Assembly (NCBI GenBank): GCA_015060405.1 | Contig: SUYN01000002.1 | Span: 186,001-250,000 of the forward strand | Source: Bacteroidales bacterium | GTDB lineage: Bacteria; Bacteroidota; Bacteroidia; Bacteroidales; UBA932 | Direction: 5' to 3' | DNA length: 64,000 bases | Shown: positions 1 to 64,000 of the stretch, piece by piece | How the letters are laid out: each line of letters begins with the position of its first letter | How positions within the stretch are numbered: position 1 is the first letter of the stretch | Program-made: the position numbers and the translations under genes | Notes under the pieces: model-generated | The model's input: only the letters and a program-made list of their open reading frames with translations | Told to the model about the DNA's origin: nothing | Databases searched by the model: none

Positions 1-1140
1 GTGGATCTTGCTCACATCAAGACAACTGAGGCCGAAGCAAAGCTTTCGCCGATCAGCATTTATGTGGAAAGAGTCGCTTCAAAGGTTCAGACTACTTTTC
101 CTGATGCCCTGCCATCGATAGCAGGTGTACAGATCCAGGTCATGAAGAATGCGACAGATCCTTTCACCATTGACAACGGCTCGGGAACAGAACTGGAAGT
201 TTACGCTACAATCAAGGGCTGGGAAGTTACCAACAATATGGAAGGTTCATACGCTCTAAAGAAGATCGACGCTGTGAACTGGACTGATTCAAAGCTCGGC
301 TTCACATGGAACGATGCTCCATTCTACCGTTGCTACTGGTCGGAGTCAGCACCTTATGACCCTAAGCACAACAAGACATTTGCTGACCTCGCGACCGTTG
401 ACCCTAAGTACTATCACGAGAATACGGTTCCTACTTCAGCTTCCGACAATCACAATGCACCTGATCTTGACGGAGTAGACAACAGCAGCACTGCACACAA
501 CCACCCTGTAATCCTCATCGGAGCAGAATTCATCGATGAGACCGGAAATCATCTGGATATAGTAGAGTGGTATGGTGGAAAGATGCTTCTCCCTCAGTTC
601 AAGACTGCAATCCTCGACTTCATCAAGGATGACATCAGAGTTCAGGAAAGCGTAACAGATCCTGGTACAGGAATAACCACTACTACCACACGTACCTTTA
701 CTGAGTCTGAAATCACCTTCAAGCAGGTTTCCGACCAGCTCGCTGACAACCGTTACCTCAGCCTTGTGACACTTGCAGAATCAGCAAAGTCCCTCACTTT
801 TGTGGACATTGCCAACAATCCTCTTACAACTGAACAGGTGATCGCCAACCTTGAAGCTATCGAGCCGGCACTTATCTGGGGAGCAGGAGGTTACTACTAC
901 TTCGGTGTCCGTCACCTTGCAGCTACATCTGCAGGCATCGGTTACAACGGTATGGTCCGCAACCACGTCTACTCTGCATCAGTGACAGGCATCACAGGTC
1001 TCGGAACTCCGGTTTACGATCCTGAAATGGTCATCACTCCTGAGAAACCGGATGACTCTACTGAGACTTCTTACATCGCTGCAGAAATCAACATTCTCTC
1101 TTGGAGAATCGTAGCTCAGGATAATATTGTCCTCAATTAG
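1..1140 (+). CDS. Mfa1/FimA-type major fimbrial subunit (5' end cut by window edge)
   Basis: C-terminal fimbrillin-like sequence ending SWRIVAQDNIVLN; first gene of a fimbrial gene cluster; the GTG at base 1 is probably not the true start. Confidence 0.75.
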   Translation: MDLAHIKTTEAEAKLSPISIYVERVASKVQTTFPDALPSIAGVQIQVMKNATDPFTIDNGSGTELEVYATIKGWEVTNNMEGSYALKKIDAVNWTDSKLGFTWNDAPFYRCYWSESAPYDPKHNKTFADLATVDPKYYHENTVPTSASDNHNAPDLDGVDNSSTAHNHPVILIGAEFIDETGNHLDIVEWYGGKMLLPQFKTAILDFIKDDIRVQESVTDPGTGITTTTTRTFTESEITFKQVSDQLADNRYLSLVTLAESAKSLTFVDIANNPLTTEQVIANLEAIEPALIWGAGGYYYFGVRHLAATSAGIGYNGMVRNHVYSASVTGITGLGTPVYDPEMVITPEKPDDSTETSYIAAEINILSWRIVAQDNIVLN

Positions 1141-1181
1141 CAAAGAAGATTTTACAACGCTTGATGCGAATAAGCATTTAA

Positions 1182-1218
1182 TCAAGGTCCGGGAGCTCCC
1201 GGCTCCCGGGACCTTTGA
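1182..1218 (+). promoter_or_regulatory. Intercistronic stem-loop between major and minor fimbrial genes
   Basis: TCAAGGTCCGGGAGC / GCTCCCGGGACCTTTGA inverted repeat with a 5-nt loop; no clear T tract. Confidence 0.6.
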
Positions 1219-1245
1219 TAAACCCTTAAAACAATTACAAAGAAA

Positions 1246-2280
1246 ATGGCGACTCTGGTAAAGAAAATACTCATAGCTCTGATGCTTCTCGGCTTGGGCA
1301 CTTTCTTCTCATCTTGCGAGAAGATCTTCGAATACGAGGGCGACTGTTCGATTCACTGTCAGATCCGTTTCAGGTATGACATGAACATGAAGTTTGCCGA
1401 CGCATTCGCCAACTCAGTGTCGCATGTAACCGTTTATGTATATGATGCCGGCACGGGCAAGCTTGTGCTGAAACAGACAGAAAGTGGTCCGGCTCTTTCC
1501 GACCGGAATTATGTGATGGAACTCGAAGGTCTTCAGCCTGGAACATATGACATCGTGGTCTGGGGAGGTGATGGCCTTGAGGAAGGTACATTTACTGCTT
1601 CGGAAGTCACTGCAGGTGTTTCTGAAGTTACTGAAATCCAGTGCATGATGGAGAGGGACAATGTGGATGGAAAGGCACAGGTGACAGAAGATGTCAGACA
1701 GCTGTATCACGGAATCAGACGTGTCACCTTCGATGACACTTATGGAACACAGGTGGAGGAGATCTCACTCGTGAAGAACACGAATGTAGTCCGCATAGTG
1801 CTTCAGCATCTTTATGTGGAGGATGTGGACCCTGACAACTTCATCTTTGAAATACAGGATGACAACGGATACATGGACTATGATAACGATCTGCTTGAAG
1901 ATGATATGATCCATTACTATCCTTGGAGCGTGACTGCCGGTCAGGCCGGAATCGAGGCTGACATCTACACAAAGACCATAACCAATGTCAATGCTGCTGT
2001 GGCAGAACTTACCATCGGGCGTCTTATGGAAGGTGGGAATACAATCCTCAACATCTATAACAGGGAAAAAGGTGAAAAGGTCCTCTCTATTCCTCTTGTA
2101 GATTATGCTCTGCTCGTTAAGGGCAACTATAACAAGGGAATGTCGGATCAGGAATATCTCGACCGCCAGGATGAATATAACCTTACATTCTTCCTCGATG
2201 GTGCAGGCCGCTGGATATCAAGTGAAATCTACATCAATTCGTGGAGAGTGGTTCTTCAGGAAGACAGTGTGTTACAATAA
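1246..2280 (+). CDS. FimB/Mfa2-family fimbrial anchor/minor subunit lipoprotein
   Basis: Lipoprotein signal (LGTFFSSCEK); YVYDAGTGKLV motif typical of FimB/Mfa2 family; position after major subunit. Confidence 0.75.
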   Translation: MATLVKKILIALMLLGLGTFFSSCEKIFEYEGDCSIHCQIRFRYDMNMKFADAFANSVSHVTVYVYDAGTGKLVLKQTESGPALSDRNYVMELEGLQPGTYDIVVWGGDGLEEGTFTASEVTAGVSEVTEIQCMMERDNVDGKAQVTEDVRQLYHGIRRVTFDDTYGTQVEEISLVKNTNVVRIVLQHLYVEDVDPDNFIFEIQDDNGYMDYDNDLLEDDMIHYYPWSVTAGQAGIEADIYTKTITNVNAAVAELTIGRLMEGGNTILNIYNREKGEKVLSIPLVDYALLVKGNYNKGMSDQEYLDRQDEYNLTFFLDGAGRWISSEIYINSWRVVLQEDSVLQ

Positions 2281-2291
2281 ACCTTACAACG

Positions 2292-3449
2292 ATGAAATGC
2301 AAACTGACATATCTGATTCTGAGCTTTCTGCTTCCGGTCATGCAGTCCTGCGTCTTTGACAAGGAGGAATGCATCGGGACGGAGCGGACTGACAGCCAGA
2401 TCGAGCTCGCTTTCACTATTGCCATGGAGCATAGGGCATCGACTAAGGCGGATGATCACACCTGGGGAGACAATCTGGATGTAGACAGTTCGAATGATTA
2501 CCCCGACAAGGTCGGCAACTCGTTTGAGAACTATATAGAAGTCAACAGCCTGCGTGTGTTTGCATATGATGCAGCCGGCAATTATCTCGCAGAGGTGAAG
2601 GAGGTTCTGTGCAGGCAGACGAGCCCAAGCACAGAAACGGGGGCAGCGACATACGAATTCCTCGGAATTCTCCAGGACAAGGATTCCGGAATCAATGCGG
2701 ACGTGGATTTCGTCGACGGAACGACATACAGGTATGTGATCCTTGCCAATTGCAGCGAGGTCAGCTACAATGACGGTGTTCCGGATCTTGGAAACCAGAC
2801 TTTCACAAACACCTGGGAATCATTCATAGCTCCCGGCAGCGCAATACCTATGTGGGGAGCGACAGACCAGACGATGGTAGTGGGAAGCCGTCAGGACATT
2901 GGGACCATTTATCTTCTGAGATCTCTTGCAAAAGTTGAGGTGCGGCTTGATGATGCGGTGGCGCAGGATTTCAGAATAAAGGAGGCTTCCATCAACAGGA
3001 CATATACTACAGGTTACTGTGCTCCACATGGCTGGAACAGATTGACGACAGAATCTCTATATCATTTGGGAAGTCCGGCAAACGGAGGATTCCGTCCATA
3101 TGTGGTGGATGATGCAAGAATAAACGCCATCAACATGTCGGCCACGTCGACTTCAGGACAGTCATTCGTCCTCTATCTTCCGGAAACCCCGAACTCACTT
3201 ACCGACCCGTTATATATAGACATCACCGTGTCGGATTCAGAAAAAGACTACACATTTGAGAAGGCTATAGTCTTCTGCAATTACACCTCCGGATCTCCTG
3301 ACCTCCTGCACCCTTATGACATCGTCAGGAACCATTATTACAGATTCGATATCACGGGCGTAAAGACATCCGTTGAGGTGAACTTCAATTTATACTATGA
3401 TGTATGGCCGATGGATGAAGAGACCGTGACAATTCCATCATTTGAATAA
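2292..3449 (+). CDS. Minor fimbrial subunit-like lipoprotein
   Basis: Start MKCKLTYLILSFLLPVMQSC (lipobox) at 2292; fimbrillin-like layout. Confidence 0.65.
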   Translation: MKCKLTYLILSFLLPVMQSCVFDKEECIGTERTDSQIELAFTIAMEHRASTKADDHTWGDNLDVDSSNDYPDKVGNSFENYIEVNSLRVFAYDAAGNYLAEVKEVLCRQTSPSTETGAATYEFLGILQDKDSGINADVDFVDGTTYRYVILANCSEVSYNDGVPDLGNQTFTNTWESFIAPGSAIPMWGATDQTMVVGSRQDIGTIYLLRSLAKVEVRLDDAVAQDFRIKEASINRTYTTGYCAPHGWNRLTTESLYHLGSPANGGFRPYVVDDARINAINMSATSTSGQSFVLYLPETPNSLTDPLYIDITVSDSEKDYTFEKAIVFCNYTSGSPDLLHPYDIVRNHYYRFDITGVKTSVEVNFNLYYDVWPMDEETVTIPSFE

Positions 3450-3459
3450 TATACGACTT

Positions 3460-6459
3460 ATGAGAAAGATATACGACATATTGCTGACATTGGTAATCGC
3501 ATCCTGCATCATCTCCTGCTCTCTGGAGGAGATCGGCTCCGTGCAGATTTCAGAAGGAGGTCATCCTGTAACCGTCAATATGAACCTTTCTTTCCCTGAG
3601 TCAATGCAGGTTGCGGTTCAGACCAAGGCCGGAGAGATGAATACCAGGGTGTATGATTTCTATATCTTCGTATTCGACAACGCAGGTAATCTTCAGAATA
3701 AGTACTATTTCCCTTCAAGCACTTCAAATGATGTGACAAACTATTCCGCAGAATACAGCCTTCCTCTTCCGGGCGTATCTACAAGCCTGCGTCGCAACAC
3801 AGACACCAGCGGTGACATACTTACATTGGGAACCTTGTCAGGATCCTGCTACATGATGGGAGTTGCAAACGTCGATATGAAGGTAGGTTATTCCCTTCTT
3901 GATGAATTGAACGATGTCACGAATATGTCGGAACTCAGAGAGGTGCTCGCTGTTGAGCCGACCGTATCTCCTTCTGTCTTTACAATGAGCGGCTTTTACA
4001 GTCCGAGTCAGACTACCATTTCCACAGATGGAGCGATAGTCATTCCTGACGACGGCAACATTACCGGGTACATCCATCTTGAGCCGGTGGACGCCCAGAT
4101 CGATTTCAATGTGAAGGCCGGCAATGGCTCAGGACGCGACTTCGATTTCATCCTCGACAGCTGGCAGGTAGTGAATGTGCCTCGCAACGCATATCTTTTC
4201 CCTTCTTTAACCGAGGCAGTTACGTCATATTATGACTCAAACCTGTCGCATCAGGTGGACAAGGCCCTCACCGGCACAGGTACAAAGAACACATATTCAT
4301 TCAATTTCTTCATCCAGGAACGTCTGGGACAGTCATCTGCAACGATTTCAAGCTATGGCGACCGTGCGGCCTGGAACGGAGAGGATGAGAACGGAAAGAT
4401 ATTCACCAATGCTCCTGCAAATTCAACTTATGTTCTTCTTAACGGAAGATATCTTGGAGAATCGGTGATCCAGAGCAAGACAGATGTGAATTCAGATGGT
4501 GTAGTGGATACGGACGATATATCTGTAGAATATGTGGATGCGAACGTGACATACACTATATTCCTTGGAGAAGGATCCGATGCTTCTCCATATACCAGCT
4601 TCAGGTCCAACAGAAATACGAAATATACCTACAATGTGACCGTCAATGGTGTAAAGGATATATCTGTGGAGGTGAGGCAGGATAATGACAATGGAAACGA
4701 CATCGAGAACCGCGCAGATGCGGAAGGTGATATCATCATGTCCAAGGGCAGTTCATTCTCTGTAGATGCCCACTACTCATCATTGGTGCTCACATTCACC
4801 AAGGCAGAGATCCTTGAGGCAATAGAGAAAGGTATGATAGGCTACACGGCAGTGACGCCGTACGGCAACAGGCTCTATGCATATCGTGATGGTGTTGCGG
4901 ATACGGATCAGGCTCCATATGCGGACTGGGTGAAATTCGCCAGGAAGACCAGCTATACAGGTGGAACACACTATCCGGCAAAATACAACCCGTCTGAAAT
5001 CATGACTGTAAGAGAACTTCTCGAAGAACTCGAGACAGGTTATGTGAAAGGAGATGCAGCCAACGGCTCCATTTATATGGCCGGTGACGTAGTTCGCTAC
5101 ACAGCTTTCGTGCAGGAGTATTACTATGACACGACTCCGGATGGTGACCCGGCATCCTGGAAGGACTTTGTCAACGTCCCTGACAGAAAACTCATGATAC
5201 TTGCCGATACAGAGACAAGTACAGACGAAAAAAGCTCCATCACTTCTGCTGTGTACACCATCACTCAGAAGGCAATCAAGACCATATACAACAAGAATGC
5301 AGATGGTCTTGACCGCGCATGGGGCCTTGAGAGCGTAGAAGAGGACATTGTTGCGGGAAGACATCATCTGAACAATAACAGTACATTGGCTTATTATGGC
5401 GGAAGTTTCCCTGAATCAGAGAAATATGGACGAAAGATAGCTCTTGCGAATGCGGAATCGAACAGCAGCCTTACCTGGAATATGATAGGTAATGACGGCT
5501 ATCTGACCAATGCCTATTCCAACAATGCGTTCGGGGCATGCCTGCTAAGGAACAGGGATCTTGACGGAGACGGCAGAATCGATCCGGAAGAGATAAGATG
5601 GTATATGCCTACACTCTTCCAGTACCAGCAGATGTTCATCGGGATGTATGGAATCGAGGACCTCGATGCAAGACTGTACTACAATGAAGCCGTCGTGGAT
5701 GAGGAATGGATATACAAGCACTATCTTTCTTCAAACAACTATCAGGTGATGTGGGCGGAAGAAGGACTGTCGAACTGTAACTATCAGTCATCGGCAAGCT
5801 GGTATGGCACCAACTTCACCGACGAGTATCTTGTGAGGTGTGTAAGAGATCTGGGAACCCCTGTGACTTCTTCAGACTCGAGAGATTCATTCAATGATGA
5901 GGATTATCAGTTCCAGAACATATTCGTCAAGGAAGGAAGAACCATAAAGATGACCTATCTCAATGAGGCATCTGTGAGGACAACCCTTGAGAACAAGGAA
6001 GTCTCGGCACCAGTAGTAACCTTCTCTGAGAACAACCGTCCGGCGGTGTCTTTCGAATATGCACAGAGTGACCTTGGCGGAGACTATGATTTCAGGACCC
6101 AGAACAATAGGGCCGACAACAATCAGTCTACCGTATGCTCTACGCTTGGAACGGGATGGAGGCTTCCTACCGTTACGGAAATGAGCCTTATACAGCAGTC
6201 AGGTGTGACCCTTTCGCAGAACACCATCACAAGGACGAAGTTCCAGTTCTACATGTGGAACGGCCTGAGAAACACTGATGCTGACTACAATTCAATTCCA
6301 GTAAACTCAAGGAAGCATCAGAATAATCTGCGATATGGACGATATGGTCATGTCTACGGACCGGGATTCTTCACCCTTCCTGACGGAAACTCGATGATGG
6401 CTACTGCCCAGACCACATGGAACGGAAAGGTAAGATGTGTAAGAGACATCTCTGATTAG
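3460..6459 (+). CDS. Large fimbrial tip/DUF4906-like lipoprotein with C-terminal FISUMP/C-type-lectin-like domain
   Basis: Start MRKIYDILLTLVIASCIISC; C-terminus GTGWRLPTVTEM...GKVRCVRDISD. Confidence 0.65.
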   Translation: MRKIYDILLTLVIASCIISCSLEEIGSVQISEGGHPVTVNMNLSFPESMQVAVQTKAGEMNTRVYDFYIFVFDNAGNLQNKYYFPSSTSNDVTNYSAEYSLPLPGVSTSLRRNTDTSGDILTLGTLSGSCYMMGVANVDMKVGYSLLDELNDVTNMSELREVLAVEPTVSPSVFTMSGFYSPSQTTISTDGAIVIPDDGNITGYIHLEPVDAQIDFNVKAGNGSGRDFDFILDSWQVVNVPRNAYLFPSLTEAVTSYYDSNLSHQVDKALTGTGTKNTYSFNFFIQERLGQSSATISSYGDRAAWNGEDENGKIFTNAPANSTYVLLNGRYLGESVIQSKTDVNSDGVVDTDDISVEYVDANVTYTIFLGEGSDASPYTSFRSNRNTKYTYNVTVNGVKDISVEVRQDNDNGNDIENRADAEGDIIMSKGSSFSVDAHYSSLVLTFTKAEILEAIEKGMIGYTAVTPYGNRLYAYRDGVADTDQAPYADWVKFARKTSYTGGTHYPAKYNPSEIMTVRELLEELETGYVKGDAANGSIYMAGDVVRYTAFVQEYYYDTTPDGDPASWKDFVNVPDRKLMILADTETSTDEKSSITSAVYTITQKAIKTIYNKNADGLDRAWGLESVEEDIVAGRHHLNNNSTLAYYGGSFPESEKYGRKIALANAESNSSLTWNMIGNDGYLTNAYSNNAFGACLLRNRDLDGDGRIDPEEIRWYMPTLFQYQQMFIGMYGIEDLDARLYYNEAVVDEEWIYKHYLSSNNYQVMWAEEGLSNCNYQSSASWYGTNFTDEYLVRCVRDLGTPVTSSDSRDSFNDEDYQFQNIFVKEGRTIKMTYLNEASVRTTLENKEVSAPVVTFSENNRPAVSFEYAQSDLGGDYDFRTQNNRADNNQSTVCSTLGTGWRLPTVTEMSLIQQSGVTLSQNTITRTKFQFYMWNGLRNTDADYNSIPVNSRKHQNNLRYGRYGHVYGPGFFTLPDGNSMMATAQTTWNGKVRCVRDISD

Positions 6460-6494
6460 CAGCCTGATTCTTTCTACATACATCGTTCACCATG

Positions 6495-6540
6495 CAACCA
6501 CCCCAAGGCTGAGTCTACGGACAGGGTGGTTGTTTTCTTT
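6495..6540 (+). terminator. Rho-independent terminator of fimbrial operon
   Basis: CAACCACCC...GGGTGGTTG followed by TTTTCTTTT. Confidence 0.8.
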
Positions 6541-6559
6541 TCCCGGACAACAAGCGGCT

Positions 6560-6761
6560 ATCCTTGAAAGACAGGTCCGGCTGGATGATACCCGATGACC
6601 AGTTCTTTAAACCATCACAGTCACACCCAATGCACCCGGGTGTCATTTCCTTCTACCCCCGGGTGCGCTCATCGTCATCTCAGACTACTGCAAGGTCACT
6701 TGCCGCACCTAGGGGTGCTACTAAAACACCCCCGGGTGCACTTTTGCGTCGGGGAAACAAA
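6560..6761. repeat. Long direct repeat, copy 1, with internal CACCCGGGTG palindromes
   Basis: Near identical to 7631-7831 (few substitutions, 1-nt length difference). Confidence 0.95.
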
Positions 6762-6805
6762 TTGCTGGAAGGTTTTCGATAGTGATGCCTCTCCTGCTCG
6801 CTATG

Positions 6806-6892
6806 GGATCCCCGGTCGAGGCCGGGGATGACAGTGGAGCCGGGGATGACGGTGGAGCCGGGGATGACGGTGGAGCTGGGGATGATGGTGGG
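6806..6892. repeat. Palindromic element plus 18-bp tandem repeat (GCCGGGGATGACGGTGGA, about 4 units)
   Basis: GGATCCCCGGTCGAGGCCGGGGATGAC followed by tandem units at 6821, 6839, 6857, 6875. Confidence 0.9.
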
Positions 6893-6939
6893 CTCGGATG
6901 ACGGTGGAGATGGCCGGCGCCGACCGACCATCCCAAACA

Positions 6940-6966
6940 AAATCGGTCTCGCTCATGAAGCCTTTC
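6940..6966. repeat. 27-bp direct repeat flanking parDE (left)
   Basis: AAATCGGTCTCGCTCATGAAGCCTTTC, identical at 7601-7627. Confidence 0.95.
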
Positions 6967-6997
6967 TACGAAATTGTTCAGCTCGATTATTGCAACA

Positions 6998-7019
6998 TTA
7001 CCAAATATTGGTAACTTTG
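6998..7019 (+). promoter_or_regulatory. parDE promoter/operator: 7-3-7 palindrome overlapping a Bacteroidota -7 box
   Basis: TTACCAA-ATA-TTGGTAA overlapping TAACTTTG (TAnnTTTG). Confidence 0.6.
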
Positions 7020-7035
7020 TTAAAAATTTTTAGGT

Positions 7036-7281
7036 ATGAAAACAACATCAGTAGCACTCGGACCATACTTCGAGAACTATATCAAGGCTCAGATTGTGCA
7101 GGGCAGATACAATAATGCAAGCGAAGTAATCAGAGCAGGATTGCGGATGCTTGAAGATAACGATGCCAGAATTGCCGCACTCAAAAGCGCAATAGACGAA
7201 GGACTCAACAGTGGCGAAGCAGCAGACTTTGACCCAGCAGCACACCTCAAATCACTGAAAGCATCGAAGAAGAATGCCTAA
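7036..7281 (+). CDS. parD: ParD-family antitoxin
   Basis: MKTTSVALGPYFENYIKAQIVQGRYNNASEVIRAGLRMLEDND, typical ParD RHH antitoxin. Confidence 0.9.
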   Translation: MKTTSVALGPYFENYIKAQIVQGRYNNASEVIRAGLRMLEDNDARIAALKSAIDEGLNSGEAADFDPAAHLKSLKASKKNA

Positions 7282-7570
7282 AGTACGATATTCCAATAAA
7301 GCAGTTGAAGATCTGTCTTCAATCTGGGAATACACCTTTACCAAATGGTCAGAAAATCAGGCTGATGAGTATTACGCAATGCTCATATCAGCCTGCAACT
7401 GTCTCCTGTATCCATCCGTAATATCAAACAGGTCCTATGAAGAAATCTCAGAAGGACTTCTCGGAGTCAAGGCAGGACATCATCTGATATTCTACAATAT
7501 TCTGGAAAACGACGATGTCATGATCATTCGTATCCTGCATGAAAAAATGGATATAAAGCAACATCTGTAA
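7274..7570 (+). CDS. parE: ParE/RelE-superfamily toxin
   Basis: VRYSNKAVEDLSSIWEYTFTKWSENQADEYY...; overlaps parD by 8 bp. Confidence 0.9.
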   Translation: MPKVRYSNKAVEDLSSIWEYTFTKWSENQADEYYAMLISACNCLLYPSVISNRSYEEISEGLLGVKAGHHLIFYNILENDDVMIIRILHEKMDIKQHL

Positions 7571-7600
7571 TACAGACTGTATACGCAGCAGATTCATATT

Positions 7601-7627
7601 AAATCGGTCTCGCTCATGAAGCCTTTC
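7601..7627. repeat. 27-bp direct repeat flanking parDE (right)
   Basis: Identical to 6940-6966. Confidence 0.95.
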
Positions 7628-7630
7628 GAT

Positions 7631-7831
7631 ATCCTTGAAAGGCAGGTCCGGCTGGATGATACCCGATGACCATTATTTAAACCATCACAGTCACACCCAA
7701 TGCACCCGGGTGTCATTTCCTTCTACCCCCGGGTGCGCTCATCGTCATCTCAGACTACTGCAAGGTCACTTGCCGCACCTAGGGGTGCTACTAAAACACA
7801 CCCGGGTGCACTTTTGCGTCGGGGAAACAAA
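7631..7831. repeat. Long direct repeat, copy 2
   Basis: Near identical to 6560-6761. Confidence 0.95.
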
Positions 7832-7998
7832 ATGGGGCCGACGGGCGGAATTTCGTTTCCGGCATGTCGGTGGAAACACTGTCTTGTCTGCGGATGCAAA
7901 GGTTTATGCGGATGGAGAACCTTTTGCCGTTTTCCTGTAGGTTTTTTCTGTTTTTTGTTATAATTTTGAGGGTTCTGAAAACATATAAGGCAAAAATC

Positions 7999-9048
7999 AT
8001 GAAGATATTGAAAGAAGTATGGGGCAAGACCTCTTGCGGCAAGGAAATCTGCAGATTCACCATTACCAATGAAAACGGTGCATATGTGGAATTATGTAAC
8101 ATCGGTGCGGCGCTCGTGAGTGCCGTGGTCCCGGACAAGGACGGCAATCTGGCAGACGTGGTGCTCGGCTATGACAGGCCTGAGAGCTATTTCGGTGACG
8201 GCCCTTGCATGGGAAAAGTGCCGGGAAGGTTTGCAAACCGCATAGGAGAAGGACGTTTCACTCTGGACGGTGTGGATCATGTCCTGCCGATAAACAACGG
8301 CCCTAACCATCTTCATGGAGGACCGGATGGCTTCCAGAACAAGGTGTGGGAAAGCCGTGAGTCGGAAGGTGGAGTAGAGTTCCTGTACTATAGCGAGGAT
8401 GGTGAGATGGGCTATCCAGGTGCCTTGAAGGCGGTAGCACGTTATGAGTGGACAGAAGAAAACGAGCTGCGTCTCACTCTTACAGCAGAGTCGGATGCGC
8501 CGACTGTCCTCAACCTTACCAATCATGCATATTTCAACCTCAACGGCGAAGGCAGCGGTTCCATCCTTGCACACACCCTCAAGCTCAATGCTTCGGAATA
8601 TCTCCCGACAACACCTTCGCAGATCCCTCTCGGAGAAAGCGAGCCTGTGGCAGGTACTCCGATGGACTTCGTTACAGAGAAGCCTCTCGGACAGGATATA
8701 AAGGCAGATTTCCCTGCGCTGAACTATGGCAAGGGCTATGACAGCTGCTGGGTGATCGACGGCTTCCAGCCTGGCCAGCTCCAGGCCTGCGCCGAACTCT
8801 ATTCGCCGGAAAGCGGCCTGCTGCTTGAGATCTTCACTACCCAGCCTGGAGTGCAGCTCTACACAGGAAACTGGCTGTCTGGATGCCCTGAAGGCAAGAA
8901 TGGCCATGTCTATAATGACTATGAGGGAGTTGCCATAGAGTGTCAGAACTATCCGGATGCTCCGAACAAGGCTGACTACCCTTGCTGCGTCCTCCGTCCT
9001 GGAGAAACCTATGAACAGGCGATAATATTCGCATTCGGAATCAGATAA
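7999..9048 (+). CDS. galM: Aldose 1-epimerase
   Basis: GRFANRIGEGRFTLDGVDHVLPINNGPNHLHGG; LTNHAYFNLNGEG; start MKILKEVWGK. Confidence 0.9.
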   Translation: MKILKEVWGKTSCGKEICRFTITNENGAYVELCNIGAALVSAVVPDKDGNLADVVLGYDRPESYFGDGPCMGKVPGRFANRIGEGRFTLDGVDHVLPINNGPNHLHGGPDGFQNKVWESRESEGGVEFLYYSEDGEMGYPGALKAVARYEWTEENELRLTLTAESDAPTVLNLTNHAYFNLNGEGSGSILAHTLKLNASEYLPTTPSQIPLGESEPVAGTPMDFVTEKPLGQDIKADFPALNYGKGYDSCWVIDGFQPGQLQACAELYSPESGLLLEIFTTQPGVQLYTGNWLSGCPEGKNGHVYNDYEGVAIECQNYPDAPNKADYPCCVLRPGETYEQAIIFAFGIR

Positions 9049-9057
9049 GACTCACCC

Positions 9058-9083
9058 GTCATCCCCGACCTGATCGGGGATCC
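9058..9083. repeat. Dispersed palindromic element (family A)
   Basis: GTCATCCCCGACCTGATCGGGGATCC. Confidence 0.9.
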
Positions 9084-9097
9084 AAAACCAAGACAAT

Positions 9098-9892
9098 ATG
9101 AAGCAATACCTGGACCTCCTCCGCCATATACGTGAAAACGGCACGATGAAATCCGACCGCACCGGCACCGGAACTCAGAGCGTGTTCGGCTATCAGATGC
9201 GTTACGACCTCAGTGAGGGCTTTCCCCTCCTGACCACAAAGAAGGTACACCTCAAATCCATCATCTACGAACTCCTGTGGTTCATTGCGGGTGACACCAA
9301 TGTGAAGTATCTTCAGGACCACGGGGTGACCATATGGGATGAATGGGCGGATGAGAACGGCGACCTCGGCCCTGTCTATGGCCATCAGTGGCGCAGCTGG
9401 CCTACCCCTGACGGAGGTACCATAGACCAGCTTTCGCAGGTTATAGACCAGATAAGGAACAATCCGGATTCGCGTCGTATGATTGTTTCTGCATGGAATG
9501 TGGCTGAAGTCAGCAAGATGGCCCTGCCTCCTTGCCACAGCCTGTTCCAGTTCTATGTGGCAGACGGCAGACTCTCGTGTCAGCTGTATCAGAGAAGTGC
9601 CGATGTTTTCCTAGGTGTCCCTTTCAACATCGCTTCATATGCTCTTCTTACCATGATGATTGCACAGGTGTGCGGCCTTCAGCCGGGCGAATTCATACAT
9701 ACCACCGGAGATACCCACATCTATGTGAATCATTTCGAGCAGGTGGCGACCCAGCTCAGCCGTGAGCCTCGGGCTCTCCCGAAGATGAAGATCAATCCGG
9801 ATGTAAAGGACATATTTGACTTCAAGTATGAGGATTTCGAGCTTGTGGATTATGATCCATACCCTCGCATTCCGGCTCCAGTAGCTGTATAA
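9098..9892 (+). CDS. thyA: Thymidylate synthase
   Basis: [43 protein letters not shown]; full length 264 aa. Confidence 0.97.
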
Positions 9893-9896
9893 CCAC

Positions 9897-9921
9897 GTCA
9901 TCCCCGACCTGATCGGGAATC
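9897..9921. repeat. Dispersed palindromic element (family A)
   Basis: GTCATCCCCGACCTGATCGGGAATC. Confidence 0.9.
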
Positions 9922-9935
9922 TAATCCGTCATTAA

Positions 9936-10448
9936 ATGGAAAAATGCATAATAGTAGCGATAGCGGACAATAATGCCATAGGAAGGGACAATGCCCTCCT
10001 ATGGCATATTTCCGAAGACCTGAAGTTCTTCAAGCGCACGACTTCGGGATGTCCGGTCATAATGGGACGCAAGACTTTCGAGTCCATAGGGCGTCCGCTC
10101 CCCAAACGTACGAATATCGTCATCTCACGCGGCTTTGATGCTCCAGAAGGGGTTATAGTGGCCGGTTCACTGGCAGAGGCCTATGCGGTTGCCGGATCAT
10201 CCGTCATTTCCGACCCGGTCGGGAATCCCCGCTGCTTCATAATGGGCGGCGGTCAGATATATGCCCAGGCCATGGCTGATGCGGACCGCCTTATCGTGAC
10301 CCATGTCCATACGGCCATCGAAGATGCCGACACATTCTTCCCGGAGATTGCCCCTTCGGAATGGGAGGTGGCCGAGCGTTCGGAGATGCTTCATGACGAG
10401 GAGACAGGATATGATTTTGAATTCGTTACCTACATACGTCACAACTAA
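9936..10448 (+). CDS. folA: Dihydrofolate reductase with in-frame repeat-derived segment
   Basis: NNAIGRDNALLWHISEDLKFFKRTTSGCPVIMGRKTFESIGRPLPKRTNIVIS; IMGGGQIYAQ. Confidence 0.95.
   Translation: MEKCIIVAIADNNAIGRDNALLWHISEDLKFFKRTTSGCPVIMGRKTFESIGRPLPKRTNIVISRGFDAPEGVIVAGSLAEAYAVAGSSVISDPVGNPRCFIMGGGQIYAQAMADADRLIVTHVHTAIEDADTFFPEIAPSEWEVAERSEMLHDEETGYDFEFVTYIRHN
10203..10227. repeat. Family A palindromic element inside folA
   Basis: GTCATTTCCGACCCGGTCGGGAATC in frame, encoding VISDPVGNP. Confidence 0.85.
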
Positions 10449-10459
10449 ATCGTTGTTTT

Positions 10460-11803
10460 ATGTCAAGAGATAGTTTCGGCAGCCGTTTCGGCGCTCTTGT
10501 AGCGATGGCCGGCTCAGCAGTGGGACTCGGCAACCTCTGGCGTTTCCCTTATCTGGTAGGAGAAAACGGAGGTGCTGCCTTCATCATAGTGTATATACTC
10601 TTGAGCTTCCTCATATGTCTTCCGATCTTCATTTCTGAATTCGTGGTCGGCAGAAGAAGCCAGAAGAACGCCTACGCCGCCTTCCGTGACCTTTCAGGGG
10701 GCTCTGCGTGGCGCTGGGTAGGACTTTTTACAATCATAGTTCCGCTGATAGTGCTGTCGTATTACAGCGTCATAGGAGGTTGGTCGGTCGACTATCTTCT
10801 CAAGTCATTCACATTCTCGTTTACCGGTGGAGAGTCTCAGAGTGCGATGGCCACCATGTTCTCGGACATGGTTTCATCGACATGGGCTCCTCTCCTTGCC
10901 CATACCGGCTTTCTTCTTACCACTATGCTCATCGTTGTGGTCGGAATCAAGGACGGCATAGAGAAATTCAGCAAGGTGATGATGCCGCTGCTGTTTGTAA
11001 TTGTCATCGCCATTGCTATATATTCGGTGACTCTTCCCGGAGCGAAGGCCGGTCTCGACTATCTCTTCAATCCGGATTTTTCAAAGATCAACGGTGAGGC
11101 GATAGCAGCAGCTCTCGGTCAGGCATTCTTCTCGCTTTCGCTCGGTTTCGGAACCATCATGACCTATGCCTCATATGTCGACAAGAAGGAGAATATAATG
11201 TTCCAGAGTACAGCGACGGCCGTTTCAGACCTCATGTTCGCCCTTATTGCAGGAACAGCGATCATGCCTGCAGTATTTGCTTTCGGCATAAATCCGCAGT
11301 CAGGCCCCGGCCTCGTCTTCGAGACACTTCCATATGTTTTCGGCCAGATGCCGGCAGGTGGTTTTATTGCCATCCTCTTCTTCCTCGCGCTGCTTGTGGC
11401 AGCGCTCACATCGTCTATCTCGATGCTGGAAGTCGCAGTCGCCTATCTTGTTGAAGAAAAGAACCTCTCACGAATCGGTGCCTGTGTAGTCCTGTTCGTC
11501 ATATGTTGGGTGGTCGGTGCTGTATGTTCGCTTTCTTTCGGCCCGCTCTCGCATGTGGAAATAGCAGGAGGTAACATCTTTGATTTCTTCGATGACTTGT
11601 CATCCAATATTCTGATGACCCTCGGAAGTCTCCTGACAGTCCTCTTCGTGGGCTGGAGGCTGAAGAAGACGGATGTATATGATGAGTTCACGAACGGAGG
11701 AGCCATAAGCAGGAATGCAAAGATCTTCGGTGTCCTCTGGATCCTCATCCGCTATGTCTGCCCTCTGGCAATCATTGCAATATTCATTTCCGGCCTCTTG
11801 TAG
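10460..11803 (+). CDS. Sodium-dependent transporter, NSS/SNF family
   Basis: DSFGSRFGALVAMAGSAVGLGNLWRFPYLVGENGGAAF. Confidence 0.92.
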   Translation: MSRDSFGSRFGALVAMAGSAVGLGNLWRFPYLVGENGGAAFIIVYILLSFLICLPIFISEFVVGRRSQKNAYAAFRDLSGGSAWRWVGLFTIIVPLIVLSYYSVIGGWSVDYLLKSFTFSFTGGESQSAMATMFSDMVSSTWAPLLAHTGFLLTTMLIVVVGIKDGIEKFSKVMMPLLFVIVIAIAIYSVTLPGAKAGLDYLFNPDFSKINGEAIAAALGQAFFSLSLGFGTIMTYASYVDKKENIMFQSTATAVSDLMFALIAGTAIMPAVFAFGINPQSGPGLVFETLPYVFGQMPAGGFIAILFFLALLVAALTSSISMLEVAVAYLVEEKNLSRIGACVVLFVICWVVGAVCSLSFGPLSHVEIAGGNIFDFFDDLSSNILMTLGSLLTVLFVGWRLKKTDVYDEFTNGGAISRNAKIFGVLWILIRYVCPLAIIAIFISGLL

Positions 11804-14480
11804 CGACGGCAGATCCTATGACAGATCCTATGAGAAGAAGGATCAGGGCGATCGAGCTGGCGCGGGAAATGTCTTCGCCGAGCTGATATGAATCAGGCTC
11901 GAATCTCATTATGAGCTGACCTTCACCTTCCGGTATGATGGCTCCTCTGAGCATCCAGTCCGCGCGGAAAATCTCTGCCGGACGGCCTTCCGGTGTCGGT
12001 TGGTAGTGACCTCCGCGAACTTCCCCATAGGCTCCTGCAGGCTCGATCCAGGCCTTCCATCCCTTAGGATAATAGATTTCGCTGAACACGGCGGCGCGTT
12101 CACCCTCGGTGCTGAATGAATAGCGGAGTTCGTTAGGTGCATAGTGGTCCAGTCCGATGAAGTCATTTTCCGATCCGTCGTGGGCAATACCTTTCATTGC
12201 ATCCTGTGCCCAGGCGAAGTCATCGCCGATCACTGCTGTCGAGTGCAGATCTGTCGAGGCAAGGAGGGCGATTTCATCATCTGGTGTTGCCGCAGGGACG
12301 TATGAGTCCACGAACCAGCAGTTGCCGTATGCGTATGGATTGACTACAGGTGAATACTCCGCCCCGAGGATGATGTATCTTCCGTTCAGCATTGAGGTCA
12401 CCTTCAGCTCTGGCAGGGCTGCAGAGACATCCTGTACTGTGACCGCATCCTTGGTGACATCAAAGATCTGAAGTATCTCATCTGTTATGTATCTGTCAAT
12501 AAGGTCCTGATAGCGCTGGAGCTTGACAGGGCTGTAGCCTCCGATGCATTTGTGATGATAGCTCTGGATGGCGTCGTTGAAGGTGTTTACGCTGAGGTCA
12601 AGGACACGGTAGTCCGGGTCGGTGTCCAGGTGGATGATCTCGTCCACCGGACGTGGCTCATAATGGGCGGTGAAGTCCTTCGGAGTCACGAAATGGCTCT
12701 TGTTGAGGTACCTCTTGCCGACGCTTGCCAGGTCGAACCATACGAGGAAGATCACTGCAGCTGCAGCAATCACCGTCCTGCCTTTCAGAACGAATGAGCC
12801 TTTCTTGCCCACAGCATCAACCTTCGGAGTCCTGAACGCCCAGATTATGAGCAGAAAGACACATGTGATAAGAGCAAGGGAGCGCAATGCATCCTTTGTC
12901 AGAAGCTCCTGACGGTCAGCAATGAAGGCGTCTATAAGAATCTCGGGCTGTCCTGCATCCGACGCACCGACGAATGATCCGGCAATTCCCGGAAAAAACG
13001 CACATAGGGCACAGAAGCCGGCAGTTATTCCGAATGATGTGTAAAGGGCCTTCATCATCACCTTCTTCTCGTACTTTTCCTTCAGTATTCTGTCAAGCAC
13101 ATAGAATCCAAGCATAGGCATCGTCACCTGCAGCACAGTCAGGGCCATGGAAACCGTCCTGAACTTGTTGTACATAGGCGCATAGTTGAACCAGAGCTTG
13201 GTGAACCACATGAAATGGCTGCCCCATGCAAGGAATACCGCAATCACCGTAGCCGCCACGAGCCACCATTTCTCCCTGCCCTTGCAGAGGATGAGTCCGA
13301 GAACGAAGAGGAATATGGTGATTGCTCCCATGTACATAGGACCTGCCGTGAACGGCTGCGGGCCCCAGTACAGAGGCAGATGCTTCATTGTCTGTCTCAG
13401 ATTGGGCTGGCCTGCTCTTTTGAGAAGCCTGCCTGTCTCCGAATCCATAGGAAGCTCTCCCGATGAGGAACCTCCGTTGAAGTTGGGAATGAGCAGGTTA
13501 GGCATCTCACCTATGCCGTATGACCATGCTGTGGCATAATCAAGGTCAAGTCCCTTGTCATTGTGGCTGTCGCTGTCGGCAGAGAGCTCGGAACCGCCGC
13601 GCATTGTGTAAGGCGTGTATTCATATGTAGGAATGAGCTTGTTGGCATTTGTCGCTATGCCCACGATGCCGATTACAAGCAGGAGGGAGGATGCGGCAAA
13701 GAAGCGCTTCAGACCTTCGCTGCGACGTGCCTTGTCGATGCACAGGCAGATGAAAAGTCCTATCGCATAGGCGAATATCACGATTGCGAGGTAATATGTG
13801 ATCTGAAGGTGATTGGCCTTGATCTGCATGCTCAATGCAAATGCGAAGAGGGTGGCTCCGAGTATGGTCCTTGGCAGCCAGAGCTTGTCCCATCGCCTGT
13901 CATTTGAAGCGCCCCCATTGTCATTCCGGGCACCCCCATTGTCATTCCGGGCACAGCCGAGAAATCTTAACGCCGAGCGATACGTGAATATGACCCCCGC
14001 AAGCACCCACGGGAAGTAAGCGATAGCCTGCATCTTGGTGTTGTGACCGACCTGGATGATCTGCATGTTATATGAACAGAAGGCTATCGCTACGGCTCCG
14101 GCAACGGCGACAAGCCTGCTGCATCCGAGAGAGAGCATCAGCAGGAAGCCTCCTATTAGGGCTATCAGCAGGTAGCTTGCCGGACGACGTCCTGTGAGCA
14201 GGAAGTCATATATCGCATCGGTCCAGTCTCCTTCGAAGCTGTCGATCGTGGCTGTGGTCGGCATGCCGCCGAACATCGAATTGGTCCACGCTGTCGGGTC
14301 ATCCGGATGGGCCGCATTATGCGTGACAGCCTCATTGGCCATTCCCTTCCATGAGGCTATATCGCTCTGGTTCACGATCTTGCCGTCAAGGACCTGTGGG
14401 GTGTAGCCATATGCCAATCCTATGAAAAGCAGGAGGATGCCTGCATATATTCCGATGTTTTTCAATAATCCTTTGTTCAT
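11784..14480 (-). CDS. YfhO-family large membrane protein
   Basis: About 900-aa polytopic protein, start MNKGLLKNIGIYAGILLLFIGLAYGYTPQVLDGK; contains repeat-derived ARNDNGGARNDNGG. Confidence 0.8.
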   Translation of the reverse strand: MNKGLLKNIGIYAGILLLFIGLAYGYTPQVLDGKIVNQSDIASWKGMANEAVTHNAAHPDDPTAWTNSMFGGMPTTATIDSFEGDWTDAIYDFLLTGRRPASYLLIALIGGFLLMLSLGCSRLVAVAGAVAIAFCSYNMQIIQVGHNTKMQAIAYFPWVLAGVIFTYRSALRFLGCARNDNGGARNDNGGASNDRRWDKLWLPRTILGATLFAFALSMQIKANHLQITYYLAIVIFAYAIGLFICLCIDKARRSEGLKRFFAASSLLLVIGIVGIATNANKLIPTYEYTPYTMRGGSELSADSDSHNDKGLDLDYATAWSYGIGEMPNLLIPNFNGGSSSGELPMDSETGRLLKRAGQPNLRQTMKHLPLYWGPQPFTAGPMYMGAITIFLFVLGLILCKGREKWWLVAATVIAVFLAWGSHFMWFTKLWFNYAPMYNKFRTVSMALTVLQVTMPMLGFYVLDRILKEKYEKKVMMKALYTSFGITAGFCALCAFFPGIAGSFVGASDAGQPEILIDAFIADRQELLTKDALRSLALITCVFLLIIWAFRTPKVDAVGKKGSFVLKGRTVIAAAAVIFLVWFDLASVGKRYLNKSHFVTPKDFTAHYEPRPVDEIIHLDTDPDYRVLDLSVNTFNDAIQSYHHKCIGGYSPVKLQRYQDLIDRYITDEILQIFDVTKDAVTVQDVSAALPELKVTSMLNGRYIILGAEYSPVVNPYAYGNCWFVDSYVPAATPDDEIALLASTDLHSTAVIGDDFAWAQDAMKGIAHDGSENDFIGLDHYAPNELRYSFSTEGERAAVFSEIYYPKGWKAWIEPAGAYGEVRGGHYQPTPEGRPAEIFRADWMLRGAIIPEGEGQLIMRFEPDSYQLGEDISRASSIALILLLIGSVIGSAVATRGRK
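13911..13951. repeat. About 20-21-bp tandem repeat within YfhO-like CDS
   Basis: GCCCCCATTGTCATTCCGGG + CACCCCCATTGTCATTCCGGG. Confidence 0.85.
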
Positions 14481-15793
14481 ATCGAGTGTCTTTCAAATAA
14501 TTCTACCATGCGGCGGGTGAGGTTGCGTCTTGTGAACCGGGATATGTCCGCACCTGAGGCCTTCAGCTCTCCCTTTATGTGCCTTTCCCAGCATCCGTCG
14601 ATGAAAAGCTCCATCGAAGCCTTGTCCTCCCATTCCAGAACGACGCCCGTTCCCGTGTCATCCATGATCATGGACATAGCCCCGTCCTTCTGACCTATTC
14701 CCAGCACCGGTCTTCCTGATGCGATGTATTCAAAAAGCTTTCCCGGCAGGACTGCCTTATATTCCGGCTCCTTTCTCAAAGGGAGGATAAGAAGAGAAGC
14801 CCTGCGTTGTTCATCGATGGCTGCAGAATGGGGCAGGTAGCCCATGTCCACAAGATTATCCTTCAGACCGGCATCGTGGACTGATCGGATTATCTGCTCG
14901 TCGGTCTTTCCTATGAGCTTGATTTTCAATAGCTTCCTGAACTGTTCATCTTTCCTGCATTTCTCGGACAGGACTTCCCACAGCACGGAAGGGTTTCCGT
15001 CTGCTGCAAACAGTCCTGTGTGTGTGACCGTGAATTCCTGAGATGGTCCTCCGAAGGCTTCTTCGCAGACACCTGCAGGGAAGTCGCATTCGTCAAAACC
15101 ATTGGTGATCAGTTCCACGGGCGTGTGGGTCATCGCCTGGAATTCCTTCTGTACCAGAGGGGACACCGCCACTATGGCATCAGCCTTGTCCAGAACCCTC
15201 CTCTCCATCTTCTCATGCCACCTTTCGGTTGCCCGTGTCATCTGCAGGTGCTTGAAATAGAAGATCTTTGTCCATGGATCCCTGAAATCAGCAATCCACG
15301 GCAGCCCTGTCTCTTCAGCCAGCCGGAGTCCTATCATGTGCATCGACTGGGGAGGGCCGGTGCTTATTATCAAATCTACAGGGTGTTCCTCAAGATACTT
15401 CTTCAGGAACCTTACCGAAGGCCTTATCCACAGGCAGCGCGGATCGGGACGGAAGAGATTGCCTCTTACCCACATAGCCGCCTTCTGGAATACGGACTTC
15501 TTCTGGGCATTGACCGGATTGACCTCCACGGCCTCCTTGCTGTGCCCCGACTTGTGCAGGAACTTCCTGTAAAGCTCATACGGCTCGGTGATATGCGTCT
15601 TTATCACTTCCGCTTCCGCAGGGACCTCCGCTTCCAGGGATGTGTCTACTGCCAGCTGCTCCGGATTTTCCGGAGTATATATCACCGGCTGCCATCCTTC
15701 GGACGGAAGATATCTGGCGAATTTCACCCATCTCTGCACTCCCGAACCACCGGTCGGCGGCCAATAATATGATATGATCAGAACGCGTTTCAT
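14477..15793 (-). CDS. Group 1-type glycosyltransferase
   Basis: MKRVLIISYYWPPTGGSGVQRWVKFARYL; LPGKLFEYIASGRPVLGIG; 4-bp overlap with YfhO gene. Confidence 0.85.
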   Translation of the reverse strand: MKRVLIISYYWPPTGGSGVQRWVKFARYLPSEGWQPVIYTPENPEQLAVDTSLEAEVPAEAEVIKTHITEPYELYRKFLHKSGHSKEAVEVNPVNAQKKSVFQKAAMWVRGNLFRPDPRCLWIRPSVRFLKKYLEEHPVDLIISTGPPQSMHMIGLRLAEETGLPWIADFRDPWTKIFYFKHLQMTRATERWHEKMERRVLDKADAIVAVSPLVQKEFQAMTHTPVELITNGFDECDFPAGVCEEAFGGPSQEFTVTHTGLFAADGNPSVLWEVLSEKCRKDEQFRKLLKIKLIGKTDEQIIRSVHDAGLKDNLVDMGYLPHSAAIDEQRRASLLILPLRKEPEYKAVLPGKLFEYIASGRPVLGIGQKDGAMSMIMDDTGTGVVLEWEDKASMELFIDGCWERHIKGELKASGADISRFTRRNLTRRMVELFERHSI

Positions 15794-15859
15794 AATCTTG
15801 CAAAGATACATAAAATAAGATGAAATATTTTTCGTATTTTTGCCTTGATATAACAACTT

Positions 15860-18511
15860 ATGAAAATGGCAGAGAAAAAACCGACCGAAACACCTATGAT
15901 GAAGCAGTTCTTCGCCGTGAAGGCGGAGCATCCCGAGGCGGTGCTTCTTTTCAGGTGCGGCGATTTCTATGAAACATACGGAGATGATGCACTGACAGCC
16001 AGCAAGGTGCTCGGCATAGTCCTTACAAAGCGTTCCAGCGCCACTCCGGGTGCGATTCCGATGGCCGGCTTCCCATATCATTCCCTTGAAACCTATCTTC
16101 CAAGACTTGTGCGCGCCGGTTACAAGGTGGCCGTCTGTGACCAGCTTGAGGACCCGAAGCTCACGAAGAAGATAGTGAAGAGGGGAATCACCGAACTGGT
16201 CACCCCGGGCATAGCATTCAACGAACAGCTTCTCGAGCAGAAGGAGCACAACTACATAGCGGGACTTACCTTCCACAAGGAAAAATGCGGAGCTGCCTTT
16301 CTGGACGTCTCCACAGGTACTTTCCAGGTCGCGGAAGGCTCCCTTGACTACATCGGAACCCTTCTGAGCTCTTTCGCCCCGAAGGAACTCCTTGTGCCGA
16401 GGGGATATGAGAAGGGTGTCAGAGAAAAATACGGCGACCATTACTACATTTCAACCCTCGAAGAATGGGCCTTTGTATATGAAAGTTCGGTGGAGAAGCT
16501 CAAGAGACAGCTGAGGGTTGACTCTCTCAAGGGATTCGCCATCGACAGTTTCCCGTTGGGAATAACATCGGCCGGAGCCCTGCTCATCTATCTTGAGCAG
16601 ACCCAGCACACGGGCCTTGCCAATATATGCTCGATTTCACGTATTGACGAGGGCGCATTCGTGTGGATGGACCGCTTCACCTTCCGCAATCTTGAGATAT
16701 TCTCTTCTACTGCAGGTAAGGAAGGGACCTCCCTGGTCGAGGTTATGGACAAATGCTCGTCTCCTATGGGTGCAAGGATGCTCAGGACATGGCTCGCCAT
16801 GCCTGTGATGGACCTTCAGGAGCTTGAGCACAGATATGAAGTCGTCCAGCATTTCATAGACAACAGGGATGACCTCGTGCGCCTGCAGACCATGATCGCA
16901 GATGTGGGAGACCTGGAGCGCATCATTTCCCGTGCAGCGGCCGGCAAGATAATGCCCCGCGAGGTGATGCAGCTGCGGCGTGGCCTGAGCCAGACGGCGC
17001 CTATAATGCAGCTTTGCGCCGGGAAGGGAGTGGAAGCGCTGGACGGGCTCATTGCGAAGATGGGTGACTGTGCCGGACTTCTTGACTACCTTGGCAGGAC
17101 CATGCATCCCGAGACTGCGGCCCAGCTTGGAAAGGGAGATGTCATCGCAGAAGGTGTCAACGAGGAGCTTGACGAGCTCCGCAGGATTGCCCGTCACGGC
17201 AAGGAGTACCTGCTTGAAGTGCAGCAGCGCGAGATAGAGCGTACGGGAATATCATCGCTCAAGATTGGTTTCAACAATGTCTTCGGCTACTACCTTGAGG
17301 TACGCAACACCCACAAGGACAGTGTGCCCCAGGAATGGATAAGGAAGCAGACGCTGGTGAATGCGGAAAGATATATCACCGAAGAGCTGAAGGAATACGA
17401 ACAGAAGATCCTGGGAGCGGAGGAACGCATATATGCGCTTGAAGTACAGATATATGCCGAGCTTGTGTCGCGGATACAGGAGAACATATCGATGATCCAG
17501 AACAACTGCCGCATCCTTGCCCGTCTTGACGTGTTGAGCAGCTTCGCAGACCTTGCCATATCCAACAATTACTGCCGTCCGAAGATGAACGACAGCAAGG
17601 TGGTGGACATCAGGCAGGGACGCCATCCGGTGATAGAGACTATGATGCAGGCGGGAGAGGAATTCGTGCCTAATGACATATATCTGGACAACCGCAGTCA
17701 GCAGATTATCATCCTGACCGGACCTAACATGGCCGGTAAGTCGGCCTTGCTCCGTCAGACCGCGCTGATAGTCCTGATGGCACAGGTGGGATCGTTCGTG
17801 CCTGCGGCAGAGGCTACGATAGGATATTGCGACAAGATATTCACCCGTGTGGGAGCATCTGACAACATATCCCGCGGAGAGTCCACATTCATGGTGGAGA
17901 TGCTTGAGACATCCATGATACTTCACAACCTCTCGTCACGTTCGCTTGTGCTTCTGGACGAGATCGGCAGAGGAACCTCCACATATGACGGAATGTCCAT
18001 TGCCCGTGCGATCGTGGAATATATCCACGAATATGGAGACGGTGCCAAGACCCTGTTCGCAACCCATTATCATGAACTAAATGACCTTGAGGACATATAT
18101 AATCGTGTGAAGAACTATCATATCGCCGTCAAGGAGGTGGGCAGGAATGTGATTTTCCTGCGCAAGCTCATGGAAGGCGGTGTGGCCCACAGCTTCGGTC
18201 TTCATGTGGCGAGGATGGCGGGTATGCCTAAGCAGGTGCTGGAGTCGGCGGAAAGAACGTTGGCGGCGCTGGAGAAGGAGAGTACGTCTGTCGTTCCGGG
18301 CGACCGAAGGGAGTCGAGGAATCTGAAGCCGCATAATGTCAGGGAAGGCAGGGTGGAAAGCGACGGATCGCTTCAGCTTTCGTTCTTCCAGCTTGAGGAT
18401 CCCCTCCTTTCTTCCCTCAAGGAAGAGCTGGACAAGGCAGACCTGAACAATATGACTCCGCTTCAGGCATTCGACCTGCTGCGCTCGATGAAGGAACAGT
18501 TAGGAATATAA
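15860..18511 (+). CDS. mutS: DNA mismatch repair protein MutS
   Basis: TPMMKQFFAVKAEHPEAVLLFRCGDFYETYGDDA; TGPNMAGKSALLRQ; LLDEIGRGTSTYDG. Confidence 0.97.
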   Translation: MKMAEKKPTETPMMKQFFAVKAEHPEAVLLFRCGDFYETYGDDALTASKVLGIVLTKRSSATPGAIPMAGFPYHSLETYLPRLVRAGYKVAVCDQLEDPKLTKKIVKRGITELVTPGIAFNEQLLEQKEHNYIAGLTFHKEKCGAAFLDVSTGTFQVAEGSLDYIGTLLSSFAPKELLVPRGYEKGVREKYGDHYYISTLEEWAFVYESSVEKLKRQLRVDSLKGFAIDSFPLGITSAGALLIYLEQTQHTGLANICSISRIDEGAFVWMDRFTFRNLEIFSSTAGKEGTSLVEVMDKCSSPMGARMLRTWLAMPVMDLQELEHRYEVVQHFIDNRDDLVRLQTMIADVGDLERIISRAAAGKIMPREVMQLRRGLSQTAPIMQLCAGKGVEALDGLIAKMGDCAGLLDYLGRTMHPETAAQLGKGDVIAEGVNEELDELRRIARHGKEYLLEVQQREIERTGISSLKIGFNNVFGYYLEVRNTHKDSVPQEWIRKQTLVNAERYITEELKEYEQKILGAEERIYALEVQIYAELVSRIQENISMIQNNCRILARLDVLSSFADLAISNNYCRPKMNDSKVVDIRQGRHPVIETMMQAGEEFVPNDIYLDNRSQQIIILTGPNMAGKSALLRQTALIVLMAQVGSFVPAAEATIGYCDKIFTRVGASDNISRGESTFMVEMLETSMILHNLSSRSLVLLDEIGRGTSTYDGMSIARAIVEYIHEYGDGAKTLFATHYHELNDLEDIYNRVKNYHIAVKEVGRNVIFLRKLMEGGVAHSFGLHVARMAGMPKQVLESAERTLAALEKESTSVVPGDRRESRNLKPHNVREGRVESDGSLQLSFFQLEDPLLSSLKEELDKADLNNMTPLQAFDLLRSMKEQLGI
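18287..18324. repeat. Family B repeat inside mutS
   Basis: TCTGTCGTTCCGGGCGACCGAAGGGAGTCGAGGAATCT in frame, encoding SVVPGDRRESRNL. Confidence 0.85.
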
Positions 18512-18523
18512 AATACCATAGAA

Positions 18524-20518
18524 ATGAACAGACTGATAACCGCATTGATGGCTTTGCTCATCACAGCAGCTGCATATGCTGCGCCGAAGAATTATGAACT
18601 TTCATCTCCTGACGGACGCCTTAAGGTGACCGTCCAGGCCGGTGATGGCCTTTCGTACAGCATCGTACACGGGGACGACCAGATAATGAAGGATTCACAT
18701 ATAGGAATGTATATGACCGACGGCACCGTTTTCGGCGGCGTCCAGCCGGTGAGGAAGATAAGCCGCAGAAGCGTCAGCCAGACCATCCCTGCCGTCATGT
18801 ACAAGAAGGCTCAGGTAAAGGACGAGTTCAACGAGATTACGCTGAAGTTCAAGAACTTCTCCCTGATCTTCAGGGCCTATGACGATGGAGCAGCCTACAG
18901 GTTCGTTTCTCATCTCAAGGGTCAGTACAATGTCGAGCTTGAGATGGCAGATTTCGGCTTCCCTCAGGATTGGAACATGTGGGCAGCCTATGTGTGTCAG
19001 CACACTGAAACACTTGAGAGCCAGTATTATAACTCATTTGAGAATCAGTATTCATACACACCGCTTTCTGATTGGAACAAGGACAGGCTCGCCTTTCTTC
19101 CCCTTATGGTGGACGGCCCGTCGGGAAAGAAGATAGTCATCACGGAGGCTGACCTGATGAACTATCCGGGAATGTACCTTTATAACAGGGATGAAGATGC
19201 TTCCCTTGAGGCAAGATTCGCTCCATATCCGAAGGAAGTGAAGCAGGGCGGACACAACAACCTCCAGATGGAAGTACAGAGCCGCGAGCCGTACATCGCA
19301 AGATGCGAGGGCGCCGAGGAATTCCCTTGGAGGGTGATCGCCGTTTCGGAGAATGACGTCCAGATGGCGGACAATGACATGGTCTATCGCCTTGCCGCAC
19401 CGTCGGATCCGGCTGCAGACTGGAGCTGGGTGAAGCCGGGAAAGGTTGCCTGGGACTGGTGGAACGCATGGAACCTCTACGGAGTGGATTTCCGTGCGGG
19501 AATCAACAACGAGACCTATGAATATTACATCGATTTCGCCTCAAGGCATGGCATAGAGTACGTCATCCTGGATGAGGGATGGGCTGTCAACATGCAGGCT
19601 GACCTGTTCCAGGTCATTCCGGAAATAGATCTTGAGAGACTTGTGAAATTTGCTGCAGAGCGTAATGTAGGGCTGATCCTCTGGGCCGGCTACTGGGCCT
19701 TTGACCGCGACATGGAGAAGGTCTGCGAGCATTATTCAAAGATGGGAATAAAGGGATTCAAGATCGATTTCATGGATCGTGACGACCAGATCATGGTGGA
19801 CTTTCATCGTCGTGCGGCTGAAACGGCTGCAAGATACGGCATGATGGTGGATTTCCATGGAACCTACAAGCCTACAGGTCTTCACAGGACTTACCCTAAT
19901 GTCGTAAATTATGAGGGTGTGCACGGCCTCGAGCAGATGAAGTGGTCGGATGAAAGCGTCGATCAGGTTACGTATGATGTGACCGTCCCATACATCCGTA
20001 TGATGGCCGGTCCTATGGACTACACCCAGGGAGCTATGAGGAACGCCGCCCGCGGCAATTACCGTCCGGTGAATTCAGAGGCGATGAGCCAGGGTACGCG
20101 TTGCCGTCAGCTCGCAGAATATGTGATCTTCGATTCACCTCTTAACATGCTCTGCGACTCTCCTTCAAACTACATGAAGGAAAAGGAGTGTACAGACTTC
20201 ATCGCAACTGTGCCGGAGATCTGGGACGAGACACGCGGCCTTGACGGAAAGGTTGGCGAATATGTTGCCATAGCACGCCGCAACGGTCAGGTGTGGTATG
20301 TGGGTGCCATGACTGACTGGTCAGCACGTGAACTCACTCTCGACCTGGGATTCCTCCCTGAAGGGGAATATGTCGTGGAACTGTACAGGGATGGTGTGAA
20401 TGCCGATCGTGCTGCCTGCGACTACAGAAAGGAAACCGTTGACCTTCCGGCAGATAGGAAGATTGCTGTAAAAATGGCTCCGGGCGGAGGATGGGCTGCT
20501 AAAATCGTTAAAAAATAA
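18524..20518 (+). CDS. Glycoside hydrolase family 97
   Basis: Secretion signal, YELSSPDGRLKVTV, WDWWNAWNLYGVDF, YVILDEGWA, VMVDFHG-like. Confidence 0.88.
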   Translation: MNRLITALMALLITAAAYAAPKNYELSSPDGRLKVTVQAGDGLSYSIVHGDDQIMKDSHIGMYMTDGTVFGGVQPVRKISRRSVSQTIPAVMYKKAQVKDEFNEITLKFKNFSLIFRAYDDGAAYRFVSHLKGQYNVELEMADFGFPQDWNMWAAYVCQHTETLESQYYNSFENQYSYTPLSDWNKDRLAFLPLMVDGPSGKKIVITEADLMNYPGMYLYNRDEDASLEARFAPYPKEVKQGGHNNLQMEVQSREPYIARCEGAEEFPWRVIAVSENDVQMADNDMVYRLAAPSDPAADWSWVKPGKVAWDWWNAWNLYGVDFRAGINNETYEYYIDFASRHGIEYVILDEGWAVNMQADLFQVIPEIDLERLVKFAAERNVGLILWAGYWAFDRDMEKVCEHYSKMGIKGFKIDFMDRDDQIMVDFHRRAAETAARYGMMVDFHGTYKPTGLHRTYPNVVNYEGVHGLEQMKWSDESVDQVTYDVTVPYIRMMAGPMDYTQGAMRNAARGNYRPVNSEAMSQGTRCRQLAEYVIFDSPLNMLCDSPSNYMKEKECTDFIATVPEIWDETRGLDGKVGEYVAIARRNGQVWYVGAMTDWSARELTLDLGFLPEGEYVVELYRDGVNADRAACDYRKETVDLPADRKIAVKMAPGGGWAAKIVKK

Positions 20519-20598
20519 CGGCATTTGATTAAAAATCATTACCTTTATCGGCTGAAATCTGAAAAATTTAATCAATAACATTTAAAATACTGACAATT

Positions 20599-21972
20599 AT
20601 GGAATTACCTTTTGCAGAATCGTACAAGATCAAGATGGTGGAGCCTCTTCGCAAGAGTACCCGCGAGGAGCGCGAACAGTGGATCAAAGAGGCTGACTAC
20701 AACCTCTTCCAGCTTAAGTCAGATCAGGTATATATCGACTGTCTCACAGACTCAGGTACAGGCGCGATGAGCGACCGTCAGTGGGCTGCTATGATGATGG
20801 GTGACGAGAGCTATGCAGGTTCGTCATCATTCTTCCAGCTCAAGGAGACTATCACAAAGATCACAGGTTTTGAGTATGTAATCCCTACTCACCAGGGTCG
20901 TGCTGCTGAGAACGTGCTCTTCAGCCACCTCGTTACTGCAGGTGCAATCGTTCCAGGTAACTCACACTTCGACACCACAAAGGGTCACATCGAGAGCCGC
21001 AAGGCCTTCGCAGTGGACTGCACGGTAGATGAAGCAAAGGACACCCAGCTTGAGGTTCCTTTCAAGGGTAACGTAGACCCTAAGAAGCTTGAGAAGGTAC
21101 TCGCAGAGAGCGCTGACCTCGTTCCTTTCATCATCGTTACAGTTACAAACAACACTGCAGGTGGACAGCCTGTATCAATGCAGAATCTTCGTGAGGTACG
21201 TGCAATCGCTGACAAGTACGGCAAGCGCGTGATCTTCGACTCTGCACGTTTTGTTGAGAACGCTTACTTCATCCGCACTCGTGAGGAGGGTTATGCAGAC
21301 AAGACCATCAAGGAGATCTGCAAGGAGATGTTCTCACTCGCTGACGGTATGACAATGTCATCAAAGAAGGACGGTCTCGTGAATATGGGTGGTTTCATCG
21401 CTACACGTCACGAGGACTGGTACGAGGGTGCAAAGAGATTCTGTATCCCATTCGAGGGCTTCCTTACTTACGGTGGTATGAACGGTCGTGATATGGCTGC
21501 TCTTGCAGTGGGTCTTGACGAGAACACTGAGCTCGAGACCATCGAGACTCGTATCAGACAGGTACAGTATCTTGCCGCAAAGCTGGATGAGTACGGCATT
21601 CCTTATCAGCGTCCGGTCGGCGGTCACGCCCTCTTCGTGGATGCTGACAAGGTTCTTGACCAGATCCCTAAGGAAGAGTTCCCTGCACAGACACTCGCAA
21701 TCGAGCTTTACATCGAGGCTGGTGTACGTGGTTGCGAGATCGGATATATCCTCGCTGACCGTGATCCTGTGACCCGCGAGAACCGCTTCGGAGGTCTTGA
21801 CCTCCTCCGTCTCTGCATCGCACGCCGTGTCTACACAAACAACCATATGGACGTGATCGCAGCTGCTCTCAAGAACGTTTACGACCGTCGTCACGAGATC
21901 ACACGCGGTGTGAAGATCGTATGGGAGACAGAGCTTATGCGCCACTTCACAGTGAAGCTTGAAAGACTCTAA
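20599..21972 (+). CDS. tnaA: Tryptophanase
   Basis: FAESYKIKMVEPLRKSTREEREQWIKEADYNLFQLKSDQVYIDCLTDSGTGAMSDRQWAAMMMGDESYAGS. Confidence 0.95.
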   Translation: MELPFAESYKIKMVEPLRKSTREEREQWIKEADYNLFQLKSDQVYIDCLTDSGTGAMSDRQWAAMMMGDESYAGSSSFFQLKETITKITGFEYVIPTHQGRAAENVLFSHLVTAGAIVPGNSHFDTTKGHIESRKAFAVDCTVDEAKDTQLEVPFKGNVDPKKLEKVLAESADLVPFIIVTVTNNTAGGQPVSMQNLREVRAIADKYGKRVIFDSARFVENAYFIRTREEGYADKTIKEICKEMFSLADGMTMSSKKDGLVNMGGFIATRHEDWYEGAKRFCIPFEGFLTYGGMNGRDMAALAVGLDENTELETIETRIRQVQYLAAKLDEYGIPYQRPVGGHALFVDADKVLDQIPKEEFPAQTLAIELYIEAGVRGCEIGYILADRDPVTRENRFGGLDLLRLCIARRVYTNNHMDVIAAALKNVYDRRHEITRGVKIVWETELMRHFTVKLERL

Positions 21973-21991
21973 CCTTAATACATATCCATAT

Positions 21992-22024
21992 AAAAACAGA
22001 GGCTTTGATAAGTCTCTGTTTTTA
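21992..22024 (+). terminator. Rho-independent terminator after tnaA
   Basis: AAAAACAGAG...CTCTGTTTTT. Confidence 0.8.
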
Positions 22025-22087
22025 TTTATATTTGCTTGTCTGTCAAATAGAACGCATAACTATAACTACAACTGATAACCCAAACTT

Positions 22088-24073
22088 ATGAATTTCGTAC
22101 AGAAAATCGGCGAGACGTTGAGGTCCATCGATCTCGGCAGCGCCATCGGTGCGTCAGGATTCAAGACGGTCGACCTGGTCATCCTTGTTGTCTATCTTGT
22201 TGTCCTTGTGGCCCTTGGACTCTTTTTGGGCCGCACAAAGAAAGGTGAACAGAAAAGTGCGAACGACTACTTCCTTGCAGGTAACACCCTTACCTGGTGG
22301 GCCGTCGGTGCTTCTCTGATTGCGGCAAACATCTCAGCAGAGCAGTTCATCGGAATGTCCGGAACAGGATTCCGTGACGGTATCGCAACTGCGGCATATG
22401 AGATTATGGCTGCCGTGACCCTTATCGTCATAGGCAAGTTCCTCCTTCCTGTGATGCTCAAGCAGAAGATATTCACTATTCCTCAGTTCCTCAGGGAAAG
22501 GTACAATGACGGCGTAGGCCTTGCCTTTTCTGTACTGTGGCTCTTCCTTTATATATTCGTAAACCTTACTTCTGTTGCCTGGCTTGGCGCCCTTGCCATC
22601 GAGCAGATTCTCGGCCTTCAGGGAGTGTACATCGCTTTGGGAGAGACTATGATTTCGATGAGGATGGTGATTATCGTGGTGCTCTTCATCGTGGCTGGTA
22701 TATATTCTATTTATGGCGGTCTTGCTTCTGTGGCCTGGACTGACGTTATGCAGGTCTTTTTCCTTGTAGGCGGCGGTCTTGTCACAGCCTGGTTCGCCCT
22801 CAAGGCTGCCGGTGATGGTGCAGCTATGGAAGGTCTCAGGAATGTATACACAACCCTCACTACGGGTGAATATGCCAGGGACACCCACTTCCATCTTGTC
22901 ATCCAGCAGTCGCACAATCCGAGCGCTTTTGCAAATGTGCCTGGTATAGTGGCTGTTGTGGGCGCTGTATGGCTTACAAACCTCGGTTACTGGGGCTTCA
23001 ACCAGTACATCATCCAGAAGGGTCTTGCAGCCAAGAGTGTGGATGAGGCTCAGAAGGGTCTTGTCTTCGCCGGCTTCCTCAAGCTCCTGATTCCTTTCAT
23101 CGTGGTGCTTCCGGGTGTGTGCGCTTACTATATGACTCAGCACGCTGACCAGTTTGCGATGCTCCAGGGTTCCATCAATGTCGCTGACGACGCCTATCCT
23201 TGGCTCATCCGCAACTTCGCTCCACCGATTGTCAAGGGCCTTTCATTCGCCGCCCTTACAGCCGCGATCATTTCGTCGCTGGCGTCGATGTTCAACTCGA
23301 CTTCGACCCTCTTTACGATGGATATATATAAGAAATATATCAATCCTCAGGCGGAAGACAGAAAGCTCGTGAATGTAGGTCGTCTCACTTCGCTTGCTGC
23401 TCTGGTGATCGCTGCTGTTGCTGTGAAGCCTCTCCTCGGAGGCCTCGACCAGGCTTTCCAGTACATCCAGGAGTATTCGGGCTTCATCTATCCGGGAATC
23501 ATTGTGGTCTTCGGCCTCGGCCTTCTGTGGAAGCGTGCCTCTACAAAGGCAGCGATCTGGACAGCCATCGCGACCATCCCTCTGGGAATCCTCTTCAAGA
23601 TCTGTCTTGGCGATGTCGCTTTCCAGCTCAGAGCGGGTTACATCTTTATGATACTCGTCACTATGTTCGTGCTGATCTCTTACCTTGACAAGAAATTCAT
23701 CTCTTGCGAACTTCCTGAGCAGAAGGACAAGGACACTATGATCAAGTGGGCAAAGATAATCGGAGGCACAGGTCTGTTCTTCATCGCTATGGCGGCTGTC
23801 GTGACCATTTGGGGTGCTTTCCTTCCTGAGACTGCAACTCCTGAGAACAACTTCATCGCTTATCTCAATGACATAGGTTTCCAGGCATTCTTCTTCTTCG
23901 GTGTCCTTGTGGGCTGCAATGCTGTGTGGCTCTGGTCAGACGCCAATGACAAGAAGATGGATCCTAAGGGTCTTGTCCTTGACCTGAAGCTCTTCCACAC
24001 AAGCAAGGCTTATGCTTGGGGAACTCTCGCGATAGGCGTCATCACTCTTATCCTCTATATAACTCTTTGGTAA
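22088..24073 (+). CDS. Sodium/solute symporter (SSS/SGLT family)
   Basis: [43 protein letters not shown]. Confidence 0.92.
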
Positions 24074-24078
24074 ACACT

Positions 24079-24771
24079 ATGTTGGAAGAACTTAAAGCAA
24101 AGGTCTGCAAGGCCAATCTGGATCTTGTGGGACACGGACTTGTCATCTTCACCTGGGGCAATGTGTCGGCGATTGACCGTGAGACAGGGCTGGTGGTGAT
24201 AAAGCCGAGCGGCGTTTCATATGACAATATGAAGCCATCCGATATGGTGGTAGTCGACCTTGACGGAAACATTGTAGAGGGAGACCTGAACCCTTCGTCT
24301 GACACTCCGACTCATCTTGCCCTGTATCGTGCGTGGCCGGAAATAGGAGGAGTCGTGCACACTCATTCGACTTATGCGACCGCGTGGGCGCAGGCTGGTC
24401 TTGACATACCTAACATAGGTACCACACATTCCGATTACTTCCATAAGGCCATTCCTTGCACTGGGGATATGACAGAGGAAGAGGTCAAGGGTGCATATGA
24501 ACTTGAGACCGGCAATGTGATCGTAAGACGCTTCGTGGGGATGAATCCTTCCCACACTCCGGGTGTTCTCGTGAAGAATCACGGTCCTTTCTCCTGGGGT
24601 AAGGATGCTTCTGACGCGGTTCATAATGCCGTGGTGATGGAGCAGGTCGCTAAGATGGCGTATATCTCCTTCGGCGTCAATCCCGGATTGTCGATGAATG
24701 AACATCTCATAGAGAAGCATTTCAGCCGCAAGCACGGCCCGGATGCGTATTACGGACAGAAAAAGAAATAA
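24079..24771 (+). CDS. araD: L-ribulose-5-phosphate 4-epimerase
   Basis: [48 protein letters not shown]. Confidence 0.93.
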
Positions 24772-24792
24772 CACTTAAACTTACTTTATATT

Positions 24793-26334
24793 ATGATCAA
24801 GGCATTTGAAAATTACGAAATATGGTTCGTCACAGGAGCGCAGCTTCTGTATGGCGGCGACGCAGTTGTGCAGGTGGACGGCCACTCTTGTGCAATGGTT
24901 GAGGGAATGAACGCTTCCGGCATTCTTCCTGTCAAGGTTGTCTATAAAGGTACAGCCAACTCTTCCAATGAGGTGGCGGACATAATGAGTGCGGCAGAGG
25001 CAGACAAGAAATGCGTCGGTGTGATCACCTGGATGCACACTTTCTCTCCTGCAAAGATGTGGATACACGGAATGCAGAAGCTCCGCAAGCCTCTCCTTCA
25101 TTTCCACACTCAGTACAACGAGGAGATTCCTTGGGAGACTATGGATATGGACTTTATGAACCTCAACCAGAGTGCCCACGGAGACCGTGAGTTCGGTCAC
25201 ATCCTTGCACGTATGCGCAAGAACCACAAGACAGTGGTGGGCTACTGGAAGGATCCTAAGACCTTGGAGCACATAGCAGTGTGGCAGAGGGTTGCAGCTG
25301 CGTGGGCTGACTCTCAGGATATGAGGATAATCCGTTTCGGAGACCAGATGAACAACGTGGCTGTAACCGACGGAGATAAGGTCGAGGCTGAGATGCGCTT
25401 CGGCTATCACGTGGATTATATGCCTTTCAGCGAGGTTATGACCTATTTCGACAAGGTCGAGGATAAGGATGTCGATGACCTCGTGGCTGTGTATTTTTCT
25501 GAATATGACCACGCTCCGGAGCTTGAGGACAAGGCGTCAGAAGGCTATAGGAAAGTGTGGAACTCAGCAAAGGCCGAGCTTACCCTCCGAGCTGTCCTTA
25601 AAGACAAGAAGGCAAAGGCTTTCACTACCAACTTCGATGATCTGGGCGATGTGAATGTCAATGAGACAGGCCGTGGCTTCGACCAGATTCCTGGTCTTGC
25701 TTCTCAGCGACTTATGGTCGAGGGATATGGCTTCGGAGCTGAGGGCGACTGGAAATCGGCAGCGCTTTGCCGTACAGTGTGGTTTATGAGCCAGGGACTT
25801 CCTAAGGGATGTTCGTTCCTTGAGGACTACACCCTCCATTTCGACGGAGAACAGTCGGCTATCCTTCAGGCGCATATGCTTGAAATCTGTCCTCTCATTG
25901 CAGATGCAAGGCCTAAGCTTGAGGTCCATCATCTGGGAATCGGAGTACGCAAGGAGCAGACCGCACGTCTGGTGTTCACCAGCAAGACAGGCGACGGAGT
26001 CGCAGCTACTGTCGTGGATATGGGAGGCCGTTTCCGCCTCATAGTCAATGAGGTGAGATGCATAGAGTCAAAACCTCTTCCAAAACTCCCTGTCGCTTCC
26101 GCTCTGTGGATCCCTAAGCCTAATTTCGAGATCGGTGCAGGCGCGTGGATAATGGCCGGCGGTACTCACCATTCGTGCTTCTCTTACGACCTTACACCGG
26201 AGTACTGGGAGGATTATGCGGAAATCGCAGACATCGAGATGCTCCTGATCAACGATGATACTACCATCCCGAACTTCAAGAGGGATCTCAGGATCAACGA
26301 GATATATTATATGTTGAATAAAGCCCTCAAATAG
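24793..26334 (+). CDS. araA: L-arabinose isomerase
   Basis: YEIWFVTGAQLLYGGDAVVQV; ITWMHTFSPAKMWI; FHTQYNEEIPW. Confidence 0.97.
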   Translation: MIKAFENYEIWFVTGAQLLYGGDAVVQVDGHSCAMVEGMNASGILPVKVVYKGTANSSNEVADIMSAAEADKKCVGVITWMHTFSPAKMWIHGMQKLRKPLLHFHTQYNEEIPWETMDMDFMNLNQSAHGDREFGHILARMRKNHKTVVGYWKDPKTLEHIAVWQRVAAAWADSQDMRIIRFGDQMNNVAVTDGDKVEAEMRFGYHVDYMPFSEVMTYFDKVEDKDVDDLVAVYFSEYDHAPELEDKASEGYRKVWNSAKAELTLRAVLKDKKAKAFTTNFDDLGDVNVNETGRGFDQIPGLASQRLMVEGYGFGAEGDWKSAALCRTVWFMSQGLPKGCSFLEDYTLHFDGEQSAILQAHMLEICPLIADARPKLEVHHLGIGVRKEQTARLVFTSKTGDGVAATVVDMGGRFRLIVNEVRCIESKPLPKLPVASALWIPKPNFEIGAGAWIMAGGTHHSCFSYDLTPEYWEDYAEIADIEMLLINDDTTIPNFKRDLRINEIYYMLNKALK

Positions 26335-26336
26335 TT

Positions 26337-27986
26337 ATGGATCCGAATAAATATGTGATAGGTCTTGACTATGGAACCGACTCGGCCAGGGCACTCGTGG
26401 TCGAGGTGGCTACCGGCAGGACCGTGGCGACTTCAGTGAAGTACTATCCGCGCTGGAAGAAGGGACTTTACTGCACTCCGCTTGAAAACAAATGGCGTCA
26501 GCATCCACTTGACTACATCGAGGTGCTGGAAGATAGCGTCAAGGAGGCTCTTTCGCTCTGTCCTGCAGGAACTGCAGAGAACGTCATCGGTATATCATTC
26601 GACACTACCGGCTCGACTCCGGCCTTTGTGGATGAGACCGGTGCTCCTCTTGCTCTGAAGCCTGAGTTTGCGGAAAACCCTAATGCGATGTTCGTTCTCT
26701 GGAAGGACCACACTGCAGTCAAGGAGGCTGCGGAGATCAACGAAGCCTGCCATAAGGAAGGCGCCGTTGATTACACAGCCTACGAAGGAGGCATATATTC
26801 TTCAGAATGGTGGTGGGCAAAGATCCTGCACGTTCTTCGTGAGGATGAGGCTGTGCGCAAGGCTGCATATTCAGTGGTAGAGCACTGCGACTGGATGCCT
26901 GCACTCATTACTGGAGTCAAATCTTCTAAGGAGATTGTTCGTGGAAGATGTTCGGCAGGACACAAGATGATGTGGCACGAGAAATGGGGCGGACTTCCTC
27001 CTCAGGAGTTCCTTTCAAGCCTTGATCCTCTTCTTGACGGCTACCGCGACAGACTCTTTACACAGACTCATACAGCAGACAAGGCTGTTGGCAAGCTTTC
27101 ACAGGAATGGGCCGACAGACTTGGACTTACAACAGATGTTGTTGTGGGAGTCGGAGCGTTTGACTGCCATATGGGTGCAATCGGAGCAAACATCAGCGAA
27201 CATACATTCGTGAGAATCATCGGTACCTCTACCTGCGACATTATGGTTGCTTCGAAGGAGGAGATCGGTGACAAGCTCATCAAGGGAATATGCGGACAGG
27301 TGGATGGCTCTGTCATTCCGGGTATGATAGGTCTTGAAGCAGGTCAGTCTGCCTTCGGTGATGTCTATGCCTGGTTCCGCCGCGTGCTTGAATGGCCGAT
27401 CAGGAATGTTTCAGGTCTTGAAGGAGAGGCTCTTGAGAAGGCTTGTGATGCGATTATTCCGGGATTGACCAGGGAGGCGGAGGCGATGAGGCCAGGCGAG
27501 AGCGCAGTTCTTGCGCTCGACTGGATGAATGGCCGCCGTACGCCTGATGCAAACCAGCTTCTGCAGGGTGCGATCTCGGGACTGTCTCTTGGAACATCTG
27601 CTCCTATGATATTCAGAGCACTTGTGGAGGCTACCGCATACGGTTCGAAGGCCATTGTGGAGAGGTTCCGTCGTGAGGGTGTGAGGATAGACAGCATCAT
27701 AGGCATTGGAGGTATAGCTCTCAAGTCTCCTTTTGTAATGCAGACCCTCAGTGATGTCCTCAATATGCCTATCAAGGTCTGCAACACCGACCAGGCCTGT
27801 GCACTTGGTGCAGCGATGTGTGCGGCCACAGCAGCCGGAGCCTATCCGTCTGTCGAGGCGGCAAGAGATGCAATGAACTCAGGCTTCGCACACGAATACC
27901 AGCCGATAGCAGAGAATGTAGCCATATATGAAGAACTCTATAAGGACTATGTCGCTTTCGGTGAATATGTGGAATCTCATATATAA
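26337..27986 (+). CDS. araB: Ribulokinase
   Basis: YVIGLDYGTDSARALVVEVATGR; IIGTSTCDIMV; ALDWMNGRRTPDANQLLQG. Confidence 0.95.
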   Translation: MDPNKYVIGLDYGTDSARALVVEVATGRTVATSVKYYPRWKKGLYCTPLENKWRQHPLDYIEVLEDSVKEALSLCPAGTAENVIGISFDTTGSTPAFVDETGAPLALKPEFAENPNAMFVLWKDHTAVKEAAEINEACHKEGAVDYTAYEGGIYSSEWWWAKILHVLREDEAVRKAAYSVVEHCDWMPALITGVKSSKEIVRGRCSAGHKMMWHEKWGGLPPQEFLSSLDPLLDGYRDRLFTQTHTADKAVGKLSQEWADRLGLTTDVVVGVGAFDCHMGAIGANISEHTFVRIIGTSTCDIMVASKEEIGDKLIKGICGQVDGSVIPGMIGLEAGQSAFGDVYAWFRRVLEWPIRNVSGLEGEALEKACDAIIPGLTREAEAMRPGESAVLALDWMNGRRTPDANQLLQGAISGLSLGTSAPMIFRALVEATAYGSKAIVERFRREGVRIDSIIGIGGIALKSPFVMQTLSDVLNMPIKVCNTDQACALGAAMCAATAAGAYPSVEAARDAMNSGFAHEYQPIAENVAIYEELYKDYVAFGEYVESHI

Positions 27987-27997
27987 ATGAAACCCTT

Positions 27998-29131
27998 ATG
28001 AAAAGAATATGTAAGACAATGGCAGCTGCCGTTCTTGCGGCCTTCGCCATATCTTGTTCCAGTGATTCTTCATTGACCCTTTCGGGCCTTGATCCTCAGA
28101 ACTTTGTCGCAGAAAAGGACGGTAAGACGACAGCGCTCTACACACTTAAGAATGCAGCCGGAATGGAGGTCTGCGTGACCAACTTCGGTGGCCGACTCGT
28201 GTCTGTGATGGCTCCCGACAAGGACGGAAATATGGTGGATGTCATCCTCGGATTTGACAATATCAACGACTATATGACCAAGCCGAGCGACTTCGGTGCT
28301 TCAATCGGACGTTATGCCAACCGTATAGCCGGAGGTAAGTTCGAACTTGACGGACAGACCGTCACTCTTGATCAGAATGACGGCCCGAACTGTCTCCACG
28401 GCGGTGCCGAGGGCTGGCAGTATCAGGTTTATGAAGCAGAGCAGCTTGATCCTCAGACACTCAAGCTCACTATCTCTGATCCAGACGGGCATATGGGCTT
28501 CCTTGGTAATGTGACAGCGGTCGTGACATATAAACTTACAGATGACAATGCAATCGACATCCTGTTCAGCGGCACCACAGACGCACCGACCGTGCTCAGC
28601 ATGACAAACCATGCCTACTTCAACCTCTCCGGAGACCATTCTCTTGAGGGAACAGACCAGGTGCTTTATGTCAATGCGGACTGTTTCACGCCGGCTGACG
28701 CTCTTCTCATTCCGACCGGAGAATTTGTTCCGGTTGAGGGAACGCCTATGGACTTCCGCACTCCTAAGGCAGTGGCCCAGGACATTGAGGCTGATTACGA
28801 ACAGCTCCGTCTCGGCAACGGATATGACCACAACTGGGTGCTCAACACCGCAGGGGACGACACTGTAGCGGCATTCTCTCTCTATTCGCCGGTTACAGGC
28901 ATTTATATGGAAGGTTTCACCGATCAGCCTGGCGTGCAGGTCTACTCAGGCAATTTCCTTACAGGCAAGGTGGCGGGAAAGCACGGCATCCTCTACCCTC
29001 GCAGGGCATCCGTATGTCTTGAAACCCAGCTCTTCCCTGATTCGCCTAACCATCCGGAATGGCCTTCGGCAACCCTCCGCCCGGGAGAAACCTATACTCA
29101 CCATTGCGTGTACAAGTTTTCAGTGAAATAA
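27998..29131 (+). CDS. Aldose 1-epimerase lipoprotein
   Basis: Lipobox AFAISCSS; IGRYANRIAGGKFELDGQTVTLDQNDGPNCLHGG. Confidence 0.9.
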   Translation: MKRICKTMAAAVLAAFAISCSSDSSLTLSGLDPQNFVAEKDGKTTALYTLKNAAGMEVCVTNFGGRLVSVMAPDKDGNMVDVILGFDNINDYMTKPSDFGASIGRYANRIAGGKFELDGQTVTLDQNDGPNCLHGGAEGWQYQVYEAEQLDPQTLKLTISDPDGHMGFLGNVTAVVTYKLTDDNAIDILFSGTTDAPTVLSMTNHAYFNLSGDHSLEGTDQVLYVNADCFTPADALLIPTGEFVPVEGTPMDFRTPKAVAQDIEADYEQLRLGNGYDHNWVLNTAGDDTVAAFSLYSPVTGIYMEGFTDQPGVQVYSGNFLTGKVAGKHGILYPRRASVCLETQLFPDSPNHPEWPSATLRPGETYTHHCVYKFSVK

Positions 29132-29144
29132 GGAGATTGCCGGT

Positions 29145-30878
29145 ATGAAACGATTATTCCCGCTGTCTGCATTTCTTCTATTGTCTTTCTGCCTGATGGC
29201 AGGGGAAAGGCAGACCATATGGCCCAAGGGCAGGATGCCTCACCGTCAGGACCATCAGATCGCTGCCATGACAGATGAATCGGAAAGTCCCGGCTTCAAG
29301 GCAGACAAGCATAGGGTGGCATATATCGAATGGTATGACGCACCGGCTGAGGAAAAGCGCAACGGCGGATGCATGATCCTCATATCCGGCGGAAGCTATG
29401 AATGCTGCTGCGATGTGGGACTCGTCAAGCAATGGAACGAAAGATTCACAGAACTCGGATTCCAGTGTGTGAACTTTGTCTACAGGACTCCGAGGCCGGT
29501 GGGCCTTCCTATATATCAGACTGCATGGGAGGACGGCCAGCGTGCGGTCAGGATGGTCAGAAGCCAGGCAGAGAAAAGAGGTCTGGACCCCGAAAGGATA
29601 GGTGTGATCTCCATGTCGGCCGGCTCCCATCTTGGCCTCCTGCTGGCTACGAGCTCTCAGACTCAGGCCTATGAGAGAGTCGACAAGGTCGATGATGTAC
29701 CATGCCATATAAACTGGGCCATCATCAACGCCCCTGCATATGGCACCACAGATGCCGACAAGGGTACTCCGGCCTTAAGGCAGGGATATGGAAGCGATGT
29801 CTCTCTCAGCGAAGTGTTCAGATTCGATGAAAAGACCTGCCCGATGAGCCTGCATCATGGAGGGGCCGACATCTATGCCCCTCAGACTTCCACTCTGGTG
29901 TACAGGCGTCTGCGCAGCATGGGGATTCCTGCCGAGCTCCATCTGTATTCCGACAAGGGGCACGGTGCTTTCGGACTTGAGAGAGGCGTGGAATTCATGC
30001 GTCAGATGGGCTATATGGGGCAGATTCCGGAAGAAGTGCCTCTCATGGAAAGGTATTCGGGTGAAGGCTGCCCGGTCTCTTACGCGAAGGAAACCATATG
30101 GCCTGAAGGCCGGATTCCGGACCTGCAGGCAGAGCAATGTGTTCCATATATAGAATGGTATATCCCCGACAATCTGACAACCAGGTCCATCCAGATCGTT
30201 TATTCCGGAGGAGCATATGACCGTAACGATCCCGACGGATTCGAGGTTGCCCCGATTAGGAAATACCTCAATGAAAAGGGAATGACGGTGGTGACATTGA
30301 AGTATCGTACTCCGCGCCCTGCCGGAGGTCTTGCAAAGCATACTGCTGCATGGCAGGATTTGCAGAGGGCAATCAGGATAGTGCGCAGTCAGGCGGAATC
30401 CAGAGGTCTGGATCCTGATAACATCGGAATCATGGGAAGTTCGGCAGGAGGCCATCTGACTCTGATGGGAGTGACATCTTCACGTCATCGGTCTTACTGG
30501 CCGGTGGACGAAACAGACAAGGTGTCCTGCAAGGTCCAGTGGGGAGTGGGCATCTATCCTGCCTATGTACTTTCCGACGGTTTTGATGGAGAGAACTCCC
30601 GGGGAGGCAATCCGGATGATGAAATCCTGGCCCCGGAATTCTCTTTCGACCTGGACACGGCCCCAATGGTGTTCATACACGGAGATGCCGACGGCTATTC
30701 GGCCATGGGCTCTGTGAGGGTGTGGGAAAAGATGCTGATGATGGGCATCCAGTCTGACCTGCACACATTGGCGACCAGGCATCATTGCTTCCAGCGCTCC
30801 TCTTCCGAGGGAACCGGAAGCTACACCCACATGGACAGAATCTGGGAATTCCTTACATCCAAAGGATTCAATAAGTAG
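29145..30878 (+). CDS. Tandem-domain alpha/beta hydrolase (esterase-like)
   Basis: Two homologous halves: VYRTPRPVGLP...SMSAGSHL and KYRTPRPAGGL...GSSAGGHL. Confidence 0.8.
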   Translation: MKRLFPLSAFLLLSFCLMAGERQTIWPKGRMPHRQDHQIAAMTDESESPGFKADKHRVAYIEWYDAPAEEKRNGGCMILISGGSYECCCDVGLVKQWNERFTELGFQCVNFVYRTPRPVGLPIYQTAWEDGQRAVRMVRSQAEKRGLDPERIGVISMSAGSHLGLLLATSSQTQAYERVDKVDDVPCHINWAIINAPAYGTTDADKGTPALRQGYGSDVSLSEVFRFDEKTCPMSLHHGGADIYAPQTSTLVYRRLRSMGIPAELHLYSDKGHGAFGLERGVEFMRQMGYMGQIPEEVPLMERYSGEGCPVSYAKETIWPEGRIPDLQAEQCVPYIEWYIPDNLTTRSIQIVYSGGAYDRNDPDGFEVAPIRKYLNEKGMTVVTLKYRTPRPAGGLAKHTAAWQDLQRAIRIVRSQAESRGLDPDNIGIMGSSAGGHLTLMGVTSSRHRSYWPVDETDKVSCKVQWGVGIYPAYVLSDGFDGENSRGGNPDDEILAPEFSFDLDTAPMVFIHGDADGYSAMGSVRVWEKMLMMGIQSDLHTLATRHHCFQRSSSEGTGSYTHMDRIWEFLTSKGFNK

Positions 30879-30915
30879 TTATCTATTGCCTACGAAGCTC
30901 TTGCCGACCCGATCC

Positions 30916-31038
30916 GTCATTCCCGACTCGATCGGGAATCCTTTCGCCCCCTCGTCCCCGTCATTTCCGCCCCGATCCGTCATTCCCGACTCGATCGGGA
31001 ATCCCCCTTCTGTCACCTCGAGCGAAGTCGAGAGGTCT
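30916..31038. repeat. Cluster of dispersed palindromic elements (two family A, one family B)
   Basis: GTCATTCCCGACTCGATCGGGAATC twice, then CTTCTGTCACCTCGAGCGAAGTCGAGAGGTCT. Confidence 0.9.
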
Positions 31039-31054
31039 CCCTTGATCTTATAAA

Positions 31055-31401
31055 CTATTTACTGCTACTGGTTTTAAAACCGATTTTAGAGCGGGGTGTG
31101 TTCTCTGGCTGGTCTTTGATGGACAGGGCGGCAATGGCTTGGTAGATTGTGTCTATTTCTCTGCGTACGTCTTCAGACAGGTCGTTGATTGCTTCAAGGT
31201 TGTCTTCGTCGTTCCTTTCCAAAAGCTCCAGCTTGGCTTTGATGGCTTTGAGTTCGGCTGAGAAGGAGGAGGTAATAGCTGTGGAACTATGTAACACTGA
31301 TGATAACATCGCTACTCCTTGCTCGGTAAATACATATGGTAGCGAACGGGATCCTCCCCAACTTGATATTCCATTTTGGAATTTCAAGTTTTCTTCTACA
31401 T
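31055..31401 (-). pseudogene. Truncated ORF6N-domain protein remnant (C-terminal part)
   Basis: FQNGISSWGGSRSLPYVFTEQGVAMLSSVLHSSTAI, fused in the ORF track to the mrp-derived segment. Confidence 0.7.
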
Positions 31402-31562
31402 AAAATCCCCGACCAAGGCCGGGGATGATAAGGTGTTGTGTTAGTATAGGGTTTCTGCTATTTTTTCGGCGAGGGCGAGGAAGGCGAGGCCGTCGGGGCG
31501 GGAGCTGAGAGCGGCGGGTTCGCCGGCGTCGCCGCATTCGCGGATGCTTTGGACGATCGGGA
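31402..31562. repeat. 161-bp duplicate of the mrp 3' end and flanking palindrome (left copy)
   Basis: Ungapped match to 36099-36259 with 4 mismatches by hand alignment. Confidence 0.95.
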
Positions 31563-31570
31563 ATCCCCCT

Positions 31571-31602
31571 TCTGTCATCTCTAGCGACCGGAGGGAGTCG
31601 AG
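31571..31602. repeat. Family B repeat
   Basis: TCTGTCATCTCTAGCGACCGGAGGGAGTCGAGAGATCT-type sequence. Confidence 0.75.
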
Positions 31603-31838
31603 AGATCTCATAAGATTGATCCTCGCAGAAAACTAGCGGGATTCTTCTGCAAGGATTCAAAAAACCGCTTCAAAAAGGTCTATTTTGTACAGAAAAAGGA
31701 ATTCTCGCAGAAGAATTGCCGGATTTCTTTGCGAGGATTCGTAAAAACTTGCGTCGCGACATTCATATGTTTAGTATTTGTAGTAACTTTGGAAGTTTTA
31801 TTACTCTTTTAGGATATTCATTAAGCGTCTTAATCCAT

Positions 31839-34700
31839 ATGAAGAAACTTCACAGCTGCATCGCAGCCCTTTTTACTATATTTTCCCTCGTCTCCTGCCT
31901 CCAGGAAGAACGCTCTCCAGAAGAAATCCTCGTGCCGTCACCGGCGGAGGTAGACTGCTCGGAGTCGTTCTCCCTCACCTCCAAAGTTCCCAAGGGCTCC
32001 GAAAAGCTGGTGGAAGAGTGCGGCTTCCTCGTAGGAACCACAAAAGACCTTGCAGATGCGCTCACGGTTGAAGGTGCAATGACCGAAAACACCTTCAGCG
32101 CCGCCCTCCCTGCCCGCAAATACGGCACGACATATTACATCTGTTCGTATGTAACCAACGGACGAGGCTCCGAGATAAGGTCAGACCTAATCTCATATGA
32201 ACTCAAGTCCTTGGAGGAGTACGTTTCATTCGGCAAGATCAAGTTACTGTCCTATAATCCTCTGACCAAACAGGCCGAGATAACCATACCAGTTGAGATT
32301 CAGTCTGGCGTGAATGTGACTGAAGTCGGTGTCTGCTACGGCTCAAGCGAGTCTCTTTCTGATGAGGATACCTATGTCGAGGGTACAATCAGTGAGGACG
32401 GCACCATCACAGTTTCTCTTGAAGGCTTTAAAGATGGTACCCAGTACTATATGCGTCCGTACATAAAGGAGAATGAATATATTGCATATGCTGAGACATC
32501 TCCATTCTTTATTCAGCCTATTCCAGTGGTTGTCACCTATGCAGCCAAAGACATCACTTCCGAAAGCGCAGTACTTTCCGGAGAGGTGGAAAGAGGCGAA
32601 AACATTACCGAGAGGGGCTTCGTCTGGCTGAACGGTCAGGGCACTCCGACAATCGACTCCTACAAACTGAAGGTGGACGGAACCCTTGGAAAATTTACAG
32701 CCTCGCTCTCCGATCTCGATGCAAATTCAAGGTACGCTTACCGCGCCTATGTTGCAAATGACCAGGGCGTCTTCTATGGCGACATCCTGACTTTCAGCAC
32801 CATGGCCGGTGCCGCATCACTTTCAGCGATAAAGGTCACCAACATCACCACCTCCTCTGCGACCTTCACCTGTACCGTGACAAATCACGGCGGCGAGACC
32901 GTCTCTGAGGTTGGCTTCTACATCGGCAAAGATGAAGAAGTGGATATGGAAACAGCTCAGAAGGTCAGCGAGGCCTATAGCTCAGACAACTTCACCCTCT
33001 CAGCAGAGGACCTTGAAATCGGCCAGGACTACTATGTAAAGGCCTTCGCAAAGAACTCTGTAGGTGAGGCATACAGCGCAATAGTCTCCTTCAAGACCAT
33101 AAGCACCGCTCCAAGTGTCATAACTGTAGGTTCGTCAGAACTTTCAGCCACAAGCGCTGAACTCTCCGGTGAAGTCACCGACGACAACGGCGAAATCATC
33201 ACCGAGCGTGGTTTCGTGTGGATGAAAGGAAGCGGAACTCCTACAACTTCATCGTCTAAGTTGACCGCTGATGGCACCACAGGAGCCTTCACAGCAACCT
33301 TGACAGATGTTACTCCTAATCAGATATATTCATATAGAGCTTATGCAATAAACTCTATGGGTACTTCTTATGGTGAGGTGATGACCTTTGAAATACAGGT
33401 CGATCTGCCAACTGTCACCACAGATGAGGTAACCGACATTACGGACTTCAGCGCAGTTTCAGGAGGAAATGTTACCGCCGACGGTGGCGCAGACATTCTG
33501 GCCAAGGGAATAGTGTGGAGCCGTTCGAAGAATCCTACAGTGGACCTTGAGACCAAGACCGATGAAGGAACCGGCCTTGATTCCTTTACAAGCACAATGT
33601 CCAACCTGACCTCCGGCTCGACTTATTATGTCAGGGCTTACGCCACCAACGTCGTAGGAACAGGATATGGCAAGGAAATGGAATTCAAGACCACTGGCGA
33701 AGCCCCTTACGTCGCCCTTGAAGCTGCCAACTGTTTTATTGTTTCGGAATCTGGCATATATTCGTTCAGTACCGTAAAGGGTAATAGTTCCGAATCAGTT
33801 GGAAACGTAGAATGTGCAGAGGTTTTGTGGGAGTCTTTTGGAACATCGGAAACGCCGAAAGTAGGTTCTTTGGTATCTTCTGTTTCCGTTCAAGGCGACG
33901 CGATTGTCTTCGATGTTGCCGATCCTTACCGCGAGGGTAACGCAGTGATTGCGGCCAAGGATGCTTCTGGCACCATCCTTTGGTCTTGGCACATCTGGCT
34001 GACCGATGAGCCTGGGGAGCAGGTGTATTATAACAATGCGGGCACAATGATGGACCGCAACCTCGGTGCGACATCTGCTACTCCTGGCGATGTGGGTGCT
34101 TTGGGACTTTTGTACCAGTGGGGTCGTAAGGATCCATTCCTCGGTTCATCGTCTATCAGCAGTTCTACAGAGGCAAAATCCACCCTTACTTGGCCGTCAG
34201 CAGTATCGTCAGATTCTTCAACAGGTACAATAGAATATGCCACCGCGAATCCAACTACATTCATCACTTCCAATAGTAGTAATTACGATTGGTATTATAC
34301 TGGTTCAAGCAGTACAGACGACACCCGTTGGCAGTCAGAGAAGACAATATATGATCCTTGTCCTGCAGGTTGGCGTGTTCCCGATGGCGGAAGTGATGGT
34401 GTTTGGTCGAAAGCACTTGGTTCATCTTCATCTTATTCCGGGGCATACGACAGCACCAATGAGGGTATGAACTTCTCCGGCAATTTCGGCGATGCTTCCA
34501 CCATCTGGTATCCTGCTTCGGGTTATCGCATCTACGACGGTGGGGCGCTGCTCAATGTCGGCTACTATGGCTACTATTGGTCAGTTACTCCTGGCGATAG
34601 CTACGCTTACTACCTGTACTTCAGCAGCTCTGGCTACGTCTATCCGTCCTTCAGCTACTATCGAGCGGGCGGGTTTGGCGTCCGTTGCGTCCAAGAGTGA
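31839..34700 (+). CDS. DGR target: large lipoprotein with repeated FN3-like modules and C-terminal FISUMP/C-type-lectin-like variable domain
   Basis: MKKLHSCIAALFTIFSLVSC lipobox; repeated SAxLSGEV..TERGFVW..YxYRAYAxNxxG modules; DPCPAGWRVPDGG...VRCVQE; VR at the 3' end. Confidence 0.9.
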   Translation: MKKLHSCIAALFTIFSLVSCLQEERSPEEILVPSPAEVDCSESFSLTSKVPKGSEKLVEECGFLVGTTKDLADALTVEGAMTENTFSAALPARKYGTTYYICSYVTNGRGSEIRSDLISYELKSLEEYVSFGKIKLLSYNPLTKQAEITIPVEIQSGVNVTEVGVCYGSSESLSDEDTYVEGTISEDGTITVSLEGFKDGTQYYMRPYIKENEYIAYAETSPFFIQPIPVVVTYAAKDITSESAVLSGEVERGENITERGFVWLNGQGTPTIDSYKLKVDGTLGKFTASLSDLDANSRYAYRAYVANDQGVFYGDILTFSTMAGAASLSAIKVTNITTSSATFTCTVTNHGGETVSEVGFYIGKDEEVDMETAQKVSEAYSSDNFTLSAEDLEIGQDYYVKAFAKNSVGEAYSAIVSFKTISTAPSVITVGSSELSATSAELSGEVTDDNGEIITERGFVWMKGSGTPTTSSSKLTADGTTGAFTATLTDVTPNQIYSYRAYAINSMGTSYGEVMTFEIQVDLPTVTTDEVTDITDFSAVSGGNVTADGGADILAKGIVWSRSKNPTVDLETKTDEGTGLDSFTSTMSNLTSGSTYYVRAYATNVVGTGYGKEMEFKTTGEAPYVALEAANCFIVSESGIYSFSTVKGNSSESVGNVECAEVLWESFGTSETPKVGSLVSSVSVQGDAIVFDVADPYREGNAVIAAKDASGTILWSWHIWLTDEPGEQVYYNNAGTMMDRNLGATSATPGDVGALGLLYQWGRKDPFLGSSSISSSTEAKSTLTWPSAVSSDSSTGTIEYATANPTTFITSNSSNYDWYYTGSSSTDDTRWQSEKTIYDPCPAGWRVPDGGSDGVWSKALGSSSSYSGAYDSTNEGMNFSGNFGDASTIWYPASGYRIYDGGALLNVGYYGYYWSVTPGDSYAYYLYFSSSGYVYPSFSYYRAGGFGVRCVQE
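34512..34697 (+). repeat. DGR variable repeat (VR)
   Basis: Ungapped 186-bp alignment to 35701-35886; about 28 of 38 mismatches at template A. Confidence 0.95.
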
Positions 34701-34712
34701 TTCGGACAGCGG

Positions 34713-34745
34713 TTCATATGAGCCCTGCTCGCGGGCTCATATGAA
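34713..34745. promoter_or_regulatory. Perfect 13-bp inverted repeat with 7-nt loop just downstream of VR
   Basis: TTCATATGAGCCC-TGCTCGC-GGGCTCATATGAA. Confidence 0.85.
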
Positions 34746-34766
34746 CATGCGTTTTGATGAATTTTT

Positions 34767-34804
34767 TCTCGCGCCCGGCGCGAGACGGCAGGCGCGAAGC
34801 GCCT
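34767..34804. repeat. Two further GC-rich hairpins
   Basis: TCTCGCGCC-C-GGCGCGAGA and AGGCGC-GAA-GCGCCT. Confidence 0.7.
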
Positions 34805-34828
34805 CAAATTTCAAATATTCTTATTGTT

Positions 34829-35533
34829 ATGACCTTTAGAGAAATCATAGAAAGAGAGGACCAGAATATTGATTGTATCTGGCTGTACCGAGAAGGAATG
34901 TTTATGAAGGCGTATGAGAGAAGTGCATTTTTTGTCCATACCCTAATTCATGAGTTCAAGCTTTCTAAGAGGTATATCAAAACCATTAATATGGATGTCA
35001 TCTCTCTTGGATTTCCAGAACAGACTGTGCCCAAATGGCTAAATGGTTATGTGTATGAGTATGTTCAAGATGGTTTGATAAGATGTTTCAGCCGTAAGAA
35101 ATACGATGAGGTGGAATTCCATAATTGGAAGGAGGTGGCGAAGGTCAATGTCGGTGATCGCTTTACACCTAATACATCTGTGATAGAAAAGGCACCTGTA
35201 TATAAAACTGCATATGATCTTCTTACTCAGGTTGTTGGCTTTAGTGTACACCTTTCAAGAAATGTTTCTGATCCTATCGGTATACATCTCAAAGAACTTA
35301 CATATAAACTATGTTATACTATCCGTATGATGTACGATGTTAAGGATAAGGAGACACAGATTATTAAGGCCCTTGAATTCTGTGATGAGATCAAGTTTGT
35401 ACTCCAATTGTTCAAAGACTTAAAAGAAATATCAATTAATACTTTTGCGCTTGCAAGTGAACGTGTCGTATCTGTCAGCAAACAGCTCTCTGCACTTCGT
35501 GGAAAGGTTACGGCTGAAATACACGGGGTTTGA
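34829..35533 (+). CDS. DGR accessory protein: MutS domain I-like N-terminus fused to Avd-like helical C-terminus
   Basis: N-terminus DCIWLYREGMFMKAYERSAFFVHTL...GFPEQTVPKWL resembles MutS-I; C-terminus KTAYDLLTQVVGFSVHLSRN...LKDLKEISINTFALASERVVSVSKQLSALRG is Avd-like; lies between VR and TR. Confidence 0.75.
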   Translation: MTFREIIEREDQNIDCIWLYREGMFMKAYERSAFFVHTLIHEFKLSKRYIKTINMDVISLGFPEQTVPKWLNGYVYEYVQDGLIRCFSRKKYDEVEFHNWKEVAKVNVGDRFTPNTSVIEKAPVYKTAYDLLTQVVGFSVHLSRNVSDPIGIHLKELTYKLCYTIRMMYDVKDKETQIIKALEFCDEIKFVLQLFKDLKEISINTFALASERVVSVSKQLSALRGKVTAEIHGV

Positions 35534-35700
35534 ATGATTCAGCAGCCCACCGCCACCGGATAATTCTGTCTTTTACAGGATGAAGAATCTATGTCCGACG
35601 GTCATATATACTAGTCTGCTTAGGTGTCAACGTCAAGTTTCCGCTTAGGCATTCATCAAAAGATAGGTTCTACCGACTCTTATAGCGGCTGCTTTAAATG

Positions 35701-35886
35701 CCTGCTTCGGGTTATCGCAACAACGACGATGGGGCGCTGAACAATGTCGGCAACAATGGCAACTATTGGTCAGTTACTCCTAACAATAACAACGCTTACA
35801 ACCTGAACTTCAACAACAATGGCAATGTCAATCCGACGAACAACAACAATCGGGCGTCCGGCTTCTCGGTCCGTTGCGTCCAAGAA
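35701..35886 (+). repeat. DGR template repeat (TR)
   Basis: AAC/AAT-rich (22 AAY codons) non-variable counterpart of VR; conceptual translation GYRNNDDGALNNVGNNGNYWSVTPNNNNAYNLNFNNNGNVNPTNNNNRASGFSVRCVQE. Confidence 0.95.
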
Positions 35887-35932
35887 TCAGAATAATTCGA
35901 TTAGCGAGTCCGTATGCCCCAGCGTAGCAAGG

Positions 35933-35988
35933 GCAGAGGGACCTCCGACACTTTTTCAGCAATACTGTCGGAGGTCCCTGCTTTTTTT
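35933..35988 (+). terminator. Strong stem-loop with T tract downstream of TR
   Basis: GGGACCTCCGACA...TGTCGGAGGTCCC then CTTTTTTT. Confidence 0.8.
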
Positions 35989-35989
35989 G

Positions 35990-36032
35990 GGGTATCTCCG
36001 ACACAAATCCCGTAAAAGTGTCGGAGGTACCC
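35990..36032. repeat. Second inverted repeat sharing the CTCCGACA core
   Basis: GGGTATCTCCGACAC...GTGTCGGAGGTACCC. Confidence 0.8.
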
Positions 36033-36098
36033 TTAGCTTTAATGCATCGCTTTCAAGTTTGATGTCACAGATTGTGACTGCAAGTTTTCGCTTGCACA

Positions 36099-36259
36099 AA
36101 AATCCCCGACCAAGGCCGGGGATGATAAGGTGTTGTGTTAGTATAGGGTTTCTGCTACTTTTTCGGCGAGGGAGAGGAAGGCGAGGCCGTCGGGGCGGGA
36201 GCTGAGGGCGGCTGGTTCGCCGGCGTCGCCGCATTCGCGGATGCTTTGGACGATCGGGA
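36099..36259. repeat. 161-bp repeat containing mrp 3' end (right, native copy)
   Basis: Matches 31402-31562. Confidence 0.95.
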
Positions 36260-37205
36260 TCTGGCCCAGGAGCTGGATGCCGTATTTCTCGGCCATTCTT
36301 ACACCGCCTTCTTTTCCGAAGATGTAGTACTTTTCGTCAGGGTGTTCTGCAGGGGTGAACCAGGCCATATTTTCGACAAGTCCGAAGATTGGCTTGTTGA
36401 CGCTTTCGTTGCGGAACATATTGACTCCCTTTTCTACGTCTGCGAGGGCCACGTCCTGTGGGGTGCTGACGATGACTGCTCCTTCCATCGGGATGTCGTG
36501 GACGAGGCTGATATGGATGTCGCCTGTTCCAGGAGGCATATCTATGAGGAGGAAGTCGAGTTCGCCCCAGCGTACCTGCAGAATCATCTGCTTCAGTGCG
36601 TTGCATGCCATAGGACCGCGCCAGATCAGCGCCTGTTCGGGCTTTGCGAAATAGCCTATCGACATCCACTTCACTCCATATTTCTCAAGCGGAAGGATGA
36701 CTTCCTTTTCTCCGTCCATAATGGCGTCCGGCATATCCGTTTCGCTTCCTGTCATCTTCGGAACTGACGGTCCGTAGACGTCGGCATCTGCGAGTCCGAC
36801 CTTGTAGCCTAGGCGTGCCAGCGCTACGGCAAGGTTGACTGCCACTGTTGATTTTCCCACTCCGCCCTTGCCGGAAGCTATGCCTATGATGTGTTTCACA
36901 TTCTCGAGTTCTTCTTCTCCGAGGTCAAGGCCGGGCTTCTTTTTAGGTGCCTCATCCTTGATTATGGTCTTCACCTCCACCTTAGTGCCTTCAGGGGCAT
37001 TTCTTATGACCGCGGCCTTGGTGCTTCCTATGAGGTACTCTGCAAGAGGGTCACGGTGCTTTGAAAAGGCGAGGGTTATGGTGACGGTTCCGTCATTGAT
37101 TCCGATATTCTCTACCATTCCGAGCTCCACGATGTTCTTGTCTCCCTTTGCGGGGTGCTCGACATCGCGGAGCCATGTGCTTATGTCTGCTGTATTCATA
37201 TTCAA
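36138..37205 (-). CDS. mrp: Mrp/ApbC-family P-loop ATPase (Fe-S cluster carrier)
   Basis: IIGIASGKGGVGKSTVAVNLAVALARLGYKVGLADADVYGPSVPKM. Confidence 0.95.
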   Translation of the reverse strand: MNMNTADISTWLRDVEHPAKGDKNIVELGMVENIGINDGTVTITLAFSKHRDPLAEYLIGSTKAAVIRNAPEGTKVEVKTIIKDEAPKKKPGLDLGEEELENVKHIIGIASGKGGVGKSTVAVNLAVALARLGYKVGLADADVYGPSVPKMTGSETDMPDAIMDGEKEVILPLEKYGVKWMSIGYFAKPEQALIWRGPMACNALKQMILQVRWGELDFLLIDMPPGTGDIHISLVHDIPMEGAVIVSTPQDVALADVEKGVNMFRNESVNKPIFGLVENMAWFTPAEHPDEKYYIFGKEGGVRMAEKYGIQLLGQIPIVQSIRECGDAGEPAALSSRPDGLAFLSLAEKVAETLY

Positions 37206-37209
37206 TTAT

Positions 37210-39369
37210 TTATTCAACTATATCCATTTCGTCTATGAGCCATTTTGCTCCACCGAACTTGTCGACAATGAAGAGGACATAACGGATGTCTACATTGATG
37301 CATCGCTGGAGGTCAGGCTCGAACATCACATCGCTGCTCATTGACTCCCAGTTTCCGTCGAATGCCAGGCCTATGAGTTCTCCTCTTGCGTTCAATACCG
37401 GGCTTCCGGAGTTTCCTCCGGTGATGTCGTTGTTGCTGAGGAAGCATGTAGGCATCTTTCCGTCAGGTCTTGCATACCGGCCGAAGTCTTCTGCCTCCCA
37501 GAGGTCCTTCAGCTTTTCAGGAACGACGAACTCCCAGTTGTCCGGATCCTCTTTTTCCATGACTCCGTCAAGAGTCGTGTAATGCTTGTAGATGATTGCG
37601 TCCTGAGGTTCATATCCCTTCACGGTTCCATAGGTAAGTCTCATGGTGAAATTGGCGTCAGGATAGCTCGGTTCTCCCTTTCTCCATTTCAGGAGTCCTT
37701 CCGTGTAGAGCTTTCTCGCTGCAGCCAGTCCGGCTTCAGATTCACTTGCGAGAATCTGTGCGCCGAGGGCTTCGCGGTAAATGGACATGCCTGTCCTGCA
37801 TGCAGGGTCGTCAAAGATTCCCGTGCCTTTCTCCTCTATGGCTGCCTTGAGAGATTCAGCCGTGCAGAAGGCGCTGTTGTCAAACAGATTGTCTACAAAT
37901 GCGTCAATGTCCATAGTCGCGAAATCTTCCGGAAGATCCTTGAGATAATTCTCCGGTTCTGCATTTTCACGGTAGTATTTCATCATGGCCTTGGCCACCT
38001 TCCTGTCTGTCTCAACCGAATAGTCGGCGTACTGAGGTGCGATGATCTCATATGCGCTCTTCAGGGCTTCAAGCGTGTCCTTGCCTGCCCTCAACTGTCT
38101 TGATGTCAGGATGTTAAGAGTGAGTCCGAAGTTTGTGAGCTCTATCCTGTACACCGACTCGAATGCTTTTGTGAAGGCTGCGTTTGCTTCCCTTCCGCCC
38201 TCTACAGCTGTCTCGAGCGCCTTCAGTGCGTCGCCATATCTCTCCTTCAGCTTTGAGTTTGAATTCACCCATTCTGTAAATTCTGCCTCTTCCTTCTCCG
38301 CTCTTCCTATGATGTTGAGCTTTCTGAAGGCAAGCTTCATTCCCTGCCATTTCTTCCATTCGTTGGACGAACTTGAATACTTGCTGGCATACTGGATCTT
38401 CACCTTAGGGTCTGCCAGCATGTCCTCCAGCATTACGTCCTGACGAATGGTACGTGCCGCAATGCGGATGTCGTTCAGCTCGATCTGTGACTTGAGCTCA
38501 GGGGATGTCTGGAAGCGGGTGGTGCGTCCCGGGTAACCCATGATCATTGTGAAGTCACCTTCTTCAACACCCTGGAGGGAAATCTTCAGATGGTTCTTCG
38601 CTTTGAGAGGAACATTTTCCGGAGAGTAGTCTGCCGGGTTGTTGTCCTTGTCTGCATATACACGGAACATGGAGAAGTCACCTGTGTGGCGCGGCCACAT
38701 CCAGTTGTCGGTGTCAGCTCCGAACTTTCCGATCGATGAAGGCGGTGCTCCTACAAACCTCACGTCGCGGTAGATCTTGTAGACGATCACATAGTCCATG
38801 TTCTCATTATAGAAGGTGGTGTGGGTTACAGTGCAGTGCGGGTAATCCTGCTCCATTCCCTTGATGATGCCGTTCAGGGCATCCTCACGTGCCTTCATGG
38901 CAATATCTTCGATGTCTTCCGCTCCTTTTGCAGCCTTGCGTGCCTTGGCTTCCGCCTTGTCCAGAACCGCAGTGACGTCTTCCATCCTTTCGAGGAAGGT
39001 CACTGTGAGGCCTTCGCACGGAAGTTCCTCCGAGCGGTTCATGGCCCAGTAGCCGTCCTTCAGGTAGTCATGCTCCACGCTGCTGAGCTTCTGGATGTTG
39101 CTGTAGCCGCAGTGGTGGTTGGTGACCAGAAGGCCTTCAGAAGAGATTATTTCTCCTGTACAGCCGCCGCCGAACTGTACTATCGCGTCTTTCAGGGATG
39201 TGTCGTTGATGTTGTAGATCTGCTGGGGTGTTATTTCGCAGCCCAGGTTCTTCATAGCCTTCCCGTTCATTTTCTGAAGGAGAGGAAGCATCCACATTCC
39301 TTCGTCTGCCTTTATGCTGCCGCATGCGATTATCGCGAGGGCTGCAATCATAGTGATGACTCTTTTCAT
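37210..39369 (-). CDS. S46-family dipeptidyl peptidase (DPP7-like)
   Basis: GLLVTNHHCGYSNIQKLSSVEHDYLKDGYWA; GNSGSPVLNARGELIGLAFDGNWESMSSD. Confidence 0.92.
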   Translation of the reverse strand: MKRVITMIAALAIIACGSIKADEGMWMLPLLQKMNGKAMKNLGCEITPQQIYNINDTSLKDAIVQFGGGCTGEIISSEGLLVTNHHCGYSNIQKLSSVEHDYLKDGYWAMNRSEELPCEGLTVTFLERMEDVTAVLDKAEAKARKAAKGAEDIEDIAMKAREDALNGIIKGMEQDYPHCTVTHTTFYNENMDYVIVYKIYRDVRFVGAPPSSIGKFGADTDNWMWPRHTGDFSMFRVYADKDNNPADYSPENVPLKAKNHLKISLQGVEEGDFTMIMGYPGRTTRFQTSPELKSQIELNDIRIAARTIRQDVMLEDMLADPKVKIQYASKYSSSSNEWKKWQGMKLAFRKLNIIGRAEKEEAEFTEWVNSNSKLKERYGDALKALETAVEGGREANAAFTKAFESVYRIELTNFGLTLNILTSRQLRAGKDTLEALKSAYEIIAPQYADYSVETDRKVAKAMMKYYRENAEPENYLKDLPEDFATMDIDAFVDNLFDNSAFCTAESLKAAIEEKGTGIFDDPACRTGMSIYREALGAQILASESEAGLAAARKLYTEGLLKWRKGEPSYPDANFTMRLTYGTVKGYEPQDAIIYKHYTTLDGVMEKEDPDNWEFVVPEKLKDLWEAEDFGRYARPDGKMPTCFLSNNDITGGNSGSPVLNARGELIGLAFDGNWESMSSDVMFEPDLQRCINVDIRYVLFIVDKFGGAKWLIDEMDIVE

Positions 39370-39376
39370 ATATATC

Positions 39377-39988
39377 TTAAAATAATGTAGGTTCGAGTTC
39401 CTTTACATTGAAGCTTTTTCTGTGGTGCGGGGTGTAGCCGTGCATCCGGATGGCTTCGATGTGTTCCTTTGTGGGATACCCCATGTTCCTTTCCCAGCCG
39501 TATTGCGGATACTGCTCCGCCAGCCGCCTCATGTGCTCGTCGCGGTATGTCTTGGCCAGGACGGAAGCGGCGGCGATGGACGCGAACTTCGCGTCACCCT
39601 TAACGATGCATTGGTACCGGTAGCCGTCGAAAGGCTTGAACCTGTTGCCGTCTATCAGAAGGAATTCCGGTTTTATGCCCAGCCTGCGTACTGCCCTCTG
39701 CATTCCTGCAATGGAAGCGTTCAAAATGTTTATTGTGTCGATCTCTTCTGCGCTGACTTCCTCCACCGCCCACGCCAAGGCCTCCTGCTCGATGATCGGG
39801 CGGAGTGTCTCTCTTGCTTTTTCGGTCATTTTCTTGGAGTCGTTCAGCAGCGGATGATGGAAATCCTTCGGAAGGATGACTGCAGCTGCGTAGACCGGCC
39901 CGGCCAAAGGGCCGCGTCCGGCTTCGTCACAGCCTGCTTCCACCAGGTCCGGATGCAGATGGCTCAGTAGATGAGTTTCATTGCGCAT
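39377..39988 (-). CDS. rnhB: Ribonuclease HII
   Basis: [50 protein letters not shown]. Confidence 0.95.
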
Positions 39989-40006
39989 TCTGCAAAAATA
40001 CACAAT

Positions 40007-40393
40007 CTATTTGTCCTTATCAAGCGATTTTTTGAGCATCCCTATGATTTCGTTCTTGCTTCTGATTGTCTCTTCAAGGCTGTCTACGAGTTTCTCCAGG
40101 TCGGCGACCCTCTTTTCCATAGTCTCTATACGGATGCCGTATCTTTCCTGGGCGTCTTCCAGTATCTTTTCCGGCATCTGTACCGGACGGTAACCCAGCA
40201 CGAGTTCTTCTGGAGTGGTCTCAAGCAAGTCTGCGATCCTGCCTACATTGGCATTCATCATGGATGTGCTGCCTTTTTCCATGTCCCTGTAAGCGGTCAA
40301 CGATATTCCAAGCCTCAGGGCCATATCTTCCTGTGTGAGCCTGCGGCTTTTTCTGATTCTTCTGATGTTATCCTTGATTGTTGAATTGTCCAT
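40007..40393 (-). CDS. XRE-family helix-turn-helix regulator
   Basis: IRRIRKSRRLTQEDMALRLGISLTAYRDMEKGST. Confidence 0.9.
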   Translation of the reverse strand: MDNSTIKDNIRRIRKSRRLTQEDMALRLGISLTAYRDMEKGSTSMMNANVGRIADLLETTPEELVLGYRPVQMPEKILEDAQERYGIRIETMEKRVADLEKLVDSLEETIRSKNEIIGMLKKSLDKDK

Positions 40394-40614
40394 ATCCGGA
40401 TTCTCTTGGTAGGAGAGGCAAATTTATCGGATATGAAAGTGCTCGTTAAACAAGAAAAAGTGACGAATAGCAAGTAAAACTTGTTAAAGAAAAAGAAAAA
40501 CTTTAAAAAAAGAGAAAAATCTGCCGTGATTTCCGTCAAATATACACGGGAACTCTTGGTTTTTCCCTCTCTTAAGACCAGCTTTGCAGATAAAAATAAG
40601 CGGATGATATGCGA

Positions 40615-40815
40615 ATGGAAAAGATTTATGAAGAATTCGGTGAGATCTTTGCTTCAAAGACAAGCCGGCATGTGAAGGCATTCAGACTTACAAGCCTGTA
40701 CTCCCGGATCGGGACTTCCTCAAAAAGTCTTGATGACATGCTTTACCGGGAGATCGGACTGTCATGTGAGGACATCGTGATGATGCTCCGTAAGGGTAAT
40801 ATGAAGATTTGCTGA
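40615..40815 (+). CDS. Small hypothetical protein upstream of EF-G paralog
   Basis: 66-68 aa ORF in intergenic space; no recognised motif. Confidence 0.4.
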   Translation: MEKIYEEFGEIFASKTSRHVKAFRLTSLYSRIGTSSKSLDDMLYREIGLSCEDIVMMLRKGNMKIC

Positions 40816-40927
40816 TAAAACATCGTGTGTTTTATTGATATTGCGACAATAATTTATTAGATTTGCGAGGATGTGTCTGTCATGACGCTGAAAAGAACTA
40901 ATAACTAACACAATAACAATAGGACTA

Positions 40928-43081
40928 ATGAAAGCTTATTCAACCAAAAACATCCGTAATGTGGTTCTCCTGGGTAGCACCAAGTCAGGTAAGACCACAT
41001 TGTCTGAAGCGATGCTTTACGAAGGTAAAGTCATTGACCGCAGAGGTACAGTAGAAGGAAAGAATACCGTTTCCGACAACTCTGAAATCGAGCAGATGAA
41101 CCAGAGGTCGATTTATGCGACTCCTCTCTATGCAGAGTTCAAGGATACAAAATTCAATATCGTGGACACTCCGGGTGCCGATGACTTCGTCGGCGGCGCA
41201 GTTTCCGCTTTCAAGGTTTGCGACCAGGGAATCCTCGTCGTCAACGCACAGCAGGGCGTTGAGGTAGGTACACAGATCTTCTCACGCTATGCAGCAGAGT
41301 ATAAGGTTCCGCTTATCGTGGCTGTAAACCAGCTCGATGGCGAAAAGGCATCTTGGGAGACTACCCTCGAGTCCATGAAGGAGTCTTTCGGCAACAAGCC
41401 GGTAATCGTTCAGTATCCTGTCAATGTAGGTACTGGTTTCGACGGTTTCATCGACGTCCTCAAGATGAAATACTATCATTTCACAGATGACAACGGCACA
41501 CGTCAGGATCTTGAGATCCCTGCTGATCAGGTCGATCAGGCAGAGGAGCTCAGAAACGAGCTCATCGAGCGTGCCGCTGAATATGACGACACTTTGATGG
41601 AGACTTTCTTTGACCAGGGAGTCCTTTCAGAGGATGAGATCAGAAAGGGTCTCGGCATCGGTATCCGTGAAGGTGCCGTAATGCCTGTGTTCTGTCTCTC
41701 TGCAAAGAAGGACATCGGTGTGAAGCGTCTTATGGAGTTCACCATCAACACTGCGGCATCTCCTGCAGAGCGCAAGTGTGTCACTGTAGACGGAAAAGAA
41801 CTTGAGTGCAAGGAGGATGCTCCTACATCACTCTTCATATATAAGACATCTGTAGAGCAGCATCTTGGTGAAGTCGCTTACTTCAAGGTGATGACAGGTG
41901 AGCTCACTGAGGGTATGGATCTCGAGAATGCTGAGACAGGCGACAAGGAAAGGATCACAGCGATCTATGCTGTAGCCGGCAAGAAGAAGGAGAAGGTTGC
42001 AAGCCTCAAGGCAGGAGACATCGGATGTACCGTGAAGCTCCGTGCGGCAAAGACCAATGTGACCCTTTGTGCTCCGGGTTCGGACATCACATATCTCCCT
42101 ATCAAGTTCCCTCACTACAAGTATCGTTGTGCTGTCAAGGCCAAGGATGCCAAGGATGAGGAGAAGGTAAGTGATGCAATGGCAAAGATCTCAGCTGAGG
42201 ACCCTACATACATCATCGAATACCACAAGGAGATGAAGCAGACCATCCTCAAGGGTCAGGGAGAGCAGCATGTGAACACCCTCAAGTGGAGACTCCAGAA
42301 TGAGAACAAGCTCGAGATCGAGTTCTCGGCTCCTAAGATCTCTTACCGTGAGACCATCACCAAGGTCGCTTGTGCAGACTATCGTCACAAGAAGCAGTCA
42401 GGTGGTGCAGGCCAGTTCGGAGAAGTACACCTTCTCATCGCTCCTTATCAGGAGGGTGTGGATCCGGGCAACAGATTCAAGGTTGACGGAAAAGAGGTTG
42501 TCCTCAACATCAAGGGTAAAGAGGAATATGATCTTCCATGGGGCGGTAAGCTCGAGTACTACAACTGCGTAGTCGGTGGTGCTATCGATGCACGTTTCAT
42601 GCCTGCTATCCTCAAGGGTATCAACGAGAAGATGAGCGAAGGTCCTCTTACAGGTTCGCTTGCCCGCGACATCCGCGTTTATGTCTATGACGGTAAGATG
42701 CATCCGGTTGACTCAAATGAAATCTCATTCGTGCTTGCGTCACGTAATGCATTCAAGGAGGCTTTCCGCATGGCAGGTCCTAAGATCATGGAGCCTATCT
42801 ACAATGTAGAGGTGCTTACTCCGTCTGAGTACATGGGTGCATGTATGTCAGACCTTCAGAACCGTCGTGCCCTCATCGAGGGTATGGGATCTGAAAAGGG
42901 ATTTGAGATCATCAAGGCGCGCGTTCCGCTCGCAGAGCTCTACCGTTACTCGACAACTCTCAGCTCTCTTTCATCAGGTAGCGCAACATTCACAATGGAC
43001 TTCGCTGACTACCAGCCGGTTCCTGGTGATGTCCAGGAGAAGCTCCTGAAGGCATACCTCGAAGAGGAGAAGGAGGACTAA
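40928..43081 (+). CDS. Elongation factor G paralog (EF-G2-like) with atypical GTPase motifs
   Basis: EF-G layout; GSTKSGKTTL P-loop; DTPGADDF in place of DTPGHVDF; NQLD in place of NKxD. Confidence 0.85.
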   Translation: MKAYSTKNIRNVVLLGSTKSGKTTLSEAMLYEGKVIDRRGTVEGKNTVSDNSEIEQMNQRSIYATPLYAEFKDTKFNIVDTPGADDFVGGAVSAFKVCDQGILVVNAQQGVEVGTQIFSRYAAEYKVPLIVAVNQLDGEKASWETTLESMKESFGNKPVIVQYPVNVGTGFDGFIDVLKMKYYHFTDDNGTRQDLEIPADQVDQAEELRNELIERAAEYDDTLMETFFDQGVLSEDEIRKGLGIGIREGAVMPVFCLSAKKDIGVKRLMEFTINTAASPAERKCVTVDGKELECKEDAPTSLFIYKTSVEQHLGEVAYFKVMTGELTEGMDLENAETGDKERITAIYAVAGKKKEKVASLKAGDIGCTVKLRAAKTNVTLCAPGSDITYLPIKFPHYKYRCAVKAKDAKDEEKVSDAMAKISAEDPTYIIEYHKEMKQTILKGQGEQHVNTLKWRLQNENKLEIEFSAPKISYRETITKVACADYRHKKQSGGAGQFGEVHLLIAPYQEGVDPGNRFKVDGKEVVLNIKGKEEYDLPWGGKLEYYNCVVGGAIDARFMPAILKGINEKMSEGPLTGSLARDIRVYVYDGKMHPVDSNEISFVLASRNAFKEAFRMAGPKIMEPIYNVEVLTPSEYMGACMSDLQNRRALIEGMGSEKGFEIIKARVPLAELYRYSTTLSSLSSGSATFTMDFADYQPVPGDVQEKLLKAYLEEEKED

Positions 43082-43090
43082 TCCAGCAAC

Positions 43091-43115
43091 GTCATCCCCG
43101 GCTTGACCGGGGATC
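43091..43115. repeat. Dispersed palindromic element (family A)
   Basis: GTCATCCCCGGCTTGACCGGGGATC. Confidence 0.9.
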
Positions 43116-43308
43116 TCTAACGATAAATCAGAGGCGACCCGTCCGGGCCGCCTCTGTTGTGTATATGCTAATGCCTATATTCATAAAAAAAGAGAAATAA
43201 TTTAAAAATTCAGAAAAACTTTGTTAAAGAAAAAACAAAATCTCTCTTTGGGACTTGACGCGAATGACTGTGTGTTCGAAATTTGATGTTGGACAAAATT
43301 GAAGAAAT

Positions 43309-44175
43309 ATGATGGAGTATAATGTGACGGGCGCAGTTTCCCCTGATTTATCCGAAGAGCGGATTATAAAGATAAGAGAGCAATATGTTATTCTTGACAG
43401 GGACTTGGCAGAGTTATATGGTGTTGAGACTAAAAGAATAAATGAACAAGTCAAAAGAAACATTGAACGATTTCCGGATGCTTTCCGGTTTCAATTGACT
43501 GATGATGAACTGCGCGAACTGGTCGCAGTTTGCGACCGGTTCGCTATATTGAAACATTCCTCATCGTTACCATATGCTTTTACAGAGGAAGGTGTGGCTA
43601 TGTTATCAACGGTCCTTCGTAGTAAAACAGCTATACAGGTAAGTATCCATATAATGCAGTCATTCGTTGCTATGAGGCGGTATTTATTCAATAATGCCGG
43701 TATTATACAGAGAATCAGCAGAATTGAAATAAGGCAGAATGAAACGGATAGAAGAATTGACGAGATTTTCAGCAAGTTTCAAGATAAAACAATCCCGGTC
43801 GAAGGAATTTTCTATGACGGTCAGATATTCGATGCTTATATCTTTGTGACTGACCTGGTCAGATCTGCACGCCGGAGGGTTGTCTTAATTGACAACTATG
43901 TTGATGAAAGTGTGCTTTTGATGTTCTCTAAGCGTGCTTCGGGTGTCTCTGCTGAGATCCGTACGGGGAGGTTGTCGTCGCAGTTGCAACTGGATGTCGT
44001 CAAGCATGACAGCCAGTATGAACCAATCGTTATTGTGCAGACACAAAACATCCACGATCGTTTTCTGATCGTGGATGATGATGTCTATCACATCGGAGCT
44101 TCGTTGAAGGATCTTGGCAAAAAGCTCTTTGCTTTTTCAAAGATGAATCTGTCTCCAAGCCTGGTGATTATCTGA
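43309..44175 (+). CDS. ORF6N-domain protein with PLD-like C-terminal region
   Basis: VILDRDLAELYGVETKRINEQVKRN...LPYAFTEEGVAMLS; C-terminus IHDRFLIVDDDVYHIGASLKDLGKKLFAF. Confidence 0.85.
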   Translation: MMEYNVTGAVSPDLSEERIIKIREQYVILDRDLAELYGVETKRINEQVKRNIERFPDAFRFQLTDDELRELVAVCDRFAILKHSSSLPYAFTEEGVAMLSTVLRSKTAIQVSIHIMQSFVAMRRYLFNNAGIIQRISRIEIRQNETDRRIDEIFSKFQDKTIPVEGIFYDGQIFDAYIFVTDLVRSARRRVVLIDNYVDESVLLMFSKRASGVSAEIRTGRLSSQLQLDVVKHDSQYEPIVIVQTQNIHDRFLIVDDDVYHIGASLKDLGKKLFAFSKMNLSPSLVII

Positions 44176-44812
44176 TGAAGTTGGTCATTATCGGTTTTTC
44201 CTTGATCGGGTCTGGGATGCCGGCGGCGCGGCCTGCTTCGATGCATTTGAGGAGCCAGGCCATATTGCGGCCGAGTTCGCGCATCACCTGCATTCCCTCT
44301 TCATCCTGAAGGACCTGTTCAGGGGTGCTCCCGTGGACCATGTTCCAGTATTTGGAAGATACTACAGGCATAGACGAGATAGTGAAGTACTTGTTGATCT
44401 GGTCGAAGGCCGCTGTGGTGCCGCCTCTGCGTGCACTGACGATGCCCGCTGCCGGCTTGTAGCGGTAGGTCTTGCCCTTGCCGTAGAATGCGCGGTCCAT
44501 GAATGAAGTGAGGGCGCCAGAAAGGGCCGCATAGTGCACAGGGCTTCCGAAAATGAAGCCGTCGGCCTTTTCCGCCTTGTCGAGGAATTCATTCACGATG
44601 TCGTCCATGAAGCATCTGCCGCTCGCAGGCTCTCCGTTCGGGCCTCTCTTGCAGCATCTGCCGCATCCGAGACATCCTGAAATGGGTTTCACTCCGAGCC
44701 AGATGATCTCTGTCCCGATGCCTTCCGCCAGAAGTTCCTTCTCGACTTCCTTCAAGGCCGTGTATGTGCATCCTTCCTTATGAGGACTGCCGTTTACAAG
44801 TAATACTTTCAT
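44168..44812 (-). CDS. Flavodoxin-family/NADPH-dependent FMN reductase
   Basis: MKVLLVNGSPHKEGCTYTAL; GFIFGSPVHYAALSG. Confidence 0.88.
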   Translation of the reverse strand: MKVLLVNGSPHKEGCTYTALKEVEKELLAEGIGTEIIWLGVKPISGCLGCGRCCKRGPNGEPASGRCFMDDIVNEFLDKAEKADGFIFGSPVHYAALSGALTSFMDRAFYGKGKTYRYKPAAGIVSARRGGTTAAFDQINKYFTISSMPVVSSKYWNMVHGSTPEQVLQDEEGMQVMRELGRNMAWLLKCIEAGRAAGIPDPIKEKPIMTNFIR

Positions 44813-44837
44813 GTTATATCTGTTTCTTCAATCTCTG

Positions 44838-45668
44838 CTATGCCAGCTTCAATGTCAGTCCTATGAAATCCTCGACACCGAGACGTTCAGGACGAAGGTC
44901 GAATACCGGATCGGCGGTGAACTCCGCCAGCTGTTCCTCTGTCCAGCCGCAGCGGTCGGCCTTGGCCCTGATAAGCGGCTTGAGCGAATTGCGGAGCGTC
45001 TTTCTGCGCTGGTTGAAACCGGTCTTCACTACTGTCTTGAACAAAGCCTCGTCACATCCCAATGAAGTGCGTGAATTACGTACAAGCCTTATCACCGCAG
45101 ACTTGACTTTCGGAGGAGGGTTGAATGCTCCCTCTCCTACGGTGAAGAGATACTCTATGTCATACCACGCCTGAAGGAGAACCGAAAGTATGCCGTATGT
45201 CTTGGTGCCCGGTTTTTCGGCTATTCTCTCTGCTACCTCCTTCTGGATCATGCAGACTACCTGCGGAACCTGTTCTTTGTAGTCGAGGATCCTGAAGAAG
45301 ATCTGTGATGAAATGTTATATGGGAAATTTCCGATGACACAGAACCTGTCCGCAAAGAAGTTTTCAAGCTTCAGCTTCAGAAAATCTGCTTCGATGAGCC
45401 TGCCGTTCACCTGCGGGAAATGTACGAGGAGATAGTCGACCGACTCGGTGTCTATTTCTACCATCCTCAGGTCAACCTCCGGCCTCTGCAGGAGATATTG
45501 TGTCAGCACACCCATTCCCGGACCTACTTCCAGAGCCGGCATCACGGTTCCTTCCGGCACCACGAGCGCTTCTGCTATCCTTTGTGCAATCGACAGGTCT
45601 GTCAAGAAATGCTGGCCCAGGGCCTTCTTTGCTCTTACTTCCATATATTCCGGTGTAAATCTTTGCAA
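44838..45668 (-). CDS. rsmA: 16S rRNA dimethyladenosine transferase
   Basis: [44 protein letters not shown]. Confidence 0.95.
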
Positions 45669-45744
45669 ATATATATAATTTTCAGGTAATGATATATCAG
45701 TTTACACTTTGCTGTCATGTCAGTGTCGGCTCGAGGCGGCAATG

Positions 45745-46674
45745 CTATCTGGTGCCTATCCATATGAATGCCATTCCTGCCAGCAGGAGGGCGAGGTCCC
45801 ATATCTTGGCCTTGATGTTCCTTTCCTTGAATATGATGACTCCGCAGATGAACGAGATAATCACCGAACTGCGGCGTACGAGGGACACAACCGAAATCAT
45901 GGAATCAGGGTCGTTCAGTGAAGTGAAATATGCAAAGTCTCCGAGGCATATGAATATGGATATCAGCGGAATTGCCTGGCTCCAGCGGAAAGGCGTGGTC
46001 TTGTGACGCGAAGGGTACCAGATCAGTCCGCATATCACCGACATTATGACCATCTGATAGAAATTGAACCAGCTCTGGACGAACATCGGGCTGAGCGACT
46101 TCATTATGAACTTGTCATAGAGACCGCTGACAGCTCCAAGGATGGTGGCGAGGCCGACACACCATATCCACCGGTTGCTCCTGAAGTCTATGTCCTCCTT
46201 CCTGCCGGCCCTGCTCATGAGGAAGATCGAGGCCAGGGAGATCAGGACTCCTGTCCACTGGTAAAGATTCAGTCTTTCTCCGAACAGGAGCATCGCTCCG
46301 ACAAGCACGATTACGGGCCTGGTCGCATTGATCGGTCCCACAATGGTCAGCGGGAGATGCTTCAGGCCGAAATACCCGCATATCCACGATGAAAGCACGA
46401 TGAAAGCCTTCAGGATCACCAGCAGATGGGCATGAAGTTCATTGGAAGCGCCGGATGCCGTGTCCGCAAATGTGCCGGAGAACCAGCCGGAGCCGCAGAT
46501 GTAATCCAGAAGGAAAGGGGAAAATATGATGGTTGAAAATATGGTGTTCAGCAGCAGTACCGGAAGTACGGCATTACCCTTGAGCGACGCCTTCTTTGAA
46601 GCGTCGTAAAAGCCGAGCATAGTCGCCGAAACAAATGCAAGAATAAGCCACATAAGTACAAAATAAGGGTGCAA
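45745..46674 (-). CDS. DMT/EamA-family transporter
   Basis: About 10 TM segments, duplicated EamA-like layout. Confidence 0.8.
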   Translation of the reverse strand: MHPYFVLMWLILAFVSATMLGFYDASKKASLKGNAVLPVLLLNTIFSTIIFSPFLLDYICGSGWFSGTFADTASGASNELHAHLLVILKAFIVLSSWICGYFGLKHLPLTIVGPINATRPVIVLVGAMLLFGERLNLYQWTGVLISLASIFLMSRAGRKEDIDFRSNRWIWCVGLATILGAVSGLYDKFIMKSLSPMFVQSWFNFYQMVIMSVICGLIWYPSRHKTTPFRWSQAIPLISIFICLGDFAYFTSLNDPDSMISVVSLVRRSSVIISFICGVIIFKERNIKAKIWDLALLLAGMAFIWIGTR

Positions 46675-46777
46675 ATATAGGATAATTATCCAATCTCACA
46701 TTAATCCGAATAATTTGTTTATTTTTGTAGGATTTTAGTCATCTGGAGATGACTGATGGACGAAATTGGCATTTTGC

Positions 46778-46850
46778 CACCCCGGCTAGGGGGAGGGGCC
46801 CACGAAGTGTGAGGGGGCCAATGGAGTCCGCAGTCATTCCGGATGACAGG
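46778..46850. repeat. Intergenic repeat-like segment (GCCACCCCGGCTAGGGGGAGGGGCCCACGAAGTGTGAGGGGGCC + GTCATTCCGGATGAC)
   Basis: Low-complexity inverted/direct GGGG-rich motifs resembling the other dispersed elements. Confidence 0.5.
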
Positions 46851-46876
46851 ACAAGAAAATATAAATTATCAGATAT

Positions 46877-48649
46877 ATGTACAGAACACACACTTGCGGA
46901 GAACTCCGCATCGAGAATGCAGGCCAGACAGTGACCCTGGCCGGATGGGTGCAGAAGTCAAGAAAACTTGGCGGAATGACATTCGTAGACCTCAGAGACC
47001 GCTATGGCATAACTCAGCTTGTAGTGGACGCACACGCATCACAGGAGCTCCAGGACACAGCTTCAAGCCTCGGTCGTGAATGGGTGCTCCAGGTGACCGG
47101 TGAGGTCATCGAGCGTCAGAGCAAGAACCCGAAGATGCCTACAGGTGACATCGAGATCAGCCTCAGTGCAATCAAGGTCCTCAACAAGGCAAACACTCCT
47201 CCGTTCACAATCGAGGAGGAAAGTGACGGCGGTGAGGAACTCAGGGCGAAGTACCGCTACCTCGACCTTCGTAGAGGCCCTCTTCAGAGAGCCCTCAAGA
47301 TCCGTCACCAGATCGCTCACGAAGTACGCAACTATCTCGATGCCCAGAACTTCCTGGAGATCGAGACCCCATACCTTATCAAGTCAACTCCGGAGGGAGC
47401 TCGTGACTTCGTGGTTCCGTCCCGTATGAACCCAGGTCAGTTCTACGCTCTTCCTCAGTCTCCTCAGACATTCAAGCAGCTTCTGATGGTGGCCGGCTAC
47501 GACCGCTATTTCCAGATCGTACGCTGCTTCCGTGACGAGGACCTCCGCGCAGACCGTCAGCCTGAGTTCACTCAGATCGACTGCGAGATGTCATTCGTAG
47601 AGCAGGAGGATGTGCTCAACACATTCGAAGGAATGATGAGAACCCTCTTCAAGAACGTCCTCAATGTAGAGATTGCAGAACGTATCCCGCGTATGAGCTG
47701 GTATGATGCGATGGATTTCTATGGCTCGGACAAGCCGGATATCCGTTTCGACATGAAGATCCATGAGATCACTGACCTTGTGAAGGGATATGGCTTCTCG
47801 GTGTTCGATGGAGTCGACTACATAGGTGCAATCAACGTGGAAGGCACGGCAAACTACACCCGCAAGCAGATCGACGAACTCACAGAATGGGTCAAGAGGC
47901 CTCAGGTGGGAGCGAAGGGTCTTGTCTACATCAAGCTCAATGAAGACGGTACCATCAAGTCTTCGATCGACAAGTTCTACACTCCTGAGCAACTCCAGGC
48001 TGTCGCAGACCGCCTCGGTGCAAAGAAGGGCGACATGATGCTCGTGCTTTGCGGTGCTAAGAGAAAGACACAGAACATGCTTGGCGTGCTCCGTATCGAG
48101 ATGGGTAACCGCCTCGGCCTCCGTGATCCGTTCAACTTTGCACCTCTCTGGGTTGTTGACTTCCCTCTCGTGGAGTGGGATGACGAGACTCAGCGTTTCT
48201 ATGCGATGCACCATCCGTTCACAGCCCCTAAGCCGGAGCATCTCGACCTCTTCTACAGCGACAGGAAGGAAGACCTTGAGAAGGTGTGCGCCAACGCATA
48301 TGACTTCGTCCTCAACGGTACGGAGCTCGGTGGTGGATCCATCCGTATTCACGAAGCAGCGATGCAGGAGCGTATGTTTGAGGTCCTCGGCATCAGCAAG
48401 GAGGACGCGGAGTACAAGTTCGGCTTCATCATCAACGCATTCAAGTTCGGTGCGCCGCCTCATGGTGGACTCGCATTCGGCTTTGACCGTGTGTGCTCGC
48501 TCTTCGGCGGACAGGAGACCATCCGTGACTACATCGCATTCCCTAAGAACAATCAGGGCCGCGATGTGATGATAGACTCTCCTTCATACATCGACCAGGA
48601 GCAGATGGATGAGCTTTTCCTGAATTCTACAGCATCAACAAGAGAGTAA
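46877..48649 (+). CDS. aspS: Aspartyl-tRNA synthetase
   Basis: [47 protein letters not shown]. Confidence 0.97.
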
Positions 48650-48661
48650 TCCTGGAAGAAT

Positions 48662-50050
48662 ATGGCAAAACTGAATAAGATCGGCCTGCTGGGTTCGGCG
48701 ATGGCAGCTGCGGCTGCCTGCACACCGGCAAAGGAACAGAGGCCGAACATAGTCTTCTTCTTTGCCGATGACATCGGAACAGAGTGCTTCGGCTGCTATG
48801 GCGGAGCGGAATATGAGACCCCTAACATCGATGCGCTGGCACAGCAGGGAATAATGTATTCGAACATGAATGCAATGCCTCTGAGCAGCCCGAGCAGGGT
48901 CCAGGTGATGACAGGTCTCTACAATGACCGGAACTATGTCTGCTTCGGCTACATGAACGACGACGAAAGGACTTTTGCCCATCTGGCCCAGGAAGCCGGG
49001 TATTCTACGGCTGTCGTAGGAAAGTGGCAGATGGGCCGTTCCCGGGAGATGGTTCCGAAGCTCGGTTTCGATGAGTCCTTCCTTGCCCAGGTGGAGCTTT
49101 ACAAGGAATGTCGTGATGTCCATAAGACGGACCGTTTTGCCAACAGCTATTATGACAACAACGGCAAGACCTATGAATACTGTCCGTATGGTCCGGATGC
49201 GATGGAAGACTATGCATTCGATTATATTGACAGGAAAGTCGCAGAGGGAGAGCCCTTCATGCTCTACTTTACGGAACCGTTGGTGCATACGCCTCATGTG
49301 ACCACGCCTGATTCCCACGACTGGGACTGGAACTATGAGAGCCGTTTCACAGCCGCTCAGGACACGTCTTATTTCCGTGACATGGTGAAGTACATGGACA
49401 AGCAGGTGGGAAACATGGTGGCTCATCTCAAGGAAAAGGGCGTGTGGGACAACACCATATTCATCTTCTCGTCGGACAATGGAACCTCCACCCGCATAGT
49501 CTCAAAGCAGAAGGACGGAAGCAGGATCAGAGGTGGAAAGGGAGCTCCTAACTACAGGGGAACCCATGTTCCGCTCATTATAACCTGGGGAGACAGGCTT
49601 GCGGGAAGGACGAGCGACAGGATAGCAGACCTTACAGACATCTTCCCGACTATAGCAGACATCTGCGGAGTGGATGTGCCTCAGGAATGGGATATAGACG
49701 GAGTGAGCTTCTTCCCGGAACTCAACGGTGAGGAACCTCTGGACAAGGATCTCTGTCTTGTGCATTTCAACCCTCTCTGGCCGACAACTCCGGCTCCTTA
49801 TGCATCGCGTTATGCCATGAATGACGACTATGCATATTTCTGGGACGGAAGAATCTATGAATACAAGAAGGATCCTGACTTCACTGATCCTGTGATGTAC
49901 GCGGAAGCATCAGAAGATCTGAAGGAGGCTGTTGCCGACCTCAAGGCAAGGGTCGAGGAAGTCGATTTCTATCCTGACATGCCTGGCCAGCCTCGTAGAA
50001 GCGGCTACGGTACATTCTACGATTTCGCACCACCTCAGAATCCGTTCTGA
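48662..50050 (+). CDS. Sulfatase (predicted Ser-type), lipoprotein-like signal
   Basis: RPNIVFFFADDIGTECFGCYGG; active-site signature SSPSRVQVMTG. Confidence 0.9.
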   Translation: MAKLNKIGLLGSAMAAAAACTPAKEQRPNIVFFFADDIGTECFGCYGGAEYETPNIDALAQQGIMYSNMNAMPLSSPSRVQVMTGLYNDRNYVCFGYMNDDERTFAHLAQEAGYSTAVVGKWQMGRSREMVPKLGFDESFLAQVELYKECRDVHKTDRFANSYYDNNGKTYEYCPYGPDAMEDYAFDYIDRKVAEGEPFMLYFTEPLVHTPHVTTPDSHDWDWNYESRFTAAQDTSYFRDMVKYMDKQVGNMVAHLKEKGVWDNTIFIFSSDNGTSTRIVSKQKDGSRIRGGKGAPNYRGTHVPLIITWGDRLAGRTSDRIADLTDIFPTIADICGVDVPQEWDIDGVSFFPELNGEEPLDKDLCLVHFNPLWPTTPAPYASRYAMNDDYAYFWDGRIYEYKKDPDFTDPVMYAEASEDLKEAVADLKARVEEVDFYPDMPGQPRRSGYGTFYDFAPPQNPF

Positions 50051-51276
50051 TGGCTGCCCTGAAGGATACTCTTACCCTTCAGGATGCCGTAAAGATTACG
50101 GGCCCGCAGGCTTTCAACATAATGATAAAGCCTGTGGGCTCGCTTTGCAATCTGAGGTGTCACTACTGCTACTACCTCGACAAGGCTGACATCTACGGAG
50201 GGAGGGAACCTAAGATGACAGAGCAGATGCTCGAGCACTTCATTAAGGAATATATTGCCGCAAACGATGTCCCTGACGTATTCTTCAACTGGCACGGAGG
50301 CGAACCCCTGCTTGCCGGACTCGACTTCTACAGAAAGGCGATAGAATTCCAGCGGAGATATGCAGACGGGAAGAGGATACATAACACCCTCCAGACCAAC
50401 GCGACCCTGATAACCCCCGAATGGGCTGATTTCTTCCGCTCCAACGGTTTTCTGATAGGTGTGTCCCTCGACGGGCCGAAGAATGTCCATGACCGTTACC
50501 GTGGCGGGAAGGGAGGCGCTTCCGTCTTCGACCGGGTGGTGAGGGGGATAATGACCCTGTATCGTGCAGGGGTGCAGTATAATGTCATGGCGACAGTCAA
50601 CAGGCAGAGTGAAGGTCGGGGCCTGGAGATATATCAGTTCCTGAAATCTGCCGGTACGCGCTTCATCCAGTTCATGCCTGTGCTGGAGCACGTCAGGGAC
50701 GGGCGCATCGTAAGTCCTGAAACTGACGGTGCCATGATCGCTCCCTGGTCTGTGACCCCAAGGGGGTTCGGACAGTTCCTTTGTGACATATTCGACCATT
50801 GGGTGCGCCATGACGTGGGTAAGGTCTTTGTGAATCAGTTTGATGCCGTCCTTGCATGCTGGTGCGGGACCCAACCGGGCATATGTGCCCTGGCTCAGAC
50901 CTGTGGAGGCAATTCCATCATCGAGCACAACGGAGACCTCTATCCCTGCGATCATTTCGTATATGAGGGAAACAGGATAGGAAATGTCATGGAAACAGAC
51001 CTTCGCACCCTGATGAACTCTTCGAAGCAGGTCCGCTTCGGAATCGACAAGAGAAATTCCCTTCCGGACAGATGTCTCGGCTGCCGGTGGCTGTTCACAT
51101 GTCATGGAGAGTGCCCGAAACACCGTTTCAACACCACAGACAAGGGTGAGCCCGGACTCAACGCGTTGTGTGAAGGCTATCAGATGTTCTTCGGGCATGT
51201 CGCCCCGTATATGGACAAGATGAAACAACTCCTGATGGAGGGCAGGCCTGCATCAGGAGTGATGGATATGATATGA
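50050..51276 (+). CDS. Anaerobic sulfatase-maturating enzyme (radical SAM, SPASM)
   Basis: KPVGSLCNLRCHYCYYLDK; overlaps sulfatase stop (TGATG); C-terminal cysteine motifs. Confidence 0.95.
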   Translation: MAALKDTLTLQDAVKITGPQAFNIMIKPVGSLCNLRCHYCYYLDKADIYGGREPKMTEQMLEHFIKEYIAANDVPDVFFNWHGGEPLLAGLDFYRKAIEFQRRYADGKRIHNTLQTNATLITPEWADFFRSNGFLIGVSLDGPKNVHDRYRGGKGGASVFDRVVRGIMTLYRAGVQYNVMATVNRQSEGRGLEIYQFLKSAGTRFIQFMPVLEHVRDGRIVSPETDGAMIAPWSVTPRGFGQFLCDIFDHWVRHDVGKVFVNQFDAVLACWCGTQPGICALAQTCGGNSIIEHNGDLYPCDHFVYEGNRIGNVMETDLRTLMNSSKQVRFGIDKRNSLPDRCLGCRWLFTCHGECPKHRFNTTDKGEPGLNALCEGYQMFFGHVAPYMDKMKQLLMEGRPASGVMDMI

Positions 51277-51298
51277 TGATATTTTCCCAGTCCGAGTA

Positions 51299-54118
51299 CT
51301 ATCTGACGATTACCTCCTGCAGAACTATGCCGGGATCCAGCATGCTGACCCTGATCTTCTGCTTTCCGGTGCAGCCGGAAGGTATGCGCAGGCTTCGCGA
51401 TGAGTAGCCGTGCAGCACATTGTAGCGCCATTCCGCAGTGAAGTCACCGGCATGAATGGAGAAAACCTCCGTACAGTCTTTCCCTATCTGTACTGCATAT
51501 CTTGCATCTCTTCCCTCATATATGTGCAGGGTAGGGAGAGTGCGGATCTCTATTTCCGTGTCTGTTCCGCACAGGTCGACCTCATATTCCACATACGGTG
51601 CATCTTCTATCGGGTATGACGGCGTGTCGAAAGGAAGTACCAGGACTCCGTCAGTATAGCCGAGTCCTTCTGCTCTGGTAATCTGTCCGTCGTCGGAATG
51701 TCCGCAGCTGTCATATTCCGATGCGGCGATGCGGACGCGAGGCTCTTCATTGAAAGGAGGCCATACCCCAAGGAATATGCGGTATATACGGGCTTCTTCT
51801 TTCAGCTTGCTGATATGCAGGTGATTCTCTCCTTTCTTCAGGCGCAATGTGCCGACCTTGCTCCACATCGGACCTATGAGCGGTGAATGCCATATGTTGT
51901 TTATAGGTGTTGCTGAGGCATCGAAACTGTCGGCTCCGGCCTCCACGTGGCAGAATATGTTGTCCTTTGCGGCCTTGGAGAAATTCTGTACAGGTGAAAT
52001 GGCTTCTATCCAGAGAGGAACTTCTGAATCCTCTTCACATTCTATGACAACTCCTTCTCCGGACAGGGCCTGATCTGCCGGAAGGAATCTCGCCTGAGGT
52101 GAATGGACGGCCATGTCGTGGACCTCAGGAGTGTAGAATGCAGGCTCTATCTTTTCTGAACGGTACCAGTGATAAGGCTGCCAGTTGAAGAATTCGTCCC
52201 ATTTTCCGTTGCATATCTCTTTGTTATAGCGGTCTGTCCAGCTGTTGAGGCCGTCGAACAGCTGTTTTACGCGAGTGGCATCTTCCTCAGCTTCTTCGAA
52301 GTTGCGGAATGTGGCGCGAACCATGCTTCTGCGTGCCAGAAGCTGGTACTCGTTGATCATCGCGGCACCGCATACCGGGTAGCTCACAAGTTCAAAATAT
52401 GCGTCCTGCAGTTCGGAAGGAATGTCTGCCGAGAGTGCTTCAGCCCTTGATGCTATGTCTTTCCAGGCGTGTATGCGTTCCTCGATCTGTTTTTCCGTAT
52501 AGTTTACAAACCATACATGAGAATCCTTTCCGCTTGCCTGCAGTCTGTAGTATTCTGCCTGTATGTCTGCAATCTCATCAGCGAAGTCCTTTCCGAAAGT
52601 CTTTGCAGCCCAGTGCCTTATATAGCCATGGGCTTTTTCCGGACTCCATTTGCGGATGTCCCATGCCAAATCCATGGCGAAGGAGATTTCCTTCTCGGCC
52701 GGCTTGATGTCTCCCACGTTGAACACCCAGATCTTCCTTACACCGAATTCATATGCCTTTGTCAGCTCGGCCGAAATGAATGAAGGCGAAAGAGGACTGA
52801 GCCAGATCCAGCTTGCAGGGTCTCCGTGATAGGAGAGGTGGTAATATATACCCGCACCTCCCTTGCGCTGCTGCTCCTGAGGGTTGGACAGGTTGCGGCA
52901 GTAGCCGTGCTTGTCGTCAGCCCACAGAAGGGTCACGTCCTCAGGTACCTGCAGGCCGTTGTGGTAGGCTTCCAGCACTTCCTCATATGTACACAGCACC
53001 TGCGGGATTTCCTCAAGCGGACGGTCTATGTTGCGGCGCAGGATCTCACGCTGGTCATCGAGTGCCTGCTGCATCAGAAGCACACGTTCCTGCGTGGTCC
53101 GGGCGCCTTCCATGGGATAGTCGTGGATGCCTCTGAGTCCCAATGTATATGTGTTCTCGTATTTTCCGTTGGTGCGGACACGTTCCTCCCAGTAGTCTTT
53201 CATTGTCTGACGGTTGGTGATGTAGTTGAAGTCACCGTAGGTTCCGACATTCTTCCATTCGTCCTCGTTGTTGCGCAGCATCTGTTCGCAGTGGGACGAA
53301 CCCATCACGATCGCATAGTCGTCGGCAAGCCGGGCATTTTCCGGGTCGGAATTGAATGCGGCGCTTCCGTTATGCATGGCCGGCCAGAGATAGTTTCCTT
53401 TCAGACGCAGGAGGAGATCGAAGACCTTTTCGTATGTCTTCGGACCGACTTTCCCGGTCTCCTTGTCGAAAGTCTGTTCCACCCAGCGGGCCCAGCCGCC
53501 GAAGCGCTCGTCGTTGATGAATATGCCTCTGTACTGAACGGAAGGCTCTCCCTGATGGAAGCATCCGGGCTCTACGTAGAGAGCTTCGCGTCTTGTCGGT
53601 GTGACGTCAGCCCACCAGTACCATGGCGAGACTCCCATGGCCTCGCTCAATGTGGTCAGGCCATAGGCCGTACCTCGTCTGTCGCTGCCGATAACGGCAA
53701 GGACAGGTGTCCCGTATTTCGGGTGCTTTGTGGTGGCGATCATGAATGATTCCCATTTCCCCTTCAGCCAGTCTGTATCCAGCCCGTTCTGTCCTGCAAT
53801 CCAGCCGATGATGTCACTCTGTCCCAATGTACCTGCGACTACGGCATTGCCGGCAGGAATCTCGTCGCTGTTGCAGATGACATTCAGACCGGCTTCAATG
53901 CCGGTGACCCTGCAGATGTCATCGGCCAGCATTCCTCCAGCTGTCCTGACGACGGTGAAATCGTCTGAATCCACATATAAGTCAGCTGCGATGCCGTCCG
54001 ACACCAGTGGGAAACAGCCTTTTCGTGCAGTTTCGCTGATGGCCGGCACGGATTCCTGCCAGTCTGCGCATGAAGCTGCACAGACAAAGGCGAGCAATAA
54101 TGGTATGAGTCTTTTCAT
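51299..54118 (-). CDS. Glycoside hydrolase family 115-like (alpha-glucuronidase) lipoprotein
   Basis: SVQYRGIFINDERFGGWARW; LKGNYLWPAMHNGSAAFN; IVMGSSHCEQMLRNNEDEW. Confidence 0.88.
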   Translation of the reverse strand: MKRLIPLLLAFVCAASCADWQESVPAISETARKGCFPLVSDGIAADLYVDSDDFTVVRTAGGMLADDICRVTGIEAGLNVICNSDEIPAGNAVVAGTLGQSDIIGWIAGQNGLDTDWLKGKWESFMIATTKHPKYGTPVLAVIGSDRRGTAYGLTTLSEAMGVSPWYWWADVTPTRREALYVEPGCFHQGEPSVQYRGIFINDERFGGWARWVEQTFDKETGKVGPKTYEKVFDLLLRLKGNYLWPAMHNGSAAFNSDPENARLADDYAIVMGSSHCEQMLRNNEDEWKNVGTYGDFNYITNRQTMKDYWEERVRTNGKYENTYTLGLRGIHDYPMEGARTTQERVLLMQQALDDQREILRRNIDRPLEEIPQVLCTYEEVLEAYHNGLQVPEDVTLLWADDKHGYCRNLSNPQEQQRKGGAGIYYHLSYHGDPASWIWLSPLSPSFISAELTKAYEFGVRKIWVFNVGDIKPAEKEISFAMDLAWDIRKWSPEKAHGYIRHWAAKTFGKDFADEIADIQAEYYRLQASGKDSHVWFVNYTEKQIEERIHAWKDIASRAEALSADIPSELQDAYFELVSYPVCGAAMINEYQLLARRSMVRATFRNFEEAEEDATRVKQLFDGLNSWTDRYNKEICNGKWDEFFNWQPYHWYRSEKIEPAFYTPEVHDMAVHSPQARFLPADQALSGEGVVIECEEDSEVPLWIEAISPVQNFSKAAKDNIFCHVEAGADSFDASATPINNIWHSPLIGPMWSKVGTLRLKKGENHLHISKLKEEARIYRIFLGVWPPFNEEPRVRIAASEYDSCGHSDDGQITRAEGLGYTDGVLVLPFDTPSYPIEDAPYVEYEVDLCGTDTEIEIRTLPTLHIYEGRDARYAVQIGKDCTEVFSIHAGDFTAEWRYNVLHGYSSRSLRIPSGCTGKQKIRVSMLDPGIVLQEVIVR

Positions 54119-54137
54119 GTTGTATCTCATATGGGAA

Positions 54138-55343
54138 TTACTGTCTTGTACGTTCTATGATCTCCATGCACATCCTTCCGTTGTGGTAAGGGCATTTCCA
54201 GAATCCGGCCTTGTCGTCGTCCCGGTTGACGCTTCCGTCTGCCCTGAGGCTCCAGAACCACTCGCCGTTCTGCCGGTCGATGATGTGAGCCTTGATGAAG
54301 TCCCAGCACATCAATGCATTTTCCAGGCCTTCCTGCGAACCGAAATGGTCCCAGAGATTGAAGAATCCCACGACGGTCTCCGCCTGCACCCACCAGTGAC
54401 GGTCCCTGTCCACCTCGTCCGCCACCTTCTCGTATATCATGCCGCCTTCTGCAGAAAAGCCCTCGGCAGCTGCGGCTGCTATCTTCGGAACAAGTTTCTC
54501 TATCCTTTCAAGCACTTCGGAATTTCCCAGCACGAGAGCGGCTTCGTGGATGAGCCATGACGCCTCGATGTCGTGGCCGTAGGAAAATATGTCATAGCTG
54601 CACTGCCAGTCATCATTGAAGAACAGCTTGAGATGGCCGTCAGGGCCAAGGATGTGCCTCTCGAAGATTTCGATCAGTCCGCGGAGGCGTCTTTCCAGAA
54701 GAGGATCCTTCCACACGCGGTAGAGGCAGGTGTAGGCCTCGAGCACGTGGAGATGAGTGTTCATTGTCTTGCTTTCGTTGGCATCCTTGTCGCTCAACCT
54801 CATGTCCTCGATCTGCGCCCATTCGCGGGTGAAAGCCTCGAAATAGCCGTCTTTTTCATTGTCGAAGCTGTGATCCTCTATGTCATTGAAGAGCCTGATG
54901 GCATATTCCAGGGCTTCCTCGTCCCCATTCGCGCGGTGCAGTTCGGCAAGTCCGTAGATAGTGAAGGCTGTCGCATAGATCTGTTTCTTCGTGTCAAGAG
55001 GCGAAAAGTCGGGATTCAGGGACCAGTAGGTTCCTCCGAGCAGGCTGTCATAGAATCTGTCCAGCAGCAACTCTTTGGCCTTCAGTGCCATGTCGAGGTA
55101 TTCCCTGTCCCCCATAAGCCTGTAGGCCGATGCGAATGTCCATAGTATCCTGGCGGTCATGATGTTGCCTACTTCGGCAGCAGTGTCCAGGTTGTCCTTT
55201 CCGTCAATTCTTCCGTAGAATCCGCCTGTAGGATTGCATATCCTTTCCATCCAATACGGAAGAATGTTCTCGGTCAATTCTTTCTTTGCCTGTCCGGCAA
55301 GTGCCTGTGCAGCCAGTAATTCTGCGGAAGTCTTGTTTGTCAT
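54138..55343 (-). CDS. AGE-family epimerase, probable cellobiose/mannobiose 2-epimerase
   Basis: ENILPYWMERICNPTGGFYGRIDGKDNLD; RHWWVQAETVVGFFNLW. Confidence 0.88.
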   Translation of the reverse strand: MTNKTSAELLAAQALAGQAKKELTENILPYWMERICNPTGGFYGRIDGKDNLDTAAEVGNIMTARILWTFASAYRLMGDREYLDMALKAKELLLDRFYDSLLGGTYWSLNPDFSPLDTKKQIYATAFTIYGLAELHRANGDEEALEYAIRLFNDIEDHSFDNEKDGYFEAFTREWAQIEDMRLSDKDANESKTMNTHLHVLEAYTCLYRVWKDPLLERRLRGLIEIFERHILGPDGHLKLFFNDDWQCSYDIFSYGHDIEASWLIHEAALVLGNSEVLERIEKLVPKIAAAAAEGFSAEGGMIYEKVADEVDRDRHWWVQAETVVGFFNLWDHFGSQEGLENALMCWDFIKAHIIDRQNGEWFWSLRADGSVNRDDDKAGFWKCPYHNGRMCMEIIERTRQ

Positions 55344-55487
55344 GGTAGTATGGAATTAGTGTGTTACAAATATAATCAAAAAGATATTTTTACGGCAAAT
55401 GGAGTCAGACAGTGAAAGATAATTGACAGTAAATGTTAAAAAAGTATCATATTTAAGAATAATTGCATATCTTGCGGAAAAAAGAGA

Positions 55488-56366
55488 ATGAACAAGGTCT
55501 TCACTGAGATAACACCTTTGTCTGACAAGGACTGCTTTCACATCGTCGAGAGATATAAGACGGAATTTACCTACCCTCTTCACCAGCATAAGGAATTCGA
55601 GCTGAACTTCATCGAGAAAGGAAAAGGCATGCGCAGGATTGTAGGGGATAGTGTAGAGGAAATATCTGATTATGAGTTAGTTCTGATAGGTGGGGAAAAT
55701 CTTGAACATGTATGGGAGCAAGGCTCCTGCAAGTCTGAAGCCATCCGGGAGATCACCATCCAGTTCTCCGGCGACCTGTTCGGCGAGGAACTTATAGGAA
55801 GGAATCAGTTCACATCCATCCGCCGTATGCTCAAGAGGGCTGAGCATGGACTCTCATTTCCGCTCCGTTCCATCATGAAGATATACTCAGTGCTTGACAA
55901 CATCGCAAAGGAAGGCGAGAGGTTCATACAGTTCCTTCAGTTCATGTATATATTGTACGAACTGTCGGTTTCGGATGAAGCCAGGGTCCTGGCGTCCGGA
56001 TCGTTTGCGCACACAGAGAAGAGCACTGAGAGCCGCCGTGTCCAGAAGGTCAAGCAATATATTAACGATAACTACGCCAAGTCGCTGACTCTTAATGATA
56101 TGGCTGGTCTTGTCGGCATGAGCCCGGTCGCTTTCAGCCGGTTTTTTCGTCAGAGGACCGGAAGGACTCTGTCGGAATATATAGTTGATATACGCCTCGG
56201 CTACGCAGCCAGGGCTCTGGTGGATTCCACAAAGAACATCTCGGAAATCTGCTACGAATGCGGCTTCAACAACCTTTCCAATTTCAACAGGACCTTCAAG
56301 GCCAAGAGGGGTCTCACACCTCGTGACTTCCGTGCTATGTATAAGAAGAATAAGGTTGTGGTTTAG
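55488..56366 (+). CDS. AraC-family transcriptional regulator
   Basis: C-terminal double HTH: LTLNDMAGLVGMSPVAFSRFFRQRTGRTLSEYIVDIRLGYAARAL. Confidence 0.93.
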   Translation: MNKVFTEITPLSDKDCFHIVERYKTEFTYPLHQHKEFELNFIEKGKGMRRIVGDSVEEISDYELVLIGGENLEHVWEQGSCKSEAIREITIQFSGDLFGEELIGRNQFTSIRRMLKRAEHGLSFPLRSIMKIYSVLDNIAKEGERFIQFLQFMYILYELSVSDEARVLASGSFAHTEKSTESRRVQKVKQYINDNYAKSLTLNDMAGLVGMSPVAFSRFFRQRTGRTLSEYIVDIRLGYAARALVDSTKNISEICYECGFNNLSNFNRTFKAKRGLTPRDFRAMYKKNKVVV

Positions 56367-56457
56367 AAAGTATCAGAATTTGATAAATATATATTTGTTT
56401 GACCTCTGCGTTTTCAGTAAATTTGCGTTACCATAATTTTTAGCGCTAATTACAAAA

Positions 56458-58953
56458 ATGAAAACTCGGATTCTGTCAGTCCTGACGGTCGTTGCAGCTG
56501 CTCTGCTGTGTGCGTGTCAGGCTCAAAAGCCATCTTTCGTGGAAGTGAAAGATGGAAAGTTCGTTTGTGAAGACTACCCTTCACATTACGTCGGTACAAA
56601 TTTCTGGTATGGTGCCATCCTCGGCAGTGAGGGTGAAGGAGGTGACCGTGCACGTCTTGAGGCTGAGCTCGACACGCTCAAGGCCCTCGGTATGACCAAC
56701 CTGCGTGTCCTGGTCGGTGGAGATGGCCCGGACGGCATCCCTACACGTGTCAGTCCCACACTCCAGAAGGAACCTGGCGTCTACAACGACACCATCTTCC
56801 GTGGACTGGACTACCTTCTTGCGGAAATGGCCGAAAGGGGCATGAAGGCTGTCCTTTACATCAACAACTCATGGGAGTGGTCAGGCGGCTATGGAATGTA
56901 TCTCGAGTGGGCAGGAGCCGGCAAGGCCCTGATTCCTGCAGAGGTAGGTTACACCGCATACTGCAATTATGTCTCACAGTTTGTGACGAACGAAAAGGCA
57001 AAGGAATTGTTCTACAATCATGTAAGGCATGTGGTGACCCGTACCAACACGGTGACGGGCAAGCCATACAAGGACGATCCTGCAATCTTCTCATGGCAGA
57101 TCGGCAACGAGCCTCGCTGCTTCAGACCGGACTCTCTCGGCCAGGCTGCTTTTGTCGACTTCATGTGGACTACCGCAGCCCTTATCAAGTCACTTGACCC
57201 TAACCACATGGTTTCATCAGGAAGCGAAGGCCGCCACGGCTGCGAAACAAGCCTTGAGCTCTTCGAGAAGGTACATTCCTGCCCTGACATAGACTACATG
57301 AACATCCACATATGGCCTTACAACTGGAGCTGGGTGCGTGAAAAGACCCTCAAGACAAACCTTCAGAAGGCAATAGCCAATACAGACGAATATATCGACG
57401 AGCATGTCGCGATCGCGGCAAAATACGGCAAGCCTGTAGTGCTTGAGGAGTTCGGCTTCCCTCGCGACGACTTCCAGTTTGCGCAGGGAACGCCTACAAC
57501 AGCCCGTGACGAGTATTACAGACATGTCTTTGGACGTATCGTCGAGTCTGCGAAGACAGGCGGACTGTTCGCCGGTCTTAATTTCTGGGGCTGGGGCGGA
57601 CTTGCCGGCCAGTCCCAGACCAATCTCTACTGGCAGCCTGGTGATGATTATTGCGGCGACCCTGCACAGGAACAGCAGGGACTCAATTCTGTATATGCAT
57701 GCGATGAGTCTACAGTGGCTGTGATCAGGCAGTCTGCCGAGGCAATCGGGAAGGCCCTTCTTCCGAAAGCGAGATTCGTCATTGAAGAGACTGCAGGAAT
57801 CTGCACAGGCAAGGGTCCTCATGCAGTTGACGTGGAGATCACTTCTTCAGATGTGAAAAAGGCGGATCTTCTCCTTGAGGTCTCTACGGATTTCGGTTCT
57901 CCTGTGACGACTGTTGCCAAGACTGTCCGGTTTCAGGACGGAAAGGCACTGGCTGCTTTCGGACTGGATATGGAACCGGGCTTCTATGCAGCAGTGCTCA
58001 ACCTTGTGAATGAGGATGGTACAAAGGTGGAGATCGGCCGTACTAATCTTGGCTTCAATCCTGAGCAGATCGTTTCAGAGCAGGACAAGCAGCCGGACTT
58101 TGATGAATTCTGGGAGCAGACGCTCGCTGAGCTTGCAGCAGTCGCTCCTGATTACAAGCTTACTCTTCTTGAAGACCATTCCAATGATGTCCGCAAGTCA
58201 TATCGCGTTGATATGAAGTCACTTGGCGGAGAACAGATCAGCGGTCTCCTCCTCCTCCCCACAGCTGAGGGCAAGCATCCGGCAGTCATTTCATATATGG
58301 GTTACGGCAGTGATGTCTGGTATGCGGATCCGTCTGCCGATCCAGACAGAATAGAATTCATGCTCTGCGTCCGCAATCAGGCTTTCAACAGAACACCGGG
58401 TGAGAAGGATGACTGGTGCACACGCGGTCTGGGTGACAAGTACAGCTACTATTATCGCGGAGCATTTGCGGATGCAGTCCGTGCGATTGATTTCGTGTGT
58501 TCGCTTCCTCAGACAGACACCGGGCGTGTCGTGGCTCACGGCGAAAGCCAGGGCGGCGCGTTGACCCTGGTGGCAGCTTCGCTTGACCACAGGCTCAAGG
58601 CCATCGCCCCTTCGGCACCTTTCCTCAATGACTACAAGGATTACTTCGTTCTCGCAGACTGGCCCGGCAACTGGTACATCCAGGCTGCCAAGGAGAGAGG
58701 GATCTCTGATGAGGATCTCTACAAGTTCCTGAGCTACTTCGATGTGAAGAACTTTACAGACAGGATCCAGTGTCCTGTGCTGATGGCAATAGGACTTCAG
58801 GACACAGTGTGTCCTCCGCACACTAACTTTGCGGGTTACAACCATATAGGGACAGAGAAGTCATGGATATGCTATCCTGCTGCAGGACACAACGTATGGC
58901 AGCAGGAAGGATGGCCTGTGGCCAAGGAAGACTTCCTCAAGAAATTCTTATAG
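56458..58953 (+). CDS. GH5 (mannanase-like) fused to CE7-like acetyl esterase
   Basis: N-terminus FWYGAILGSEGEGGDRARL...FSWQIGNEPR...VLEEFGFPRD; C-terminus DFDEFWEQTLAEL...VVAHGESQGGALTLVAASLD. Confidence 0.88.
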   Translation: MKTRILSVLTVVAAALLCACQAQKPSFVEVKDGKFVCEDYPSHYVGTNFWYGAILGSEGEGGDRARLEAELDTLKALGMTNLRVLVGGDGPDGIPTRVSPTLQKEPGVYNDTIFRGLDYLLAEMAERGMKAVLYINNSWEWSGGYGMYLEWAGAGKALIPAEVGYTAYCNYVSQFVTNEKAKELFYNHVRHVVTRTNTVTGKPYKDDPAIFSWQIGNEPRCFRPDSLGQAAFVDFMWTTAALIKSLDPNHMVSSGSEGRHGCETSLELFEKVHSCPDIDYMNIHIWPYNWSWVREKTLKTNLQKAIANTDEYIDEHVAIAAKYGKPVVLEEFGFPRDDFQFAQGTPTTARDEYYRHVFGRIVESAKTGGLFAGLNFWGWGGLAGQSQTNLYWQPGDDYCGDPAQEQQGLNSVYACDESTVAVIRQSAEAIGKALLPKARFVIEETAGICTGKGPHAVDVEITSSDVKKADLLLEVSTDFGSPVTTVAKTVRFQDGKALAAFGLDMEPGFYAAVLNLVNEDGTKVEIGRTNLGFNPEQIVSEQDKQPDFDEFWEQTLAELAAVAPDYKLTLLEDHSNDVRKSYRVDMKSLGGEQISGLLLLPTAEGKHPAVISYMGYGSDVWYADPSADPDRIEFMLCVRNQAFNRTPGEKDDWCTRGLGDKYSYYYRGAFADAVRAIDFVCSLPQTDTGRVVAHGESQGGALTLVAASLDHRLKAIAPSAPFLNDYKDYFVLADWPGNWYIQAAKERGISDEDLYKFLSYFDVKNFTDRIQCPVLMAIGLQDTVCPPHTNFAGYNHIGTEKSWICYPAAGHNVWQQEGWPVAKEDFLKKFL

Positions 58954-58964
58954 ACAAAGACACT

Positions 58965-60455
58965 ATGAAATACTTGCTATATCTGCTTTCTTCCCTGTTC
59001 ATGCTTGCCGGATGCGGACCGGATGACTCACGGTCGTCCCTCCATATGGAGCTGTCTGCGGACAAGACGCAGCTGGAATTCCCTGCTGAAGGCGGAGAAC
59101 AGACATTCATGGTGACTTCTTCGGAGCAGTTCTATCTTGTTCCGGGGGAGAAATGGCTTACCGTGAAGAAGGGAACCAAGGTGGGCGGCTATCAGACGCC
59201 TGTCACCGTTGAGGTGGAGAGACTTACCGTTGCGGAAGACCGTAAGTCCAGGATTTCGGTCGTGTCCGGAGAGGACAAGATCTATGTGGATGTGACGCAG
59301 GTCTTCGATGACGGTGAGGATGACGGCAGCATAGACCTGCCTGCACAGACAATGGGCATGGGCTGGAACCTCGGAAACCATTTCGATGCATATAACAACG
59401 GTGTTTCAGGCGAAACGGCCTGGGGCAATCCGAAGGCTACGCAGACTACTTTCAACAAGGTGAGGTCTGCCGGCTTCAGCACTGTGCGCATCCCTGTGAC
59501 CTGGATGGGACATATAGGCGAGGCTCCGGACTACAAGATAGAGGAAGCATGGCTTGACAGGATCGCTGAAGTTGTCTCATATGCGGAGAATGCAGGATTG
59601 TTCGTTATCCTGAACATGCATCACGACGGTGCCGACAGCAAGCACTGGCTTGACATAAAGACTGCAGCAGTAAATCCCGAAGTGCACAAGCAGATCGAGG
59701 AGCAGATTGCCGCAATGTGGTCGCAGATCGCAGACAAGTTTCAGGATAAGGGCGATTTTCTCATATTCGAAGCCTTCAATGAAATCCATGACGGCGGCTG
59801 GGGCTGGGGAGACAACAGGAAGGACGGCGGCAGGCAGTACAGATGCCTGAACGAATGGAACCAGACGTTTGTGGATGCCGTCAGAGGCTCTGCCGGTGAA
59901 AACAACCGCAACCGTATGCTTGGAATCCCTGCATATTGTACCAATGTCGATATTGCCGTAGAACACTTCGTCATGCCTCAGGATGTGGTGGAAGGCCGCA
60001 TGATGATGTCTGTCCACTGCTATGACCCTTATGAATACACCCTTCCTGCAAACAAGTCCGAATGGGGGCACACGGCGTCTCCGTCAAAGAAGGTTGCCGG
60101 CAATAATGAGGCGGACCTCGAGAAGGTGTTCGTGAAGCTGTATGACAATTTCGTCTCCAAGGGCATCCCGGTATATTTCGGCGAATTCGGCTGTGTCAAC
60201 CGTGCAACCGCGCGCGAACAGGCTTTCCAACAGTACTATTTCAGATATTTCGCGAAGCTTGCCAAGACATACGGAGTCCCGAGCGTACTCTGGGACAATG
60301 GAGCCGAAGGCCATGGAAATGAAAGGCATGCCTTCATAGACCATGGCACAGGACAGTTCTGTTCTAAAGAGGCTGAAGCAGCGATCGAAGCTTTGATAGA
60401 CTCCTACAACAACGACCTTACGCTTGAACAAGTATATAATAACGCACCAAAATAG
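58965..60455 (+). CDS. GH5-family endoglucanase/mannanase lipoprotein with N-terminal BACON-like domain
   Basis: MGWNLGNHFDAYNNG; FSTVRIPVTWMGHIG; FEAFNEIHDGG; lipobox MLAGCG. Confidence 0.88.
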   Translation: MKYLLYLLSSLFMLAGCGPDDSRSSLHMELSADKTQLEFPAEGGEQTFMVTSSEQFYLVPGEKWLTVKKGTKVGGYQTPVTVEVERLTVAEDRKSRISVVSGEDKIYVDVTQVFDDGEDDGSIDLPAQTMGMGWNLGNHFDAYNNGVSGETAWGNPKATQTTFNKVRSAGFSTVRIPVTWMGHIGEAPDYKIEEAWLDRIAEVVSYAENAGLFVILNMHHDGADSKHWLDIKTAAVNPEVHKQIEEQIAAMWSQIADKFQDKGDFLIFEAFNEIHDGGWGWGDNRKDGGRQYRCLNEWNQTFVDAVRGSAGENNRNRMLGIPAYCTNVDIAVEHFVMPQDVVEGRMMMSVHCYDPYEYTLPANKSEWGHTASPSKKVAGNNEADLEKVFVKLYDNFVSKGIPVYFGEFGCVNRATAREQAFQQYYFRYFAKLAKTYGVPSVLWDNGAEGHGNERHAFIDHGTGQFCSKEAEAAIEALIDSYNNDLTLEQVYNNAPK

Positions 60456-60461
60456 AAAATC

Positions 60462-61556
60462 ATGAACCTGAAACCAATCTCAATCATCGCCGCTGTAGCG
60501 GCTCTTATCTCTTGCGGCAATCCTGAAGATGCTGCCCAGACCCCTGCAGAAGCCCTTCTTGACAGACTTGAAGGACTGGTGGAGGAAGGAAAGATCATGT
60601 ACGGTCATCAGGATGACCTTATGTACGGACATTCATGGAAGCTTGCTGAAGACGCTTCGGAATATGTCCAGTCCGATGTCTTTGCAACTGCAGGACAGTA
60701 TCCGGCTGTATACGGCCTTGACCTCGGAGGAATCGAAATGGGTTGGAAGGAGAACCTCGACAAGAACAATTTCGATCATATGCGTGCATCTGCCATCGCT
60801 CACCACAAGCGTGGCGGAATCGTGACATTCTCCTGGCATCCGCGCAACCCTCTCACCGGTGGTGATGCATGGGACGTTTCTTCAGACCAGGTTGTGGCTT
60901 CTGTCCTTCCGGGCGGTGAAAAGCATGAGTATTTCATGACATGGCTCTCAAATGCATCTGATTTCCTCGGTTCTCTCAGGACTGACGACGGTGAACTCAT
61001 CCCCGTCATCTGGAGACCTTGGCATGAGCACACAGGAAGCTGGTTCTGGTGGGGACAGCGTCTCTGTACGACAGAGCAGTACAAGGCCCTCTGGCAGATG
61101 ACTTACGATTATATGGTAAACGAGCGCGGCCTGAACAATCTTGTATGGGCCTATTCTCCTGGAGCAGGCGAACTCACTGTTCCGGAAGTCTTCGCTGAAA
61201 GATATCCTGGTGATGAGATCATCGACCTTGTCGGCTTTGACTGCTATTGCAGCACCAACTATGAGCGTTATGCGGCAAGCATGAAGAATGCTCTTGACAT
61301 CACCAAGGCCTTTGCTGAAGAGCACGGCAAGCTGATGGCCATCACTGAAACGGGTCATGAGGGGCTGAAACATCCAAAATGGTGGACAGAGGTCCTCTAT
61401 CCGATAATGAAGGATTACCCTGTGTCATATGTGCTTACATGGAGAAACGCATGCGACGACAACATGCAGCATCACTTCTATGCTCCGTTCCCTGGACAGG
61501 AGTCTGCAGATGACTTCAAGGCCTTTGCCGCCCTCGACCAGATAATGTTCCTTTAA
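60462..61556 (+). CDS. GH26 beta-mannanase lipoprotein
   Basis: IMYGHQDDLMYGHSW; VIWRPWHEHTGSWFWWG; AITETGHEG. Confidence 0.92.
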   Translation: MNLKPISIIAAVAALISCGNPEDAAQTPAEALLDRLEGLVEEGKIMYGHQDDLMYGHSWKLAEDASEYVQSDVFATAGQYPAVYGLDLGGIEMGWKENLDKNNFDHMRASAIAHHKRGGIVTFSWHPRNPLTGGDAWDVSSDQVVASVLPGGEKHEYFMTWLSNASDFLGSLRTDDGELIPVIWRPWHEHTGSWFWWGQRLCTTEQYKALWQMTYDYMVNERGLNNLVWAYSPGAGELTVPEVFAERYPGDEIIDLVGFDCYCSTNYERYAASMKNALDITKAFAEEHGKLMAITETGHEGLKHPKWWTEVLYPIMKDYPVSYVLTWRNACDDNMQHHFYAPFPGQESADDFKAFAALDQIMFL

Positions 61557-61578
61557 CCACTTACCATTGACCTGAACC

Positions 61579-61602
61579 GTCTTCTCCGGCCGGTCGGGAA
61601 TC
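61579..61602. repeat. Degenerate family A palindromic element
   Basis: GTCTTCTCCGGCCGGTCGGGAATC. Confidence 0.7.
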
Positions 61603-61617
61603 TAAATCAAGAAAGCA

Positions 61618-62775
61618 ATGACATTCGAAGAAAGACTTGAGTGGCTCAGATCACAGCACGAAGCCCTCATCACAAAGAAAAACGAGCCTATAGAAGGCAA
61701 CGGCGTGTACGAACGCTATACTAACCCTATCCTTACCGGTGCACATGCCCCTCTCTTCTGGCGCTACGACCTCAACAAGGAGACAAACCCTTATCTGATG
61801 GAGCGTTTTGAAGTGCATGCAGCATTCAATTCCGGTGCTATAAAGTGGAATGGAAAATACGTCCTGGTAGTGCGCGTGGAAGGCGCAGACCGCAAATCAT
61901 TCTTCGCTGTGGCGGAAAGCCCTAACGGTGTTGACAACTTCCGTTTCTGGGACCGTCCTATCACTATGCCTGAATACGGCGAGCCTGCGACAAATGTGTA
62001 TGACATGCGACTTACCGCCCATGAGGACGGATGGATATATGGAATCTTCTGTGTGGAGCGCAAGGACCCTTCTGCAGCTCCGGGCGACCTCTCATCAGCT
62101 GTTGCCGCAGCAGGTGTGGCACGTACGAAGGACCTTGTCAACTGGGAGCGCCTTCCGGACATGGAATCATCGTCACAGCAGCGCAATGTGGTGCTGCATC
62201 CTGAGTTCGTTGATGGAAAATACGCCCTTTACACCCGTCCGCAGGATGGTTTCATCGACGCAGGAAACGGCGGCGGCATAGGCTGGGCCCTTGTCGACAG
62301 CATGGAGAAGGTGGTAATAACAGAAGAGAAGATCATCAACCACCGTTTCTATCACACCATCAAGGAGTGCAAGAACGGAGAAGGTCCTCATCCGATCAAG
62401 ACTGACCGCGGCTGGCTCCATCTGGCCCACGGAGTACGCGGCTGCGCTTCAGGACTCCGCTATGTATTATATATGTATATGACCTCTCTCGAAGATCCTT
62501 CAAAGGTTATCGCAGAGCCTGCGGGATATTTCATGGTCCCTGAAGGCTGGGAATATATCGGTGACGTCATGAACGTCCTCTTCACCAACGGCTGGATTGC
62601 CGATGAGGATGGAAAGGTGTTCATCTACTATGCATCAAGCGACACCCGTATGCATGTCGCGACCTCGACCGTAGACCGCCTTGTGGACTACTGTATGAAC
62701 ACAGAACCAGATGCGTTCACTACCGGCGAGACAGTAAAGCGCCTTAACCGTCTCATTGACAAGAATCTGAAATAA
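61618..62775 (+). CDS. GH130 phosphorylase (4-O-beta-D-mannosyl-D-glucose phosphorylase-like)
   Basis: [56 protein letters not shown]. Confidence 0.92.
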
Positions 62776-62782
62776 AACCCAT

Positions 62783-62807
62783 GTCATCCCCGGCCCGACC
62801 GGGGATC
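62783..62807. repeat. Dispersed palindromic element (family A)
   Basis: GTCATCCCCGGCCCGACCGGGGATC. Confidence 0.9.
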
Positions 62808-62829
62808 GACCCTTAAAAAACAATAACCA

Positions 62830-64000
62830 ATGAAATTGTCAGAAAAAATCGGATATGGCTTCGGTGACATGTCGTCGTCGATGTTCTGGAAGCTCTTTTC
62901 GTACTTCCTTCCGTTCTTCTATTCTAATGTATTCGGTCTCAGCCTCGCAGATGCGGGAGTCCTCATGCTCGTGACACGAATCTGGGACGCTGTGTCTGAC
63001 CCTATGATGGGTATCATCGCCGACCGCACAAAGACCCGCTGGGGAAAGTACCGTCCTTATCTCCTCTTCTTTGCCATCCCGTTTGCGGTGTGCGGCATCC
63101 TGCTCTTCACTACACCGGAAAACGGAAAGGTGGTGTGGGCATATGTGACCTATCTTATGATGATGACCGTATATACCGGCATCAACGTGCCTTACGGCTC
63201 GCTCCTGAACGTGATGACTGCAGACTCGGACGAAAAGTCGGTTCTCTCGTCATATAGAATGTTCTTCGCTTATGGCGGAAGCTTCATAGCCCTTTTCGCA
63301 TGGGAGCCGCTCTGCAACATGTTCGACAAGACCAGGGTTGCTGTTGAAGGCGCAAGCGGCCTTGCAGCAATATCCACAAGCCCTGATGCATGGCAGAAAG
63401 CCATGATAGTGATAGCGACCTGCTGTTTCGTACTCTTCATCCTTTCGTTCCTTCTCACCAAGGAACATGTCAGGAGTGAATCTACTGTTTCTGTCGGAAA
63501 GGACCTCGGACTTCTTGTACGCAACAAGCCATGGTGGCTTCTCATCGGAGCTGCCCTTGCATCCAACCTCTTCAACACGGTCCGTGGAACAACCACAGCA
63601 TATTTCTTCGCAGACTACATCCAGCAGCTTGTTTCCCTTGACGGCAGATGGGCCTTCCTCGTTTCTGCAGGAATCTTCCTTTCTATCGGAGAGATCGCAA
63701 ACATGGTCGGTGTGGTTCTCGCAGTGCCTATGTCCAAGCATCTCGGAAAGAAGAGCACCTACATCATATCAATGGCGGCCCTTGTCGGACTGAGCATCGC
63801 TTTCTTCTTCCTCCCGGCAACAGCAGGCGGTTATTGGGCAATGCTCGCATTCCAGATCATAATCTCTATATTCACAGGAGTGATCTCACCTCTTGTGTGG
63901 AGTATGTATGCTGATGTTGCAGATTATTCGGAGCTCAAGGACGGAACTGCTTCTACCGGTCTTATCTTCTCTTCTGCATCCATGGCACAGAAGTTCGGTG
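62830..64000 (+). CDS. GPH/MFS-family sugar transporter (3' end beyond window)
   Basis: MKLSEKIGYGFGDMSSSMFWKLFSYFLPFFYSNVFGLSLADAGVLMLVTRIWDAVSDPMMGIIADRTKTRWGKYRPYLLF; open to window edge. Confidence 0.9.
   Translation, partial: MKLSEKIGYGFGDMSSSMFWKLFSYFLPFFYSNVFGLSLADAGVLMLVTRIWDAVSDPMMGIIADRTKTRWGKYRPYLLFFAIPFAVCGILLFTTPENGKVVWAYVTYLMMMTVYTGINVPYGSLLNVMTADSDEKSVLSSYRMFFAYGGSFIALFAWEPLCNMFDKTRVAVEGASGLAAISTSPDAWQKAMIVIATCCFVLFILSFLLTKEHVRSESTVSVGKDLGLLVRNKPWWLLIGAALASNLFNTVRGTTTAYFFADYIQQLVSLDGRWAFLVSAGIFLSIGEIANMVGVVLAVPMSKHLGKKSTYIISMAALVGLSIAFFFLPATAGGYWAMLAFQIIISIFTGVISPLVWSMYADVADYSELKDGTASTGLIFSSASMAQKFG

Follow-up and report, generated by a model that had tools for sequence, protein, structure and literature searches.

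The window, a 64,000-nt stretch of a Bacteroidales contig, contains between an esterase gene and mrp a cassette composed of a gene for a predicted lipoprotein, an accessory gene and a template repeat (TR), all on the forward strand (Table 1). The 3′ end of the lipoprotein gene is a variable repeat (VR), and the lipoprotein is the target, or variable protein (VP), of a diversity-generating retroelement (DGR).

Table 1. Coordinates of the DGR features in the window and of the VRs elsewhere in the same genome
Feature	Position	Strand	Basis
Target (variable) protein gene, predicted lipoprotein with MKKLHSCIAALFTIFSLVSC lipobox, fn3-like repeats and FISUMP-like C-terminus	31839..34700	+	homologous start in VP paralogue L085
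VR	34512..34697	+	gap-free alignment with TR, A bias
Inverted repeat 3′ of VR, target-site hairpin/cruciform	34712..34746	+	compensatory changes among the hairpins of related VPs
DGR accessory gene: MutS domain I-like N-terminus, Avd-like four-helix bundle C-terminus	34829..35533	+	profiles, predicted fold
TR leader	35599..35700	+	conserved with TR leaders of relatives; one copy in own genome
TR	35701..35886	+	gap-free alignment, A bias, comparison with relatives
Start of the RT frame, a remnant (MAMSIRRTTTIGRPASRSVASKNQ); the intact RT of relatives has the homologous MATSIRRTTTIART...	35819..35890	+	ORF list, comparison with relatives
Putative recombination scar: RT code replaced by a 3′ end of VR/VP type and a downstream flank of VP type	35854..35938	+	TCC codon, flank comparison
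Decayed copy of VP-type target hairpin behind TR	35908..35942	+	comparison with VP flanks
Remote VR	C3:76223-76408		
Remote VR	C2:176098-176286		
Two remote VRs, one gene	C27:27079-27264 and 26023-26205		
Remote VR	C2:125962-126144		

The cassette is bracketed by two copies of 161 nt from the mrp 3′ end (31402-31562 and 36099-36259, 98% identical), as if it had brought a copy of the mrp end along; an ORF6N fragment comes after the left one. A mobile-element reading of this repeat was considered; neither an integrase nor an empty site came to light. S46 and mrp keep their synteny, and the sequence beyond mrp differs from species to species. Between the TR and mrp (35938-36031), a T run accompanied by two related inverted repeats, CTCCGACAC / GTGTCGGAG, is probably a terminator, and short dispersed repeats, GTCATTCCCGACTCGATCGGGAATCC and CGATCGGGAATCCCCCTTCTGTCA, are located between the esterase and VP genes (30901-31025 and 31554-31587).

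The repeat pair, the target gene and the accessory gene

The TR and the VR align without gaps over 186 nt with 38 mismatches, 28 of them opposite template A, so that the boundaries and the approximate counts of the initial annotation proved exact. The TR contains 56 A in 186 nt; 28/56 A sites and 10/130 non-A sites are changed (Fisher p = 3.9e-10). In TR positions 1-124 the changes affect 20/40 A sites and 0/84 non-A sites, in agreement with the earlier statement that the first 41 codons differ only at template A, and in positions 125-186 they affect 8/16 A sites and 10/46 non-A sites. All ten non-A differences are therefore clustered in the last 62 nt. Our recount also gave 21 altered AAY codons of the 22 in the TR, as annotated. 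The pair is the longest direct repeat within the 12-kb neighbourhood and has the properties of a DGR repeat: it is imperfect, its mismatches lie at template adenines, and its VR is inside a coding sequence.

The listed open reading frame of the target gene begins at TTG, 31716, upstream of the start adopted here. The C-terminus, annotated initially as a FISUMP/C-type-lectin fold, matched PF09603 (Fib_succ_major) with E 0.0015 and TIGR02145 with E 3.8e-6, neither reaching the curated cut-off, and the fold is backed by these sub-threshold matches only; the predicted VP structure is a poor model (pLDDT 33). A likeness of the VP to the PLC-gamma SH2 domain among PDB sequence matches was dismissed as chance (E 0.06 and worse). 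A 14-bp inverted repeat follows the VR stop codon, the hairpin just 3′ of the VR that is typical for DGRs. Hairpins at the equivalent site 3′ of related VPs differ in sequence with the pairing kept, and two-sided changes were found in 7 of the 14 consensus pairs. In the phage BPP-1 system, a structure of this kind 3′ of the VR is needed for homing, with a stem sequence that can vary (PMC3240598); the window repeat agrees with that requirement.

The C-terminus of the accessory protein matches PHROG 3206, 'Avd protein of DGR' (E 1.1e-4; L094 orthologue, E 2.2e-7). Its predicted fold is a four-helix bundle matching S23-family proteins, Avd (PDB 4dwl) and the DGR RNP (PDB 8ube), with TMt 0.86-0.88 against 4dwl, the N-terminal half of the model being of low confidence. 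By the PHROG 3206 and 4dwl matches, the gene encodes the DGR accessory protein (Avd or equivalent). The MutS_I profile is sub-threshold in the window protein and above the cut-off in the L094 orthologue; we assign the protein, by Pfam, to the MutS-like accessory class. A phage origin was probed with the accessory protein in IMG/VR, where it has no relative.

The missing reverse transcriptase and the RT-bearing relatives

We detected no match to PF00078 (RVT_1) in the genome of the window, the window included (94.26% complete, 30 contigs). A DGR-RT profile (A1), built from nine RT sequences of relatives, matched only the TR itself in this genome and no RT; as a control, it recovered the full RTs in 4/4 genomes known to bear one. 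Beyond the window, the genome was examined by searches and by the sequence stretches around the matches. The absence of a DGR-type RT near the TR had gone unremarked in the initial annotation: all that remains is a 24-codon start remnant, a frame that opens in the window and is interrupted where the TR ends.

The accessory protein has its three closest homologues in L093, L094 and L095 (Bacteroidales MAGs, 77-79%), all of which show the order VP, accessory gene, TR and RT, with the RT start inside the TR. In L094, the RT is followed by another VP in direct orientation, and the VR of this second VP is 81% identical to the TR. Apart from the window, a TR-specific pattern run on 399 family genomes in search of further RT-less TRs matched only in the L093 and L095 genomes, both RT-bearing; among the 4 known TRs of this subtype the window's alone is without RT. 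The mismatches located at A in RT-bearing relatives are 14/14, 17/17, 22/22, 44/44, 22/23, 20/23, 18/21, 24/25, 28/33 and 29/35. The window's 28/38 is the lowest share, yet it is close to the last two, and such non-A mismatches in systems with an RT count against inactivation of the window DGR.

Near one RT, in L045 (G019:C28), there are two TR-like copies (10473-10630 and 10021-10158); every mismatch of the VR to the first copy is at A (17/17), and the comparison with the second is less clean (16/25). VR-like VP ends were also observed in L097, L109 and L111 (G163) and L098 (G169), with mismatches to the L094 TR at A of 22/29, 25/31, 31/41 and 23/29; no DGR RT was found in these two MAGs, G163 being 95% complete.

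In the relatives, the TR end continues directly into RT coding sequence. The window TR ends in CGGGCGTCCGGCTTCTCGGTCCGTTGCGTCCAAGAATCAGAATAATTCGATTAGCGAGTCC, a VP end with a stop codon, and then a decayed hairpin follows. The 41 aligned nt behind it are identical at 35-36/41 positions to the VP flanks L081a, L083 and L086, elsewhere in the same genome, versus 14-22 of 34-36 positions to RT coding sequence. The codon 35856-35858 is TCC in the window TR and AAC in the relatives' TRs, and TCC looks like a mutated VR codon. A chimeric assembly, in which the TR was falsely joined to the VR of a second target and the RT is missing from the bin, could produce such an end, since TR/VR repeats are hard to assemble and several VP genes, as well as the cassettes of relatives, are situated close to contig ends. 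We regard it as quite improbable: the scar flank is unique, the best other assembled VP flank being ~82%, a false join before TCC needs a long exact match within A-rich sequence that is about half mutated in the VRs, and the decayed hairpin suggests a genuine junction of some age.

The accessory gene is intact and under purifying selection (dN/dS ~0.05, with saturated dS); therefore either the RT loss is recent or the gene is still used.

Remote variable repeats and the order of writing

Five further VRs are present in the genome, with 24-30 A and 8-12 non-A differences from the TR and a match of ~92% at non-A sites. In total, at least six VRs in five genes were detected, with p values of the A bias from 1.7e-7 to 6e-11 across the six. 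The distant VP paralogues L086, L087 and L081b, with much weaker A bias against the window TR, were left out of this set. Pairs of VRs are identical at 0.85-0.94 of non-A sites versus 0.21-0.53 of AAY sites and thus were each written separately. With an open frame (65 aa) and many FISUMP-like paralogues in the genome, the TR could be taken for an ordinary diverged paralogue fragment with an A bias by chance; the six A-biased VRs, as well as the TR leader, accessory gene and RT conserved around the homologous TR in relatives, make this hardly credible.

The gene L084 (9018-12986, G000:C27) has an internal and a C-terminal VR, both in tandem FISUMP-like domains. The VR-bearing VP gene upstream of 9508 in L083 (G000:C2) is already a pseudogene, broken by a frameshift and stops, which speaks for inactivation of the DGR.

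The TR positions 57, 87 and 96 are T in the TR and in the adjacent VR and have another base, mostly that of the relatives' TRs, in all five remote VRs, suggesting that the remote VRs were probably written before these TR changes and the adjacent VR after them. A second, unassembled TR would equally explain these differences. At the scar codon, the six VRs have GGC, GAC, CGC, AAC, TTC and TTC. TCC being in none of them, none was written from the scarred TR and all predate the scar, which fits RT loss at the scar. From these comparisons, the likely order is the writing of the remote VRs, then the TR substitutions, then the adjacent VR and, last, the scarring event in which the RT was lost.

It is also conceivable, but in our assessment unlikely, that the DGR is active in trans, an RT and perhaps a second TR in an unassembled part of the genome or a mobile element serving the window TR and accessory protein. 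The incomplete assembly and the purifying selection on the accessory gene are in favour of it. So are the remote VRs, which differ from the TR at 57, 87, 96 and also 178, and mostly agree with the relatives' TRs at these positions, as if written from another or older TR, and the adjacent VR, which is identical to the TR at all 84 non-A sites of the first 124 nt, so that the last homing is not ancient. However, a VP-type flank fills the canonical RT position, no VR carries TCC, the TR leader is single in the assembly, and an older state of one TR accounts for the remote VRs without a second one.

The DGR reading of the initial annotation stands as regards descent from a DGR, the TR/VR assignment and A-specific mutagenic retrohoming that targets the C-terminal end of an exported lipoprotein, on the basis of the A bias, the relatives and the accessory gene. 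The present-day activity that it implied is not borne out: no RT is detectable, the RT frame stops short at the end of the TR, and no VR has TCC. This last point argues indirectly against A-specific diversification still going on in the population, and the system is probably inactive at present.

Candidate route of RT loss and comparison with known DGRs

We regard the locus as a DGR by descent, probably one recently inactivated through recombination of the TR with a downstream VR, with its targets frozen. The TR lineage would have diversified its VRs by mutagenic retrohoming before the inactivation. The TR, through its 3′ part, may then have recombined, by homology or short homology, with the VR of a second target downstream of the RT. 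This would have taken out the RT and the body of the second target gene, and the product would be the VP, the accessory gene and the TR joined to the 3′ flank of the second target beside mrp. The VRs would since then be frozen surface variants. The L094 layout, with the second VP behind the RT in the same direction, is the arrangement required for such a deletion. Counting against inactivation, some VP genes are at contig ends of the incomplete assembly and the RT could lie elsewhere. No sister strain with an intact locus was found.

Surveys for DGRs take the RT gene as their starting point, for instance by selecting RTs that have an imperfect repeat no more than 1 kb away (PMC8144416), so an RT-less TR/VR cassette, the window locus included, is invisible to them, and the number and loss of DGRs are probably misjudged by RT-anchored surveys. 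No earlier description of an RT-less DGR was found in the literature searched, which is weak evidence with the incomplete coverage of journals. We tentatively propose, as a possibility that is still doubtful, that TR recombination with a downstream VR is a built-in RT-loss route of multi-target DGRs, and that RT-less relics with frozen targets, or RT-borrowing satellites, form a class hidden from RT-anchored searches. The route proposed for the window locus is open to testing and would let a diversifying system turn itself off, fixing a set of surface proteins.

The closest known systems are the Bacteroidales chromosomal DGRs L093 (SIG154), L094 (SIG150) and L095 (RGIG1763), which share with the window a VP with a C-terminal VR and downstream hairpin, the accessory gene at 77-79% identity, and a homologous TR leader and TR. 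They keep the RT, whereas the window has a VP-type flank behind the TR instead. The phage BPP-1 DGR (Mtd/Avd/Brt) likewise has A-specific TR-to-VR transfer, an Avd-fold accessory protein and an inverted repeat 3′ of the VR (PMC3240598). BPP-1 has an RT and one target; the window system, in contrast, has no RT and several targets, an Avd-like domain fused to a MutS-I-like domain, and longer hairpin stems. Multiple VRs were described for 271 DGRs, 31 of them with several VRs per ORF (PMC6642488), similar to the several VRs of the window genome, including two per gene in L084; those multi-target DGRs were reported with an RT, while the window system is without one.
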